Assembly: GCF_009729055.1 (NCBI RefSeq)
Contig: NZ_CP045484.1
Coordinates: 558,001 to 622,000 of the forward strand
Direction: 5' to 3'
From: Sulfurisphaera ohwakuensis
Lineage (GTDB): Archaea > Thermoproteota > Thermoprotei_A > Sulfolobales > Sulfolobaceae
Length of the DNA: 64,000 nucleotides
The translations under genes and the position numbers were made by a program. Shown piece after piece: positions 1 through 64,000 of this stretch (positions are counted from its first letter, which is position 1; the number at the start of each line of letters is the position of its first letter). Under the pieces are notes generated by a model. That model searched no databases and was not told where the DNA came from. It saw only the letters and a program-made list of their open reading frames with translations.

Positions 1-194
1 CTCAGTAAAGTAAACTATCTGCATTGTAGTTATAATGTTTCTTTTTATTAGTTTTTAGATTATAAAAAATCAGTTTATAAAAAAGAAAGAACATAAGTAT
101 ATTTCTACTGAAAAGATGACAAGCGATACTGTTAATAATTAATCAAAGAACAGAATTTTAAATTAGCTTAGACAAATATTCTAGGAATTATATT

Positions 195-275
195 AAGCTT
201 TTGAAGACTGTAGCAGGGGTCTTTCACGGCTCTCTTGCGAATTCACTTTATTTTATCGAATTGATTGTACATTGA
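195..275 (-). repeat. Dispersed repeat, reversed copy
   Basis: Read on the minus strand, the segment 223-240 gives TCGCAAGAGAGCCGTGAA. The copy at 41878-41896 reads TCTGCAATAGAGCCGTGAA. The upstream part also carries a TACAATCAATT word shared with the copy at 322. It is degenerate, so its outer limits are uncertain. Confidence 0.4.
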
Positions 276-321
276 TAATTGGAGAGACCAAGAAGTTATA
301 CCACGGACTTAATGGGGATAA

Positions 322-386
322 TGATATACAATCAATTATTTCTTCATAAAATTATACTAAATTAAGAGAATATTACAATTTGCATA
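322..386 (+). repeat. Dispersed repeat, copy 1
   Basis: Positions 331-360 match 54051-54080 at 29 of 30 bases. A second block, with the core AATATTACAATT followed by GCA, is shared with the copies near 41870 and 54090. No coding potential is visible. It is probably a decayed non-autonomous mobile element or the end of a lost one. Confidence 0.5.
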
Positions 387-582
387 AGAAACTTGGCTCA
401 CACCTTGTAGCATAACTTTTAGCTATAATTACTCACTTTTCATTATTACGTAGATGTTTATTTAAGTGCTTGAGGATTAAGCAGATTAAAAGAAAATTAC
501 GTTACTAGTAAATATTAATATATCAATAGTTCTCTCAAACTCATATAGTAATTGATTTAAGTACCACAATATATATGAATTT

Positions 583-981
583 ATGGAAGAAGAATATCTA
601 GTCTTTGATGAAAATGGTAACTTACTAAGAAGGTTTTCTGATATTGAGTCTTTGTATAAGTTTGTTTTGGAAAAGACGAAGGAAGGAAAGAAAGTAAAAA
701 TAAAAGGTCCATCAAAGGAATATTTTTTAATAGTTTCTGGTAAAAAAATTGAAAAATTTTCAACAGCAGAGGAGGCATTTAAGGAAGCAAAACAACATAT
801 TCTTAAGGGAGAGAATGTGGAAGTTATAAGCGGAGATGCATATCTTGTCTTTAGCCAGGAAGGAGAATTATTAGGAAGGTTTTCTGATATTGAGTCTTTG
901 TATAAGTTTGTTTTGGAAAAGACGAAGGAAGGAAAGAAAGTAAAAATAAAAGGTCCATCAAAAATTTATTTATTCTTGTGA
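583..981 (+). CDS. Three-unit beta-alpha-beta repeat protein (DUF2188/DUF5678-like)
   Basis: This is a small 132-residue cytoplasmic protein built of three units of about 40 residues (roughly 5-45, 46-85 and 86-127). Each unit has the pattern of a strand, a turn (GNLLRRF, GKKIEKF, GELLGRF), a helix and a strand ending in a G-rich turn. The pattern resembles the short DUF2188/DUF5678 domains; this is a pattern judgement, not a search. Units 1 and 3 share an exact 86-bp DNA repeat. The stop codon overlaps the GTG start of the aspartic-protease-like gene, so the two are translationally coupled. The arrangement matches the pair at 38002-38741. The function is unknown. Confidence 0.65.
   Translation: MEEEYLVFDENGNLLRRFSDIESLYKFVLEKTKEGKKVKIKGPSKEYFLIVSGKKIEKFSTAEEAFKEAKQHILKGENVEVISGDAYLVFSQEGELLGRFSDIESLYKFVLEKTKEGKKVKIKGPSKIYLFL
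631..716 (+). repeat. 86-bp exact direct repeat, copy 1
   Basis: This segment is base-for-base identical to 877-962, exactly 246 bp downstream in the same reading frame. It encodes the RFSDIESLYKF...KGPSK part of unit 1. Absolute identity at DNA level points to a very recent duplication or gene conversion. Confidence 0.85.
877..962 (+). repeat. 86-bp exact direct repeat, copy 2
   Basis: This is the second copy of the 631-716 segment. It lies at the 3' end of the gene, only 16 bp before the start of the protease-like gene at 978. The similarity ends abruptly, which marks a recombination junction. Confidence 0.85.
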
Positions 982-1295
982 GAATAAAGGCTAAGATTAA
1001 CGACGTGGAAGATTGGTTTATTGTAGATACTGGATTTAGTGGCGACATAATGGTTAATTATGAAATATTCGAGAAAATACCTTTTCCTACATTTGATGCA
1101 GGTTTAGTATGCATAACTGAGAATGAATGTTATATAGCTTTCGGAAAGATCTCTACATTTAGAATACTGGGTAATGAAATTAATACTGTAGTATTATGGA
1201 TCCCTCAATTAGATGAAAATTTGATTGGTGAAGGGGCGTTAATAAAACTAGGTTTAGTTATAAACTACAAGGACTTTACGGTTCTTGATCCTTAA
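978..1295 (+). CDS. Retropepsin-like aspartic protease family protein, N-terminally short
   Basis: This 105-residue protein contains the aspartic-protease signature DTGFSG at residues 17-22 (V-D-T-G), followed by hydrophobic strands and the IGEGAL...G segment typical of the retroviral-type (clan AA) single-domain fold. Such proteins act as dimers. The start is GTG at 978, overlapping the previous stop (GTGA). Its paralogue at 38343 has about 23 more residues before the DTG motif. This copy may therefore have lost its N-terminus when the 86-bp repeat recombined. Whether it is still active is unknown. Confidence 0.6.
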   Translation: MRIKAKINDVEDWFIVDTGFSGDIMVNYEIFEKIPFPTFDAGLVCITENECYIAFGKISTFRILGNEINTVVLWIPQLDENLIGEGALIKLGLVINYKDFTVLDP

Positions 1296-1494
1296 TTCTC
1301 GTAATAGAAAGAGTTATTGGTCTATGTTATGATTGATAATGTTAATTTCAGAAACGAGATTCTTTCTAATGTTTATACTTAGTTATGTTTAAAGGAAAAT
1401 GATATTTCTAAGATTATTTGATAAGTTAGAGAGATTTAGCTCTTTTAAGTCTTAGTAAGTATGATTAAAGCTCTGTAAATGAAAAAGAGTGTGG

Positions 1495-2249
1495 AGATAG
1501 TGTCGTCATTAGGGTATAAATTCTGAGATTAGTCTTCTCTCCCATAAGACTATTGCTATGGAGTGCTTTATCATACTTATACTCCTATTTACTGCCTTTG
1601 TTGCCCTCTTGAAGCGTACAAGCCTATCCCTTAGTGAGGAATGTAGCCCCTCGTTGGGGTTAACCGGTGAGACAATCGTGTGATCCTTTAACCAAAAGTT
1701 GTAATCATCACTCACCCACCATCTGGCAAGTACATTTTAATCTCACTGAAAGTATTCTCATCCCTATCACCAACAGAGTAAACTAGTAGAATCCAAGACT
1801 TGTGTAAACGTAACAAGTAAACTTGTAGAAAGCCCTAGTGTTCCTGCACAAGTAGGCCCACATCTCACCAACAACCTTAGTAACAACCTTACCCTTAACA
1901 AACTCTTTAGCCTTATTCCACTAACTTCTCACACTTCCGCCTACTTAACACAAATAAACACAGTACCCAAAGGTACGTTAAGAACCCTAGAAATAGCCCT
2001 CATACTCATACCATTAGCATACATTCTTAAAGCCTCCTCCTTAACCCTCTTATGATAATGATGCCTAGAAGCATCACCCAAAAAACGCTTACCACAATCC
2101 CTACACAAAAACTTCTGCCTACCCAACCACACTTAACAACATGATGACTACCGCAAGAAGGACAAGTTAAGTCTTGCCTAAATACAGGCTTCCTACCCAT
2201 AAGTAATACTCGTAATACAAGAATTTATACCCTAATGACGACACTATCT
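1495..2249 (-). mobile_element. IS1-family-like insertion sequence, decayed
   Basis: A 755-bp element is bounded by perfect 30-bp terminal inverted repeats (1495-1524 and 2220-2249, starting AGATAGTGTCGTCATTAGGG). The length and the two-part transposase (zinc-finger/HTH InsA-like part, DDE InsB-like part) fit the IS1 family as found in Sulfolobales. I see no clear target duplication beside the ends. The right end abuts a dispersed repeat copy at 2251. Confidence 0.75.
1509..2200 (-). pseudogene. IS1-type transposase, frameshifted
   Basis: Reading leftward from the ATG at 2200, the frame encodes a zinc-binding N-terminus with CPSCGSHH. A frameshift near 2131 moves it to the frame continuing with FLCRDCGKRF and an HTH region (MSMRAISRVLNV). 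The catalytic C-terminal part survives at 1509-1715, with NEGLHSSLRDRLVRFKR and IAIVLWERR, the usual end of IS1 transposases. Stops and frame changes lie between the parts. The gene cannot make an intact protein, although the element could still be moved in trans. Confidence 0.75.
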
Positions 2250-2250
2250 A

Positions 2251-2300
2251 TTTGTTTATTGAATTATATTAATTTAGTAGGTAAAATTACAATTCGCAAT
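2251..2300 (+). repeat. Dispersed repeat, copy 2
   Basis: Positions 2251-2280 match 41836-41865 with three mismatches in 30. The match continues to a shared block with the core ATTACAATTCGCAAT. It lies directly beside the right end of the IS1-like element. Confidence 0.5.
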
Positions 2301-2335
2301 GAAAATCTTAGTTATCCACTCTTGCATAACCTAAA

Positions 2336-2731
2336 TTAGAATTTTCTATTTGCATGGAATAAATCAAAATCTGTATCATTAGAATAAATTACGTCTATTC
2401 CAAGTCTTTTCATCTGAGAGAATATTATTGCATCATCCCAAAGTTTATAACCTAATTTCAATTCTTGGAGAAGTTTTATTCCGTTAATAACGTCCTCCCA
2501 TGTTGTTTCAGAGATATATATTCCAGACTGCTGAAGATAATTAATAAAGATTGGAATCACATCAACTTTTTTCTTCCTTTCTAAATGTGCTAATACTTGG
2601 GAAATTATTAGAGTTGAAGAATAAGCTATATCCTCTTCTGCAGTTTTTAATATCTCTTTTGCTCTTTCACCATAAGAAGGATCAGAAAAAAGTACATAAA
2701 TAAAGATATTAGAATCAATCATCACTTTCAA
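2336..2731 (-). CDS. vapC: VapC-type PIN-domain ribonuclease toxin
   Basis: The 131-residue PIN-domain protein begins MKVMIDSNIFIYVLF, giving the first acidic residue. A central E/D-rich helix and WDDAII supply further metal-binding acids, and the end reads IYSNDTDFD. These conserved Asp/Glu residues build the Mg2+ site of VapC endoribonucleases that cleave RNA. It overlaps the end of the upstream antitoxin gene (2715-2948) by 17 bp, the usual VapBC arrangement. All expected acids are present, so it is probably functional. Confidence 0.85.
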   Translation of the reverse strand: MKVMIDSNIFIYVLFSDPSYGERAKEILKTAEEDIAYSSTLIISQVLAHLERKKKVDVIPIFINYLQQSGIYISETTWEDVINGIKLLQELKLGYKLWDDAIIFSQMKRLGIDVIYSNDTDFDLFHANRKF

Positions 2732-2948
2732 ATCCTAATGCCTCCTCAATTTCCTCGATTTTAACATATTCTTTTCCTGCTATTCCGTAAATATTATCCA
2801 CGCTTATTCTTTTCACGTTAATTACTATTTTTCCATCTTTCTCTAAAGCAACCTCTACTTTACTTCCCTCTTTTAAGTTTAGTTTATCTCTGATCTCTTT
2901 TGGTATTACAATCCTTCCCCTTTCATCAACAGTAACTATATATCCCAT
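2715..2948 (-). CDS. vapB: VapB-type AbrB/SpoVT antitoxin
   Basis: This 77-residue protein has an N-terminal swapped-hairpin AbrB DNA-binding domain (GYIVTVDERGRIVIPKEIRD, residues 2-21) and a short acidic C-terminal tail that would bind the toxin. It is the first gene of the VapBC pair and probably represses its own promoter. The start ATG is at 2948, with an A+T-rich stretch just upstream. Confidence 0.85.
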   Translation of the reverse strand: MGYIVTVDERGRIVIPKEIRDKLNLKEGSKVEVALEKDGKIVINVKRISVDNIYGIAGKEYVKIEEIEEALGFESDD

Positions 2949-3176
2949 AAAATAATTTTATACTCCCACTTTAAAAATTTTCATGTAACTAGAATATAAT
3001 TTCAATAAAATAATGTAGTAGGATCGCTAGTTGTATTGTTCATTTTGGTGAAAGATAAGTTTTACCACGGTCACACTGTAAGTTCAGTATAACAACATTG
3101 TATTATAATTCTATATTAATATTCCTTTATTATGAGCTTTAATCTTAGTAAGAGTTAATTCATAAAAATTTTTTCA
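2949..3176. other. Intergenic, nothing recognised
   Basis: The 228 bp between the VapB start and the stop of the next minus-strand gene are A+T-rich. They should carry the vapBC promoter near 2950-2990. No other signal is evident. Confidence 0.4.
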
Positions 3177-3746
3177 TTACCTTGAAAACCTTACACCAAA
3201 TACTAATTCAGAAATTTTATTTAAAATATTGATAGATTGTGAAATGATACAATTAATAACATCTACTGCAACATAGAATTTTCCAAAATCATTTACGCAT
3301 TCATAAACTTCTATTTCTTCATATTTACCCTTTTTATTACAAGAATTGAAACTAATCATATATGAAACTTTACTCTCTTCATCAGTAAAGATAGCACAAT
3401 TTTGCTTCCATTCATAAATAATAGGTGTACTTTCATTTAACTCATTTTGTGAAATTAATTTTAAAGATGTATTATCTTTTTTAGCTAGAATTTCACCGTT
3501 ATTAAATATATTATCCATACTTATCTTTAGAAAAATGAAATCCATACTTTTTCTTATCCTTAGTGGTTTTCTTAACCCTAACTCATAAAGCATAAGTAAT
3601 CCTAGGACTTTATTATCAGTAATGTACGTAATTTTCTTATCTTTAGCAACTCCATAAAACTTATCAATAGTTACTAAGGAGTATTCCCCACTTTCATAAA
3701 TTACGTCTAATAAGACTGAATCTAGTGGTAAAACTGTAATATACAC
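3177..3746 (-). CDS. Hypothetical protein, 189 residues
   Basis: I do not recognise this protein. It starts MYITVLPLDSVLLDVIY and has a mix of predicted strands and helices and a few cysteines (about residues 115-150). The C-terminal helix (ISQSINILNKISELVFG) is amphipathic. There is no signal peptide or clear membrane segment. It is transcribed divergently from the MFS carrier at 3870 with a 123-bp gap, so the two promoters share that gap. Codon use looks like that of its neighbours. It may be specific to Sulfolobales. Confidence 0.55.
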   Translation of the reverse strand: MYITVLPLDSVLLDVIYESGEYSLVTIDKFYGVAKDKKITYITDNKVLGLLMLYELGLRKPLRIRKSMDFIFLKISMDNIFNNGEILAKKDNTSLKLISQNELNESTPIIYEWKQNCAIFTDEESKVSYMISFNSCNKKGKYEEIEVYECVNDFGKFYVAVDVINCIISQSINILNKISELVFGVRFSR

Positions 3747-3842
3747 AAGTTTTAATCTCTTTACAAAAGCTTAAATATTCACTCATAAGATTAAATTATA
3801 TCAATAGTTTTTTAAACTAAGTAAGTTACATTATCTATTAAA

Positions 3843-3852
3843 TCAGTTTAAT
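3843..3852 (+). promoter_or_regulatory. TATA-like promoter of the MFS gene
   Basis: A TTTAATAT box lies about 25 bp before the ATG at 3870. That spacing fits a leaderless transcript, which is common in Sulfolobales. Confidence 0.45.
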
Positions 3853-3869
3853 ATAGCCTTTATAAGGAA

Positions 3870-5324
3870 ATGAAGGAATTTACGCATATGTCTAAGGAAG
3901 AGGAGAGTAAGGCATCGGAAATTATAGCTAGATTAGATAGACTTCCAACGTGGGCTTTCAACTATATCCTTCTAGGCATAATAGGTATAGGAGAATTGTT
4001 CACATTTTTTGACATATTTAACATAAACGTTAGTTTCGTTCAAACAGCTGTAACATTATTCCATGTATCTCCAGCTCAAGCGGCTCCGCTATTAGGACCA
4101 GTAGTTTTGGGCAACTTAGCTGGTTATGTTGTAGGATCCCTTCTTCTTTCGCCAATTGCTGATAGAATTGGCAGAAGAGATATGCTAATGATAACAATGC
4201 TGATCATGGGATTAAGTTCGCTTTATAACGCTTTCGCGCCAAATTATATTAACTTCTTGATCGCTAGGACGTTAACTGGAATCGGTGTTGGGGCTGATTT
4301 AGCTATAGTGAATACTTACGTTAGTGAGGTTGCTCCATTAGCCTATAGGAGTAAGTACGTTTCAGCAATTTTCATATTCTCAACTATTGGAGGTTTTCTG
4401 GCAATTTGGTTAGGTTTGCTCTTTACTACACCTCCAGCACCATTTCCTCAAGGATTACCTATTGCGTTGGGAGGTTCCGGATTTTTCGCAGTTAATGGTT
4501 GGAGAGTAATGTATATTATTGGTGCAGCTCTAGCGTTAGTAGGACTAGCACTAAGATTTAGATTACCAGAATCTCCTAGATGGTTAGTAAGTAAAGGAAG
4601 AATTTCTGAAGCTGAAATGATAGTCAACCTAATGGAAGAGAAAGTAACTTCTAAAGGATATAAATTACCCTCATTACCGTCTTTTATACCAGTGTACAAA
4701 ATTTCAAAAACAGTACCGTATTCAGAAATATTAACAAACTCATCATATTTAAAGAGATTTGTGTTACTTGTAGTAGTATGGTTCTTAGCTTATACTACAG
4801 TTTATAGTATTGCTGCTGGTTTAACTTCACTTTTAACAGCTCAAGGATATTCCCCCTCCGAAGCCGGAATGGTATCTGCGATTGGAATTATAGGGTTTGT
4901 TTTAGCCGCTGTGATTGCAACACTTCTAGGAGAAAGATTAGAAAGGAAATGGTGGATAGGAATAGGTGCTTTAGTTACAGTAATTGGAGGGATGATGATA
5001 GCATTAACACCAAATCCAATAATTGATGGATTAGGTGCTATTATACTATTCATAGGATTTAACGTTTGGGTACCAGTAGCCTATACATGGACTGCTGAGA
5101 GTTTTCCAACAAGGGCTAGAACTTCTGGATTTGCATTGTGTGATGGTATTGGCCATTTAGGAGGAGGTTTAGGGGTAGTATATATTACTTCTGTTGCAGT
5201 ATCATTACATTCAACAGTAGAACTGTTTGGCTTAATTGCATTATTCCTAGTAATTTCAGCAATAATTGCAATGGTAGCTGGACATTATACTTTAGGAAAA
5301 AGATTAGATGAAATCTCTCCTTAA
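3870..5324 (+). CDS. MFS transporter, sugar/aromatic-acid type
   Basis: A 484-residue integral membrane protein of the major facilitator superfamily with about 12 hydrophobic segments. It has the family loop 2-3 motif (SPIADRIGRRDML, about residues 96-108) and PESPRWLVSKGR before the central loop, as in sugar and metabolite:H+ symporters. The second half repeats the loop motif as LLGERLERKWW. The substrate cannot be read from sequence. The nearby ring-cleavage genes make an organic acid plausible, but that is inference. The start at 3870 fits a leaderless message; ATG 3888 is an alternative. It is convergent with the gene at 5329. Confidence 0.85.
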   Translation: MKEFTHMSKEEESKASEIIARLDRLPTWAFNYILLGIIGIGELFTFFDIFNINVSFVQTAVTLFHVSPAQAAPLLGPVVLGNLAGYVVGSLLLSPIADRIGRRDMLMITMLIMGLSSLYNAFAPNYINFLIARTLTGIGVGADLAIVNTYVSEVAPLAYRSKYVSAIFIFSTIGGFLAIWLGLLFTTPPAPFPQGLPIALGGSGFFAVNGWRVMYIIGAALALVGLALRFRLPESPRWLVSKGRISEAEMIVNLMEEKVTSKGYKLPSLPSFIPVYKISKTVPYSEILTNSSYLKRFVLLVVVWFLAYTTVYSIAAGLTSLLTAQGYSPSEAGMVSAIGIIGFVLAAVIATLLGERLERKWWIGIGALVTVIGGMMIALTPNPIIDGLGAIILFIGFNVWVPVAYTWTAESFPTRARTSGFALCDGIGHLGGGLGVVYITSVAVSLHSTVELFGLIALFLVISAIIAMVAGHYTLGKRLDEISP

Positions 5325-5328
5325 CTTA

Positions 5329-6132
5329 TTAAGAAGAAGTTATTTTTTCAGCAACTATCTTTTTTAACAGTTTTGTAGTTGTTACTCTAAAGTATAAAGT
5401 ATAGTGATAACCGGCATAAACTTCTTCAAGCTTTAATAAGTTTACCTCATCATTTATATAACCACCAAGCTCAACTTTAGCCTCACCTTTCCATATTTCA
5501 CCGTAGTTCCTAACATCTCTAACCCTACTAACGACCTCATATAAGTCCTCTTCTTCATCACCTCTGGTAGCGAATCTCCTTATATTTAAGAATGGTCCAA
5601 ATTTTGAAACTGGCACTGAATCGGCTCTTTCTTGTAATTCAACTTGTAATCTTAGAAGAACTCCACCACCTCTAACTACATAACCGCCCATTTTTAGTCC
5701 TTTTTCTGGTTTATTATACATTGGAAGTAAGGGGTGAAGTTTTGTCATTACTATTTTAGCAATCTTCTTAGGGTAACCATCTAGCCATCCTCTCACTAAG
5801 GCCCAATCTTTATCAACCCACATAAATGGGAAGTATAAGTAGTTTTTACCTTCAAAAGTAACCTTTAATCCTATAGCTCCTTCCATATATTGAACCAGTT
5901 CTGGGTCCTCATACATAAAGTTCCAGGTATGATCTGAAGTTGAGATAAACTCGGCAATATATATCCAACCTTCACCGTCTGTAGATAAAAAGTTTGGTAG
6001 TAGTTGATTTGCTGAATCCTTATCGAATTTCACATGGGCTGAAATATACGTTACTCCATAGTGCCATGGTGGTGGAAAAACTATCTGTGATCTACCGCTT
6101 TTTGTAATAGGTAGGGAAAAGTCGTTTTGCAT
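5329..6132 (-). CDS. Acetoacetate decarboxylase family protein
   Basis: The 267-residue protein has the acetoacetate decarboxylase (ADC) fold features: an N-terminal [11 protein letters not shown] segment, a [12 protein letters not shown]...GYPKK region with the paired lysines expected for the Schiff-base site, and [14 protein letters not shown] family members decarboxylate or otherwise process beta-keto acids. Many archaeal members are uncharacterised, so the substrate is open. It is convergent with the MFS carrier, with only 4 bp between the stop codons. A role in degrading a keto acid imported by that carrier is only a guess. Confidence 0.75.
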
Positions 6133-6749
6133 AGGTAGTAGTTAAACAGATGTTTAATAAATTATCTCTCAAACAAGTTTGAAGTTAAGCTTGGTATAAA
6201 TTTCTATAGAATTACACGAAAATTTTGTTATTGTGGTAAGAAATCTTTCATAGATCACATATCTTTTAAGTTATCCTAAACAAGCATTTTTACTTTGTTA
6301 TTTGAATATTGTAGTGATAAGTATCATATAAGGATCTTTACAGGAAAAGTTTTTACTTACTTATTATTCTATTTTCTTGATATATTTGGTATAATATCTG
6401 TTTCTCTTATAATTTATCTTCATATTTATAATTATTCTATATCTTCTCATTTGTTAATACTAAATATTCTTTATGACTAGTATTAAAACTATTTCTCGAT
6501 TTCGTTTTATCTAAAATTTCACGCTTTCTCAAGTCTCTTGAAAACCTTTAACTTAACTATCATATCTTTTCGTCTAACTTAATGCTATCTAGTTGCATAA
6601 CCCGATAAAATTCTATAAAATTATTTTAAAACTATAATAAATTCTCATAACTAAACTCTTGTTTCATATAAAAATAAAGATACTTAAGGTTTTTAATAAA
6701 AGCAATAATCTTCGAAAAGTATAAAAAGAAATACTTTTTACTTAAATCT
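6133..6749. other. Intergenic, nothing recognised
   Basis: About 600 bp of very A+T-rich DNA. A 61-codon frame at 6295-6480 has low-complexity composition and no ribosome-binding signal, so I do not call it a gene. A TATA-like stretch near 6720-6735 probably serves the gene at 6750. Confidence 0.4.
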
Positions 6750-7154
6750 ATGGAGTTTATATTTTCTACGAATCATGAAATTAATGTAGTATTTTTAATT
6801 ATTGCAGATCCAAATTTTACCTTATACAAAATAGTAGATGCAGATGTAGTAAAGGTAAATGGTAATGTTTATGAAGCCTCTTTTACATTAGGTCTTATGG
6901 TTTTAATGATACATGGAGTAGTTTATTCAAGAAATGATAAGGTCTCGTACAAATTTAATACAATTGGGGTAAGCGGGGGAGAAGGTGGATTTTTAGAGTT
7001 TACTCATGTAAAAGATGGGGAAATTAGAATTTCATTTGATTATGAAGGTAGATTAAGTTCTTTTATTAAATTTATGCTAGGACGAAGAATAGCAAAAAAT
7101 ATAAAGAAATTAAATGAAGAAATTAGATTAGAAAGAATAAAGCGTAAGATATAA
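6750..7154 (+). CDS. SRPBCC/START-like domain protein (DUF3211-like)
   Basis: This 134-residue protein starts with a strand after MEFIFSTNHEI. It has alternating beta strands, a glycine-rich turn (GVSGGEGGFLEF) and a long basic C-terminal helix (about residues 105-134). The size and the order of strands and final helix fit the helix-grip (SRPBCC) fold, and archaeal DUF3211 proteins come to mind. That assignment rests on pattern only. Such folds bind hydrophobic ligands. It stands alone, with long non-coding flanks. Confidence 0.55.
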   Translation: MEFIFSTNHEINVVFLIIADPNFTLYKIVDADVVKVNGNVYEASFTLGLMVLMIHGVVYSRNDKVSYKFNTIGVSGGEGGFLEFTHVKDGEIRISFDYEGRLSSFIKFMLGRRIAKNIKKLNEEIRLERIKRKI

Positions 7155-8036
7155 TTTTTAAATATATTTATGTCTATATAATTTAATATAATTGAGAATT
7201 AAATTTAGCGAGTTACGATTCATCCTCGATAAATTAAGTTTAAACATGTTAATCAGAAGATTTAACGTATGTCGAACTTTTTAGTTAATTTAATAGTATA
7301 TTGGTAAATACTTTATACTCTATGTAGAGAGAATATTCAATACTTTCGTCGAGGATTGATTTTAATTCGTTAATGTGTAATAAAATAACTATATTTACAT
7401 AGAGTAATATTAGAAGAGGGCAATACGTGTAATAAATGTATTAGGGGTTCGGACTTCATAGGATTTTATAATATTTCATAGTTAATTCTCAGCCCTTGGG
7501 CACTACCAGAGTCATTAGACGTTGTCCAATTTGGTAAAAATGGAAAATGATGAGTAATATTGATAAGTTATTGGGATGAGATGATATTACGACGATAAAG
7601 ATATTTATCACTTAGAAAGCTCTCTTCCGTTATAGATAAAGAATTTTATTGGGATGTTTATAGACTAATTTGAATTATTCCTCATAGCATATAATTTTTA
7701 TAATATGAGTGCGATAATTTTTCAATTTTTGTCTAATCTTTCAGATTGTATAAATTAAATTAAAAATATTTCAAAAATTCATGCTTTTGTGAGTAATTAT
7801 CTTTATACTCAAATATGAATTTATTCAATTATTTATTGAGACAGTCTCTCAGAGTCTAATCATAATTTACTTTTATAGACATTATTTTAATTAATCTAGA
7901 ATACTAAGAATCACCTTATCCTCCAGCCTTCTCTCAATCTTATCATGCCTATAAGTATATAAGCCTGTTTACTAGAATAAGAATAGTGAAGCTTATTAAG
8001 ATTTGATTAAGAGATCTAAGTCAAGAGAAAGTAATA
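7155..8036. other. Long intergenic region with interleaved inverted repeats
   Basis: Nearly 900 bp without a credible gene. Two inverted-repeat pairs interleave: ATCCTCGA (7222-7229) with TCGAGGAT (7349-7356), and TACTCTATGTA (7316-7326) with TACATAGAGTA (7396-7406). The remainder looks like decayed sequence. The last 60 bp probably contain the promoter of the HEPN-MNT pair. Confidence 0.4.
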
Positions 8037-8081
8037 ATGAATAAAAAACTTTTTGTTTTTATTGGTAAGTCTAGGTTTGTT

Positions 8082-8486
8082 ATGCATGAATTACATTATG
8101 TGTTATGTAAGAGATCTTTAGAATACTTAAAAGCATCTGAAGATTCTTTAAATAGAGGTTTATACGACGTTAGTGGCTTATTAGCACAAATATCTGCAGA
8201 ACTTTCAATTAAATCTACAATACTATTTTTAGGATATTCATTTCCAGAAACACACGAAATTAGGAAACTACTTAGTATTTTATCTTCTTTAACTTTAAGA
8301 GATGAAATACAAAACTTTGTTAAGTCTAGAAGAGGAGAATTAATACTCTTAGAGAACGCTAGAACGAGAGGGCAATATTTATCTTACGGTTTAGATAGAG
8401 AAGATGCGGAAGTTTGTTTAAATATTGCTAAGGAGATTATTAGTTTAATGAAAAAGATATGGGGGAATAAGTGGTGTTCGGATTAG
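8082..8486 (+). CDS. HEPN-domain protein (toxin-like partner of MNT)
   Basis: An all-helical HEPN protein with the typical opening RSLEYLKASEDSLNRGLYD, the core LAQISAELSIKSTILFLGYSFPETHEIRKLL and the C-terminal ARTRGQY motif that corresponds to the RNase-associated R...Y/H motif. HEPN proteins paired with minimal nucleotidyltransferases act as toxin-antitoxin systems. In characterised pairs the MNT partner AMPylates the HEPN toxin. I prefer ATG 8082 because the homology pattern begins MHELHYVLCKRSLEYL; ATG 8037 would add 15 unrelated residues. It overlaps the MNT gene by 16 bp. Confidence 0.8.
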   Translation: MHELHYVLCKRSLEYLKASEDSLNRGLYDVSGLLAQISAELSIKSTILFLGYSFPETHEIRKLLSILSSLTLRDEIQNFVKSRRGELILLENARTRGQYLSYGLDREDAEVCLNIAKEIISLMKKIWGNKWCSD

Positions 8487-8806
8487 AAAGAATAAAATTT
8501 TTAGAGGAAAATTGGAGAAATATTGCTGAGATAGTTTTACGTAAATCTAGGGAAATAGCCGATGTAAAGGAGGTGATAATTTTCGGCTCGGTTATTAAGG
8601 GCAGAACTATGGGTGCAAGTGACTTAGATCTCGCCCTAATTGTTAGGGGGTTAGATAAGAGTGAGATTAGTAAACTATTAATTAAAATACATTCAGCCTT
8701 ACCAGATGAAATTTCAGAAATAATAGATTTGACCATAATCGCTGAAGAAGATGAAGATGATTTTCTAAAATTCGTAGGTAATAATTATGTCATAATTAGT
8801 GATTAA
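8471..8806 (+). CDS. Minimal nucleotidyltransferase (MNT) domain protein
   Basis: A 111-residue nucleotidyltransferase of the pol-beta superfamily with the hallmark GSVIKGRTMGASDLDLALIV (G-S, then S-D-x-D), which supplies the metal-binding aspartates, and a third acid in the DLTIIAEEDEDDF stretch. It is the antitoxin-like partner of the overlapping HEPN gene. The start is GTG at 8471, with GTG 8474 as an alternative. Translation is coupled to the upstream gene. Confidence 0.8.
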   Translation: MVFGLERIKFLEENWRNIAEIVLRKSREIADVKEVIIFGSVIKGRTMGASDLDLALIVRGLDKSEISKLLIKIHSALPDEISEIIDLTIIAEEDEDDFLKFVGNNYVIISD

Positions 8807-9855
8807 TGGAAAATAATTAATATAATTACATTTTCATAAAACTGACTGAAATAGCACTTGACCTTCATGAGTTTCAGTATAATGGCTATAATAAAGACTC
8901 TAAGGTTTCAAAGTATGATATAGCATTTATTGGAAAATCGTTGCACAAGATAATTCTTACAAAAAATTTTCTAATACTTATATCTAATTTTAGTAAATAG
9001 GATAAGTTCTATCGTTTTTTATAGTAAGAATATTCACTATTGAGAATGGTTTATTTAAAAACTATCTTATCGTTAGGATTTTATGCAAACTGCTATATGA
9101 TAGTGAAGAGCTCGTAGGGAAGAACATTCTATATGAATTCCATAAAAAGTAAATTGAGAGGCTAGTTGAGAAGGCAATTTAACATAACTATTTATGATTA
9201 CTCTCAAATACGGAATTTTCAGCTAATATACAATGAGGGAAAGCAATAAGGATATAAGGTAAATCTTAAGAAACATATTTAGCATTATAATCCATTCAAT
9301 TAATTCTGATAAAGAATTCCATTTGAGAGAATCTAAAAACTTCTTTTCTAAGTCATCAAATTTACAAATTATACTTCGTCTACTAAAGAATTTTGTAAAT
9401 TAATATTAAGTGAAGAGAAATTTACCCATGAAATTTCACGATAATTTTAATTTATCACAGAAGTGCAAAAACTAAAACTCAGTATATATACACAAATAGG
9501 AGTGTATATAAATAATAATTAAGAGAAGACAATAGTCATTTTTTAAAGCGTTTAAGAGGAGTGACTAACCGATGCATACAGCTTATATGCACTTTGTAAT
9601 ACTGCAAAGCCATTGTTCTAAATAGTATAACAGTCAAGATATTTTATTTCTCAAATAACTACTTTTACATAATTTAAGGATTGCAATATCACTCATTTCT
9701 ATAATTATATAATCTTTGTAAAAAAGAAAGAATTACATAGAAGACCAGATTAATTATAATGATTATGCTAGTCTTCATACTATGATAAAGCATAAAAAAC
9801 AATAGCTTAATTAGTATATAAAGTAGTATCAGTAGTTATGAAGGTGTCTCATACT
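8807..9855. other. 1-kb gene-free stretch
   Basis: No frame with coding character is visible on either strand. A perfect 9-bp inverted repeat (TATATACAC and GTGTATATA, about 9486-9511) lies in the middle. The composition resembles the other decayed intergenic regions of this accessory block. Confidence 0.4.
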
Positions 9856-10200
9856 TCATACGTCTACTTCTATCCAACCGTTATTATCCCTAATTTGATA
9901 TGTTTTTAATCCTAGTTTCTCTTTTGGTGCATCTGGTGCTACATAAGGAGGTTCTAGCATTTGCCCAGTCCTTAGATCAAATAATGCTAAATGGCAGTAA
10001 CATCTAACGGTTAGTTTCTCTTCATCTAATTTACCTAAAATACACCTAGCGTGTGAACATACTGCATCCATTGCATAAAGATTACCGTTAACATTTGCGA
10101 TAAAAATCACTTTGTCCTCTACTTTAACTGCAGCACTTTTTGCTTTTTCTAAGGCCTTTGCCGAAATAGTTCTTTTCCATACCATAGGAAAAATAGACAA
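9856..10200 (-). CDS. Rieske [2Fe-2S] ferredoxin-type protein
   Basis: A 114-residue soluble Rieske domain protein. The two cluster-binding boxes are CSHARCILG (C48, H50) and [13 protein letters not shown] (C67, H70), 16 residues apart, so the 2-Cys/2-His ligand set is complete. There is no membrane anchor, so it is a ferredoxin-like electron carrier or an oxygenase/reductase component, not a bc1-type subunit. The second Met (residue 6) could be the real start. It stands alone, so its partner is unknown; a link to the aromatic oxygenases at 15-19 kb is possible but unproven. Confidence 0.85.
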
Positions 10201-10259
10201 ACAATATCTTATAACCTTTATTTTGTAAAGGTATTTAATTTAACATTGAGATAAGCTTA

Positions 10260-10281
10260 TCGTTTATAGATTTATAAACGA
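10260..10281. promoter_or_regulatory. Palindromic operator-like site upstream of the Rieske gene
   Basis: A perfect 9-bp inverted repeat, TCGTTTATA and TATAAACGA, is separated by 4 bp and centred about 70 bp upstream of the Rieske start on the minus strand. The symmetry suits a dimeric regulator. No terminator-like T-run follows. Confidence 0.35.
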
Positions 10282-11018
10282 ATTAAACAACTACGTGATA
10301 ATATAATGTTACAACGCTGTAACTAACCACAAAAAATGACATAACCAACGAAATAAGGGTTTAACAGTGCCCTAAGGTAAATTTATGTTATGTTGAATAT
10401 ATGTATGTTTTTATTTTTGCTATCCTAGTGAATGTCAGGTTACGAAAAAATATTACTGGTAGATGCTATTACATCTTTCTGTGTTCTAAAAGGACAAGTT
10501 GTACATCTAAATACTAATTGCTTTGCTGAATCCCACAATCTTTTTAGCAGATTCGTAAGTTTTTGTTAAATTCAAGCGTTAATTTATAAAGTAAAATCTG
10601 TCGTTAATCTGATAAAAAATCCAAGCAATTCATAAAGCAAATATTATCATAACCTTAAATGTTAAGGTGAGAAGCTCATGCCTTTAAGGTCTGACCGAGT
10701 ATAGTGAGAGTATTGTTGCTAATATAATAATATAAGTTACTATACTATCAATTTTTTCATATTTCACTTTTACTGGTTTTCTAATATAAATTAACTCTAT
10801 CGTTATAAGATATATTGATAAAACAGTTAAATTCAAAATGATCCAAAGATTAAGAGGTAACAAAATAAAATATAACGATGATAGACTAGAAAATAAAGTT
10901 AGAAAAACTATATAACCTGTAGCAAATATTGTGAATAAGAATTTTGTGGTAATATTCTGTGTTTTATAGTCATTATATACATTAATATGCTTGCAGATAG
11001 GGGAAGAATAGAGCTAAA

Positions 11019-12230
11019 CGGTACTCCCAAAATCACCTCCTTAAAAATAAACCTGTAGTATTAGTAAGCGTTTCCTCCGATTTATTTAAATAAATCTCTG
11101 CCTCAGATATATTTTCAATAATTTTTGAAATTAGTGATTTGAAAGTCCTCATTTTCACGTTATCCTTGAGGATCGTGTACAAGGAGTAAACGAGCACGGC
11201 AAGTAAGAAGATTAACATGCGGAAAATGAACTTTGTTGAACACGTAAAGGGGAGGAACGATTTAACACTCCTATAAGACGTTTCTATCGGATTCCTCACC
11301 TTGTTATATAACTCCAAGACCTTATTCTTGGGTAAATCGAGATTTGTAGCCCTAGCGAAGTAAACAACCTTCTTCTTTTTCCTCTTGATCTTCTCCCTGC
11401 GATACACGATCAGCCTAAACTTAACCTGCTCATCCTTACTACGCCTCTTACTATTCGTAATATATTCACCATCAAACTCCTCGTAGATCTTGACATCACC
11501 AACGGGAACTCCAATAATGTAGTTGAACTGGGATATGAATTTTATCACCTCAACCGTGTAAAATCCTGCATCAAGTGTTATCAGTTTAATCCTAAATCCC
11601 ATTGCAACCACTTGTTCAATCAAGACCTTGACAATCTCATCCTTTGTCATCCCATTAACTTGCGGTATGAAAGCAAGTATGAGGATTTTTCCTTCGTATT
11701 TCGTTGTAGCTGTTGCGTAGTTCCACGAGTATCCCTTTTCTGAGCTTCCCAAACCTTCTACAGGTTTTCCGTACCAAGTTATTGTTGTCCAATCTATTGA
11801 TAGTTCTATCTCCTTCACGCCCTTAAGTGTTTCGAGTGAGATTTGTTTCACTTGTTCCAGTGTTTTTTCCGCTACTTGTAACCCTTGTTCTTCAACGTAA
11901 TTCCTCACCGTTTGTGGTGATACGTTGTAAGCTCTGGAAACGTTTTCCACTGAATCTTTGTGTAATGATGCTGAGATCAAGGTTTTTGTAACTTCCTCTC
12001 CCTTTCTCCCTTGGAAGTTACTCATGGAAATTAATTTATACCCTATTTGTTGAGTGTTTAATGAGGGAATTGGCATTACCATGAGCCCTTATGGTAATAC
12101 CGATTCCCTCGCTTTAAACCTTTTTTCCCAATTTGTTGAATTCTTGATGTTGTTATAAACTTGGTTATGTTCAACAAATTTAATATTGTTCAATCAGAAT
12201 TATTTTTGTAAAATGATTTTGGGAGTACCG
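11019..12230 (-). mobile_element. ISH3-like insertion sequence (ISC1225-like)
   Basis: A 1212-bp element with 17-bp terminal inverted repeats, CGGTACTCCCAAAATCA at 11019-11035 and its exact complement at 12214-12230. TAAA flanks both ends (11015-11018 and 12231-12234), a likely target duplication. The length and single DDE transposase resemble ISC1225-type elements of the ISH3 group known in Sulfolobales. The family name is from memory. Confidence 0.8.
11033..12082 (-). CDS. DDE transposase, ISH3/IS4-like
   Basis: A 349-residue transposase. It has an N-terminal helical DNA-binding region with an HTH (VENVSRAYNVSPQTVRNYVE), a first catalytic Asp in ELSIDWTTI, a second in LITLDAGFY, and the C-terminal IETSYRSVKSF segment with the Glu (P-I-E-T) of the DDE triad. 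The frame is intact with complete TIRs outside, so the element may still be active. The first Met gives MVMPIPSL; the inner Met (MSNFQGRKG, about residue 19) could be the true start. Confidence 0.85.
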   Translation of the reverse strand: MVMPIPSLNTQQIGYKLISMSNFQGRKGEEVTKTLISASLHKDSVENVSRAYNVSPQTVRNYVEEQGLQVAEKTLEQVKQISLETLKGVKEIELSIDWTTITWYGKPVEGLGSSEKGYSWNYATATTKYEGKILILAFIPQVNGMTKDEIVKVLIEQVVAMGFRIKLITLDAGFYTVEVIKFISQFNYIIGVPVGDVKIYEEFDGEYITNSKRRSKDEQVKFRLIVYRREKIKRKKKKVVYFARATNLDLPKNKVLELYNKVRNPIETSYRSVKSFLPFTCSTKFIFRMLIFLLAVLVYSLYTILKDNVKMRTFKSLISKIIENISEAEIYLNKSEETLTNTTGLFLRR

Positions 12231-12582
12231 TAAAAGGAGAGGATATACTATGCTTATTGGCATTTTAAGTAAGAAATTATCAACAATTATGAAGGCTATA
12301 GGAATTGAATAAAATATTATTGCTAAATTTTTATAGTATTTGAAAATCTTATCATAATCCATCTTATATCACCGATCTCATGGTACAAAATATTGGAACC
12401 ATGGAGGGCTGTATGGAGAAGATGGCAAAGGTGATGAGTGCGGCTGTTCAAACATTGGATACGTTCCATCCCAGTAATTAGGAAGTGGATTAATACTATT
12501 AACAAAAGGCATAAAACTCACCGTTACTATATATTCCGAATTCTAAATAAGTATCTGTGGGAATAAGACCAAAAATCCAAAT

Positions 12583-13445
12583 TCAGCTTGCTCCTACAAT
12601 GTCATACAATGTAGTTTCCGGCCATGTACCGTATTCGCTAATAAATCCACTAAGTTGAGTAGAAAATTGTGAAGTATAAAACGAAACAGCGAATACAATA
12701 ATACCAGGCAAACTCGCTGCGACACTTATGATCCCTGAAATTCCCTCAACATACGTTGATATTTCAGATATTAGATTTGTTTCATATTCTAGCTCACTTG
12801 TGGGAACTGCGTTCTTAATAACTACTAACCTTGTCACTCCCCAAATAAAATAATATGTGTAGCATTTTATTATGGGATCGAAAGTTATTGGATCACTATT
12901 ATTAATATACATAGTTACCTCGTTATTGCTAATTTCAGCAGTAATAATACTACTATTGTAACTCATGTCTATCAAACCGCTTATAAGCGAGATATTATTA
13001 CTGCTGGTGTCTTCAACCACAAATCCTTTAGCTCTTAGACCTTCTACATTGGCATTAATCGTTACATTGTAACAATTATTACTTAAAGGATTCCTAGTAT
13101 AATTGAACCAATAAAACCAGCTAGTGGTAGAGATATATGCACTCTCTGGTATAATTCCACTTATTGTCTTAACATTATGAATAATTTTAACAGTACTATT
13201 CATTCCGTTAGGTGTAGGGATCGTGACAAGAATTCTAGCCGCTATAACGTATGCTTTACTTTGTAAAATCTCCCGTGATCTTTATAATAGTAAACTGAGT
13301 TAGGACATTATTTATACCTATGGATAACGTACCAGAAGTAAATCTATTTTCTAAGATGAAGACAGCTAATTTATCCATGTCATTAATAGATTCAGTATCT
13401 ACATTATTAGCAATATCCCCCCCTTGATTGCTCTCATCATCTGGG
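12583..13445 (-). pseudogene. Decayed exported/surface protein gene
   Basis: The longest open part (12583-13203) encodes 206 residues rich in Asn/Thr with many N-x-S/T sequons and a C-terminal hydrophobic segment (ISGIISVAASLPGIIVFAVSF), as in Sulfolobales S-layer-associated proteins. Upstream, the same frame continues as AYVIAARILVTIPTPNG without a start. A one-base frameshift near 13255 links it to another open segment (DMDKLAVFILENRF, about 13260-13445). More frame breaks follow. It is a broken gene whose original function is unknown. Confidence 0.5.
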
Positions 13446-13589
13446 TAAATATTTCTCCAGCTTCAGTTTTCTTACTCTCTCTCCTAGTAATAATACCTTC
13501 AGCAATAACGTTCAAATACAGACATCTATAGCCTAAAGTGTTAAAAAATTTGAGCGTAATAGTTCTAAAGTAAAATATTAACATTTATA

Positions 13590-14120
13590 TGAAAATCATT
13601 ATAGTTATACTTTACGTTAAAAATATAAGAAATATTTTCTTATTACTAACTATGTTTAATAAGTAATAGCATAGAAAATAAGGTCAAAAATACTTAGATA
13701 AGTTATGAGTAAATGCCATAATTTTTATGGGACTGTTATCATGTAGTTATGAAATTCGAAAAAAGTATTTGTAATATTATATCAAATTATTATTAATATT
13801 AATTTGGTTAATCATCTTCAAATAAGTCTCTCTAAGGTGTTTTGTCTGGATTGAGAGGATGTGAGAATAAATAACCTCTAGTTTTTAGGTAACTATACAA
13901 AGACATCAACCTTTATAAACAAACATTTTTAAACAATATTTCTCTTCACATTTACAGATCTTTTTAATAAATTATATTATAAAAGATTTTTATGAATGCT
14001 ATAACATTTTTATAAACACTTTTTGAAATTAATGAATGTTTCAGAATATCCCCTCAGTAACTTTCCTATAAAGCTCATCGTTAATCTCTTTAGTAGAAAT
14101 TTAATTGTGGAATTTACAAA
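13590..14120. other. Intergenic, nothing recognised
   Basis: About 530 bp of A+T-rich DNA without a plausible gene between the broken surface-protein gene and the peroxiredoxin promoter. Confidence 0.4.
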
Positions 14121-14125
14121 AAGAA

Positions 14126-14140
14126 TTTAAACTATAAAAG
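14126..14140 (+). promoter_or_regulatory. Promoter of the peroxiredoxin gene
   Basis: TTTAAACTATAAAAG contains a TATA-like box 23-28 bp upstream of the ATG at 14154. This is the position expected for a leaderless transcript. Confidence 0.45.
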
Positions 14141-14153
14141 ATATATCTATTTA

Positions 14154-14618
14154 ATGAAAGTCGGAGATAAAGCACCATTGTTTGAAGGGATAACTGATAC
14201 TGGAGAGAAGTTTTCTTTATCAGATTATATAGGAAAACATGATATCGTACTTTATTTCTATCCTAAAGATGATACTCCAGGATGTACAAGGGAAGCTTGT
14301 GCATTTAGGGATAATTGGAACCTTCTACAAGGCTATGATGTTGTAGTCATAGGTATAAGTTCTGATGATGTGGAATCTCATAAAAAGTTTAAGCAAAAGT
14401 ATAATTTACCGTTTATACTTATCAGTGACCCGGACAAGAAAATCAGAGAATTATATGGAGCAAAGGGCTTTATTTTACCCGCTAGGATTACATTTGTAAT
14501 TGATAAAAAAGGGATCATACGCCATATTTATAATTCTCAACTTAATCCAGAAAACCATGTTAAAGAAGCTTTAAAAACTCTAGAAATGCTTAAGAAAGAA
14601 GAGGAATCAGTAAGCTGA
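14154..14618 (+). CDS. bcp: Thioredoxin-dependent peroxiredoxin, Bcp/PrxQ type
   Basis: A 154-residue peroxiredoxin with the Bcp signature [18 protein letters not shown]44 is the peroxidatic and C49 the resolving cysteine, with T41 and the conserved Arg of the active site nearby. It reduces hydrogen peroxide and organic peroxides using a thioredoxin-like donor in the cytoplasm. Its 3' end overlaps the end of the convergent regulator gene by 12 bp. It sits beside oxygen-using enzymes, which fits protection against peroxide. Confidence 0.9.
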
Positions 14619-15272
14619 TTTTAATAAGTAAGTTATAATTTTTTTCTGTGCATTTCTTAAATGGTAAAGGAAAGTAACTTTGCTAATATTCAATAACCTG
14701 GCAATTTCATCAGCGGTTGCTCTTCTTGGATAATCAAGATAACCTCTCGATAAAGCCACCATCAAGACTTTCCTTTCCATGTCAGTTAAATCTAGAGTAA
14801 AAGAGGGGTTAAAATCTTCAGTCCTTATCTCTTCTATTTTGCCTAGGCTTCTTAATTCTTCAAATAATTCGTTTAAATTTTTACTATGGGTAACAAAACT
14901 CCATAACTCAGAATTCCCTTTTATTTTATTTCCAAGTATTAGAACTTCTTTGTCATATAGCACTCCAGCAATAGAACCTCTATAAGTATTGAGAAAATCC
15001 ACGTAGTAGCCGTCTTTAAGTTTACTTATATTCATAACTTTCACGACGCTTTTATGATCTTTCATCAATTTTATTGCTTCTTTATCTGTTGAATTGATCA
15101 TAATTCTACTTCGTAAGTAATTCTTGTTTGGATAGACTTGTAGATTAATTGTATATGCATCATATGGCATATGATGTGTCCAACAATCTTCGTGAACCAC
15201 TTTTATATCTACTTTTTTAATCATCATTATATTGTACTTTTTTAAAAATATAAGCATATCTATGTCAATCAT
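14607..15272 (-). CDS. Bat-like HTH regulator (bacterioopsin-activator type)
   Basis: The protein ends with an HTH_10-type DNA-binding domain: [20 protein letters not shown], then [30 protein letters not shown]. The N-terminal half has the HEDCWTHH stretch common to archaeal members of this family and would sense a ligand. The likely start is the paired Met at about 15227 or 15224 ([15 protein letters not shown]); the longer frame from 15272 adds unrelated residues. It is divergent from the aromatic hydroxylation genes and is the obvious candidate to regulate them, though this is inference. Confidence 0.8.
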
Positions 15273-15291
15273 TACAATTGCTTTTAAAGAA

Positions 15292-15307
15292 TTTCATATA
15301 TATGAAA
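15292..15307. promoter_or_regulatory. Perfect palindrome between regulator and hpaC
   Basis: TTTCATATATATGAAA is a perfect 16-bp palindrome. It lies between the start of the Bat-like regulator and the flavin reductase gene. It is a possible operator for autoregulation. Confidence 0.35.
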
Positions 15308-15439
15308 GGTTTGAGATTTTATTACGAGATTACCTCATGATGCTTTAAGGATTAATATATCTTCCTAATTTAGTGAGTAATTTTAGGAAATATCATTCTT
15401 CTTTCAACTGCAACTGTATATAACGTGTTTCATAATTAA

Positions 15440-15448
15440 CTTAAATCT
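15440..15448 (+). promoter_or_regulatory. TATA-like promoter of hpaC
   Basis: The CTTAAATC box is about 26 bp before the ATG at 15470, suitable for a leaderless message. Confidence 0.4.
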
Positions 15449-15469
15449 GATTATTCCTTACATAATACT

Positions 15470-15940
15470 ATGGCTGAAGTGATAAAGAGTATAATGAGGA
15501 AATTTCCTTTAGGTGTTGCTATAATTACAACTGTTTGGAAAGGAGAATTAGTTGGAATGACAGTCAACACTTTTAACTCTCTCTCATTAAACCCTCCATT
15601 AGTTTCATTTTTTGCAGATAGAATGAAGGGGAATGACATTCCTTATAAAGAATCAAAGTATTTTGTAGTTAATTTTACCGACAACGAAGAGCTTTTTAAT
15701 ATCTTTGCACTTAAACCAGTTAAGGAGAGATTTAGGGAAATAAAATATAAGGAAGGAATAGGAGGTTGTCCAATATTATATGATTCTTATGCGTACATAG
15801 AAGCTAAACTCTATGACACGATTGATGTAGGAGATCATTCAATAATAGTAGGGGAAGTAATTGATGGTTACCAGATCAGAGATAACTTTACACCACTTGT
15901 TTATATGAATAGAAAATACTATAAACTCTTTAGCTTGTAA
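15470..15940 (+). CDS. hpaC: Flavin reductase, HpaC-type
   Basis: This 156-residue FMN/FAD-binding split-barrel protein has the family start MRKFPLGVAIITT, then NTFNSLSLNPPLVSFF for flavin binding, and GDHSIIVGEV near the end. It uses NADH to make reduced flavin that diffuses to the monooxygenase component. The hpaB-type partner is encoded at 16949-18424, so this is the reductase half of a two-component 4-hydroxyphenylacetate 3-monooxygenase-type system. The structure of an S. tokodaii HpaC is known. It has its own promoter and is followed 60 bp later by the dioxygenase gene. Confidence 0.88.
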   Translation: MAEVIKSIMRKFPLGVAIITTVWKGELVGMTVNTFNSLSLNPPLVSFFADRMKGNDIPYKESKYFVVNFTDNEELFNIFALKPVKERFREIKYKEGIGGCPILYDSYAYIEAKLYDTIDVGDHSIIVGEVIDGYQIRDNFTPLVYMNRKYYKLFSL

Positions 15941-15970
15941 GCTTATTCCTTTAATAAGTTTAATATACCA

Positions 15971-15978
15971 TTTATTTA
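15971..15978 (+). promoter_or_regulatory. TATA-like promoter of the dioxygenase operon
   Basis: TTTATTTA lies 24-31 bp upstream of the ATG at 16002. That supports a leaderless start for the three-gene operon. Confidence 0.4.
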
Positions 15979-16001
15979 ACCTTTTTCGATAGACTTATTT
16001 G

Positions 16002-16952
16002 ATGATTGATATCCTACGTTTATCTCATGTGGGAATAAGAGTTACGGATCTAGAGAAAGCAAGATATTTTTACGTAGATCTGCTAGGATTTGTGGAAACA
16101 GAAAAGGATGGTGACTATATATATTTAAGGGGCATTGATGAAGGACAACATCACAGCTTAGTTCTTAAAAAGGCTGACTCTCCAGGTTTGTCATATATTG
16201 GATTTAGAGTAAGAAGAGCTGAGGAGCTCGATAAGGCTAAAGAGGAATTGCAAAAGTTTAATTTAAAATTTACTAAGTTCAAGGAGAGGGGTGTTGAGGA
16301 AGCTATACTCTTTGAGACTCCTCAAGGCATGCCGTTTCTAATTTATTATGATATGGAATATGTTGGAGATATGAGAATGAAGTTTTATGCACATAGAGGT
16401 GTTTCACCAGTAAGGTTAGCACATGTAAATTATGTAGTTAAAGATATTGAGGAAGAGATTCAATTCCTCAAAAACTTTATGGGCTATTACGAAACCGAAT
16501 GGTTCCTAGGAAAAGATAATCAAACTAGAGAAGTAATTTGGCTTACAAGAAGGGGAGATTCACATGAAATCGCAATTGCTAAAAGTCAAAAAAATGTTCC
16601 AGGATTTCACCACGAGACTTACTATGTTCATGAGTTAAGAGATGTTATTAGGGCAGCTGATATTATAGCTTCAGCAGAATTATGGGATAGTATTGAGAGG
16701 GGTCCGGGTAGACATGGAGCTACGGAGGGTTATTATATTTATCTTAGAGATTTTGATAAAAACAGGATTGAGTTCTTTACAGAGGATTACGTAGTTTTGG
16801 ATCCAGATAAATGGAAACCCGTAGTATGGAGAAATGAACAATTTAGATATAGGAGTGATTTTTGGGGAAGACCAATTCCCCAATCTTGGTTAACTGAATG
16901 GGTTCCCGTGGAGGACATTTCCACGGGTAAATTAAAGGGGTGGTCTATTTGA
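16002..16952 (+). CDS. Extradiol ring-cleavage dioxygenase (catechol 2,3-dioxygenase type)
   Basis: A two-module vicinal oxygen chelate protein of about 316 residues. The N-terminal module ([20 protein letters not shown]) is structural. The C-terminal module holds the Fe(II) ligands: H141 in LAHVNYVV, H203 or H204 in [10 protein letters not shown], and E257 in RIEFF. It opens catechol-type rings, such as homoprotocatechuate, next to one hydroxyl. A TTG at 15999 precedes the ATG at 16002; the ATG is the better start. It overlaps the next gene (TTGA). Confidence 0.88.
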
Positions 16953-18424
16953 TTAGGAAGGGAGAAGACTATATAAAAAGTATAAAGGTACATCATCCAG
17001 TAGTCTACTATGAGGGAGAAGTAGTAGAAGATATAACTGAACATCCAGCATTTAAAATACCGGTGAGAACAGTAGCTAAATACTACGATCTCCATTGGGA
17101 TCCAGAATACTCAAAATATCTAAGAGTATATAATCCAGATGTAGGTGAAGAGACCAGTATTAGCTTTTTGAGGCCAAGAAATAAGCAAGATTTAGCTAAA
17201 TTGAGAGATGGCTTAATAAAGATATATGATTTCTATAGAGGATTTTTCGGCAGAAGCCCAGACTATCTAAATGTTTGGACTACAGTGTTTTACGCCCATG
17301 CAGAAGACTATTTTGGAAAGCATTTTGGCTCTAAGTTCATGGAGAACATGATAGAGATTTACAGAGAAGCTACTAAAAATGACTTGTTCTATACTCATGC
17401 AATAGTGGCACCGATGTATGATAGATCGAGACCGCCATCCCAATGGGAGGATCCATACATTCAAGTTGGGATTGTTGAAGAGAAACCTGATGGTGTTATA
17501 GTAAGAGGAGCTGCTATGCTAAGTACTGCCGGTCCCTATTCAGAAATGTTATGGTATTTACCAAATATTAGAAGAGATACTGATCCTAGATATGCAATAT
17601 ATTTCTCTATTCCTACAGAGACAAAAGGTGTTAAATTCTTAGCAAGAAGAGGTTTCCCTCCAAGAGAAGGAGGAGAATTTGAATATCCTATATCATCCAA
17701 ATTTGAAGAGAGCGATGCCATACTAGTCTTTGATAATGTTTTCGTACCCTACGATAGAATAATATTCTTCAAAAAACCAGAATTAATTGAAGATTTGATG
17801 TGGCATACTGTTAGTTTAAGAGGATGGTTCAACTGGCATTTTGTTATACAACACTACTCTAGACTTAAGTTCTTAGCAGGATTAGCAATAGCTGTAGCAG
17901 AGGCTGCTGGTATAAATAACTTCATAAATGTTCAAGAAAAAATTGGTGAAATATTAATTTATGTCGCATTAAATGAAGCTGCACTTTATGCTTCAGTTGA
18001 AAGGGCTCAAGAATTACCGAATATAACAAGACCAGATCCCTACATTTCTATTTCAGCAAGTCATTTTAACATGAAGGCTGTTCCAAGGGCTAACGAAATT
18101 TTGAGATTAATATCAGCCGGTTCATCAATTCCAGTTCCTGCAGGAATTAAAGATTTCGAAAACCCAGAAGAGAGGAGATTGTTAGATAAGTATATGGCAA
18201 TGAAAGGACTAAATGCTTTAGAGAGGGTAAAGCTATTTAACTTATTATGGGATGTTATAGGATCTGAGTCTGGAATGAGGTATGAGCAGTATGATAGATT
18301 TAGTAGAGGTGATCCGACAATAAGATGGGCACAAACTTACACGGAGGTATTTAAAGATAGGAAAAATGAATTTGTAAAATTAGTTAAAGAAATAATGGAT
18401 CAAATGCCAAATCCTAAAGCATAA
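16949..18424 (+). CDS. hpaB: 4-hydroxyphenylacetate 3-monooxygenase-type oxygenase, HpaB
   Basis: The reduced-flavin-dependent oxygenase of a two-component aromatic hydroxylase, about 491 residues with an acyl-CoA-dehydrogenase-like fold. Residues corresponding to the catalytic set of Thermus HpaB are seen: R102 and Y106 in FGRSPDYLN, and H150 in YTHAIV. It hydroxylates a phenol ortho to the hydroxyl, giving the catechol for the ring-cleaving enzyme just upstream. I choose TTG 16949, which overlaps the previous stop and gives the usual [11 protein letters not shown] start. GTG 16940 is an alternative. Confidence 0.88.
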
Positions 18425-18425
18425 G

Positions 18426-19307
18426 GTGTTATTCAGTTTGACAAAGTTTTTATCTTTTTTAGTTAATAATACTAGAAAGTTAGGAATTCTAAATGGAAAT
18501 TATGTATATGAAGTAAAGGATTTTTATTCTACTGAGCCTAAAGGTGAGGCTTATAATATCGAAGAAATAGAGTTTGACATACCAATTACACCATCAGCGA
18601 TCATTTGTACTTTAGTAAATACTCCGGGAATGATAGGGGTTAAGGATAAAAGTGAAGCAAGAGAATTTATAAAATCTCCAAAGTTCTTCCTTAAACTGCC
18701 CTCTGTAGCAATTCCTCATAAAAAACCTATAATAACTCCTAAAGATGCAATAAGACCGGAAGTAGAAATTGGAGTAATTACAAGAAAAATAAAGAGGGGT
18801 GCTACGCTTGACGAAATTAAGAAAAACATAATTGGTTATACAGTATTTAACGATATAACTTACCCTCCCGGAATAAAAGAAGATTCTTATTATGCATATA
18901 GGAGAGATCCCATTGATGGGAAAGTTAAAAAATTATTAATTAGGGGAACTCATTTCAGAAATAAGGTAAGGGACTCCTTTGCTCCATTCGGACCATGGAT
19001 AGTTACACCAGAAGAGATTGATGATGTTAACTCGCTAGAAATGAAGAGCTATTACGATGGCAAACTGGTTCAAGAAGGCAATTCTGAGGATTTTATCTTT
19101 TCCATAGAAGATATCATATTAGAGTTAACTAAATATGTAACTTTACCAGAGTTTTCTTTAATATCGTCTGGAAGTGTAGGATATATAGGTGCTGAAGATG
19201 TTTCGGAGTTCTCATTAAAACCAGTTAATAATGCGATTATGAGTGCTGAAGTTGAAAAGATAGGTAGACTTGAGAATCCTACTATAATTGATGAGAATAA
19301 CGTTTAA
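18426..19307 (+). CDS. Fumarylacetoacetate hydrolase family protein
   Basis: A 293-residue FAH-fold enzyme. It contains [15 protein letters not shown] (E-x-E metal ligands), [20 protein letters not shown] and [11 protein letters not shown] near the end. FAH family members hydrolyse, isomerise or decarboxylate products of ring cleavage, here the product of the extradiol dioxygenase. It is the third gene of the operon and starts just after the hpaB stop at GTG 18426. Its last 26 bp overlap the convergent antiporter gene. Confidence 0.85.
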
Positions 19308-20442
19308 CGATTATAGCGCCTATTATTGTAGTTAAAATCGACATGAAAATTATACTTTCAAACTCATGTTGATCTAAAGCATTTAGGCTTAAACCTATTG
19401 TTGCTACTACTAATCCAGTTTCTCCTCTAGGAACCATTCCTAAAGCCATGATGAGTGCTCTTTTAATATCTCTAATATATAGGTAAGCAAAGGGCATGAC
19501 ACCAAGCATCTTTAAAATTGTTGCTATAGCTGTAAGCTCTAGTGTAAGCAACAAAACGTTTAGATCAATTGAGAGCAAGTCGATTTCAGCACCTATGGTT
19601 ACGAAGAATATAGGACCGAATATTGAGAGCAATACAGTAATAATTTCTCTAATTCTTTTAATCTTAAGAGAATTGGAAATTGCTACACCAGCTACGAAAG
19701 CGGATATAATTGGGGAATATCCTAAGTATACCATAAATAATGTTAATCCGAATAACACGAGTATCGGGAATTCCTCTATGTAAGCCTCATCTAGCCTATT
19801 AACTATCCTTGGAATAATTGTTACTGATACAAATAAAATTACTAACCATATTATGATTAGAGATACAATTCTTAACGATATAGTCGTTATGGTTACAGTA
19901 GAGTGACTGATTAGAATAAGTACTACGGATAATAAGATTAAATCTACTATATCATCTACTGCTGAAGCGGAAACTAAAAACTTAACACCCTTAGTGTGAA
20001 TCCCTTCTATCAGATACGCTACAGCTGCTAGACTTGTAGCACCAATGCTTACACCCAAGAATAGTGCCGAATTACTTCCGAAAGAGTTAGCATATAGAAA
20101 ATATCCTGCAAAGAATGGTAATAATGCACCAAACGTAGCACCCATAAATCCTAATACACCGGCTTCTTTAAGCGGACTAAGGCCATGTTCTAGGCCAGAT
20201 GCAAATATAACAAGAATTACAGCAAACTCAGATATAAAAAGAACATATTGATCTAGAGTTATTAATTGAAAACCCAAAATATTATTTATCAGCTTACCAA
20301 TTGCATAAGGCCCTATGACCATGCCAGCGATGATTTCACTTACTAGGTCTGGTAAATTAATTTTTCTAAATTGTGTCTTAAAAACTTCTGCGATAAAAAT
20401 AAAAAGAGCTATATCAAAAAGAGCTATGTAAATCTCCTCCAT
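19282..20442 (-). CDS. Cation:proton antiporter, CPA2/KefB-NhaS3 type
   Basis: A 386-residue integral membrane protein with about 12 helices and no cytoplasmic nucleotide-binding domain. Typical CPA2 features are [16 protein letters not shown] near the N-terminus, the [14 protein letters not shown] helix carrying paired aspartates for ion binding, and [16 protein letters not shown] near the C-terminus. It exchanges Na+ or K+ for H+ across the membrane, useful for pH homeostasis in an acidophile. It is convergent with the FAH gene and upstream of nothing in the same operon except possibly the acs gene, 33 bp away. Confidence 0.88.
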
Positions 20443-20475
20443 AGGGATTAATCATTATTTAATAAAAAAATAAAA

Positions 20476-22464
20476 TTAACTTTTACTTATCTCAGCCTTA
20501 AACTCTTCATAAGCCTTCTTAACTTCTTCTACTGAAGCCTCATCTTCAAGCGTTGTTATATCACCTACTGGCTGATTAGTAATAACAGCTTTAACTACTC
20601 TCCTCATGATCTTACCACTTCTGGTCTTTGGAAGTTTAGATACAAAGTAAATACTGGATAATGTAGCAATAGGACCAACTTTATCTCTAACAGTCTTCAA
20701 TATATCCTCCATAAGAGTTTTATTTGGTGAAACACCTTGCTTAAGAATAACAAATGCTACCGGTACTTCACCTTTTACCGGGTCTGGAACTCCTACAACT
20801 GCAGCTTCAGCAACAGCAGGATGTTCAATAATTGCGGACTCTAGTTCATATGTTCCTAATCTGTGTCCGGCTACTTTAATTACCTCATCAGCCCTGCCTA
20901 ATATCCAGAAGTATCCATCAGAGTCTTTAACTGCATAATCTCCAGCATAGAACATTCCTGGGAATTTAGACCAATATACTTTAATATACCTTTCTGGATC
21001 CCTATGTATTGTCAACGGCATTCCAGGCCATGGATTCTTTATTACTAGATACCCTCTTTCCTCTGGTTTTGTAGGATTACCATTATCATCAACAACATCC
21101 GCCTCTATTCCAGGTAAAGGCATTCCGTTAGTCCCAGGTTTCAAAGGAATTAAATAAAGACCGGGTAAGTGACTAATCATAATACCACCAGTCTCAGTCA
21201 TCCACCAAGTACTACCAAACGGTACTTCTCCTCTACCAATTAACTTCCATAACCACTCAAAAGCTTCTGGATTTATTGGCTCTCCGACCGAGTGCATAAT
21301 TCTGATAGTGTCTGTCTTATGTGCTTTAACCCATTCATCTCCATATTTCATGAAAGATCTTATTGCTGTTGGCGAAGTATAGAAGACAGAAACACCGTAT
21401 CTTTCAATTATCGAAACCCACCTGTCTGGTTTAGGATAGTCTAAAGCTCCCTCATACATTATTTCGGTAACTCCTTCCATTAATGGTCCAAAGACAATAT
21501 AAGAATGCCCTGTAACCCATCCTATGTCTGCGGTGCACCAGTAAATATCATCATCTTTAACATCAAATACCCATCTCATTGTTGCATGAAGTAATGTAAG
21601 ATATCCTCCAGTATCATGCACAATTCCTTTTGGTTTACCAGTAGTTCCAGAAGTGTAGAGGATATATAATGGTTCTTCACTCTTTATCCTTTCTGGCTCA
21701 ACATAAACACCTTGAGGAACTTCCTTTAATACATCATCTAGATATTTATCTCTTCCCTCGACCATGTTTACCTTTTGTCCCGTTCTTCTAACAACTATAA
21801 CGTCTTTCACCGTAGAAACTTTTTCTAAAGCTTTATCAGCAATATCTTTTAATGGTACTATCTTACCTCTTCTCCAGCCTCCGTCAGCAGTAATTAACAT
21901 TTTAGCTTGTGCATCGTCTATTCTCGTAGCCAGCGCATCAGCACTAAATCCGGAAAATACTACAGTAAACACAACTCCAATTCTAGCCAATGCTAACATA
22001 AATATCGGCAATTCTGGGATCATTGGTAAGTAAATAGCTACAGAATCTCCTTTCTTTAAACCGTACTTATTTCTAAGTAAATAAGCTACTCTATTAACCT
22101 CTGTATATAAATCGTAATATGTTAACTTTCTCACTTCTTTAGGGTTCCCATTTTCATCTACTGGTTCTCCTTCCCAAATTATTGCTACCTTATTTTTTCT
22201 CCAACTCTTTGCATGTCTATCCACAGCTAAATAGGAAGCATTTATTTCACCACCAACAAACCACTTATAAAATGGTGGATTAGAATCATCAAGTACCTTT
22301 TCCCAAGGCTTAAACCACTCTAATTCTGATGCAACAGAAGCCCAGAATCCCTTATAGTCTCTTACAGTCATGCTATGTATTTCCTTATATGTATTTATAT
22401 CTACTACTTTATTTGACTTAGGTACAATTTTAGTATTAAATGGTAATGCCCAACTTACTGACAT
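20476..22464 (-). CDS. acs: Acetyl-CoA synthetase (AMP-forming)
   Basis: This 662-residue ANL-superfamily ligase activates acetate through acetyl-AMP to acetyl-CoA. It shows the P-loop-like YTSGTTGKPKGIVH, the STWWMTETGG core with both tryptophans (the second closes the acyl pocket around acetate), the hinge YFWILGRADEVIKVAGHRLG, and the catalytic lysine of LPKTRSGKIMRR. A 3-hydroxypropionyl-CoA synthetase is an alternative in Sulfolobales carbon fixation, but the small-pocket Trp and the divergent acetate carrier favour acetate. It shares the 94-bp gap at 22465-22558 with that carrier. Confidence 0.85.
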   Translation of the reverse strand: MSVSWALPFNTKIVPKSNKVVDINTYKEIHSMTVRDYKGFWASVASELEWFKPWEKVLDDSNPPFYKWFVGGEINASYLAVDRHAKSWRKNKVAIIWEGEPVDENGNPKEVRKLTYYDLYTEVNRVAYLLRNKYGLKKGDSVAIYLPMIPELPIFMLALARIGVVFTVVFSGFSADALATRIDDAQAKMLITADGGWRRGKIVPLKDIADKALEKVSTVKDVIVVRRTGQKVNMVEGRDKYLDDVLKEVPQGVYVEPERIKSEEPLYILYTSGTTGKPKGIVHDTGGYLTLLHATMRWVFDVKDDDIYWCTADIGWVTGHSYIVFGPLMEGVTEIMYEGALDYPKPDRWVSIIERYGVSVFYTSPTAIRSFMKYGDEWVKAHKTDTIRIMHSVGEPINPEAFEWLWKLIGRGEVPFGSTWWMTETGGIMISHLPGLYLIPLKPGTNGMPLPGIEADVVDDNGNPTKPEERGYLVIKNPWPGMPLTIHRDPERYIKVYWSKFPGMFYAGDYAVKDSDGYFWILGRADEVIKVAGHRLGTYELESAIIEHPAVAEAAVVGVPDPVKGEVPVAFVILKQGVSPNKTLMEDILKTVRDKVGPIATLSSIYFVSKLPKTRSGKIMRRVVKAVITNQPVGDITTLEDEASVEEVKKAYEEFKAEISKS

Positions 22465-22526
22465 ATTAATTATTTATCATACATAGCAATATTTATGGTT
22501 ATATATTAAATAAATTATAAAGTAAA

Positions 22527-22536
22527 ACTTAAAATT
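22527..22536 (+). promoter_or_regulatory. TATA-like promoter of the SatP-like gene
   Basis: ACTTAAAATT is about 25-30 bp upstream of the ATG at 22559. The divergent acs promoter must lie in the same 94-bp gap, so co-regulation is likely. Confidence 0.4.
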
Positions 22537-22558
22537 CTTTGAGCATAATAAAATTGTA

Positions 22559-23116
22559 ATGACAGAACAAAAAAGAGCAAATCCTGCACCTCTAGGTTTA
22601 TCTGGTTTCGCTTTAACAACACTAGTTTTAAGTGTCTTTAATGCTGGGCTGTTGTCTCAAGGCTCTTCAGTAGTTGTTGGTTTAGCCGCGTTTTATGGAG
22701 GATTAGCACAGTTACTTGCTGGTGTGCTAGAATGGAGGGCCGGAAACACATTCGGTTATACTGCTTTCTTTACTTATGGTGCTTTTTGGGAATGGTATTT
22801 TGTAACATCAATGTTTATACCCGGTGCTACGGCACAAGCTATAGGATTAGTTCTTATTGCTTTCGGAATATTTACGCTAGTTATGTGGTTCGGTACTTTT
22901 AAGGCTAATCTGGGACTCTTTATGACTTTTCTATTATTATGGATAACTTTCTTCTTGTTAGGAATAGGTTCTATGGTCTCTAACACAGCATTAATTCATG
23001 CCGGTGGTTATGTAGGAATTTTGACTGCAATAGCTGCTTGGTATACTGGTTTAGCAATGGTAGTTTCAGAGTCGCTAGGTAGAAATCCACCTTTAGGTAA
23101 ACCAGTAATGTCTTAA
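22559..23116 (+). CDS. Acetate/succinate transporter, GPR1/FUN34/SatP family
   Basis: A 185-residue protein with six hydrophobic helices. The family signature [14 protein letters not shown] follows the short N-terminus, and [20 protein letters not shown] gives the second conserved block. Family members such as E. coli SatP take up acetate. It is divergent from acetyl-CoA synthetase, so uptake and activation are encoded together. The T-rich tract after the stop should end transcription. Confidence 0.9.
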
Positions 23117-23150
23117 TTTATTTCTCTTTTTTAATTTGTTTTTTATTTAA
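23117..23150 (+). terminator. T-rich archaeal terminator after satP-like gene
   Basis: Several T-runs (TTTCTC, TTTTTT, TTTGTTTTTT) follow the stop within 35 bp. Sulfolobales terminate at such T-rich tracts without a hairpin. Confidence 0.4.
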
Positions 23151-23227
23151 TAATAGAAGAGATATATAGCATGCTAAATTAACTAAGGAAGAAAATGTAT
23201 ATATATTCTTGTAATATAATTTATTAT

Positions 23228-23539
23228 ATGGCAATATTTGTTGTCCTCTCAAGTCTAACAGATGATGGCGCTAAGACAATATCTGATAAACCGGAAAGAA
23301 TAAAAGAAGTCAATGAGGAACTAACTAAAGTAGGGGCTAAAGTTAAAGAACAATATGTCATTTTTGGTAACTTTGATTTTTTAAATATCGTAGAGGTCGA
23401 TAATGTAGAAGCTTTTCTAAAGGCTCTAATTGAACTTAACGCTAGGGGTACAGTAAGGACACAAACTTATCTAGCTATGAGTGTTGATGATGCTATAAAA
23501 GCTATAAAGGCAACACCATCTATCGGACATCCAAAGTAA
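23228..23539 (+). CDS. GYD-domain protein
   Basis: A small protein of about 103 residues with the GYD-type ferredoxin-like fold: MAIFVVLSSLTDDGAKTI at the start, KVKEQYVIFGNFDFLNIVEV in the middle (the G-x-Y/F-D block), and a C-terminal RTQTYLAMSVDD. These small oligomeric alpha/beta proteins have unclear roles. I start at ATG 23228 because the family pattern begins there; the upstream ATG at 23195 adds 11 unrelated residues. A T-rich terminator-like tract follows at 23543-23565. Confidence 0.75.
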   Translation: MAIFVVLSSLTDDGAKTISDKPERIKEVNEELTKVGAKVKEQYVIFGNFDFLNIVEVDNVEAFLKALIELNARGTVRTQTYLAMSVDDAIKAIKATPSIGHPK

Positions 23540-23542
23540 AAT

Positions 23543-23565
23543 AATTTTTTATTTTTCTTTTTCTA
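23543..23565 (+). terminator. T-rich terminator after the GYD gene
   Basis: ATTTTTTATTTTTCTTTTTC directly follows the stop codon. This is a typical archaeal U-tract terminator. Confidence 0.4.
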
Positions 23566-23698
23566 TAAAAAATTGCTCAAAATCTGTTCATAAAAAGGGG
23601 AAAACGGACTTAACAATATCTTTTCTAATCAACAAATAACATAAAATTTAAACATTATGAAAGTCGAGTTTTTTAATAACAATTTGTAATTATAAATT

Positions 23699-25482
23699 AT
23701 GAAGAAAAGTTTGTTACTAGGGAATGAGGCAATAGCCTTTGGTGCTTTAAAAGCTGGGGTAGGAATAGCTACTGGATATCCAGGTACACCTTCAACAGAA
23801 ATTATTGAAACTTTACAAAGGTTTAGAGATAGATATGTTGAGTGGAGTGTAAATGAAAAAGTTGCATTTGAAACTGCCTACGGAGCAAGTATGATGGGTG
23901 CTTACTCATTAGTAGCGATGAAACATGTAGGTTTAAATGTTGCCTCAGATCCTCTTATGAGTAGTTCTTACACTGGAGTTGAGGGTGCATTTGTAATTGT
24001 TTCCGCACAAGATCCCTCTATGTGGTCATCACAAAATGAACAAGATAATAGATATTATGGTTTAATGAGTTTAATACCAGTGATAGAACCTTATGACCCT
24101 CAAAGTGCTTATGAACTGAGTGTTAAAGCCTTTAACTTATCTAGCAAAGTTCATCATCCGGTAATTTTGTCCACAAATACTAGAATAAGTCACGTTAGAG
24201 GACCGGTTGAATATGAAGAACCTTCACCTCCCATATTCGGAAAACTTCAGAAAAAACCGGAGAAATACTCCTTAGTTCCTGACGTAGCAAGAAGAGATAG
24301 GCAAGAACAACTTAAGAGATGGGAGTTAATTCAACAGGAAATAAAGGAGTTTAATGAGATTGAAGGAGATGGTAGAAGACTCATTATAGCTAGTGGGATA
24401 GCTTATTCTTATATAAAAGAAATTTTACCGGAATCGGTTAGAATACTTAGGCTATCTGCACCAGTACCGTTAAACAAGGAGCAGATAATTAAAGCATTAG
24501 AGGATGTTGACGAGGCATTAATAGTTGAAGAGCTAGAACCGATAGTAGAAATGCAGGTTAAAAGTATTGCATATGATGAAGGATTCAGAATAAGGATTCA
24601 CGGAAAAGATTATGTTCCTAGAAGTGGTGAATTAACACCAGATGTAGTAGAATTCGCAATAAAGAAGTTTTTAGGAATATACTACGAGCCAAAAACTAAA
24701 GTAGAGGAATATGTACCGCCAAGACCTCCAGCCATGTGTCCAGGTTGTCCTCATAGATCATCATTTGTCGATATTAAAAGAGGAATTACACTTGGTGGTC
24801 TCTCACAAACCTTTTTCTCTGGTGATATAGGCTGTTATTCTCTTGGAATTTTACCACCTTTCCAAGAGCAAGATTCATTGACAAATATGGGTAGTAGTTT
24901 AGGTATTGCAAACGGGGTCTTTAGGGCTACGGGTATTATTCCAGTTGCAATTATTGGTGATTCAACATTCTTCCACTCTGGTTTATCAGCTCTGGCAAAT
25001 GCAGTTTACAATAACTTACCAGTTTTAGTTGTGGTATTAGATAACAGAGTTACTGCTATGACTGGGCAAAATCCTAGTCCTTCAAAGGAGATTGATATTG
25101 CTAATGTCGCAAAAGGCTTAGGTGTAGAATACGTTAGAGAAATTGATCCGTTTAATTTGAAGGAGAGTACTAAGATAATTGCCGATGCAACAAACTGGGT
25201 AAAACAGAATAAGAAACCGGCTTTAATAGTAGCTAAAAGAGCTTGTGCCTTAGACGTTATTGACAAATTTGATGAATTACCTATAGCTGAGGTTGATATT
25301 AACAGATGTACTGGCTGTACAATATGTTATGATTACTTTACATGTCCGGCAATAGTTCCAAGGGAAGATAAAAAAGCTGTTATTGATCCGGTTTTATGTA
25401 TAGGCTGTGGTGCCTGCATTCCAATATGTCCGTACAATGCTATATCATTAAAGGGAGAAATACCGAAAGGGTGGGATGAGAT

Positions 25483-25495
<13 letters not shown>
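23699..25495 (+). CDS. iorA: Indolepyruvate ferredoxin oxidoreductase, alpha subunit
   Basis: A 598-residue TPP-dependent 2-oxoacid:ferredoxin oxidoreductase subunit. The order is an N-terminal pyrimidine-binding domain ([10 protein letters not shown], then [14 protein letters not shown] with the Glu that activates TPP), the CPGCPHR cluster-binding segment (about residues 348-354), the TPP diphosphate site [19 protein letters not shown], and a C-terminal ferredoxin domain with [14 protein letters not shown] and [12 protein letters not shown]. It oxidatively decarboxylates aryl-pyruvates from amino acids to aryl-acetyl-CoA and reduces ferredoxin. It overlaps iorB by 13 bp. Confidence 0.92.
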
Positions 25496-27733
<2,238 letters not shown>

Positions 27734-27752
27734 CGTTAAGGAATTATTTATA

Positions 27753-27789
27753 ACTTGTTTGAGGTAAGCTTTATATTTAACAAACAAGT
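27753..27789. promoter_or_regulatory. Inverted repeat bracketing the TATA box of the Mo-hydroxylase gene
   Basis: ACTTGTTTG (27753-27761) and CAAACAAGT (27781-27789) form a perfect 9-bp inverted repeat with a 19-bp spacer. The spacer contains the TATA box TTTATATTTA (27770-27779) of the gene at 27801. A dimer bound here would cover the promoter, so the site looks like an operator for a repressor. Confidence 0.5.
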
Positions 27790-27800
27790 ACTCGTCTAAC

Positions 27801-29849
27801 ATGAAACTAAGAGAACATTACTCAATCATAACCGGTAAATCAGTATATACTGATGATATAAACTTTCCAGACATGTTATATTTAGGTGTAGTTAGATCAA
27901 CATATGCAAGGGCAATTGTAAAATCTTATACAGAACCTTCTGGAGTTGAATTATTCCTAGATTGGAATAAAGTTAAAACTTACATGCCAGTAAGACCGGA
28001 TCCTAGAGCAAAAAACATTGTAAAAATGCCTGTAGTATCAGATGGAAGGATAAATTTTGTAGGTCAACCGATTGTAGCCTTTGTAGTTAAAGATAGGTAC
28101 GAAATTGAGGATAAAATTGATGAAGTATCTGTAGATTACGACCCATTAAAACCAGTACTTACCATAGATGAATCTTTAAAGAATGAGGAAAAAATACACA
28201 CCAACGGAAATATAGCTATTGACATCGATCTATCTGGAGGAGAAGTTGAGAAAAGACTTACTGCTGAAGTTACTGTTGAAAGGGAAATACTACAAGATAG
28301 AATAGTTGCGAATCCCATGGAGCCTAAAGGAGTAATTGCAAACTTTGATGGTGATAAGTTATACATAATCGGTAGTTTTCAGTCATCATTTAGAATAAGG
28401 TCAGATCTACAAGAAGCCTTAGGTTTACCTCCAGAAAAAATAATAGTAAAATCAGCCCCAAACGTTGGAGGAGGTTTCGGAAATAAAGTCCCCGCACATC
28501 CAGAATATGTTTTAGCAGCAATTGCTTCTATGATCTTAAGAAAGCCAATTAAGTGGATAGAAACTAGGAGAGAGCACTTAACAAATCCAACTCAAGGTAG
28601 AGGAGTAAAATCAAAAGTTAAACTCTACGGAAGGAAAGACGGTACAATATTAGGTTTAGAAGGTGAGGTTATCGTTGATTTAGGAGCTTACGCTTATACA
28701 ATTAATACGACAACTCCAGCATTCATAGCAGGATTACTAAATGGTCCATATAAGATGAGATTTATGAAAATTAGGGCTCTAGGAGTTTACACAAATAAAC
28801 CACCAACCGGTCCATATAGAGGTGCTGGAAGACCAGAAGCTGCACTAATTACAGAGACCCTCGTTGAAGATTTCGCAGAAGCAATAGGTATGGATTCGGT
28901 AGAAGTAAGAAAGAAAAACTTCCTTGATGGGGAATTTATTACACCATTAGGTATTAAAATTGATAAGGCTGATTATACCGGATTGATAGAAAAAGGAGAA
29001 AAAATCTATAGATCGCTTAAGGAAAAATACAAAGATAAAGGTGTAGCTCTAATAGCGTTTACAGAAGTTGTTAGAGCATCACCAGGTGAAGGTGCAAAAA
29101 TAAGAGTTGGAAAAGGAAAAGTGGAGTTATTTGTCGGTACTGGACCACACGGGCAAGCTCACCAATCTACTTTTGCCTTATTAGCATCAGAAATACTTGG
29201 CTTACCTCCAGAAAAGATTGACGTAAATTTGAATGATACTGAGAATATTAAAGAAGGGATTGGAAGCTTCGGTAGCAGATCAGCTGCGGCTGGTGGTAGT
29301 GCTGTGATTGAAGTTTGTAAAGGACTACTTGAAGTTTTGAAGAAGAAGGGTAAAACTTTAGAAGAAGCAATAAACTCTGATGAGTATACGGAAGTTGAAA
29401 CATTTTATAAAACCTCTGACATTTACACGCCTGGAGTTCATATTGCTATAGTAGATATTGACGAAACTTATAAGCCTAGAGTAGTCGAATATTATGCGAT
29501 CGATGATGTTGGTAGAGCTATAATAAAAGATGAGGTAGAAGGGCAAATAATAGGCGGTATTTTGCAAGGAATCTCTCAAGTTTATCTTGAATGGGCACCA
29601 TATGATGAGAACGGCAACCCAATTTATGCCAGCATTGCTGAGGCTGGTGTTCCTACCTCGTTAGAGAGTGAGTATAAACTAACCCTCGAATTTGTAGAGA
29701 CACCAGCTAATTTGCCTAGCGGTGCTAGAGGAGTTGGTGAGGCTGGAACTACTGGAGCTTTACCAGCAACATTTATTGCTTTAGAAAAATTACTAAAAAG
29801 GAAATTTAACAAAACACCAATATTACCCTCAGAATTAATAACTCCTTAG
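27801..29849 (+). CDS. Molybdenum hydroxylase large subunit (xanthine/aldehyde oxidase family)
   Basis: A 682-residue Mo-binding subunit related to aldehyde oxidase, xanthine dehydrogenase and form II CO dehydrogenase large chains. Cofactor-site motifs are present in order: [39 protein letters not shown] and [10 protein letters not shown] with the catalytic Glu. There is no CO-dehydrogenase AYXCSFR loop, so aldehyde or heterocycle hydroxylation is more likely. The FAD and [2Fe-2S] subunits, usually adjacent, are not encoded in this window. It is shorter than the family's usual 750-800 residues. Confidence 0.85.
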
Positions 29850-30186
29850 GCTCTTAGGGATTAGTTGATAAACATCACACATAGGCCCCTAACTGATTAA
29901 AGTTTAAGAACTGTAGGAAGAAAAGCAATAAACTGAATAATTTTCGTTTAAACCTTTTTAGTATTTTTATTTGGTTAATAAAGTGAATAGATCTACCCTT
30001 AAAGGCTAATTGCTAAATTACAAATTCATAGTATTGCGTTAGCGTTACTTAATTGCTATCCAATTAGTCTGTGAGTATAATCAAATATAAATTATCTATA
30101 GGGTATTTAAATAGCAGTCAATATATAAATCAGAAACCTAATCCCTTAGGGTAATATAATAAAAATTATTACGATTAAATCCACTT
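29850..30186. other. Intergenic, nothing recognised
   Basis: About 340 bp of A+T-rich DNA between the Mo-hydroxylase and the membrane protein gene. No gene, and no convincing repeat was found. Confidence 0.4.
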
Positions 30187-30891
30187 ATGGAAAACAGAAG
30201 GAGAAGAAATGATGCAGCATATTTCCTTATAATATTAACTTACGTTCTTGCAGTTGTATCTCACCCTTCATTAATTAGCTTAATATTTTTACCAGTAATG
30301 ATACTGCACGCCTTTACAATAGACCTTATACTTCCTAAAGTTCTATCCAGAAAGATAGGAGCTAAGGATATTGCTATACTTGCAGTGAACACTATACCCT
30401 ATATATATTTCTTCACGCCATTAATACTAATTCCAGCCTTAGCTTTTTTACTCTCTATTGTCTTATCATATACTAAATCAAAAATTCTTCCTCAGCTTAT
30501 AGGTACAGTAGGCATCTCGCTATTATATCTACCTTTGGTACAAATTTTCGGAGGGATTAATATCGTAGATATTGGAGTCTATCTAGTATGGTCGACTTAT
30601 ACGCTAACCGAAGCTATTTATGTTGAATACAAACTTCCATACAGGCAAGTTAGTATAAAACAGCTTAGAGTATCTTGGTTAACGTCGCTTTTAATCAACG
30701 TCATTTCAATAATTATCTTTCCGTTGTTTGTTTTACCACTTATAGAACCTACTATTAGGTTTATGAAGCCTGGAGAAAAACTTAAAGCTGCATCTCAGAT
30801 AAAAGAGTTAGGAAAGAAGGGGCTTAAAAGGACTATATTAGTCTTCTCCTTGTTACTAGCAATTATATTAATTCATTTACTAATCTTTTGA
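30187..30891 (+). CDS. Polytopic membrane protein, unknown family
   Basis: A 234-residue protein with a basic N-terminus (MENRRRRND) and about seven hydrophobic segments. A conserved-looking cytoplasmic loop (KLPYRQVSIKQLRVSW) and a basic pre-terminal loop (KAASQIKELGKKGLKR) are present. I cannot assign a family. It lies alone between long intergenic gaps. The basic loops suggest the N-terminus is cytoplasmic. Confidence 0.6.
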   Translation: MENRRRRNDAAYFLIILTYVLAVVSHPSLISLIFLPVMILHAFTIDLILPKVLSRKIGAKDIAILAVNTIPYIYFFTPLILIPALAFLLSIVLSYTKSKILPQLIGTVGISLLYLPLVQIFGGINIVDIGVYLVWSTYTLTEAIYVEYKLPYRQVSIKQLRVSWLTSLLINVISIIIFPLFVLPLIEPTIRFMKPGEKLKAASQIKELGKKGLKRTILVFSLLLAIILIHLLIF

Positions 30892-30977
30892 AACAAGAAA
30901 AGATATAATCTATAAAAATATCATAGGTTTCACTTAAATAGTTAGTAGGAATTAGTCCTAACTACTAACTTATTATA

Positions 30978-31388
30978 CTAAGAAGAATGTTGTGGGTAAA
31001 TATTGACACTGTGCCTAACTCCAGCTTTTACTAACTCAGTGTCATAAGTTGCAAGTTCGATATTAAGTCTTTTAGCTATTGCGAGGATTATATAATCGTT
31101 TAGCATTCTTATTGGCTTATTATCCTTCCTCAGCATCTCAACCCCTTTTATCATATCTTCCAAATCTTCCTTAACTATCTCAAAATCCTTTAGCTCCTCT
31201 AACTTCTGTTTGACTAGATCCATGTTATTTGTTAGCCTCGCCAAAACCCATATGTATTCATAAACTACTATTTGAGGAATTACTACTTCGTTTTCGGTTA
31301 AAATCTTTATAGCCTCCTCATGCCTTTCAGAGTCCTCGAAAGTAGAATACACTAAAACATTTGTATCAAGTAGAACTCTTCGTGAAAT
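30978..31388 (-). CDS. vapC: VapC-type PIN toxin with non-canonical start
   Basis: A PIN-domain endoribonuclease. The frame contains the required RVLLDTNVLVYSTF with the first catalytic Asp, VVYEYIWVL with a conserved Glu, and MLNDYIILAIA with another Asp. The first usual start codon (GTG 31352) lies after the DTN motif and would remove the active site. Between the upstream in-frame stop and that Asp there is no ATG, GTG or TTG. ATT at 31388 is the best candidate, probably coupled to vapB, whose end it overlaps. The alternative is a pseudogene. Confidence 0.65.
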   Translation of the reverse strand: MSRRVLLDTNVLVYSTFEDSERHEEAIKILTENEVVIPQIVVYEYIWVLARLTNNMDLVKQKLEELKDFEIVKEDLEDMIKGVEMLRKDNKPIRMLNDYIILAIAKRLNIELATYDTELVKAGVRHSVNIYPQHSS

Positions 31389-31605
31389 CGCCTACAACCT
31401 CCTCTATAGCCTTATCGATTTCCTCTTGAGTTATTCTTTTACCTAGTGTTACGGTAGTCCACTTCTTACGATAAGGTCTAAGAATTATTATCCCTTCTTT
31501 CTCATCAACAGTAACATCAACATACTCTCCTTCCCTTATGTTAAGTTTTTCCCTAACTTCTGCTGGTATAGTAATCTGAAAGTTCCTAGTAACTTTAACT
31601 CTCAT
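31366..31605 (-). CDS. vapB: VapB-type AbrB antitoxin
   Basis: This 79-residue AbrB-fold antitoxin has the N-terminal DNA-binding hairpin (MRVKVTRNFQITIPAEVREK) followed by an acidic tail that would wrap the PIN toxin. It is the first gene of the pair, and its last codons overlap the VapC frame. It is distinct in sequence from the VapB at 2715. Confidence 0.85.
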   Translation of the reverse strand: MRVKVTRNFQITIPAEVREKLNIREGEYVDVTVDEKEGIIILRPYRKKWTTVTLGKRITQEEIDKAIEEVVGDFTKSST

Positions 31606-32212
31606 AGTAAGTAAATTTAATTACTAGGCTTTAAGGATTACGGTTCATGTTAGAATCGACACGATCATTCTTTAAAAGATATAATATTCCATTTACCTAA
31701 AACTTTACTTTCTTATTAGAAAAATCCGATTAAATGAGATTGTTCGTTCCTAGGGCGTAAATCTCTGCTAATTTGAATAGAAATTTGGATTTAGCAGAAT
31801 TTAACACCCAGAATAAATGATATATATTACAGTTACGAAGAGAAACAAGATAAGTCACTTCGTAAGTAATACAGATTATATTTAATTTTTGATTGAAAGA
31901 TTTCTTATGATGAAGCTATCATACAGAGTTTGATCATGAACTACAATGTTTTTGTGTAAATTTAAAGACATTATCTCTCTTTAAGTTATGGACGAATATT
32001 GTAAATCTCTATTTCTTTAATTTAACCCAAGAGCAAATGAAGGAAATCGCCTAGAGTAAAGGTAATCAAATAAATAATATTATGATTTGTAAATGACTAC
32101 ATAGTTGAGTAATTTTGAATTGCATTATTAGCCTAAGATCAAAAAGGGAAAAATATAAGTAATCACTTCTTACTCGCAGCTTTGTAATAAGGAAAGACCG
32201 ATATATACACAA
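31606..32212. other. Intergenic, nothing recognised
   Basis: About 600 bp of A+T-rich DNA. CTAGGGCGTAAATC at 31752-31765 resembles CTAAGGCGTAAATC at 45201-45214, perhaps a trace of an old repeat. No gene is supported. Confidence 0.35.
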
Positions 32213-32737
32213 TTATTTGTACGTTAAATCCCCATTACTTATATCCGCACATGCGGTTAATTTATGCTTTATAGTATTATTTAGATCAATTATGTGAATT
32301 ACTTCATAACCTTTCACCATAAACCAGTCAGAAACTATTTTCCTATGGCAGTTCCACGGTAGTATTTCAGCACACATTATAGCCACAGCCTTTTGTCTAG
32401 CCATCTTATCTATTGTCTCAAGAGCCTCTTTTGCTTCTTTACTCCTAAGTATATAAGTAGAGTAAGCTCTAAATCCTTCACTCTTAAAACATTTACCTAA
32501 TCCTTCATCCTTTATATCCTTACCGAATTTCCTATATCCTCCTAATCTTTCTTCCCATACGTATTCTATACCGTATCTTGGAAGAACATCTCTTAAACTT
32601 TCATAATTAAAATGCGGGTATTTCCTACTTTTAGGCCATCTTCTTATGTCTACTAATGCTTGTATTTTGAATACTTTCAATATTTCTAAAAATTTATCAA
32701 CCGATCTATTCGAATGTCCAATTGTATATATTCTCAT
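32213..32737 (-). CDS. DUF488 family protein
   Basis: A 174-residue DUF488 protein with the family start TIGHSNRSVDKFLEIL, then VDIRRWPKSRKYPHFN, the LGGYRKF block, and IMCAEILPWNCHRKIVSDWF, in which the C-x-E and C-H-R residues are conserved. The function is unknown; nucleic-acid or nucleotide metabolism has been suggested for relatives. It is a single gene with its own upstream promoter region. Confidence 0.85.
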   Translation of the reverse strand: MRIYTIGHSNRSVDKFLEILKVFKIQALVDIRRWPKSRKYPHFNYESLRDVLPRYGIEYVWEERLGGYRKFGKDIKDEGLGKCFKSEGFRAYSTYILRSKEAKEALETIDKMARQKAVAIMCAEILPWNCHRKIVSDWFMVKGYEVIHIIDLNNTIKHKLTACADISNGDLTYK

Positions 32738-32989
32738 ATAATTTATCTCATATGCGTATAATATTAACTTTCTAGTAAAATCTAACTAAGTACTATATTT
32801 CTATAAACATAGAAGATGTTTATGCATTATGAAGCGCAGAAACTGACAAGAACATTGCATATATAGGAAAACTTGTAATATCTTACCCATTCAAATATAA
32901 TCATAAACTAAAAGGAAAAATTCATGAACTGACTAAAACCTTATCTATTAGGGTTATGTATAATTAGTATCCAAGATAAATGGTTACAC

Positions 32990-33367
32990 ATGAATAAGGA
33001 GGAATGGAAAAATAGTATAATAGAAGGTTTAAAAGAGGTCTATGATCCAGAAATACCGATAAATATAGTTGATTTAGGTTTGATTTACGATCTTAAAATT
33101 AGTGATGACGGAGAAGTATATATACGAGTGGGTGCAACAACTCCAGCCTGTCCGGTAACTGAAGATATAGCTTATACTGTAGAGCAGGTAATTAAGGAGA
33201 GAGTTCCAGCTAAAAAGATAAATGTAGATTTAGACTTAGAAACGCAATGGACTCCATTAATGATGACCAAAGAGGGTAGAGAGGAATTCAGGAGAAAATA
33301 TGGTTATGATATTGTTCAGCAATGGGCTGAAACTTATGGAATAGAATTGAATGAAAACAAGTCATGA
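32990..33367 (+). CDS. MIP18/PaaD-like Fe-S assembly protein (DUF59)
   Basis: A 125-residue DUF59 protein containing the family signatures DPEIPINIVDLGLIYDL and the metal-site motif TTPACPVTEDIAYTVEQV with its conserved Cys. Relatives such as SufT and PaaD help mature Fe-S proteins; PaaD helps assemble phenylacetyl-CoA monooxygenase. The C-terminus (TPLMMTKEGREEFRRKYGY) fits the longer archaeal/PaaD forms. It stands alone. Confidence 0.85.
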   Translation: MNKEEWKNSIIEGLKEVYDPEIPINIVDLGLIYDLKISDDGEVYIRVGATTPACPVTEDIAYTVEQVIKERVPAKKINVDLDLETQWTPLMMTKEGREEFRRKYGYDIVQQWAETYGIELNENKS

Positions 33368-33446
33368 ATCTTATACTCTATCAGAGTTTACAAACTTCCT
33401 ATATAAAAACGGATTAGATAGGGCTATGGATACCTTACTGATATAT

Positions 33447-33606
33447 CGGGTGGCCGCAGAGCATTATGCATTCAATCCCACAGATATTATCATCACTGAT
33501 AGACAATGGAAAGGAAAGACTGAAAGGGTTAAACATTAATGAAAAAAGTATAAAACGCGTACTTATTGCAGCAGAACAAATTTTGGAGTTCCTTGAGAGA
33601 TTCTAG
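33447..33606 (+). pseudogene. HEPN-domain gene remnant (C-terminal)
   Basis: One frame ending at the TAG (33604-33606) encodes MHSIPQILSSLIDNG followed by INEKSIKRVLIAAEQILEFL, the usual second half of a HEPN domain. The N-terminal half cannot be traced in any frame. It is a decayed fragment. Confidence 0.45.
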
Positions 33607-33686
33607 CTACAATCAATTCTTTAGATAGAAATAACTTCTTATCTATACTAATCAGAAGTCGTAATAAAAACTAAGTGCAAAAGAGC

Positions 33687-33986
33687 TTATACAGTAAAAA
33701 GTTTTAGACCATCATATATAACCTTCTTATGTTCAAGCATCTTCATGATAATTGGATCCTTAAGTTTATCGACGCTTAATACTAAGATATCTGCGGGAAA
33801 TCCCTGCTTCATAGAGTAAAGCTTTACTGCTTCATCAATCGGGTCTTTAACACTTTAGAGAAACACCATAATATCATAGTCACTAGATTCCCAATAATCT
33901 CCTCTAGCTCTGGAACCGAAGAGTACTATTGAGACATTACCATTATAGTATTCCATTACTCTCTTTATGAATTCATCAAAGCTCAT
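33687..33986 (-). pseudogene. Minimal nucleotidyltransferase gene with one in-frame stop
   Basis: Read leftward from the ATG at 33986, the frame gives VSIVLFGSRARGDYWESSDY, a complete GS...SDYD active site. A single TAA at 33855-33857 interrupts it, and the same frame then continues for about 55 codons (VKDPIDEAVKLYSMKQGFPA, VLSVDKLKDP) to the stop at 33687. The gene is otherwise intact, so inactivation looks recent. The TnpB element begins 6 bp upstream of its start. Confidence 0.75.
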
Positions 33987-33991
33987 TGAGT

Positions 33992-35340
33992 TTATAAAGT
34001 TTAGGGATTCAAAGGGGGCGAAAAACCTCGCCTTTTAAGGCGGGGATGGATAGCCCCCTTTGTAGAAATATTTTTTAATCCACTCTCGAACATTTTATTA
34101 ATGCCCAACGTAGGGTTCCGCTTTCGTGCATATGCTGACGATCAAACAATTAGGGCGTTAAAAGCCCAGTTGAGGTTAGCATGTGAGATGTACAACACCC
34201 TACGCTGGGCAGATATCTATTTCTACCAAAGGGACGGAAAGGGTCTTACACAAACGGAGTTAAGACAGCTCGCTCTAGATCTAAGAAAGCAAGATAAGGA
34301 GTACCAACAACTCTACTCACAAGTAGTACAGCAAATTGCCGATCGTTATTACGATGCTAGGGATAGGTTCTTCAAAGGTCTAGCACACTTTCCTAAGGAG
34401 AAGAAACCCCATAAGTACTACTCTCTTGTTTACCCACAAAGTGGGTGGAAAATACTTGAGAGCAGGGAAATAAGGACTAAGAGTAGGAAGAATAAGAAGA
34501 AGCTGGTGTTATTGAGGTTATCAAATCTCGGCGTGTTTAAGGTCATTGTTCATAGGGACTTCCCGCTTGACAAAGTAAAGAGGGTGGTAGTTAAACTAAC
34601 ACGTTCAGAGAGAGTATATGTCTCCTTCATAGTTGAAGGTGTTGGATTCTCTCAACTTCCAAAGACTGGTAAGGTAGTTGCAATAGATGTTGGGGTAGAG
34701 AAACTCCTAACCACGAGTGATGGATTCTATTTCCCTAACTTGAGACCTTATGAGAAGGCACTTGAGAAGATAAGGAAACTCCACAAGGTTCTCTCGAGGA
34801 AAGAGTTCTTGTCGAAAAATTGGTTTAAAGCAAAAGTGAAGTTAGCTAGGGCTTATGAACACTTGAAGAACTTGAGACAAGACTTCTATATGAAGTTGGG
34901 TAAGTGGTTCGCACAACATTATGACGTTGTAGTAATGGAGGATATAGATGTTAAACAACTGGTGGAGGAGTCAGAAAGGAAGTTGAGGATGAGGTTACAT
35001 GATGTTGCATTCCATGAGTTGAAGAGAATACTAGAATATCAGTTGGAAAAATATGGAAAGAAACTGTTGTTAATAAATCCAGCATATACTTCAAAGATGT
35101 GTGTCAAATGCGGGTACGTAAAGAGAGAGTTAACTTTGACTGACCGTGTGTTCAGCTGTCCTAAGTGTGGTTGGGTTACTGATCGTGACTATAATGCTTC
35201 CTTAAACATATTGAAGAGATCGGGGTGGGAGCCATTCTTAGTGCCTGTGGAGCTCTACCCTCTACCCGTAGCGAAAAGCTACGGGCAAGGTGGGGCTATG
35301 AAGCAGGAAGCTCCGCCCTTCAGGGCGGGGTAGCTCACAT
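33992..35340 (+). mobile_element. IS200/IS605-type TnpB-only element, copy 1
   Basis: A 1349-bp unit shared with 62409-63757. It has no terminal inverted repeats but hairpins at both ends, as in this family. The left stem is AAAGGGGGC (34011-34019) with GCCCCCTTT (34053-34061), around an inner CGCCTTTTAAGGCG. The right stem is CCGCCCT with AGGGCGG (35313-35328). Both copies begin at a TTAT sequence. No TnpA is encoded, so movement needs a transposase supplied in trans. Confidence 0.85.
34101..35333 (+). CDS. tnpB: TnpB, RNA-guided RuvC-like nuclease of IS605-type element
   Basis: A 410-residue TnpB. The split RuvC catalytic residues are present: D196 in [13 protein letters not shown]280 in [11 protein letters not shown] and the Asp of TDRDYNAS (361-363). 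The Cys4 zinc finger is CVKCGYV plus FSCPKCGW (C334, C337, C353, C356). TnpB proteins cut DNA guided by an RNA from the element's right end and help retain the element after excision. The frame is intact. It is about 98% identical to the copy at 62518, with all differences in the last 60% of the gene. Confidence 0.92.
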
Positions 35341-35360
35341 TCTCTATCGCATATTTAAAG
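35225..35360 (+). ncRNA. Probable TnpB guide RNA (omega RNA / reRNA)
   Basis: In TnpB elements the guide RNA comes from the 3' end of tnpB and the right end, and its guide is the first ~16-20 nt after the element. Here a hairpin CCCGTAGC (35265-35272) with GCTACGGG (35278-35285) lies inside the last codons of tnpB, followed by the terminal CCGCCCT/AGGGCGG hairpin. The guide would start at about 35341. The 5' limit is a guess. Confidence 0.5.
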
Positions 35361-35364
35361 ACAA

Positions 35365-35736
35365 TGGTAGAGAAATTCTGGTTCGAGAGGAGTTCTTAGA
35401 ACTTGCAAAAAGGATTTAGATGATGGATACTTCTGGTTTTCTTGTTTTGCAAGCCAACAGAGCGTTGAGTTTGCACTAAAAGGCCTTCTTGTTAAATATA
35501 AGGGAATGTTCCCTTTTACTTATGATTTAGGAGAGCTAGTAGAAAAGGTTGGAAAAGAGTTAGGAGTTAATGTTCCAGATGATATTATAAGATATTGTGA
35601 TTTACTCACACCACATTATGTAATGTCAAGATACTCGCAATTTACTGAGTATAACAGAAGAAAAGCTGAAGAATGTTTAAATTCAGCTATTACTGTGACT
35701 AAATGGGTTAGGGAAAACTTCAATATAAACTGGTAA
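35365..35736 (+). pseudogene. HEPN-domain gene, frameshifted
   Basis: The 3' part (35506-35736, MFPFTYDLGELVEKVGKELG ... SRYSQFTEYNRRKAEECL) is in one frame with KKDLDDGYFWFSCFASQQSV just upstream. The very N-terminal REEFLELAK is one base out of phase. The run between them has five A where six would restore the frame (around 35406). The gene also lacks a start, because the TnpB element ends right before it. It probably once paired with the MNT pseudogene on the other side of the element. Confidence 0.65.
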
Positions 35737-35826
35737 AAAGAAATAACATAAAAAATGATATTAACTAGATTAGCAAAACTATCGCTAGATCTAGCAGATG
35801 ATATTGGTGAATTAATTAATAAAAAA

Positions 35827-36612
35827 TCATTCACTCTCTTCAATAATGATTTGGTTTAAGTTGTTAACAGCTTCAAGAATTATATTCGGTATTTTACCAG
35901 AATTTATTTGTGTTAGTAATTTATCTGCAACATTTTTAGCTTCTTCCATTGATAATGAAGATACGTTTAATGCTTGTAAAAGTTTTTCTGGTGTTATGGG
36001 ATTAGGAAATAGGATAAATGCATATGTTCCTTTAGGCCCAGTTATAATACATGTAGTCACTAGATGTTTATATGCAAAAGCTATTGAACCATTGCTTAAA
36101 TTAACTAGTTTATCCTCAATGTTGTAAAAGTAGACTATCTTATAAACCCAGTTAGGAACTTCACTTTTCAACTCTTGCAATCCAAGATAAATTGCTTGAT
36201 CTCCAGATATTGGTATTCCGGTCACAGTCTCATTTAAATACTCGTTATAAAGGTAAATAAAATGAAAATCAACATTTGATTTTGGAGTATAGTTTAGGAA
36301 GATTAAGCCGGGTATGGCTGAATCCAATCTAGGAACAAATTTTGATGTATGTGGTTTAACGTTAACAATACCGTATTTACTTAAGACTAGGTAGAGTACC
36401 CATGAAGATGCAGCACCATTCGGACAACCGTACCAGCTGATAAAGTATATTTGAACTGTGTTGTTTCCAGCGTAGTTTATATTGTTAACTTTAAAAATAT
36501 ATCCTAACCCTCCACTAGCCATGGTTTGCTGAGTCCTTAGAGAGAGAAGTACTACAATACCGATTATAATAATTATTCCGAAAATTACAGCAATTAATTT
36601 ATTAGTGTTCAT
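35827..36612 (-). CDS. DUF929 family protein, membrane-anchored, thioredoxin-like
   Basis: A 261-residue protein with an N-terminal membrane anchor (LIAVIFGIIIIIGIVVLLSL) and an extracytoplasmic domain. SWYGCPNGAASSW (about residues 59-71) resembles a thioredoxin-type active-site loop with a single Cys, as in archaeal DUF929 proteins. Several N-x-S/T sites support an outside location. The role is unknown; redox or protein folding outside the cell is a guess. It is divergent from the Cys-rich gene at 36666. Confidence 0.75.
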   Translation of the reverse strand: MNTNKLIAVIFGIIIIIGIVVLLSLRTQQTMASGGLGYIFKVNNINYAGNNTVQIYFISWYGCPNGAASSWVLYLVLSKYGIVNVKPHTSKFVPRLDSAIPGLIFLNYTPKSNVDFHFIYLYNEYLNETVTGIPISGDQAIYLGLQELKSEVPNWVYKIVYFYNIEDKLVNLSNGSIAFAYKHLVTTCIITGPKGTYAFILFPNPITPEKLLQALNVSSLSMEEAKNVADKLLTQINSGKIPNIILEAVNNLNQIIIEESE

Positions 36613-36665
36613 ATTATGAAATATGAAAATTAAAAGTTTATAAGCTTATGCGTAAAGGTTAAACT

Positions 36666-36995
36666 ATGGTTTGCCCATATTACAAGAACAATTATTGTAC
36701 ATCACCGTTATTACCATCACCAGACGATTCTGTTACAGCTAAAATTAGATGTTATGAGAATTTTAAATCTTGCAAATTTTATGTAGAACTAGGTTTAAAG
36801 AATGAAATAAAGATAAACTTCTTTTCAGCCGTTAATCTATTAAATGAGTCCATACATTCGGATTGCGAGTATTTTGATGTGAAAAAGGTGAACCAAGGGT
36901 ATATAACTTATTGTAAAGCAATAAATAGGGTTTTAACTTTATCACAGGCTAAAAACTGTGTAAATTATTGGCAATCATGCCCTTTCAGACAGTAG
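36666..36995 (+). CDS. Small cysteine-rich protein, unknown
   Basis: This 109-residue protein has about ten cysteines: C3 and C11 near the start, RCYENFKSCKF, SDCEYF, YITYCKA, NCVNYWQSCPF. The spacing suggests one or two metal or Fe-S sites or disulfides. There is no signal peptide. I do not know the family. It overlaps the convergent HTH gene by 21 bp and starts 53 bp from the DUF929 gene, with which it may share a divergent promoter region. Confidence 0.65.
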   Translation: MVCPYYKNNYCTSPLLPSPDDSVTAKIRCYENFKSCKFYVELGLKNEIKINFFSAVNLLNESIHSDCEYFDVKKVNQGYITYCKAINRVLTLSQAKNCVNYWQSCPFRQ

Positions 36996-37358
36996 CTTCT
37001 TTATATTTTCCCTTACGTTAAATATGAGGCTTAACGTATCGTTTTCTATCTTTTTATACATGTAGTCCTTTCTGACATAGTACATGAACGTTGGTCTTCC
37101 TCTTCTCTTCTCTTCAGTAATTTTCTCTCTTTCGACTAGTCCTTTATCTAGTAAGGTGTTTATAGCTTTATTTATTGAAGCCTTAGATACTTTTAGTTTT
37201 TCGGCTATTTCATCACTGCTCATTTTACCTTCTGTTAATAATAGATGAAGTACTTGGATTTCACTACCTCCTAACCCATAGAGGAATGATAGTACTTCAT
37301 GAATATCTACTTCCCTACCATCTGGAAACTTTAACCTTTCACTCATTTTTATTCCCAA
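36975..37358 (-). CDS. TrmB/MarR-like winged-helix regulator
   Basis: A 127-residue protein with a winged HTH: LTEGKMSSDEIAEKLKVSKA, then SINKAINTLLDKGLVERE and the wing KRRGRPTFMYYVRKDYMY. A C-terminal helix would dimerise. The N-terminal FPDGREVDIHEVLSFLYGLG is typical of archaeal TrmB-like proteins. The target is unknown. It is convergent with the Cys-rich gene. Confidence 0.8.
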   Translation of the reverse strand: MGIKMSERLKFPDGREVDIHEVLSFLYGLGGSEIQVLHLLLTEGKMSSDEIAEKLKVSKASINKAINTLLDKGLVEREKITEEKRRGRPTFMYYVRKDYMYKKIENDTLSLIFNVRENIKKLLSERA

Positions 37359-38001
37359 TTAATATATTTGATTAGAGTAACTAAAAAACACCATATATTA
37401 AAAAATATGTAAATACACACAAATGTAAACAGAGTTTAATAAGCCCTTTTAATTGTATTAATTAAAAGTTCACACGTCGTACTAGTGTCGATTTTTTACG
37501 TACTTTAGTATAACACAAAAAATGTATATAATTGTGTGCAGAAATAACGTTAAAATGAAAAGAAAAAATTCATTATGATATAGAATTATTTATTTTATTT
37601 TAATTAAAAAAATTCTATGAGATGAGGTCAAGTAATTATATTTGTAGTATGGCTACAATTACACTTTCATGTATCGCTTATTTATGAATGCCAAATTTTA
37701 CTTTAATCTATGCGTCTTTAAAACAGCTTAAACTAAAAAGAAAGGGTGAAACCGAGTTTCAGTTTCATTTTAATATTACAACTTGACTTTTATTCCGTAT
37801 TTCTTACTCTGAAAGCTAACGTATAGAAATAGACCCGTCTAAGAGTTTTTCTTAGTATTTTAGGTATATATTTGGTAAATTGTGATTAATTTAACACAAT
37901 ATTAGTCTTATTACTCTTAACAAATCTCGATTAAGCACTAACAGTAATTTTAATTAGAAATGTTTTTAACCCAGGTTGCCTAGGTAAATTTGGTGAAGTA
38001 G
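37359..38001. other. Intergenic, nothing recognised
   Basis: About 640 bp with no credible frame. It holds the promoter of the HTH gene at its left end and of the RHH-DUF gene at its right end. A short GAAAC...GTTTC inverted repeat (37748-37766) is present but isolated. Confidence 0.4.
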
Positions 38002-38370
38002 GTGACTTTAGTAATAAAAAAGATAAATGAAGAAAAGCTGAGGGAGTTTAAAGCTGAAGCTATAAGAAGAGGATTAACGTTGTCTGAGGCGATTGAACAA
38101 GCAATAGATTTATGGCTAAATAAGGTTAGGGATAATGAAGAGAGGGAAGAAAATAACAAGGTATTTGAAAAAATGGAAAGGGAAATACTTTCAAAGTACC
38201 ATGATAAGTATATAGTTATCGCAAAGGGAAAGTTTATCGGAGCTTATAATACCCTTGAAGAGGTCCAAGAAGTTTTGAAAAAACTTAACGTATCTCATGC
38301 TATAGTATATAATCCCTCTAAAGATATTAAAGAGGAAGGGGAATGGTTGGGAGGAAGTTTATCACTTTAA
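38002..38370 (+). CDS. Ribbon-helix-helix plus DUF5678-like protein
   Basis: A 122-residue two-part protein. Residues 1-35 look like a ribbon-helix-helix DNA-binding domain (INEEKLREFKAEAIRRGLTL then SEAIEQAIDLW). After a charged linker, residues 68-112 form a DUF5678-like unit (KYIVIAKGKFIGAYNTLEEV). It starts at GTG 38002. Its end overlaps the aspartic-protease gene by 28 bp. RHH proteins are usual antitoxins or autorepressors, so this pair may be a self-regulated module. The same pairing, without the RHH part, is at 583-1295. Confidence 0.7.
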   Translation: MTLVIKKINEEKLREFKAEAIRRGLTLSEAIEQAIDLWLNKVRDNEEREENNKVFEKMEREILSKYHDKYIVIAKGKFIGAYNTLEEVQEVLKKLNVSHAIVYNPSKDIKEEGEWLGGSLSL

Positions 38371-38741
38371 AGTGTTTTAAGAAGGATAATAAACCGAATC
38401 TAACTCTTAAGTTATACAATCTTCTAGGAGAAGAATTTGAGCTTAATTTCAGGGTAGATACTGGGTTCGACGGACCACTTATGCTCAATAATAACGATTA
38501 TGTAAAATTTCTAGTTGGTGAATTGCCTGAGAAATCATGGTTCAGTTTCACGACGCTAAACGGATATGTAATTATGAAAACTGCTAAGGCATTACTCGAT
38601 TTAGAAGGTAAGAGAATCGAAACTTACGTCCTCACTCCAAGAGACTTTGAAGGAAGAAATTTAGTTGGGCTTAAGGTTTTAAGTCAATTATCAATAGTGA
38701 TAGATAAGGGTTCTGAAACCTGTATAGTCTCAGAGTTATAA
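38343..38741 (+). CDS. Retropepsin-like aspartic protease family protein
   Basis: This 132-residue single-domain clan AA protease-like protein has FRVDTGFDGPLML (D39-T-G), a flap-like region, and LVGLKVLSQLSIVID near the end, equivalent to the second psi-loop. As in retropepsins, a dimer would form the active site. The substrate is unknown. It is translationally coupled to the RHH-DUF gene and paralogous to the protein at 978. Confidence 0.7.
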   Translation: MVGRKFITLKCFKKDNKPNLTLKLYNLLGEEFELNFRVDTGFDGPLMLNNNDYVKFLVGELPEKSWFSFTTLNGYVIMKTAKALLDLEGKRIETYVLTPRDFEGRNLVGLKVLSQLSIVIDKGSETCIVSEL

Positions 38742-38945
38742 GTAAAGTATGGTCTAATAGTATTTCTAATCAAAAAATAGGTACAATATATAAAAATGAT
38801 GTTATAAGGACAATCTGACCCAGAAGCTAAATGTAATGCGAATTGATTTCTATAATTTCATATACACTCATTGAGTTAGTTCCGATAACTCTTAATATGA
38901 ATAACAAAAAGTTAACGATTTGAATAACCATGATGTTAATTAAGT

Positions 38946-39323
38946 GTGAGTGTAGATTTATATGAGATATTGAAGGAGAGGTCTAAGTACTTTTATAAGG
39001 AGAGTATGAATGATAGTAAAAATAAACGTTATGATATTGCTCTGTTTCATTTAGAACAAGCACTACAACTTGGGCTCAAGGCTTATCTCTTAAAGAATAA
39101 AGGAGATTTCCCTAGAACTCATAGTTTGAGAGATTTGATAGATCTTACAGACAATGAATGTTTAAAGAGAGTTATCCAGAGGAAATGGTATATAATAAGT
39201 TTATTAACTGATGCTTATGTAGGCTCCAGGTACTTATTAAGGAATTACACGGAAAAAGAATATAAGGCATCTAAAAAGTTTGTGGAGGAAGCGTTAAAAT
39301 GTTTGAATATTATAGAAAGTTAG
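38946..39323 (+). CDS. HEPN-domain protein
   Basis: A 125-residue HEPN protein with KRYDIALFHLEQALQLGLKA, HSLRDLIDL and the C-terminal SRYLLRNYTEKEY motif that carries the conserved R...Y. With its MNT partner, overlapping by 25 bp, it forms an intact toxin-antitoxin-like pair. ATG/GTG alternatives lie near 38946; the frame start (GTG) there follows an A+T-rich region. Confidence 0.8.
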   Translation: MSVDLYEILKERSKYFYKESMNDSKNKRYDIALFHLEQALQLGLKAYLLKNKGDFPRTHSLRDLIDLTDNECLKRVIQRKWYIISLLTDAYVGSRYLLRNYTEKEYKASKKFVEEALKCLNIIES

Positions 39324-39622
39324 AAGAAGAAGAGAAGGATTTTCAACAGAATAAGGAGAAATACTTTAAGATAATTGTGGAAATAGCTAAAAAATACGGT
39401 GGAAAGGCTTATCTTTTCGGCTCTCGGTTAAAGGGAACTGCGATAGCTTCGAGTGATGTTGACATTCTTGTTGAGATCCCTTGTAACATCTATTGGTTGG
39501 ATGTACTCTCAGAATTAATGAAGAGTATAAAGAACCCTAAATTTGAGTTTCACGTTTATTGTGGTAAAGAGGCTGAAGAGTTTAAGAAGTTAATTAAAGA
39601 ATACAAAGAACTGGAGTTTTAA
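39299..39622 (+). CDS. Minimal nucleotidyltransferase (MNT) domain protein
   Basis: A 107-residue pol-beta-type nucleotidyltransferase. The active site is AYLFGSRLKGTAIASSDVDI, containing G-S and S-D-x-D, with the third acid in KFEFHVYCG (Glu). It is the antitoxin-like partner of the preceding HEPN gene. It is complete, unlike the MNT pseudogene at 33687. Confidence 0.8.
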   Translation: MFEYYRKLEEEEKDFQQNKEKYFKIIVEIAKKYGGKAYLFGSRLKGTAIASSDVDILVEIPCNIYWLDVLSELMKSIKNPKFEFHVYCGKEAEEFKKLIKEYKELEF

Positions 39623-39655
39623 ATCTCTCTTAATGCTAATTATGGATGTAATTTC

Positions 39656-39783
39656 ATAGTGTCATTATTATAATATTTATATTTCCATATTTAAATCAAG
39701 ATATACAAAGCCTTATCTTGGCATATACTCTTTACAGAGATTTTCATTACTTAATAAGTTTATACCTTAATGACGACACTATA
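39656..39783. mobile_element. Candidate MITE or solo end of the IS1-like element
   Basis: The right border (about 39759-39782) matches the right TIR of the IS1-like element at 24 of 25 bases (TTTATACC, then TAATGACGACACTAT). The left border reads ATAGTGTCATTA, a weaker match to the inverted TIR. The 128 bp between have no coding capacity. It is either a miniature element mobilised by IS1-type transposase or a deletion remnant. Confidence 0.45.
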
Positions 39784-40036
39784 ATATAACTTAATATAGT
39801 ATGCACTGATAATAAATTCATAAAATCGCTCAAGACTTAGTCATCTAAATGAAGTATAAAAGCAAATTCGTTTAAATTAACTTTATCGTTAACATTCAAG
39901 CATCGCTACAGAGTCTCATAAAAACAATCTAAGGTTTAGCGTTATAAACCTTTACAGGGTCTATGTTCCTTAAATTTATTAAGATTGAGAGAAAATAATA
40001 GTGTCTTAACCATAGTAAAATGTTTTACATTAATAG

Positions 40037-41629
40037 TTATCTTTTCATTAATAATCTAGAAGGTATACTATTAGGGCTAACGTGGACTCTCAGAACTGTT
40101 GGACTCTTAAGAGATAATCCCACAGCTTCTTCTACGCTTTTCTTAAGATCTTCCTTTTCCTTTACCTCAATTACGTTGACCCCAATTCCCTCCATAACCT
40201 TAGTGTAATCAATTTGAAATACATCAGTTGCAAAAGTATTCCCATATCTTATTTTCTGATTTAATCTCAGAAAGTGCTGTACACCATCCTCTACTAATAC
40301 CGTTAAGAAGTTGACCTTATATTGTACTGCAGTAATTAATTCGTTTAAACAACCTTGAAATCCTAAATCTCCTATAATACTTACTATTTGCCTTTCTGGA
40401 GATGCAATTTTAGCTCCTATTCCAGCAGGAATCGCTGATCCCATTGCGTTAAAGATAAGAGAATTAAAGTAAGAATTAGGCCTATACACTTTTATATCCA
40501 TTGCCATAACCTGATTAGTCCCTGCGTCAGTAATTATAACTCTATCTTCGCTTAATGTCTCATCTAGAACTTTAGCTAAATAATCATGGGTTATCTCGCT
40601 ATTACTTTCTTTGTAGTTTTTCTCACTTACTTTATAACTCCATTTTGGCAAATTAACCCTTTCAACTATTTCTTCTAGAAATGTCTCAGCACTAGCTTTT
40701 ACAGTAACTTCCGCACTAAAGGAAGTATTAAATACATTGATGTCTGGGTCTACATGAAGTATTCTTCTTGGCATTTTAATACTCCATTTATTAGTTTCAA
40801 GATCGTTGAAAGACGTCCCTATTGCTATGAGACAATCTCCGGGGATTTCAGTGAGGTTAAATATTGTTCCGGCATATAAAGGATGATTCTCTGGAATACT
40901 TCCTTTTCCTCTGATAGTAGTGAATACTGGAATTCCTAATCTCTCAATGTAGTTTATGATGTTTGATCTAGATGCACCATAACCTAACAATAGAATTGGT
41001 TTTGAACATTCACTTAGGAAATTTACTGCTTCCCTTATTTCCTCTTTTGTAGGGTAAACTAATGTCCTATTGATCTTCTTGTTAGTCTTATACTCTTCAA
41101 TATTACTCTTCTCCTCCAGTAGATCAACGGGAACTTCTATGTAAACTGGTCCCATCTTGTCCTCTAGAGCTATTCTAAAAGCCTTTTCCATTATAATTGG
41201 AACGTCTTCTGGGGAGTAAATTCTAAAAGTGGCCTTAGTTGCTTGTCGGGCCATTTCTAATTGCAAATCATAATACCCAGAATCATGAAGTTGCTTCCTA
41301 TGCCTATATTTAAATTCCTTATTTAGAGATATTAATACAAGAGGCGAACCTTCAGAATAGGCCTCAACTAGACCAGTCAAAGAATTAGTAAAGCCCGGAC
41401 CATTAACTGACAGGAAAATTCCAACATTTCCCTTTAATCTAGCGTAATAATCTGCCATTATGGCTCCTCCATATTCTAATCTAGGCATGTAATATTTTAT
41501 CTCCCCCTTACTTACTCTCTTTCTGAGTTCCTCATATAATAATAAACCGTGGGTGCCTGGTATTCCGAATACATCTGTTACTTGGGAAGAAATTGTGTCA
41601 ATTAGAAGCTCGGCTGTTGTTTTACCCAT
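40037..41629 (-). CDS. TPP-dependent enzyme, acetolactate synthase-like
   Basis: A 530-residue member of the three-domain TPP enzyme family (acetolactate synthase, benzoylformate and phenylpyruvate decarboxylase). The N-terminal PYR domain has RLEYGGAIMADYYARLKG with the TPP-activating Glu. The middle domain has PVYIEVPVDLL. The C-terminal PP domain has GDLGFQGCLNELITAVQYKV. In that domain the usual paired Asn of the metal motif is replaced by ED (VLVEDGVQHF), and GDG reads GDL. Real acetolactate synthase activity is therefore doubtful; a decarboxylase or carboligase of unknown substrate is likely. Confidence 0.75.
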   Translation of the reverse strand: MGKTTAELLIDTISSQVTDVFGIPGTHGLLLYEELRKRVSKGEIKYYMPRLEYGGAIMADYYARLKGNVGIFLSVNGPGFTNSLTGLVEAYSEGSPLVLISLNKEFKYRHRKQLHDSGYYDLQLEMARQATKATFRIYSPEDVPIIMEKAFRIALEDKMGPVYIEVPVDLLEEKSNIEEYKTNKKINRTLVYPTKEEIREAVNFLSECSKPILLLGYGASRSNIINYIERLGIPVFTTIRGKGSIPENHPLYAGTIFNLTEIPGDCLIAIGTSFNDLETNKWSIKMPRRILHVDPDINVFNTSFSAEVTVKASAETFLEEIVERVNLPKWSYKVSEKNYKESNSEITHDYLAKVLDETLSEDRVIITDAGTNQVMAMDIKVYRPNSYFNSLIFNAMGSAIPAGIGAKIASPERQIVSIIGDLGFQGCLNELITAVQYKVNFLTVLVEDGVQHFLRLNQKIRYGNTFATDVFQIDYTKVMEGIGVNVIEVKEKEDLKKSVEEAVGLSLKSPTVLRVHVSPNSIPSRLLMKR

Positions 41630-42228
41630 ATATTACTATTATTATTCTCATAAATTAATCTGTTGTTTTAAGAATCCAAGTGAGTCATATTTTTGCTAGT
41701 TCGTTTGTCTTATTAGAGTGAGATTTTAACTATTAAATATGTATTAAGTAATATTAACATATGGAAGTGTGTAAAAGCATATGATAATAACGTTATAATT
41801 TAGATTACCCAGAATAGTTTAGCATAAATGTATTATTTGTTTACTGAATTATATTGATTTAGCAGAGAATATTACAATCTGCAATAGAGCCGTGAATCGT
41901 CCAAGACACGTAAACAATCCTAGAATATCTCTCCTCATGGGAATTTTCTTTACCATATTATTATCTCATCAATTTCTATTCTAATAACCTTAAATAAAGT
42001 CTTGATATAAGGGCTGCCCTCATTGTAGAATATTTGCATAAACAATTGCAAATTATAAAAAGAATTTAGTATTATGTTCTCCTTATAGTTTTAGTAAAGT
42101 TTTACACATAAGAATATTAATTGTTAAAAGCAAATTCACTAATATATTTAGCTAAGAAGATGCGTTTAGAATTTATAAGTCTTATACAGTATATACAGTT
42201 ATAAGATAGTTAATAGCAAACTATATTA
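41630..42228. other. Intergenic with a dispersed-repeat copy
   Basis: About 600 bp without a gene. It contains a dispersed repeat at 41833-41898, and the promoter of the synthetase gene at its right end. An AGTTAATAGCAAACT inverted repeat lies just before the ATG at 42229. Confidence 0.4.
41833..41898 (+). repeat. Dispersed repeat, copy 3
   Basis: The left half matches 2251-2280 (27 of 30) and the right half matches the reversed copy near 223-240. This copy therefore links the two halves of the family. Confidence 0.5.
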
Positions 42229-44112
42229 ATGAAGGATATAAGCCTAGAGGAATACCGCCAAATCTGGGAAAGGAGTATTAAAAACCCAGAAGAATTTTGG
42301 AATGAGATAGCTAAGGAGCTTATCTGGTTTAATCCTTACACTAAAGTTCTTAGTTATAAATCACCAGATAATTATAGATGGTTCGTTGGAGGTAAAATAA
42401 ACATTGCCTATAACGCTTTAGATAGATGGGTTAAGCAAGGTATGGGAGAAAAGACTGCTATAATCTGGTTAAATGAGGAAGGGAAGGAGAAGAAATATAC
42501 GTACTTAGATTTATATGAATTGACAGCTAAAATTGCAAAATTCATTAGAGAACATGCCTCAAAAGGTGATACAGTTTTAATTTATATGCCTATGGTAGTT
42601 GAGGCTGGTGCTACAATGTTAGCCTCTGCAAGGGCCGGAACAATTCATACTGTAGTGTTTTCTGGATTTGGTGTTAAAGCTTTAGCAGATAGGATTAGAA
42701 GTGCCAAACCTAAGATAATTTTTACTGCTGACGTCACTTTCAGAAGAGGAAAAACAATAGAACTAAAGTCAATCGTTGATGAGGCTATTAAAGAAAGTCA
42801 AGTGAATGTGAAAAAAGTAGTTGTTCTAAATAGGGAAGGTAAGTGTGATTTTAAGGAGGAAAGAGATGTAGATTTTAATGAAATATTAAAGTTATCTCCT
42901 TTTATTGAGGTCGAGAAAACTAATTCAGAAGATCCCTTATTTATACTTTATACTTCTGGGACTACTGGGAAACCTAAAGGAATAGTCCACGCTATGGGAT
43001 CTTATACTGTTTGGGATTACGCTCACGTAAAGTGGCTTTATGATTTTTCTAGGAATAGAAAATTATTAACTACTGCAGACCTTGGTTGGATTAACGGACA
43101 CTCTTACAGTTTATATGGTGTTTTATTAAATTATGGGACCGCAATATGGATTGAAGGTGTTTTGGATTATCCTCATCCAGGTGTAATGTGGGAGATAATA
43201 GAAAAATATCATGTGGAATATGTGTGGACAGCTCCTACATTGATTAAAGTGTTAATGAAATATGGTGAACAATACATAAATAAATATGACACAAGTAGCC
43301 TAGAAATATTTGTTACAGCTGGTGAGAGTTTAGGATTAGAAGCATTAAACTGGTTAAGGAGAAACGTAAAGGCTAAGAAGATATTTGAGGTCTGGGGCCA
43401 GACTGAAAACTCTGGATATATTGCTTCACCTGGAGGATCTTATTATGGCTTTCTAAAGATAAAAGACGGTAGTGTGGGTTTGCCCTTGCCATCAATTGAA
43501 ATTAAAGTTGTCGATGATAATGGAAATGAAGTACCTATAGGAAGGCCTGGAAATATCATAATCACTACACCATCTCCAGCTTTTATGATTGGGTTGTGGA
43601 ATGATGAGAGGTATAAAAACTATTATGCTAAGTTTGGTTATTACGAGACTGGGGACTTTGGTTATTTAGATGAAGAGGGCTATTTGTATATCCTTGGAAG
43701 GAGTGATGATATTATAAAAGTAGCTGGGCATAGGATAGGAGTTGCTGAAGTCGAAAACGCTGCTTCTATTTCAGAAGTTGCTGAGGTTGCGGCTGTAGGC
43801 GTTCATGATCCAATAAGGGGTGAAGTAATAATAATATTTGCAGTTCCTAAAGAAGGTGCTAAAGACCTAGATTACGTTAAGCAAAAGATAGTTGAGAGTG
43901 TAAGAAAGAATTTCGGTGCTATTGCCATAATTAAGGATGTAATTTTCGTTAACAAATTACCTCATACTAGAACTGGGAAAATAATGAGAAGAGTGTTAAG
44001 AGCTTTAGCAAGTGGTAATGAGGTAGGTGATATCTCTACTCTTGAAGACGAAACTAGCATAGAAGAAGCTAAGAAAGCTTTATCAGAAATTAAAGTAATC
44101 GATAAAAGTTAA
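42229..44112 (+). CDS. Acyl-CoA synthetase (AMP-forming), enlarged acyl pocket
   Basis: A 627-residue relative of acetyl-CoA synthetase. It keeps YTSGTTGKPKGIVHAMGSYT, GYLYILGRSDDIIKVAGHRIG and the catalytic lysine of LPHTRTGKIMRR. The core motif reads EVWGQTENSG where acetyl-CoA synthetases have a second Trp (WWQTETG). That Trp closes the pocket around acetate, so Gly implies a longer acyl substrate such as propionate, 3-hydroxypropionate, butyrate or 4-hydroxybutyrate. It is a single gene with its own promoter. Confidence 0.82.
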   Translation: MKDISLEEYRQIWERSIKNPEEFWNEIAKELIWFNPYTKVLSYKSPDNYRWFVGGKINIAYNALDRWVKQGMGEKTAIIWLNEEGKEKKYTYLDLYELTAKIAKFIREHASKGDTVLIYMPMVVEAGATMLASARAGTIHTVVFSGFGVKALADRIRSAKPKIIFTADVTFRRGKTIELKSIVDEAIKESQVNVKKVVVLNREGKCDFKEERDVDFNEILKLSPFIEVEKTNSEDPLFILYTSGTTGKPKGIVHAMGSYTVWDYAHVKWLYDFSRNRKLLTTADLGWINGHSYSLYGVLLNYGTAIWIEGVLDYPHPGVMWEIIEKYHVEYVWTAPTLIKVLMKYGEQYINKYDTSSLEIFVTAGESLGLEALNWLRRNVKAKKIFEVWGQTENSGYIASPGGSYYGFLKIKDGSVGLPLPSIEIKVVDDNGNEVPIGRPGNIIITTPSPAFMIGLWNDERYKNYYAKFGYYETGDFGYLDEEGYLYILGRSDDIIKVAGHRIGVAEVENAASISEVAEVAAVGVHDPIRGEVIIIFAVPKEGAKDLDYVKQKIVESVRKNFGAIAIIKDVIFVNKLPHTRTGKIMRRVLRALASGNEVGDISTLEDETSIEEAKKALSEIKVIDKS

Positions 44113-44273
44113 TTAGAAGCTTAGAGTTGGATGAATTTCCTATATATAGTTTCATAGAAATCTTTCAATATGCATTTGCGCATTTACAAAGAAATATATT
44201 TATTTTATTCTATTATTAAATTACATAATTTCTGAATAAGGAATATGTCTTTTTTATCATATAAAATCTTTGG

Positions 44274-44723
44274 CTAGGTTAATGTTATACATCCTGTATC
44301 TCTTAACTTTCCTTTCCTTACTAATTCATAAGCTACTCTACTTAATCTATCAGCCTCTTCATTTTCTTCTCTAGGTACCCAGATTAGGGTAGCATTTAGT
44401 TTCTTCTTTAATTGGATCGCTTTTTCGTAAAGTGGGATTATTCTCTTAGCCTTAATCTTGTACTCACCATTCATTTGTTTTATTACGAGTTGCGAATCTC
44501 CCTTAATTATTGGGGAAGAAATTCCAAGTTTTAACATTGTTTCCATTAAACATATTAATCCAGAATATTCGGCTACGTTATTTGTTGAGTTAATACTGAA
44601 AGGTTTCTCAGCTAAACCATAACCTTCAATTTTTCTATTATCTAAATAGATTACAAAGCCGAAAGTGGCTATTCCTCCAGGGTTTTTAGGTTCGCATAAA
44701 CCATCAAAATAACCGATTATCAT
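44274..44723 (-). CDS. rnhA: Type 1 ribonuclease HI, archaeal
   Basis: A 149-residue RNase HI that removes RNA from RNA-DNA hybrids. Catalytic acids are D7 (GYFDG), E52 (AEYSG), D76 (KGDSQL) and the C-terminal Asp of [11 protein letters not shown]58 and C145 are placed as in the S. tokodaii enzyme, where they form a stabilising disulfide. It lacks the basic protrusion of the E. coli enzyme. It starts at ATG 44723 and stands alone. Confidence 0.92.
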
Positions 44724-44874
44724 AGAGTAGTAATGTTAATGGTTAAAAATTAGTTTATCTTAAAGCTTATATTCTTTCAGAATATATGTCGTAAAAAATT
44801 AATCTATCGTGGAAAAGGGGTTTTCTTTCTAAGTGATAAATGTCTTTATTCATCATAATATTATCTTACCGTTT
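44724..44874. other. Intergenic upstream of RNase HI
   Basis: A short A+T-rich region with the RNase HI promoter. It borders the structured element at 44875. Confidence 0.35.
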
Positions 44875-45039
44875 GTCCCTACACTTTCATTTCACTCATT
44901 TTATCTTCAATGAGAGAGTGTAGGGACTTAGTCCTCAACCACTGTGGGTCATGGGACTCCTTTGAGCCCAACGGCACGGGACTCACATCTCCGTTATCTC
45001 CCTCACCCTTTTGGGCATAGCCCACATCGGTGTGAGAGA
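44875..45039. ncRNA. G+C-rich structured element: ncRNA candidate or transposon end
   Basis: A stretch of about 165 bp is visibly richer in G+C than its surroundings and has no long frame. It contains a perfect 11-bp stem GTCCCTACACT (44875-44885) with AGTGTAGGGAC (44917-44927), around an inner CTCATT/AATGAG stem. A second structure, TCTCCCTCACC (44997-45007) with GGTGTGAGAGA (45029-45039), encloses GGGCATAGCCC. Stable RNAs stand out like this in A+T-rich thermophiles, but the hairpin ends of IS200/IS605 elements look similar. The strand is undetermined. Confidence 0.5.
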
Positions 45040-45347
45040 TCATCTTTATCGGAAAAATTTTAACATTATCAAATATAAAAAGATTTTTATTAACGTGAAA
45101 AAGGATTCAGCCCAATTTCTTATTAGTACTATCCTACAATTTCCATTCTTAACAAATTGGATAACGTCTCGTTCTAATCCTAATAAAAATTAAAGCGGTC
45201 TCTAAGGCGTAAATCACGTTTCCGTAAATTTATGAAGAACTTTTCTTTGTTCCAGTAAGTGTGGCGTCGGTTTTGTCAAAGTTAGCGTAGATCTCCCTAT
45301 GAAATTGAGGGACTTCTTCACTTATATTACCCTTTATACAATATGAG
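45040..45347. other. Intergenic, nothing firm
   Basis: About 300 bp without a supported gene. A 60-codon frame at 45011-45193 crosses the structured element and looks accidental. CTAAGGCGTAAATC at 45201 recalls a segment at 31752. Confidence 0.35.
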
Positions 45348-46535
45348 CTAGCAAAATCCTACTGGAACATTAAATTTACGCGATAACTGTTCACATGCAA
45401 GATTTTCTATAAACTTCTCTATAAATAATATTTTAGTTCCGTAATCTCTTATACGTTTTAAAATATACTCTATTAACTTATCATCTTTGCCAATATTGAG
45501 ATACGTTGCACTTAGCCCAGGTGCCAAGAGAACTATAAATTCGCTTTCGATTATCTTTTTCTCTTCGAGCTCCTGTAATATTGAAAACACAACTTCAGGT
45601 TTGTCAACACTAATTAGGATATTATGCACTAGGTCCAATTTGAAATCAAACTCATCCTCCCAATCTACAGTTCTGTATAGATCAAGAGTTTTGTTTAAAT
45701 ACTTATCATCTTTAGTTAAAACATATGCTAGGAGTGATGCTAACACCATAGTGTCTCTAGCTTTTTCACGTATCTCTCTAATACCTCTTTTCCTCGTCCC
45801 TTTAAGGGTGACTGGAGCGAAGGTTAGACTTCTGAAGAGTTGTTCTAAATTATCCTTCTCATTAAACGTTGCGTAATATCTAGTTAAGGCATACATCTTC
45901 ATTAGTATCATTTCGTCTGTAAGTCCTTTGTTTTTCATTAATCTTTTAACGTAATCCTTATACCTTTCATACCCAATACTCCTCAGTGCTATCGCTATAA
46001 CGGCAGTATCCATAAAGAGTTCTGTTTCATCCCCAACTTCTGCCAACATCTTTATAGCTTCTTCTATGAGCTCCTTTCTAGCGGGGGTTTTCTCGTCTCT
46101 TAAAGCAATATTCCTTAAAAAATAGGAATAAGTCTCCTCATCCGGATTTAACTTAAGGAAATCATCTACCGGGTTATAGTCATTTACTAAATGTGCACAA
46201 GTTATTAAAACATAAAAGTTCAGTAAAGGACTGAACTTTGGCTTATTACCTAATAAACACTCAGTTAAAGTAGCCGTATTTACTAGGTCACTATCATCTA
46301 GTTTATTCTCATACTTTTTAATAATATTAAATGCCGTGCCCCTATCACCAGCTATTGCGTATGTTTCGGCTGATTTTAATACATGTATTTTTCTATACGG
46401 ATTTCTTAACAGCTCTTCATGAAAATATTGATTAAACTAATCTAAAGTAGACTCTTTAGATGCTATTTTATAGATAAAGTAATAGAGCTCAATTTTTTCT
46501 TCTATGATATAAAGATAGGGGTTTAATCAGATCAT
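45348..46535 (-). pseudogene. Helical-repeat protein gene, interrupted by TAG and lacking a start
   Basis: The frame open at 45348-46049 (233 residues, all helical, TPR-like, for example REKARDTMVLASLLAYVLTK) continues upstream without any ATG, GTG or TTG for another 130 codons (IHVLKSAETYAIAGDRGTAF). It then meets a single TAG near 46437 and continues again (IIEEKIELYYFIYKIASKES). It appears to be one long gene of about 390 codons with an in-frame stop and a lost start. A translation start at 46049 for the C-terminal part is possible. Confidence 0.55.
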
Positions 46536-46839
46536 GAAGATTTATGAAACTTAACATAATATAATGTCTGCTACCAATTATTTAATCTTTATACTTTTTT
46601 ATATCAGTTGTGAAGGAATAATAGTATCATCCTAACATAAGATGTTGAAGAAGGGTTAAATATGGGATCAATAAGTCACATTCTGTATCGATTAGTTTTG
46701 TTTTCCCTTAACATTTACTATGAAATAAGGCTTAGAGTATCTTTGCTTCTTACAGCTTGTAAGTGTTTTAACGCGGTATAGAGGTGTTAGTTTTATCTAT
46801 AATAGAATTTCTGTCATAATCTAGTCTATTTGGAATAAA

Positions 46840-46850
46840 TTTTTATATAA
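46840..46850 (+). promoter_or_regulatory. TATA-like promoter of the gene at 46869
   Basis: TTTTTATATAA is 19-29 bp upstream of the ATG. It fits a leaderless transcript. Confidence 0.4.
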
Positions 46851-46868
46851 CTTTAGTAAAGATAACTT

Positions 46869-47264
46869 ATGGGAGTTTTCAAAAAAGAGAAAATGTATCC
46901 TCCTATACCAAACCTACAAGCTGTTATACAGAATTTTATTCAATATCTAAATAGCGATGGATGGAAAACACAGTATAAGGTTGAAGGTAATAAAGCTATA
47001 GTTCAAGCACAAAAAGGAGGGATATTAAGGGATATTATAGCTGCAGATAGGGCACTAACATTTACTTTTGAACAGCTTCCTAATGGCGTTAAAGTTACGG
47101 CTGGAATAGGTAAGTGGATACAAAACTTAGCAGTAACCGCAATAGAAGCTCTTTTACTTTCGGAACTCTTCTTGGTCGTTGATGTACCAGAAATGTTATG
47201 GACCGAGCACGTAGAGTCTAATTTAATGAAAAAATTAGATGAAATAGTCCAAACAACAGCCTAA
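46869..47264 (+). CDS. Conserved archaeal hypothetical protein
   Basis: A 131-residue protein with [20 protein letters not shown] at the start, a strand-rich middle ([37 protein letters not shown]) and a hydrophobic helix near the end ([20 protein letters not shown]). The pattern recalls a helix-grip or membrane-associating domain. I do not know its function. Its stop overlaps the stop of the convergent ABC permease gene by 4 bp. Confidence 0.65.
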
Positions 47265-48079
47265 TATTCGCTTAATGTACCTTTTTTCCTAGCTCTCTTA
47301 AACGCGTATTTGTAAAATCCTATCCCTAAAGGTAATAATATAGCATTAAACATAACAAGTACTAATATAACGTTAAGCAAATGAAGTATGCCTTCCCCAG
47401 AAAGCATTGATAATCTTAATCCATTTAAAGCCCAAGTTAACGGTAATGCAAGGCTAATTAATTTTACTGGTAGAGGTAAGACGGTTATTGGAAATACTGT
47501 ACCACTCATTAATGTTGTGAATGTGGAAAAGAAGAATGCTATTGGATTCCCTTGCTTTACGATCATCGTAAAACTTGCAGAAATCATGGAAAAACCAATT
47601 GTTGAAAGCAACAAGAGGAATATTATGATAAGAGTAGATAATACGTTAATCTGGTATTTTACACCTAAAGCAAAACCGATTGATAGTATAACTGCAGCAT
47701 TTACAGTATTTATAACAAACCCCCAGATCGCGGAGTAAAGGAGAAAAGATACTACACCTCCAGAGGATAAAACATAATACTCAATTGTACCGTAAAGTTG
47801 TTCATTTCTAAGCCTCTGACTTATAGTTGTAATGATTGATGATACATAACCTTGAAAAGCTAAGCCGATAACGAAGAACGCAGTATAGTTACTAACTCCT
47901 ATTCTTTCAACAAGGCTATTACCAAGGGAAGTACCAACGAAATAATAAGTGAATACTGGCAAAACCCACGATAAAACGTTTAAAACCATTTGAGTCCTAT
48001 AACTACTCCATATTTTAAACCCCCTTAAATAGATATAAGCATAAAGTTTATCTATTACTCCCCCCATCTTCTCCACCAC
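47261..48079 (-). CDS. ABC-2 type exporter permease
   Basis: A 272-residue membrane protein with six hydrophobic helices in the ABC-2 pattern: an N-terminal cytoplasmic part, [20 protein letters not shown], and [21 protein letters not shown] near helix 5. It pairs with the ATPase upstream, whose gene it overlaps by 25 bp, to form an exporter for a drug, lipid or other compound. The family is clear; the substrate is not. Confidence 0.85.
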
Positions 48080-48975
48080 CCTCCTCTTCCTGATCTATTT
48101 CTCGTACTATCCATTTCCTCACCCATTAAATATACAAACACGTCCTCTAAAGTGGGTTTTTCTTCCCTTAAAACTTCTCCTTCGACATTTTCGTCCTGCG
48201 GTACTCTTAAGATAAAGGTACCATTATTATATCCAATAACGTACTTATCTAAACCTTTTGGAACATTTTTTGCTACAATAACTTTCACTTTTCCTAATCT
48301 AGATAAAATTTCTTCCTTGCTGCCTTGAGCAATTACATTACCTCTCTTAAGAACTATTATTTTATCGGCTAAATCCTCAACTTCTTTCATATTGTGAGAT
48401 GTTAAAAGTATAGTCTTCTCTTTGCTGATAATTTTAATTAAACTTCTGAAATCTCTTGAACTTACCACGTCCATTCCTAAAGTGGGTTCGTCAAGTAAAA
48501 TTACTGGCGGATCTAAAATTAAAGCTCTAGCTAAAGCTAGCTTTCTCTGCATTCCAGTACTATACTTCATATACTGAACATTTTTCCACTCAGAGAGTCC
48601 AACTAATTCAAGGAGTTCTTCAGCTCTTCTTTTAGCTTCACTTCTTGAAAGCCCTTGAATAATCCCGAAAAAGACTAAATTATCTAACCCAGAAAGACGA
48701 AAATAGAAAGCCCTCTCACTTACCATCATGGTACCTATATTTCTTCTTACTTCTTTTTCTTGTTTTGTAACACTATAACCATTAACGAAAGCATCTCCAG
48801 AATCTGGAATAATAAGCGTAGAGAGAATCTTAATAAGAGTAGTTTTTCCAGCTCCGTTATGTCCAACTAAGGCTCCAATCTTTCCTTTTTCTAGTTCAAA
48901 TGAAACATCGTTTAAGGCTCTGATCTCTTTTTTCCCAGTTCTAAAAACCTTAGAAACATTAACTACTTTTATCAA
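48055..48975 (-). CDS. ABC transporter ATPase
   Basis: A 306-residue ATPase of the DrrA/CcmA/ABC-2 type. It contains Walker [15 protein letters not shown], signature [14 protein letters not shown], Walker [13 protein letters not shown] and the H-loop [11 protein letters not shown]. The final part (residues 285-306) is unusually basic and Gly/Trp-rich ([11 protein letters not shown]); it is encoded where the next gene overlaps. It is the middle gene of the PadR-ATPase-permease operon, overlapping PadR by 17 bp. Confidence 0.9.
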
Positions 48976-49369
48976 ATTCTTGAATCCCTCTCTTCAATAT
49001 TTCCATGACTTTCTCCTTTTGTTCTTGGCTTAATGAGGATTTGTTTTCTATTAAATATCTCAAATTCGCATCTAATTCGTCGATTACTACTTCATATTGG
49101 TGCTCTGGGCTAATTAATCTTTTCCCTTTTTCAGTTATCTCATAGTATTTTTTTCCTTCTTCTTCTTTTACAACTCTCACATATCCTTCATCCTGGAGTT
49201 TGTTTAACGCGGGATATATAGCCCCTGGGGAAGGTTTCCAGAATCCTTGTGTGATTTTCTCTATTTCTCTCATTATGTCTGCTCCAGTCATTTCCCCTTT
49301 TGAAGATAATATTGTGAGAATAAGATAAGCTAATCCTCTTCTCCTATGATGATGAAAGTGTCTCCACAT
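48959..49369 (-). CDS. PadR-family repressor
   Basis: A 136-residue PadR regulator with a His/Arg-rich start (MWRHFHHHRRRGL), a winged helix (GADIMREIEKITQGFWKPSP, then GAIYPALNKLQDEGYV), the wing EEGKKYYEITEKGKRL, and a C-terminal dimer helix. It is the first gene of an exporter operon and very likely represses it until an exported toxic compound binds. A palindromic repeat overlaps the position just upstream of its start. The His-rich start might bind metal. Confidence 0.88.
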   Translation of the reverse strand: MWRHFHHHRRRGLAYLILTILSSKGEMTGADIMREIEKITQGFWKPSPGAIYPALNKLQDEGYVRVVKEEEGKKYYEITEKGKRLISPEHQYEVVIDELDANLRYLIENKSSLSQEQKEKVMEILKRGIQEFDKSS

Positions 49370-49370
49370 A

Positions 49371-49390
49371 TGATATCAATTTTGATATCA
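49371..49390. promoter_or_regulatory. Candidate PadR operator
   Basis: TGATATCAATTTTGATATCA contains two copies of the perfect palindrome TGATATCA, 12 bp apart from start to start and next to the PadR start codon at 49369. A double palindrome right at the start of a leaderless autoregulated gene is what a PadR operator would look like. Confidence 0.5.
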
Positions 49391-49475
49391 CATTAAAAAA
49401 CTTTTCACAAAGTTTTAAACTAGAAAGTAGGTTTCCAAAGTAAACTATAAATAGCTTCTCTGAAGATAAAAAATC

Positions 49476-49799
49476 ATGGAAAAGCAAAACATATGTCCTA
49501 TTGTTGAGACCATAAAAGTAATAGGAAGTGAAGCTAAACTCTTGGTGTTAAGATATCTTTTTGATGGTAGTAAGGGTTTTAATGAACTTCAAAGGGTTAC
49601 TAAGTTAAGTTCAAAAACATTATCAAACACATTAAAAGATCTTGAGGAAGCGGGAATAGTGAAAAGAGTAATTATAAGTGATAGGCCTTTTCGCGTAAAA
49701 TATGAACTTACAGAGAAAGGGAAAGAGCTAAGAACATTATTTACTGAAATGGAAAAATGGGGAACTAAGCACCTCTTATCTGGAGATAAAAATAAATAA
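49476..49799 (+). CDS. HxlR-family winged-helix regulator
   Basis: A 107-residue HxlR protein beginning CPIVETIKVIGSEAKLLVLR, with the wHTH FNELQRVTKLSSKTLSNTLK, the wing VKYELTEKGKEL and a conserved N-terminal Cys (C7) that senses reactive species in several family members. It is divergent from the PadR operon and convergent with the symporter. The target is unknown. Confidence 0.85.
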   Translation: MEKQNICPIVETIKVIGSEAKLLVLRYLFDGSKGFNELQRVTKLSSKTLSNTLKDLEEAGIVKRVIISDRPFRVKYELTEKGKELRTLFTEMEKWGTKHLLSGDKNK

Positions 49800-49823
49800 A
49801 TAAAATAAAAATAACTTGTAGTA

Positions 49824-51356
49824 TTATTTCTCTTCAATTGTTCTAACTAATTCCTCTGTTTTTATAACTTCTTTTGGTTTCCATCCCATAGCCATAGCAA
49901 TAGCTGTACCCACTAGTGAAATTACTAAGTTAATTGCTAGGGCTATTAATGCAATATATATTCCTCCTAAGGGTGTTGGATAACTTGTAGTTGTAATTGC
50001 ACCGAAATGATTAACATATGCTGTTAACACTACACCACTAGCTACACCGCCTATTAAACCAGCTAATAACGATCTTCCTTCGAGCTTATTTGTAAATAGT
50101 CCTAAGAAGACTGGGGGTAATGTTTGTAAAATTATAATACCTCCGAGTAATTGTAATCCAATGGCATAACTTAGTGGTACTACAAAGATGAAAGCTAAGG
50201 CAAGGAACTTAAAAGCAGTTGAAATCCACTTAGCTAAAGTAGCTTCTCCTCTAGGAGTTAAGTTGTAAAATTCTTTAACTACATTTCTAACCAAGAGATT
50301 TGCAGAACCAATAGCCATTATAGCTGCTGGTACTAGTCCTCCAATAAATATACCTACGAATGCAATACCATTAAACCATGAAGGCATAGAATAAGCTAAC
50401 AAAGCCGGTACAGTTGTTATTCCCCCATACTTAGCTGATAATGTATAAGCTGGTTTAATAGCGAATACTAGTATACCAAATAACGCTAGGAGTGCTAAAC
50501 CGATACCATAAATCGGTAGTAATGCTGTACCGTATTTTAGTTTCTTTTTATCTTCTGCACTTAACGAACCATTAATTGCATGAGGATAAAGATATAATGC
50601 TAATGCACTTCCTACTGCAAGTGTCCAAAATGCTGAAAGGGCTGAAGGAGGTAAGTAAGAATAGGGTATAGGTTTAACTGCATGAAATGCCGTTGAAAAA
50701 CCTCCAATACTAAGAGGAACTGCAATTATTGTTGCTAAAACTGTTATCCATATTAACATATCTTTAAATACACCAGTTAATGCGGCACCTCTTAATCCGC
50801 TAGTAATTGTAAAAGCAGCTAGGACAATAAATGCTATTAAAAGTGATAAATCAAGAGTTAACCTTGTTGGTGGAAGACCTAAACCAATAAGCATAACTAT
50901 TAATACAGCCTGCATACCGAATATTTGTAAAGCAATATAAGGTATTTCAGCAACTGCACCTACTAAGGCTACAGCTATTGCTAAAGCTCTGCTGTTAAAC
51001 CTGTCTTTAACGAAATCAGCTGCTGTAACATAGCCTCTATTTCTTGATACAGTCCACAATCTAGGCATGGTTAAAAGAGCAATTGGAAAAGTTAAACCTA
51101 CATAAAATACGGCAAAATATGCTAATGCACCACTCTTAAAAGCTAATTCTGGTACTGCTATGAAAGTATATGCTGTATATAGGTCAGCTCCCATTAAGAA
51201 CCAGACTAGTAATATTCCTAATCTCCTTCCTCCAAGTCCCCATTCATCAAGTCTGCTTAAGTCCCCTCTTCTCCATCTAGCCCCATAAAATCCTAAAAAG
51301 GCAAATATAGCAAATAATACTATAAATATTGTTAAGGTCGAGATATCTACGTTCAT
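49824..51356 (-). CDS. Sodium:solute symporter (SSS family)
   Basis: A 510-residue membrane protein with about 13 helices. SSS-type features include [20 protein letters not shown] at the start, [16 protein letters not shown], and the [19 protein letters not shown] region late in the protein. It imports an organic solute with Na+ or H+. It is preceded, with a 4-bp overlap, by a DUF3311 gene, a pairing common among SSS carriers for carboxylic acids. The substrate is not determined. Confidence 0.88.
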
Positions 51357-51556
51357 CTTTCACCCTCCTCCTTTACAAAATGAACTACTACGGCACTAAG
51401 TACAGTAGTTACAGCCAGTAGAAGTATCTGATACCAGTAAAATATTGGTAAACCACCTAAAGTTGGATTTATCTTATTGTATATAGGGAAGAGAGAGTAT
51501 AGTAGTGTTACTATTATAGCTACCACTAACATTGCCACATAATATGCAGAATTCAC
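51353..51556 (-). CDS. DUF3311-type small membrane protein
   Basis: A 67-residue protein with two hydrophobic helices and the short loop [20 protein letters not shown] typical of the DUF3311/YhdT small subunit that accompanies SSS carriers. It overlaps the symporter start, so it is translationally coupled and probably forms part of the transporter. Confidence 0.8.
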
Positions 51557-51886
51557 AAATATTTATAAAATAAGGAGATATATATATTTTTATTTACATC
51601 CATGAAAAATGTTTTTAAAAAAACACATAAAGGTTAATATTGTATAAACATTAAATTAAATAGTGATAGTGAATATAAACTAATAAATTCAAATAAGGAA
51701 AACTAGTAAAGATAAAGTATACTAAACGTAGATGAATTAAGGACTAGAATCTTTGTTATTCAAAATAACCTTATGTACAAAACCTTAAATTAGAAGTGAA
51801 ATAACAAAGTGCAGAAAACGTAAATATTCTCTTAATTAGAATAACTTGATAAAGGAAAATTCTCTACATAATATATTGTTGTTAGA
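51557..51886. other. Intergenic, nothing recognised
   Basis: A 330-bp A+T-rich region between the symporter operon start and the LSm stop. It holds the symporter promoter near 51580. No other signal stands out. Confidence 0.4.
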
Positions 51887-52126
51887 CTAAGGACTCATTG
51901 GTGACACTAATATTACATTATCTCCTCTTATAATTATTGTACCTACTTTCCTAGTGCTACCATCACTCATCACTTCCTCAGAATTCTCTAATACTAAGTT
52001 CATATGCATATCATAACTCTTAAGAGTACCTCTAACAATTTTATCTCCTTTTAATTTCACTAACACAGTGGAACCCAAAGATTCTGCTAGAACCTTGTGT
52101 GCTGTTTCAGCCAAATTAACACCCAT
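51887..52126 (-). CDS. Archaeal LSm/Sm-like RNA-binding protein
   Basis: A 79-residue LSm protein with Sm1 ([20 protein letters not shown] then [12 protein letters not shown]) and Sm2 ([13 protein letters not shown]) motifs. These proteins form heptameric rings that bind U-rich RNA. The gene is single, with a TATA-like box (AAATATTTATACC complement at 52147-52158) about 25 bp upstream of its start. Confidence 0.92.
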
Positions 52127-52284
52127 ATTGTGTATAAGATATTCGGTATAAATATTTTATCTTCGTATCAACGTGGAAGATTCTCTCTGTGAGAAGATTT
52201 TCTTCTCTGCTCATTTATCACATCTATTAAAAATTTGGAAAAATAAATAATATCCCTTAACGTCTTTTTATGTATAGTAAGATA

Positions 52285-53514
52285 CTACGTCATCATTCTG
52301 ATATTCCTAGTCCTAACAAATAAAATTGCATAAACAATTACATAAATAATCCCTATATATCTTAAAATGCTTAGTTCTCCTATTACTGTCCCTATATCTG
52401 AAACTACAATTACAGCTACTGAATATACTATTGAAAATATGAATTCCATGATCGGTATTATAATCCTTATCTTCTCTTTTTCAATAGCAGTTATTAAGAA
52501 CGAGTTTAGATATATAAATGAAGAGTTTTCTAACACCAGTATTGTAAATACCCCTATCATAAACACTGGAAATAGATAGACTATATATGACAGGAGCACA
52601 ATCACTAGGGCTATTGTTATCCTGTAAACTAACACATAGTTACCAAGAGTTCTTACTCTGATAATATTAGAAACGTAAGTTGCAAAAATCATTGTTATAG
52701 AGAAAAAGAGTAGATATAGGGAGTAGCTGACATTGAACATGTCCGTAATTCCTAGTAAATAGAAAATTACTGGGTAAAGTGCTGCAATGATAGGATAAAG
52801 TAGATAGTCACTTATAAAGATAAGTTTCACGGTGTTACTTGTCTTTTTTAAAGATTTGAACTGTGTAATAAATGATATCGTAAGAGGAGTCTTTTCAGCT
52901 GCGGGATAATCTAACTTTAACTTAAGGAGAAGGGTAAGAAGTATGAATATTAGCAGTATCCCAAATCCTGCGTCAAAAACTCTCAGCCCATATCTTTCTT
53001 CTAATAGAATTACCAATACAACTATTATAGCTTGATTTATCTGACGGAGAGAAGCCAGAATACCTTCTAGTTTTCTTAGCACATCAAAATCTAGGTTAAC
53101 ACTTTTAATCAGATATAAGTTAACAGGTTCCCTAAATATGAATAATGATATAAAAAGCCCTTGAAGTATTCCTAGAAATACAGCAGAGTTAACATAGGTT
53201 GAGACTAAGAAGGTGATCCAGGCTAAAGTGATAAACTGTACTAAAATTATGCTGAGATCGTACTTTTTCAGACTTTTTATAGAGTTATTTATTGCAGATG
53301 AAAAAGGCAATAGAAAAGAAGGAACACCACTTATTGAGGTAACAACAATTATACCGAGGTCTATTAAGTTCCTAGTTAAAAAATAAATGTAACCTACTAA
53401 TAAATAGTAAAGTACAAAGTTAACTGGTATTAATTGAGTAATAAAAAGAATCTTTAGCGTCTTGTTACTATTTAAAACTTTAAGAGTCTTAATAATATCT
53501 TTGAGTCTTTCCAT
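52285..53514 (-). CDS. MFS-like polytopic membrane protein
   Basis: A 409-residue protein with about 12 hydrophobic segments, arranged as two halves joined by a charged loop (KLDYPAAEKTPLTISFITQF). The overall plan fits a divergent major facilitator, but the usual loop motifs are weak. The N-terminus MERLKDIIKTLKVLNSNKTL is cytoplasmic. It follows the frame at 53526-53905 by 11 bp and may form an operon with it. The substrate is unknown. Confidence 0.65.
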   Translation of the reverse strand: MERLKDIIKTLKVLNSNKTLKILFITQLIPVNFVLYYLLVGYIYFLTRNLIDLGIIVVTSISGVPSFLLPFSSAINNSIKSLKKYDLSIILVQFITLAWITFLVSTYVNSAVFLGILQGLFISLFIFREPVNLYLIKSVNLDFDVLRKLEGILASLRQINQAIIVVLVILLEERYGLRVFDAGFGILLIFILLTLLLKLKLDYPAAEKTPLTISFITQFKSLKKTSNTVKLIFISDYLLYPIIAALYPVIFYLLGITDMFNVSYSLYLLFFSITMIFATYVSNIIRVRTLGNYVLVYRITIALVIVLLSYIVYLFPVFMIGVFTILVLENSSFIYLNSFLITAIEKEKIRIIIPIMEFIFSIVYSVAVIVVSDIGTVIGELSILRYIGIIYVIVYAILFVRTRNIRMMT

Positions 53515-53525
53515 ATTTTATCATC

Positions 53526-53905
53526 TCAAGTTTTCTGAGGCGTTATATGACAAGATAATTCCGTTAGATTACTGCTCATTAGATCCTTTCTACAACGTTC
53601 CATATTACCGCTTAAATATACAATACGTGATATATTCTTGGATTTCTCTATATCAAGCCCTATAATGAAACTCATATGGTATGTTGTAGAATTACATATT
53701 TCTTTTTCAACAATTTTATCTGCATCAAAACCCAAATTTGAAAGAGAGAATTTGAATAAGGTCCTCCTATTAGGTTTGCTGTTTCTTCTTACTGAAATAA
53801 GTTTATTATCATCTTCATATTTTCCGAAAAACGTTAAATAAAGTTTAGTTCTTTTCTCAGTAGCTATTAATCTTGATGATGCGTCTAGGAGAATTCCATT
53901 TTATC
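53526..53905 (-). pseudogene. Unknown gene lacking a usual start
   Basis: An open frame of about 126 codons (ILLDASSRLIATEKRTKLYL, then TFFGKYEDDNKLIS, RRTLFKFSLSNLGFDADKIV) ends at 53526. The first in-frame start is an internal TTG at 53735. An ATG at about 53902 is one base out of phase and runs into a stop after four codons, so a frameshift near the start is likely. It sits just upstream of the membrane-protein gene. The family is unknown. Confidence 0.4.
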
Positions 53906-54241
53906 ACTTGATATACTTTCGATTACTTACTTTATATTTTTTCTCAGTAACCGTGAATCTTCTGTGGTATATGATATTACTGACTTCTTTATGTAAAACA
54001 TATTAGTCAGATCTGTATTACTCAGATCTCATCGCCCTTTATAATATATAATCAATTATTTCTTCATACAATTATACTAATTCCATGAGAATATTACAAT
54101 TCGCAAAAGATACCTGAATCTCCCTTCAAATGAGGACTATTCACTGTCTTATATGGAAAATACTCATGTGAAAAATACACGAGGAAATACTGAATATTCG
54201 ACAAAAGTTATCTTAAGGATAGAGTGTAAAGTGTTAAACAA
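53906..54241. other. Intergenic with a dispersed-repeat copy
   Basis: A region of about 335 bp that contains a dispersed repeat at 54042-54110, two TCAGATCT words (54007 and 54022) and the promoter of the HerA-type operon. No gene is supported. Confidence 0.4.
54042..54110 (+). repeat. Dispersed repeat, copy 4
   Basis: Positions 54051-54080 match 331-360 at 29 of 30 bases, and the AGAATATTACAATTCGCAA block continues the match. This copy lies about 130 bp upstream of the HerA-type operon. Confidence 0.55.
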
Positions 54242-55825
54242 ATGGAAAGTGTCGGTATAGTGCTACAAAGAGGTGAAAATAATAGCATTTATGCTCTCCT
54301 TAAACCTAACATTGATATAATAAGCGGGCAACTTTTCCTTATTGAGGATGAAGGTAAAAAGACTGTAGCCAGGTTAGACGACTATTTCTACATAAATGAG
54401 TTCTTCGATGAAAAAACACCTTTCTCGAGGACATTGTTAAACGATAAAATTGATGTTGAACTATTAAATATGAATACGGTCATTAAGGCGGAATTATCAA
54501 TAGTTAAGAGGTATAATCACTCCACGATACCAAAACCTGGGTCTATAGTGAAGTTTCTTCCAGAGATTGCGGATGAGAAGGACTTACTTTCTTTTTATCA
54601 ACTTTCTTCATCTCAAGGTTACATCAAATATGGAAGATTAGCTGGTTCTAAAATTCCTTTACTTCTTGACCTTAATGCGATAACTATGCATGTCGGAATA
54701 TTTGGAGAAACTGGAAGTGGAAAGAGTTATAATATGAGATACTTAATCACTCTTCTTTCAAATATTGAAATTGACGGTAAAATTACATCAATTCCTTTAA
54801 TTATATTTGATGCTAATGGTGATTACTCGGATTTTACATCTTTTAACATAGATCTAGTCAGTAAGGGAAGAGGATGGATAAAGAAATATGTAATGAGAGA
54901 TCCATTGAGTGATTATGAGATAAAATTATCAATTGACCTCTCTCTATTCACAGCTAAGGATTTAGCTGACTTTATAATTTCTCTAAAATATGGTGATATT
55001 GCCCCAAATTCATTACAAGCCAATATACTGGAGCAAGTCTTGTCTCAACATGATCCGCAGGAATATAATTGGTTATTAAGTACTAGAGAGGGCATTGAAA
55101 GTTTAAAAATAGAGTTACAAGAGCTTAAAAATACAGGTTTCAGTCCGAGTAGCATTAGAGCTGTAGTTAGTTCTTTAGAAATTTTCCTCAACAAAGTGAG
55201 AAAATACAATTTCGTATCTTCATCTTCTTCATTTAATGAACAAACCCTTGATGTTATTTGGAATACTAAAGGATTAGCTATAATTGACTTTTCATCTGAT
55301 GGTGCACCAGGTGTTGATATATCAACTAAACAGCTAATTGTAAGTTATGTTTCTCGTTTAGTCTTAGATTATCTTACTAAGGCGAAATATTCTGGAAAAC
55401 AAAAACTTATAGGAGTAGTGATTGAGGAAGCACAGAATTATATACCTTCAAATGATTATCCAGTAAATGCTAGGATTACGAAAGAGGTTTTAGTTACATT
55501 AGCTACACAAGGAAGGAAATTTGGCGCCTCTCTCTTTTTAGTTTCACAGAGGCCGGCGTTCGTTGATAAGTATGTACTTTCAATGCTAAACACTTTCTTC
55601 TTTCATAGGATTTATCATGAAGACGTAAAATACGTAATGTCGGCCACTGGTGGGCTTCCAGAACATCTAGCTAAGAGCTTACCCTCCCTTGAAACCGGAT
55701 ATGTTATAGTTTACGGTTTGATGTCAGCGTTAAAATCGCCAGCTTTAGTTAAGATACCATGGGATGACAGAATAGGTTCTTACACAGGCTATGTCATGAG
55801 TATTGAAAATATCTTGGTGAGCTAA
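54242..55825 (+). CDS. HerA-type DNA-translocating ATPase
   Basis: A 527-residue HerA/FtsK-superfamily ATPase. Residues 1-140 form a beta-rich HAS-barrel-like region. Walker A is GETGSGKS (155-162), an IIFDANGDYSDF stretch follows, Walker B is GVVIEEAQNY (E395-E396), and GRKFGASLFLVSQRPA holds the arginine finger. HerA proteins form hexameric rings that pump DNA and partner with NurA nucleases in end resection. The canonical HerA lies with Mre11-Rad50; this one instead heads an operon with a P-loop ATPase, a coiled-coil protein and a NurA. One base separates it from the next gene. Confidence 0.88.
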   Translation: MESVGIVLQRGENNSIYALLKPNIDIISGQLFLIEDEGKKTVARLDDYFYINEFFDEKTPFSRTLLNDKIDVELLNMNTVIKAELSIVKRYNHSTIPKPGSIVKFLPEIADEKDLLSFYQLSSSQGYIKYGRLAGSKIPLLLDLNAITMHVGIFGETGSGKSYNMRYLITLLSNIEIDGKITSIPLIIFDANGDYSDFTSFNIDLVSKGRGWIKKYVMRDPLSDYEIKLSIDLSLFTAKDLADFIISLKYGDIAPNSLQANILEQVLSQHDPQEYNWLLSTREGIESLKIELQELKNTGFSPSSIRAVVSSLEIFLNKVRKYNFVSSSSSFNEQTLDVIWNTKGLAIIDFSSDGAPGVDISTKQLIVSYVSRLVLDYLTKAKYSGKQKLIGVVIEEAQNYIPSNDYPVNARITKEVLVTLATQGRKFGASLFLVSQRPAFVDKYVLSMLNTFFFHRIYHEDVKYVMSATGGLPEHLAKSLPSLETGYVIVYGLMSALKSPALVKIPWDDRIGSYTGYVMSIENILVS

Positions 55826-55826
55826 G

Positions 55827-58709
55827 ATGTGTGAGTTTAGATTAAGTGAAACATCGTCTTCATCAGAAAGTATTTACAAACTCTATGAATGCGTTATGAA
55901 TAAGACTGAGATAGTAAATAAACTTAAATTCTTTAAACAAATTGGCGAAGAAATCCAAAGGCTTAGAAGTGTTAGAGAGTCACCAGAGATTATTGCATTG
56001 GTAGCTGACTGGGGACAAGGTAAAACAACATTACTTAGCATTTTAGAAGAAGTTAAGCATATAGAAAAGTTGAATTTCGTCGATATCCTAAAGGGGAACA
56101 TCGATTTTAGTCAAAACGAAGTAGTTTTGATTGACGAAGTAGAAACTAGCATAGAACTTTTATCAGAATATAGAGATAAGATTAAGGACTTTTGGATAAA
56201 GATAAAAGAGCTAGCTAATTCTAACAAAAACATTGTAGTTTATTTATCAATGACCCCAAGTGCCTATTCGAAGATATTTGGTGAAGTTTTAAGGGATTTA
56301 TTTCCCGAAACCTATGAGGCTATAGAACAAAGAGTGAAAAGAATACATTTAATGCCACCATCTAAGCTGGAATTTTTAGCTGTTATGGATTGTTTGTTAG
56401 AATTTAATAAGCTTAATAAGGATTTGCTTGAATACATGGATTTACCCTACTGGACAATTGGACAAGAAAGAAGAAGATTCGCAAGATTCTTTAACGACGT
56501 GGTATGTAAGGCTGGTGAAAGTAAAAGCCCAGTAGACATGATGTTTAAGCTTCTTGTTGATAATCAGAATTTAAATGAAGAAGGAGAAACGATTAGGATT
56601 AATGAAGTTATTAAATTTGAGAAAAATCTGGATAAAAATGAAGTAGAGGAGTTTCATAAAATTCTTATGAGTAGAATATTTACGAGTAAACCCATTGAGG
56701 TGTTAAAAGATTACGTAGTGGAAGGCTATTTAGTTGACTATTATTCGTGGGCTGAAGTTGTAAAAGATGGAGATATTATTGAAGATTTTCTACTAGTTTA
56801 TTTAAATGAGAAGGACTCATTAGACAAGAACCTTTATGTCTTCCTCTCAGATAGTATAGATAAGGTAATTTATGAGAATGTGAATAGAGGCAATTTAGAG
56901 GAAATAGTAAGAAAATTGAAAGTACGAAGTAAGAAGAAAGCTTATGCATTATCATGGAGTTTATTCGAAACTCTAGTAAACACTAATGTAGGAGGATTGA
57001 TTGTTGAATTTGAAAGTAGGGAACTGAAGGAAAAGGCAATAAAGTTTGTGAATGAGAAACTACTAGATGAAGAGAAAGAAGTTGAATCGTTTATTTCGTT
57101 CTTAAGGCACGGTATGGGACTTGAATTCGAAGAAAAGAAGATTAATCCTCATACAACTCTGCTCTCTTTCAAGAAATTTAACGTGTTAGTAACTAATAAG
57201 CCAGAAAGGGCTTTACCAGATTTACTTATACATGGAATAATTATACTCTCTGACGAGAACTCGCTGGATGGTTATTATGACGAACTTTCAATCAAAGTAC
57301 TTCATTTGCCCTTAACTACGCCAGTTAAAAGACAGTTATTGTATATTAACTTTTACGAGCTCTCAAACGAGAAAGGAGTAAGGCTAAGAAAAGAAATTGT
57401 GAACCTAAAGTTGGGTGACTTAATAGATTTAGTTAATAGATTTATTTCTTCTATAGATAAAGAATTAACATTACCTAGTTTACCGCTAACAAAAGGAAAT
57501 AAAAGACTTGTACAATCATTTAATTGGATTATTTATGCTCCAGAAGTTTATCCTGCAAAAGCTTCCGAAGTATTTGTAAAGGTTGATGATATTGTAAACA
57601 AAAAGTTTAGGATATTTGGTGCCAAACAGTTCCATTTAGAGGATATAGAAACAGCTGAAACTTTTGTCAGTGACGTTGTACATTATTTCGCTGAAAATGA
57701 CATAATAAACGTAAATGAGGAAATAATAGATTTTTCTAACTTAGCTGGTAAAAGAGTAAAAGAATTTACTAAGGTCACTGTAGGCTTACTAAGACAAATT
57801 TTGAAAGATAAATTAGAAGGAGAAATAGTAAAATATATTCAAAATGAAGAAAAGAGTGATTTACTAAATATATTACAGAAAATATATGGTGTAAAGAGGA
57901 ATAGTGTATTGGAATTTTTAATTTATTCGTCTATAGCTACTGGAGAAATAGCTAATTATGTTAAAATTAGGAATTTAGTTTCTCTTTCCGATATAGAGGA
58001 GAAGCTAGATAAGATAAGTGTATCAAACTCCTATTTTATTACAGCGAAGAAAAGAGAAGCGGGAATCAGGAATATTAACGAAATGATAAATACAATTAAG
58101 ATGTATATAAACTTGGCAAAGAAAAGTGATGACAGAAATTTCTTGAGATTTTTAATAGTGATTCAAACTTTATATAAACAACTGAATAGATTCCTTGAAG
58201 AAATATCGGTTGCAGAAGAAAATATAGTAAAAATAAAGGTCGATATAAATAAAAAACTAGAACTAATAAAAAGGGCTAAGAGTCTGGTAAATGTAAAAGA
58301 AATTGAAGAAGAGAAATTACTGTCAAGTTTACCCGATATAGTTACAAAAATAAGAGAGCAAATAGTAAGCGTGGTAAATGATGAGAACCCAGAAGAGTTA
58401 ATGAATTTTATAGATGCAATAAAGAAAATTAGTGGTAACGATTCTAATAATCTAAATTTGCTAGTATGGGAGGCTGTGAAAACTATGATGGATGGTGCCA
58501 CATTACCCTTTACACAGAAGTTGAAGGAAATATTTTCACCACTCTTTCCATTATCTGGAATAAATAATTATTTTGTGAAACTTGAGAATGAAATTAATGA
58601 AATTGAAAAAGCAAGTCCAGAGATCATGAAGTTGCAAGTTCAGTTAGAGGAAAAAAGAAAGGAAACTCTGAAACTAATTCAGCAAATCAAGAATGAGTTG
58701 GGTGGATAA
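55827..58709 (+). CDS. Large P-loop ATPase with C-terminal coiled coil
   Basis: This 960-residue protein has an N-terminal ATPase domain: Walker A DWGQGKTT (61-68), Walker B VVLIDEVE (99-106) and a sensor-like YLSMTPS (139-145). A helical, winged-like region follows, then a middle beta/alpha part of unknown fold (for example TTLLSFKKFNVLVTNKPERA, IIILSDENSLDGYYDELS, about 445-490). The last 200 residues are charged and largely helical, and end in coiled coil (EKASPEIMKLQVQLEEKRKE). The family is not recognised. It looks like a regulator or DNA-binding scaffold for the HerA-NurA motor. It overlaps the start region of the next gene. Confidence 0.7.
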   Translation: MCEFRLSETSSSSESIYKLYECVMNKTEIVNKLKFFKQIGEEIQRLRSVRESPEIIALVADWGQGKTTLLSILEEVKHIEKLNFVDILKGNIDFSQNEVVLIDEVETSIELLSEYRDKIKDFWIKIKELANSNKNIVVYLSMTPSAYSKIFGEVLRDLFPETYEAIEQRVKRIHLMPPSKLEFLAVMDCLLEFNKLNKDLLEYMDLPYWTIGQERRRFARFFNDVVCKAGESKSPVDMMFKLLVDNQNLNEEGETIRINEVIKFEKNLDKNEVEEFHKILMSRIFTSKPIEVLKDYVVEGYLVDYYSWAEVVKDGDIIEDFLLVYLNEKDSLDKNLYVFLSDSIDKVIYENVNRGNLEEIVRKLKVRSKKKAYALSWSLFETLVNTNVGGLIVEFESRELKEKAIKFVNEKLLDEEKEVESFISFLRHGMGLEFEEKKINPHTTLLSFKKFNVLVTNKPERALPDLLIHGIIILSDENSLDGYYDELSIKVLHLPLTTPVKRQLLYINFYELSNEKGVRLRKEIVNLKLGDLIDLVNRFISSIDKELTLPSLPLTKGNKRLVQSFNWIIYAPEVYPAKASEVFVKVDDIVNKKFRIFGAKQFHLEDIETAETFVSDVVHYFAENDIINVNEEIIDFSNLAGKRVKEFTKVTVGLLRQILKDKLEGEIVKYIQNEEKSDLLNILQKIYGVKRNSVLEFLIYSSIATGEIANYVKIRNLVSLSDIEEKLDKISVSNSYFITAKKREAGIRNINEMINTIKMYINLAKKSDDRNFLRFLIVIQTLYKQLNRFLEEISVAEENIVKIKVDINKKLELIKRAKSLVNVKEIEEEKLLSSLPDIVTKIREQIVSVVNDENPEELMNFIDAIKKISGNDSNNLNLLVWEAVKTMMDGATLPFTQKLKEIFSPLFPLSGINNYFVKLENEINEIEKASPEIMKLQVQLEEKRKETLKLIQQIKNELGG

Positions 58710-58710
58710 T

Positions 58711-59337
58711 ATGAATGTGGTTGAGCTGGTAGAATTAGTTAGTAAAAAGAGAAGGGAAATGAATAAAGAAAAGCTAGAAGAAGAAATAAGGAGAACACTA
58801 AATCAATTGAGCGAACTCAGAGATTCAATAGAAAAATTAAAAGAGATAAAAACAAAAATGATTTTGTGCAGTGAAGAGATTAATGACGATAAAAAGTCGA
58901 TATTGCAATCCAATGATCCAGATTATATATCTAGTATGGTAAACCTAATATATCAAAAAGTTAATAATTGCTATAAAAAGATTGAAGAAGAAAGAAGAAT
59001 TAAAATTGAAGAACAAAAAAGGAGAATAAGAGAAATCAATGAGAAATTAATAGTCTACAAAAAAATCTTTAAAAATATATTTAACGAAAATATTGATGTT
59101 CATATACTTTCAGACAAACTTGAGGACCTGGACAATGAGATAAAGAAAGGAGAAGATGAAATAGAAAGATTAAATGACATATTAAAATCTAGGATAGGGA
59201 GTAACTTAGAATTGCTAGTCAAACTTATAGAGAATAATGAGATAGAAATAGACCAAGAAAACCTCAATGAAGTAATAGAATTAACTAGATTTTTAGTAAA
59301 TAAAGGCCTTATATTGTCGTTAAGGTTTTCAAAATGA
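58711..59337 (+). CDS. Coiled-coil protein of the HerA-NurA operon
   Basis: A highly charged protein of about 208 residues, nearly all helical with heptad-like Lys/Glu repeats (KLEEEIRRTLNQLSELRDSI; EEERRIKIEEQKRRIREINE). A C-terminal helix pair ends with LTRFLVNKGLILSLRF. I choose ATG 58711 because a GGTGGA ribosome-binding sequence precedes it and it follows the TAA at once; ATG 58693 is an alternative that overlaps the previous gene. It could be a small SMC- or Rad50-like linker without ATPase heads. It overlaps the NurA gene by 4 bp. Confidence 0.7.
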   Translation: MNVVELVELVSKKRREMNKEKLEEEIRRTLNQLSELRDSIEKLKEIKTKMILCSEEINDDKKSILQSNDPDYISSMVNLIYQKVNNCYKKIEEERRIKIEEQKRRIREINEKLIVYKKIFKNIFNENIDVHILSDKLEDLDNEIKKGEDEIERLNDILKSRIGSNLELLVKLIENNEIEIDQENLNEVIELTRFLVNKGLILSLRFSK

Positions 59338-60320
59338 GTGATGTGATAGATAAAATAAAAAAGCTAGCAATTGATGAGAGAGAAAAAGCGAATAAATTAA
59401 AAGCTGATATTTTACTTCTCTCCGAAGAAATTAGAAGAGGAAAAATTGATTTAACATTTGAAGAAGTTAAAGGAACTGTAGGGGAACATATAGCTTGTGC
59501 AATAGATGGTGGTAAACTTGAAGTGGATTTAGGTGATTCTTATCTTATTATTGCAAAAGCAGTATCTGTAATAGGAAAATATGGGGAAATTAAGGAGATA
59601 CCTCCGACTATAGTTAGAGATTTTAAGATAGTTAGTGATTATTATGGAGAGGATGAAGTTAAGAAACGGTCTATAATCCTTATGCTTACATTGGAGACCA
59701 ATTTACTCAGTCAAGCTAATTGTGATAAAATCTTCATTGATGGACCTTTAATTGATCCACCAGTATATGATGAGGAATTGGAGGAATATTTTCTAGTTAG
59801 AAGTAATGTGATTAAAAGGAAAGAACCAATAGGAATAGTGAAAAGGTTCAGTCATAGACTTTTGATAAACTACTTGAACGATATGGGTTACGATTTTTCA
59901 AACATTAGAGAAAGCTATCTAGTAACCATACTTTTCTCAGAATTAAGGAAAAGTTTAAAGAGTAAAGAAGCAGTTGCACTTGGATGGATTAATTGGGATG
60001 AAATATTTAAGAAAAAAAGTAATATATTCAAAGACCTTGAAGGGTTGAGTAGGGCGTATTTAAAATTAGGCCTAAAGATCTATTCGTCTTATTTCCAATT
60101 AAGTCCGATTTCTCCGGTGGTAAGGATAGATACGTTGTTACCAAGTGGATTAGACTTCATAAAGATATGGGGTATTGAAGGAGAAAAAGAGGTTACAATA
60201 TTAAATAAAATTGCAGATAGCCTTGCTAAGGTAAGGAGTGAAGAGGCTAACAGTTATGTTTCACTATTTCGAATGCTCAGAGGGAACGAAGATTTCTTTT
60301 CATATTTATCTAAGTTTTAG
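59334..60320 (+). CDS. NurA-type nuclease
   Basis: A 328-residue NurA-domain protein. The first motif, CAIDGGKLEVDLGDSYLIIA (Asp 58), is typical of NurA, which has an RNase-H-like fold and a Mn2+ site. A central LLTLETNLLSQ...FIDGPLIDPP segment supplies another Asp (IDG), and the C-terminal PVVRIDTLLPSG has the third acid. NurA resects DNA ends together with HerA. It is the last gene of the four-gene operon, starting ATGA over the previous stop, and overlaps the convergent winged-helix gene by 11 bp. Confidence 0.82.
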   Translation: MSDVIDKIKKLAIDEREKANKLKADILLLSEEIRRGKIDLTFEEVKGTVGEHIACAIDGGKLEVDLGDSYLIIAKAVSVIGKYGEIKEIPPTIVRDFKIVSDYYGEDEVKKRSIILMLTLETNLLSQANCDKIFIDGPLIDPPVYDEELEEYFLVRSNVIKRKEPIGIVKRFSHRLLINYLNDMGYDFSNIRESYLVTILFSELRKSLKSKEAVALGWINWDEIFKKKSNIFKDLEGLSRAYLKLGLKIYSSYFQLSPISPVVRIDTLLPSGLDFIKIWGIEGEKEVTILNKIADSLAKVRSEEANSYVSLFRMLRGNEDFFSYLSKF

Positions 60321-60639
60321 CTTCTTTTTTCTTTTTAACAATCTTTATTAGATCTATCACATCCTTCTTAGCTTCTTCTAATTCCTTCACAATTTTTATA
60401 TATTTTTCTAATCTTACTAATGCATCTCTTCCTTTTTCTGTTAACGAGTATGTTACTCTTTTCCCACTTTGAACTTTCTTTATATAGCCCTCTTTTTCAA
60501 GTAGTTCTAGGTATTTAGTTAATTCAATAAGATTAATACCAGCATTATACATAATTCTTGTTTTAGTGGAATTATTATTGCATGCACTTAAAATTGAGTA
60601 CATTATTTCGAGAGAAGTTCTCTTTAGTCTTTTGCTCAT
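60310..60639 (-). CDS. Sso10a-like winged-helix DNA-binding protein
   Basis: A 109-residue protein with a winged helix (EIMYSILSACNNNSTKTRIM, then NLIELTKYLELLEKEGYIKK, wing GKRVTYSLTEKGRD) and a long C-terminal basic coiled coil (about 75-109). This is the layout of Sso10a-type dimeric chromatin or regulatory proteins of Sulfolobales. It is convergent with the NurA gene and so close that a role in controlling the operon is plausible. Confidence 0.75.
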   Translation of the reverse strand: MSKRLKRTSLEIMYSILSACNNNSTKTRIMYNAGINLIELTKYLELLEKEGYIKKVQSGKRVTYSLTEKGRDALVRLEKYIKIVKELEEAKKDVIDLIKIVKKKKEAKT

Positions 60640-60730
60640 TATAATATTTCTATTCCTTAAAATATTTAAATGTTACGTGGTAAAAATAGTTACAGCTAAC
60701 TCTTAGTTTCTTAAAAAAATTCAAAACAAT

Positions 60731-61063
60731 ATGCTCTATGATTTAAGAAGGATTGATTACAAATTTGTTGAATTGCTGTTAGAAGAATATTTCTCAGATA
60801 ATAATAACGTTGTAAATGATTTTTATATAGTAAAAATAGCCGAAGATGATGAAAGAAAGATATATAGATTCAAAGTTTGGTTATTTAGACCAACCGATAC
60901 TAGAGTAGACGGGTTTACTGGTTATGTTTATTTTTATAGGAATAAAGTTGTAATAAAATTACCCGTAGTTAAGGAGATCAGGTTACAAAATGAATTCTTA
61001 GAGAGAATAATTAATCTTTTTGAGCAGATTTATCTAAGACTTGGTAGACAAGAAATTCTTTAA
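60731..61063 (+). CDS. Hypothetical protein, 110 residues
   Basis: A small protein with an N-terminal helix (YKFVELLLEEYFSDNNNV), then a beta-rich middle (RKIYRFKVWLFRPTDTRVDG, GYVYFYRNKVVIKLP) and a final helix (FLERIINLFEQIYLRLG). The middle resembles the beta-hairpin part of the convergent protein at 61034. I cannot assign a function. Its end overlaps that gene by 30 bp. Confidence 0.6.
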   Translation: MLYDLRRIDYKFVELLLEEYFSDNNNVVNDFYIVKIAEDDERKIYRFKVWLFRPTDTRVDGFTGYVYFYRNKVVIKLPVVKEIRLQNEFLERIINLFEQIYLRLGRQEIL

Positions 61064-61555
61064 CCATTGAAGTATTTTATCGTCATTGTTATCTTCCATA
61101 AACTTTATGTAGTTAGCAATAAAATCATTCAGATAAGAGTATTTATTTAGATATTCCTTTAACACTCTTATAGCTGTAGCTTTATTAATTTTATATTCCT
61201 TTTTCTCTCTTTCAAAATCTAAAACTGTCCTGTCCTCATAAAATATAATTCTACCTATTAGACTATCATCATTTAATATATCATATTCAACCCCATATAT
61301 GGTCTCTACAACGTAACTACCATCGTCAAATACCTTTATAGGTTTCTCTTTAAAGTAACTTCCTTTAATAACACTTATTCCTAGTACTCTTAGATATCTT
61401 CTAGTTAATTCGAGTATTTCATTCTCACTGCATTTACTATCTTTTTTATGCGATATTAAGTGCTTAATATCATCTTCAAAGACTTTTCTTCCACGTATTA
61501 ATCCGCTGTTAAATAATATGTCAAGAATTTCCAATACGTCTTTTTCACATTCCAT
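61034..61555 (-). CDS. Hypothetical protein, ParA-operon partner
   Basis: A 173-residue protein. It has an N-terminal acidic helical part (ECEKDVLEILDILFNSGLIR), a beta-rich middle (VFDDGSYVVETIYGVEYDIL; GRIIFYEDRTVLDFE) and two C-terminal helices. No known DNA-binding motif is obvious. It starts 24 bp after the stop of the ParA-like gene, so the two form an operon. In partition systems the small second gene usually encodes the DNA-binding adaptor, and this could be such a protein; that is inference. Confidence 0.6.
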   Translation of the reverse strand: MECEKDVLEILDILFNSGLIRGRKVFEDDIKHLISHKKDSKCSENEILELTRRYLRVLGISVIKGSYFKEKPIKVFDDGSYVVETIYGVEYDILNDDSLIGRIIFYEDRTVLDFEREKKEYKINKATAIRVLKEYLNKYSYLNDFIANYIKFMEDNNDDKILQWLKNFLSTKS

Positions 61556-61579
61556 AACGAATTCTTTGATGGGAAGTTA

Positions 61580-62353
61580 TTAAAGTATTATCTCCTCTTT
61601 CATGTCATTATTAATAATCCTTTCTGCTAACGTCCTTATCTCTGGAACTATAGGCAAATCTTCTATTTTGCCGTGAAATTGAAAAACTGAATCATAAAAT
61701 TTTACTATAACTCCTTTTGGAAAACCTAACTCTTTCATAAGCTTTTTTATACTTTCAATATATCTTTCTTTTTCCTCTATAGCCATATTTATTATTCCAG
61801 CCAATAATTTCCAATCTAAAGGTGCTTCAGCACTAATTCTTCTTAGATAAACTATAGAATCATCTATGGAAAATGGTAAAACATCTGAAATAAGTACAAC
61901 ATATGCTTTCTCATTAGGGAAAACTTGTTTAAAAGCCATAGTCTCGTATTTTATAGGATTAGAATCCCATGTTAGAAATACTGGATTATCTAAAATCATA
62001 TAATCAAAGTTTTCCTTCCTTAAAAAATTCTCATAAAAATTATAAAATTCTTGAATTTTCTTGAATTCTGTAAAAGCTTTATAAAAGTTAATACCACTAG
62101 AAAACATCTTTACAATCTTTAAACTTCCATCTTTAATTTTAATTTCTTTGTAAAAATTTTTGGGTTCCTTTCCAAAAGCTATTTGAACCAGTAAACCATC
62201 TTCATCGATTTTGGCTAATTGTGAGGTCCAATTCATCATATCTCTATCAATAAAAAGTATTTTCTTTCCTTTTTCGGCTAAAGCCTTAGCTAACATTAAA
62301 GACAACGTTGACTTTCCAACGCCGCCTTTATACGCATGAAAAGCAATTCTCAT
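61580..62353 (-). CDS. ParA/MinD-type ATPase
   Basis: A 257-residue deviant-Walker P-loop ATPase. It starts MRIAFHAYKGGVGKSTLSLM, with the signature Lys of the deviant Walker A, and continues IDRDMMNWTS and MILDNPVFLTWDSNP for switch regions. The usual D-x-P of Walker A' and D-x-P of Walker B are seen as DRDM and DNPV. ParA proteins form ATP-dependent dimers that move DNA or position complexes. It lies beside the HerA-NurA operon. A TnpB element lies 56 bp upstream of its start. Confidence 0.82.
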   Translation of the reverse strand: MRIAFHAYKGGVGKSTLSLMLAKALAEKGKKILFIDRDMMNWTSQLAKIDEDGLLVQIAFGKEPKNFYKEIKIKDGSLKIVKMFSSGINFYKAFTEFKKIQEFYNFYENFLRKENFDYMILDNPVFLTWDSNPIKYETMAFKQVFPNEKAYVVLISDVLPFSIDDSIVYLRRISAEAPLDWKLLAGIINMAIEEKERYIESIKKLMKELGFPKGVIVKFYDSVFQFHGKIEDLPIVPEIRTLAERIINNDMKEEIIL

Positions 62354-62408
62354 TGGTTACACATATGAGTATATTATTATTTATATCTTTTATCTCGCTA
62401 GTTAATCG

Positions 62409-63757
62409 TTATAAAGTTTAGGGGTTCAAAGGGGGCGAAAAACCTCGCCTTTTAAGGCGGGGATGGATAGCCCCCTTTGTAGAAATATTTTTTAATCCAC
62501 TCTCGAACATTTTATTAATGCCCAACGTAGGGTTCCGCTTTCGTGCATATGCTGACGATCAAACAATTAGGGCGTTAAAAGCCCAGTTGAGGTTAGCATG
62601 TGAGATGTACAACACCCTACGCTGGGCAGATATCTATTTCTACCAAAGGGACGGAAAGGGTCTTACACAAACGGAGTTAAGACAGCTCGCTCTAGATCTA
62701 AGAAAGCAAGATAAGGAGTACCAACAACTCTACTCACAAGTAGTACAGCAAATTGCCGATCGTTATTACGATGCTAGGGATAGGTTCTTCAAAGGTCTAG
62801 CACACTTTCCTAAGGAGAAGAAACCCCATAAGTACTACTCTCTTGTTTACCCACAAAGTGGGTGGAAAATACTTGAGAGCAGGGAAATAAGGACTAAGAG
62901 TAGGAAGAATAAGAAGAAGCTGGTGTTATTGAGGTTATCAAATCTCGGCGTGTTTAAGGTCATTGTTCATAGGGACTTCCCGCTTGACAAAGTAAAGAGG
63001 GTGGTAGTTAAACTAACACGTTCAGAGAGAGTATATGTCTCCTTCATAGTTGAAGGTGTTGGATTCCCTCAACTCCCAAAGACTGGTAAGGTAGTTGCAA
63101 TAGATGTTGGGATAGAGAAACTCTTAACCACGAGTGATGGGTTCTATTTCCCTAACTTGAGACCTTATGAGAGGGCACTTGAGAAGATAAGGAAACTCCA
63201 CAAGGTTCTCTCGAGGAAAGAGTTCTTGTCGAAAAATTGGTTTAAAGCAAAAGTGAAGTTAGCTAGGGGTTATGAACACTTGAAGAACTTGAGACAAGAT
63301 CTCTATATGAAGTTGGGTAAGTGGTTTGCACAACATTATGACGTTGTAGTAATGGAGGATATAGATGTTAAACAACTGGTGGAGGAGTCAGAAAGGAAGT
63401 TGAGGGTGAGGTTACATGATGTTGCGTTCCATGAGTTGAAGAGAATACTAGAATATCAGTTGGAAAAATATGGAAAGAAACTGTTGTTAATAAATCCAGC
63501 ATATACTTCAAAGATGTGTGTCAAATGCGGGTACGTAAAGAAGGAGTTAACTTTGACTGACCGTGTGTTCAGCTGTCCTAAGTGTGGTTGGGTTACTGAT
63601 CGTGATTATAACGCTTGCTTAAACATATTGAAGAGATCGGGGTGGGAGCCATCCTTAGTGCCTGTGGAGCTCCACCCTCTACCCGTAGCGAAAAGTTATG
63701 GGCAAGGTGGGGCTATGAAGCAGGAAGCTCCGCCCTTCAGGGCGGGGTAGCTCACAT
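62409..63757 (+). mobile_element. IS200/IS605-type TnpB-only element, copy 2
   Basis: This element has exactly the length (1349 bp) and limits of the unit at 33992-35340, with the same end hairpins. It begins TTATAAAGTTTAGG. The flanks are unrelated to those of copy 1, so the shared limits define the element well. It separates the ParA gene from the CBS gene. Confidence 0.85.
62518..63750 (+). CDS. tnpB: TnpB, RNA-guided RuvC-like nuclease, copy 2
   Basis: An intact 410-residue TnpB with the same catalytic residues (D196, E280, D361/D363) and Cys4 zinc finger as copy 1. It differs from copy 1 at about ten residues, among them S184P, V199I, K219R, A251G, M297V and S366C, all in the C-terminal 60%; the first half is the same. 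Both copies have all catalytic residues, so both may be active. Confidence 0.92.
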
Positions 63758-63777
63758 CTCGTTAGTGTATCATTAAT
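63642..63777 (+). ncRNA. Probable TnpB guide RNA, copy 2
   Basis: The counterpart of the RNA at the end of copy 1. The stem CCCGTAGC (63682-63689) pairs with GTTATGGG (63695-63702). Both changes relative to copy 1 turn G-C pairs into G-U and are silent in the protein. The guide would begin at about 63758 with CTCGTTAGTG. The 5' end is a guess. Confidence 0.5.
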
Positions 63778-63861
63778 AAAATAGTTAATTCTATATTTAG
63801 GAATAAAATAAAACAAACGGAAAATCAAAAAGCTTTTCTTTTCATAGTCAATATTATATAT

Positions 63862-64000
63862 ATGAGAGCAAAAGTCTCAGATTATATGAATACAGCTGTT
63901 GTGACTGTATCCCTAAATTCTACAATGGAAGAGATATTAAGCATATTATCTAGAGAAAGTAGTGGAAGAGTCATAGTGCTTGATAATGAAAAACCTATTA
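63862..64000 (+). CDS. CBS-domain protein, cut by the window end
   Basis: The first 46 codons are visible: MRAKVSDYMNTAVVTVSLNS, then TMEEILSILSRESSGRVIVL. This is a classical CBS motif that binds adenosyl ligands. The gene continues beyond the window, so its total length and other domains are unknown. It starts at ATG 63862, about 100 bp after the TnpB element. Confidence 0.75.
   Translation, partial: MRAKVSDYMNTAVVTVSLNSTMEEILSILSRESSGRVIVLDNEKPI

Follow-up and report, generated by a model that had tools for sequence, protein, structure and literature searches.

In Sulfurisphaera ohwakuensis, a gene for a predicted AMP-forming acyl-CoA ligase belongs to a clade related to acetyl-CoA synthetase (ACS) whose acyl pocket has been remodelled at several positions together, and in relatives of this organism the gene is linked to, and co-occurs with, the genes of a two-subunit protein, C2/C3, that resembles glutaconate CoA-transferase. 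The gene lies in a stretch of 64,000 nucleotides, referred to as the window, that spans positions 558,001 to 622,000 of contig NZ_CP045484.1 in a genome of 2.80 Mb consisting of a single contig. On balance, we consider it probable that this enzyme, with its rebuilt pocket, is an AMP-forming ligase for a short acid other than acetate, and that in the clade the resulting thioester is passed to C2/C3. By its best-scoring family models the ligase would pass as an acetate--CoA ligase, and the organism would be credited with acetate or carbon-fixation chemistry.

Ligase sequence and predicted activity

The open reading frame at 42229-44112 is intact, lies on the + strand, begins with ATG and encodes a protein of 627 aa with the Pfam domains ACAS_N, AMP-binding and AMP-binding_C, which is the domain set of ACS. 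Alignment with E. coli Acs places the kept residues at R191, D500, R515, R526 and R584, together with the Lys of PHTRTGKIMRR, and the catalytic Lys, the ribose-binding Asp and the CoA-binding Arg positions general to AMP-forming synthetases are all present. From these kept residues the protein is predicted to be an active AMP-forming enzyme. Relative to the copy in genome G114, pN is 0.12 and pS is 0.80, and the combination of few amino-acid changes with saturated silent sites indicates that the gene is under selection.

Two ordinary ACS-type paralogues are encoded in the same genome, one in the window at 20476-22464 on the - strand, which scores above both acetate-CoA ligase cut-offs, and one at genome positions 2001426-2003330. 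They are 78% identical to each other and both carry TYVW at the four pocket positions considered below.

Covariation in the acyl pocket

In alignments, Gly390 of the ligase core motif EVWGQTENSG (residues 387-396; codons 43387..43416, + strand) replaces the acyl-pocket Trp: it falls at the second Trp of the motif in ACS proteins of solved structure, and at W414 of E. coli Acs. The first-pass annotation had read this Trp-to-Gly change in the pocket wall directly from the sequence, together with the retention of Trp in the enzyme at 20476, and the alignments bear out both observations, the latter enzyme reading STWWMTETGG. Residues N289, W333, A364 and G390 of the ligase correspond to T311N, Y355W, V386A and W414G in Acs numbering, which is used from here on. 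In a study of fungal Acs structures the acyl pocket is described as a Trp wall, a WIT motif and a Val (PMC8383264); position 355 is assigned to the pocket from the covariation seen here.

The four positions were compared across 113 ACS-like ORFs (loci L001-L125) that score at least 390 bits against the window ligase, its own copy counted, and that were not picked by motif. T-Y-V-W was found in 95, N-W-A-G in 13, V-G-N-W in four and V-F-A plus a gap in one. The gapped row aside, T311N, Y355W, V386A and W414G are strictly joint (13 ORFs), and neither N311 nor G414 occurs without the rest of the set among the 113 ORFs at or above 390 bits. This threshold leaves out the distant paralogues of the genome (L005 to L011, L013 and L014), one of which, L006 at genome position 2100387 (343 bits), has T-F-A-G, that is, Gly414 with T311, F355 and A386, and another of which, L005 at genome position 1832960, has W355 together with Trp414. 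The T-F-A-G paralogue implies that Gly414 alone fixes no substrate. A wider signature, I310-N311-W355-A386-G414-N418-S419, is common to all 25 aligned clade members and as a whole is found in none of 10 comparison proteins, a pattern not due to chance; since the members were selected by the string WGQTEN, G414 and N418 are given by construction, while N311, W355 and A386 are independent of the selection. The clade offers a natural test of ACS pocket re-engineering, with four positions that switch jointly.

That Gly at the pocket-Trp site admits longer acids in characterised enzymes, as the first-pass annotation had stated, agrees with two papers (PMC8383264, PMC10455477): the Trp416Gly form of M. 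thermautotrophicus ACS accepts branched acids and chains of up to seven carbons (PMC8383264), and medium-chain synthetases have Gly at the ACS pocket-Trp site, accompanied in MacsMa by a substitute Trp in a similar position (PMC10455477). The proposal of a wider acid range thus holds as far as the residue change and the hint it gives, and it falls short in that three more pocket changes, including the new Trp355, accompany the Gly. An explanation of the pocket by the single Trp was likewise judged incomplete, because the three further positions covary among the 113 ORFs. A pocket larger than that of ACS is likely, rather than certain, because MacsMa has a substitute Trp and the ligase clade gains Trp355. 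This Trp355 may refill the space of Trp414, and acetate is therefore still possible as a substrate.

We regard it as quite unlikely that the ligase mainly activates acetate or propionate, with Trp355 replacing the lost wall. This reading draws on the family models, of which the top-scoring are those of acetate and propionate CoA ligases, with PRK00174 narrowly missed (651.5 bits against a cut-off of 657), on A386, which the ligase has in common with E. coli PrpE, and on the capacity of a substitute Trp to fill the Trp414 space, as reported for MacsMa (PMC10455477). It is opposed by the clear miss of TIGR02188 (638.6 bits against 724.95) and by the two TYVW-type ACS that the genome already encodes, at 20476 in the window and at genome position 2001426. 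Scores against the PrpE models also lie below their cut-offs (TIGR02316, 495.8 against 827.4 bits; PRK10524, 541.5 against 955 bits).

Distinction from carbon-fixation enzymes

The first-pass annotation had included intermediates of the 3-hydroxypropionate/4-hydroxybutyrate (3HP/4HB) cycle among the possible substrates, and the Gly at the Trp414 site could indeed admit a C3-C4 hydroxy acid. Such a role is not supported by the comparison of genomes, and we consider it very improbable. Just outside the window, at genome positions 633242-635140, lies a separate Trp-keeping gene with the motif HQWWQTETG, which is a candidate gene for 3HP-CoA synthetase (3HPCS) by its resemblance to the M. sedula protein. 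This gene has V-G-N-W at the four pocket positions, a contrasting pocket solution in which Trp is retained, and it falls outside the ligase clade; the ligase in turn belongs to a different clade from the 3HPCS-type gene and is without HQWWQTETG. The 3HPCS-type motif is present in 27 of 31 genomes of the family, against which two of three congeners have no ligase and the third has a split copy. The recurring neighbours of the ligase in fetched regions are C2/C3 or a thiolase, and at 19 of 25 ligase loci a gene of the CoA-transferase-like or thiolase type is close by.

Two observations speak for a part in the cycle. The PDB matches of three paralogues (over partial ranges of 383, 388 and 349 aa) pointed to none of them as the 4HB-CoA ligase of the window genome, and about 15 kb separates the 3HPCS-type gene from the ligase in the two g2 genomes. 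The ligase itself scores 161.8 bits against 8biq, the 4HB-CoA ligase used for comparison, and 486.1 bits against the best ACS. According to PMC7078158, Msed_1456 and Msed_0406 are the 3HP-CoA and 4HB-CoA synthetases of M. sedula.

Distribution and insertion site

In a tree of 50 rows, a branch with 100/99 support separates the 25 ligase-clade members from the other rows. At the family level the clade spans five groups within the phylum, f1, f8, f22, f25 and f37 (these labels and f6 denote families, and g1 to g7 genera). A DNA pattern for WGQTENSG matched 20 of 398 phylum genomes, with no match of the reversed-pattern control in the genomes listed. In the order, an intact ligase was identified in at least 13 of 197 genomes, where 13 is the identified number because the motif was checked in fetched loci (30, plus seven more). 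No Gly motif was found in the ACS matches among the relatives listed (80 of 145) in a six-peptide scan of 84,980 genomes, which is uninformative outside the phylum because it also missed members of the order itself.

Among four genomes compared from the window's genus, only the window genome has an intact ligase. No ligase was found in congeners G078 and G119, and congener G136 has a copy, 59% identical, that is split between two reading frames (L138:8762-10616). In the window the ligase is held in a segment of 2534 bp (41740..44273) between a ThDP-dependent, acetolactate-synthase-like enzyme (40037..41629, - strand) and a ribonuclease HI with a Thermoproteota-type match (44274..44723, - strand); in G078 the same flanking genes are separated by 94 bp, measured from one aligned block to the next, and in G119 they are 927 bp apart with no match to the ligase between them. 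A 2-oxoacid pathway through the divergently encoded TPP enzyme at 40037-41629 was considered and rejected, since its gene adjoins RNase HI without the ligase in both G078 and G119, and the linkage is taken as incidental.

Several repeats and unassigned genes were noted in this part of the window. A repeat of ~245 bp at 44869-45113 has seven more copies in the genome at 93-99% identity, with weaker copies in congeners, and looks like a MITE-type element. Short dispersed repeats at 39655-39782 and 41691-41898, the latter bordering the inserted ligase segment, likewise recur in other parts of the genome and in congeners. For the ORFs at 52285-53514 (409 aa) and 45348-46049 (233 aa), searches of Pfam and NCBIfam at E 0.001 gave no match.

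Sequence comparison favours a lateral gain of the ligase from a g7-like lineage, because the ligase is as close to that of G114 (80.3% identity) as the G090 ligase is (79.0% between G114 and G090), and C2 and C3 are less so: for C2, the window genome and G114 share 76.9% identity and G114 and G090 87.3%, and for C3 the values are 65.1% and 78.8%. A recent transfer was rejected on the saturation of silent sites relative to G114, from which it follows that either the gain is old or, as the alternative, the congeners lost the gene.

Linkage to C2/C3 and to a thiolase

The C2 and C3 gene families are each present in 13 regions of the set formed by 31 fetched regions and the window, and at 14 of 25 ligase loci C2 or C3 lies in the fetched region. 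At 12 of these 14 loci C2 starts from 68 bp before to 27 bp after the ligase stop; at L166 it is 1.6 kb from the ligase, and at L169 only C3 adjoins the ligase. At five of the remaining 11 loci a gene of the thiolase family (cluster C5) lies no more than about 6 kb away, and for L167 and L170-L172 C2 is found in the same genome away from the ligase locus; the last two are the broken copy of G136 and the window's own locus. The gene maps rest on an ORF caller that retains the longest of overlapping frames, and in L258 a C2 missed in this way was located by a separate search.

The C2/C3 pair of the window genome does not adjoin the ligase, which counts against the explanation we prefer. It lies ~55 kb away, at genome positions 656953-657711 and 657743-658465 (L179:16953-18465), in a block with the gene order DsbA-like, CBS, 200-aa, C2, C3 and then a 105-aa gene. 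The same block recurs across several genomes of the family, whether or not they have the ligase; two g2 genomes carry the ligase within this gene order, as judged from sequence starts and clusters.

Co-occurrence extends the pattern beyond the immediate neighbourhood. C2 is present in all 13 genomes of the order with an identified ligase and in 34 of 184 others, and in the phylum sample in 15 of 20 ligase genomes and 26 of 378 others; these counts overstate significance because related genomes are not independent. The ligase genomes without C2 are G247, G342, G351, G387 and G451, an absence that is uncertain because three of the five are under 92% complete, and the same five have a C5 thiolase gene near the ligase.

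C2/C3 is also common without the ligase, as the 34 of 184 genomes in the order indicate. Another ACS-like ligase was near in one of seven C2/C3 regions examined that have no clade ligase, and none was found within six genes of C2/C3 in L253, L254, L256, L257, L259 and L260. The exception is G054 (f6; L255:5508-7466), in which a Trp-keeping ACS-like ligase with V311, W355, A386 and the motif HMWQTET, placed by the tree on a long branch outside the ligase clade, is one gene away from C2/C3; this suggests a second pairing of an ACS-like ligase with a C2/C3-type enzyme.

These neighbours bear on the possibility that the ligase is a broad short- to medium-chain synthetase (C3-C8, branched), similar to MacsMa or to the W416G enzyme, that serves scavenging and has no dedicated partner. 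Medium-chain synthetases typically carry Gly at the Trp414 site, and Gly there broadens the acid range of ACS (PMC8383264, PMC10455477); in the window the ligase stands alone, with neighbours acquired only through insertion. Such an enzyme nevertheless seems unlikely, given that the linkage to C2/C3 or nearness to a thiolase in relatives, and equally the invariant pocket signature of the clade, suggest one defined substrate.

Predicted chemistry of C2/C3

PF01144, the class I CoA transferase domain, is present in both subunits (five proteins of three loci), and the nearest PDB entries are 1poi (GctAB), 5mzw and 6co6, the last two of which we take to be AibAB and IpdAB. In C3, the beta subunit, Val (residue 49 in the window genome) is aligned to the catalytic Glu54 of GctB, so that the transferase Glu is absent from the aligned site. 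Across 59 rows, duplicates counted, this site reads V-x-E in 56 and ESF in one (f6, L250), with no residue in two, and a conserved Glu two positions further along C3, residue 51 in the window genome, could still be the nucleophile. In C2, the alpha subunit, 64 of 64 rows representing 43 distinct aligned sequences have Cys, residue 101 in the window genome, where 6co6 has Glu and 6coj has Ala; the site presumably corresponds to the catalytic Glu105 of IpdA. PMC5380842 reports Gly at the GctB Glu54 site in the beta subunit of IpdAB and describes that enzyme as a ring-opening hydrolase that showed no transferase activity towards the substrates tried. Because C2/C3 is without the transferase Glu at the aligned site, it more likely hydrolyses, decarboxylates or cleaves a thioester than transfers CoA.

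A more specific proposal, which we consider unlikely, is that the acid activated by the ligase is a 3-oxo or dicarboxylic one and that C2/C3, with its invariant Cys and without the usual transferase Glu, cleaves a C-C bond of the CoA ester or decarboxylates it by a mechanism new to the superfamily, with the thiolase as a substitute in other lineages. If this were true, ligase and C2/C3 would form a module of two steps, so far undescribed, in this phylum of archaea.

Proposed role

Under the preferred explanation, that of a ligase for a non-acetate short acid, the enzyme would make a short acyl-CoA other than acetyl-CoA, from an acid that has about 3 to 6 carbons and is probably branched or functionalised. 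In the clade the thioester would be handed to the two-subunit C2/C3, for which one of the non-transfer reactions named above would be expected, and in the window genome the ligase would act from its own site and co-operate with the C2/C3 pair 55 kb away. The recurring partner would define a possible small pathway. A limited literature search on the pairing of ligase and CoA-transferase, and on glutaconate CoA-transferase in Sulfolobus/Sulfolobaceae, found no paper, and within that search the ligase clade with its recurring partner represents an undescribed ACS subfamily.

Comparison with known systems

Acs (PDB 8rpk, 1pg3/2p2b) resembles the ligase in its three domains and in the kept catalytic and CoA-binding positions, and ACS-type ORFs are about 36-47% identical to it. 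The ligase differs from ACS by T311N, Y355W, V386A, W414G, T418N and G419S, so that in place of Trp414 with Thr311/Val386 its pocket has N311, A386 and G414, and it falls below the cut-offs of both curated ACS models, TIGR02188 and PRK00174. E. coli PrpE has the same Ala at Acs V386 and, unlike the ligase, keeps Trp414 with V311/F355. The 3-hydroxypropionyl-CoA synthetase of the Msed_1456 type is also an ACS-family enzyme encoded in the same genome, and it too differs from the ligase in keeping the Trp (V-G-N-W). MacsMa (3etc) shares the Gly for the ACS pocket Trp (PMC10455477) but is distant from the ligase in sequence, scoring 183 bits where the best ACS reaches 486. C2 and C3, with PF01144 in both, align over most of their length with the GctAB- and AibAB-type entries 1poi and 5mzw; they are set apart from GctAB by the Val that C3 has for GctB Glu54, and from the IpdAB-type entry 6co6 by the Cys that C2 has where that protein has Glu.
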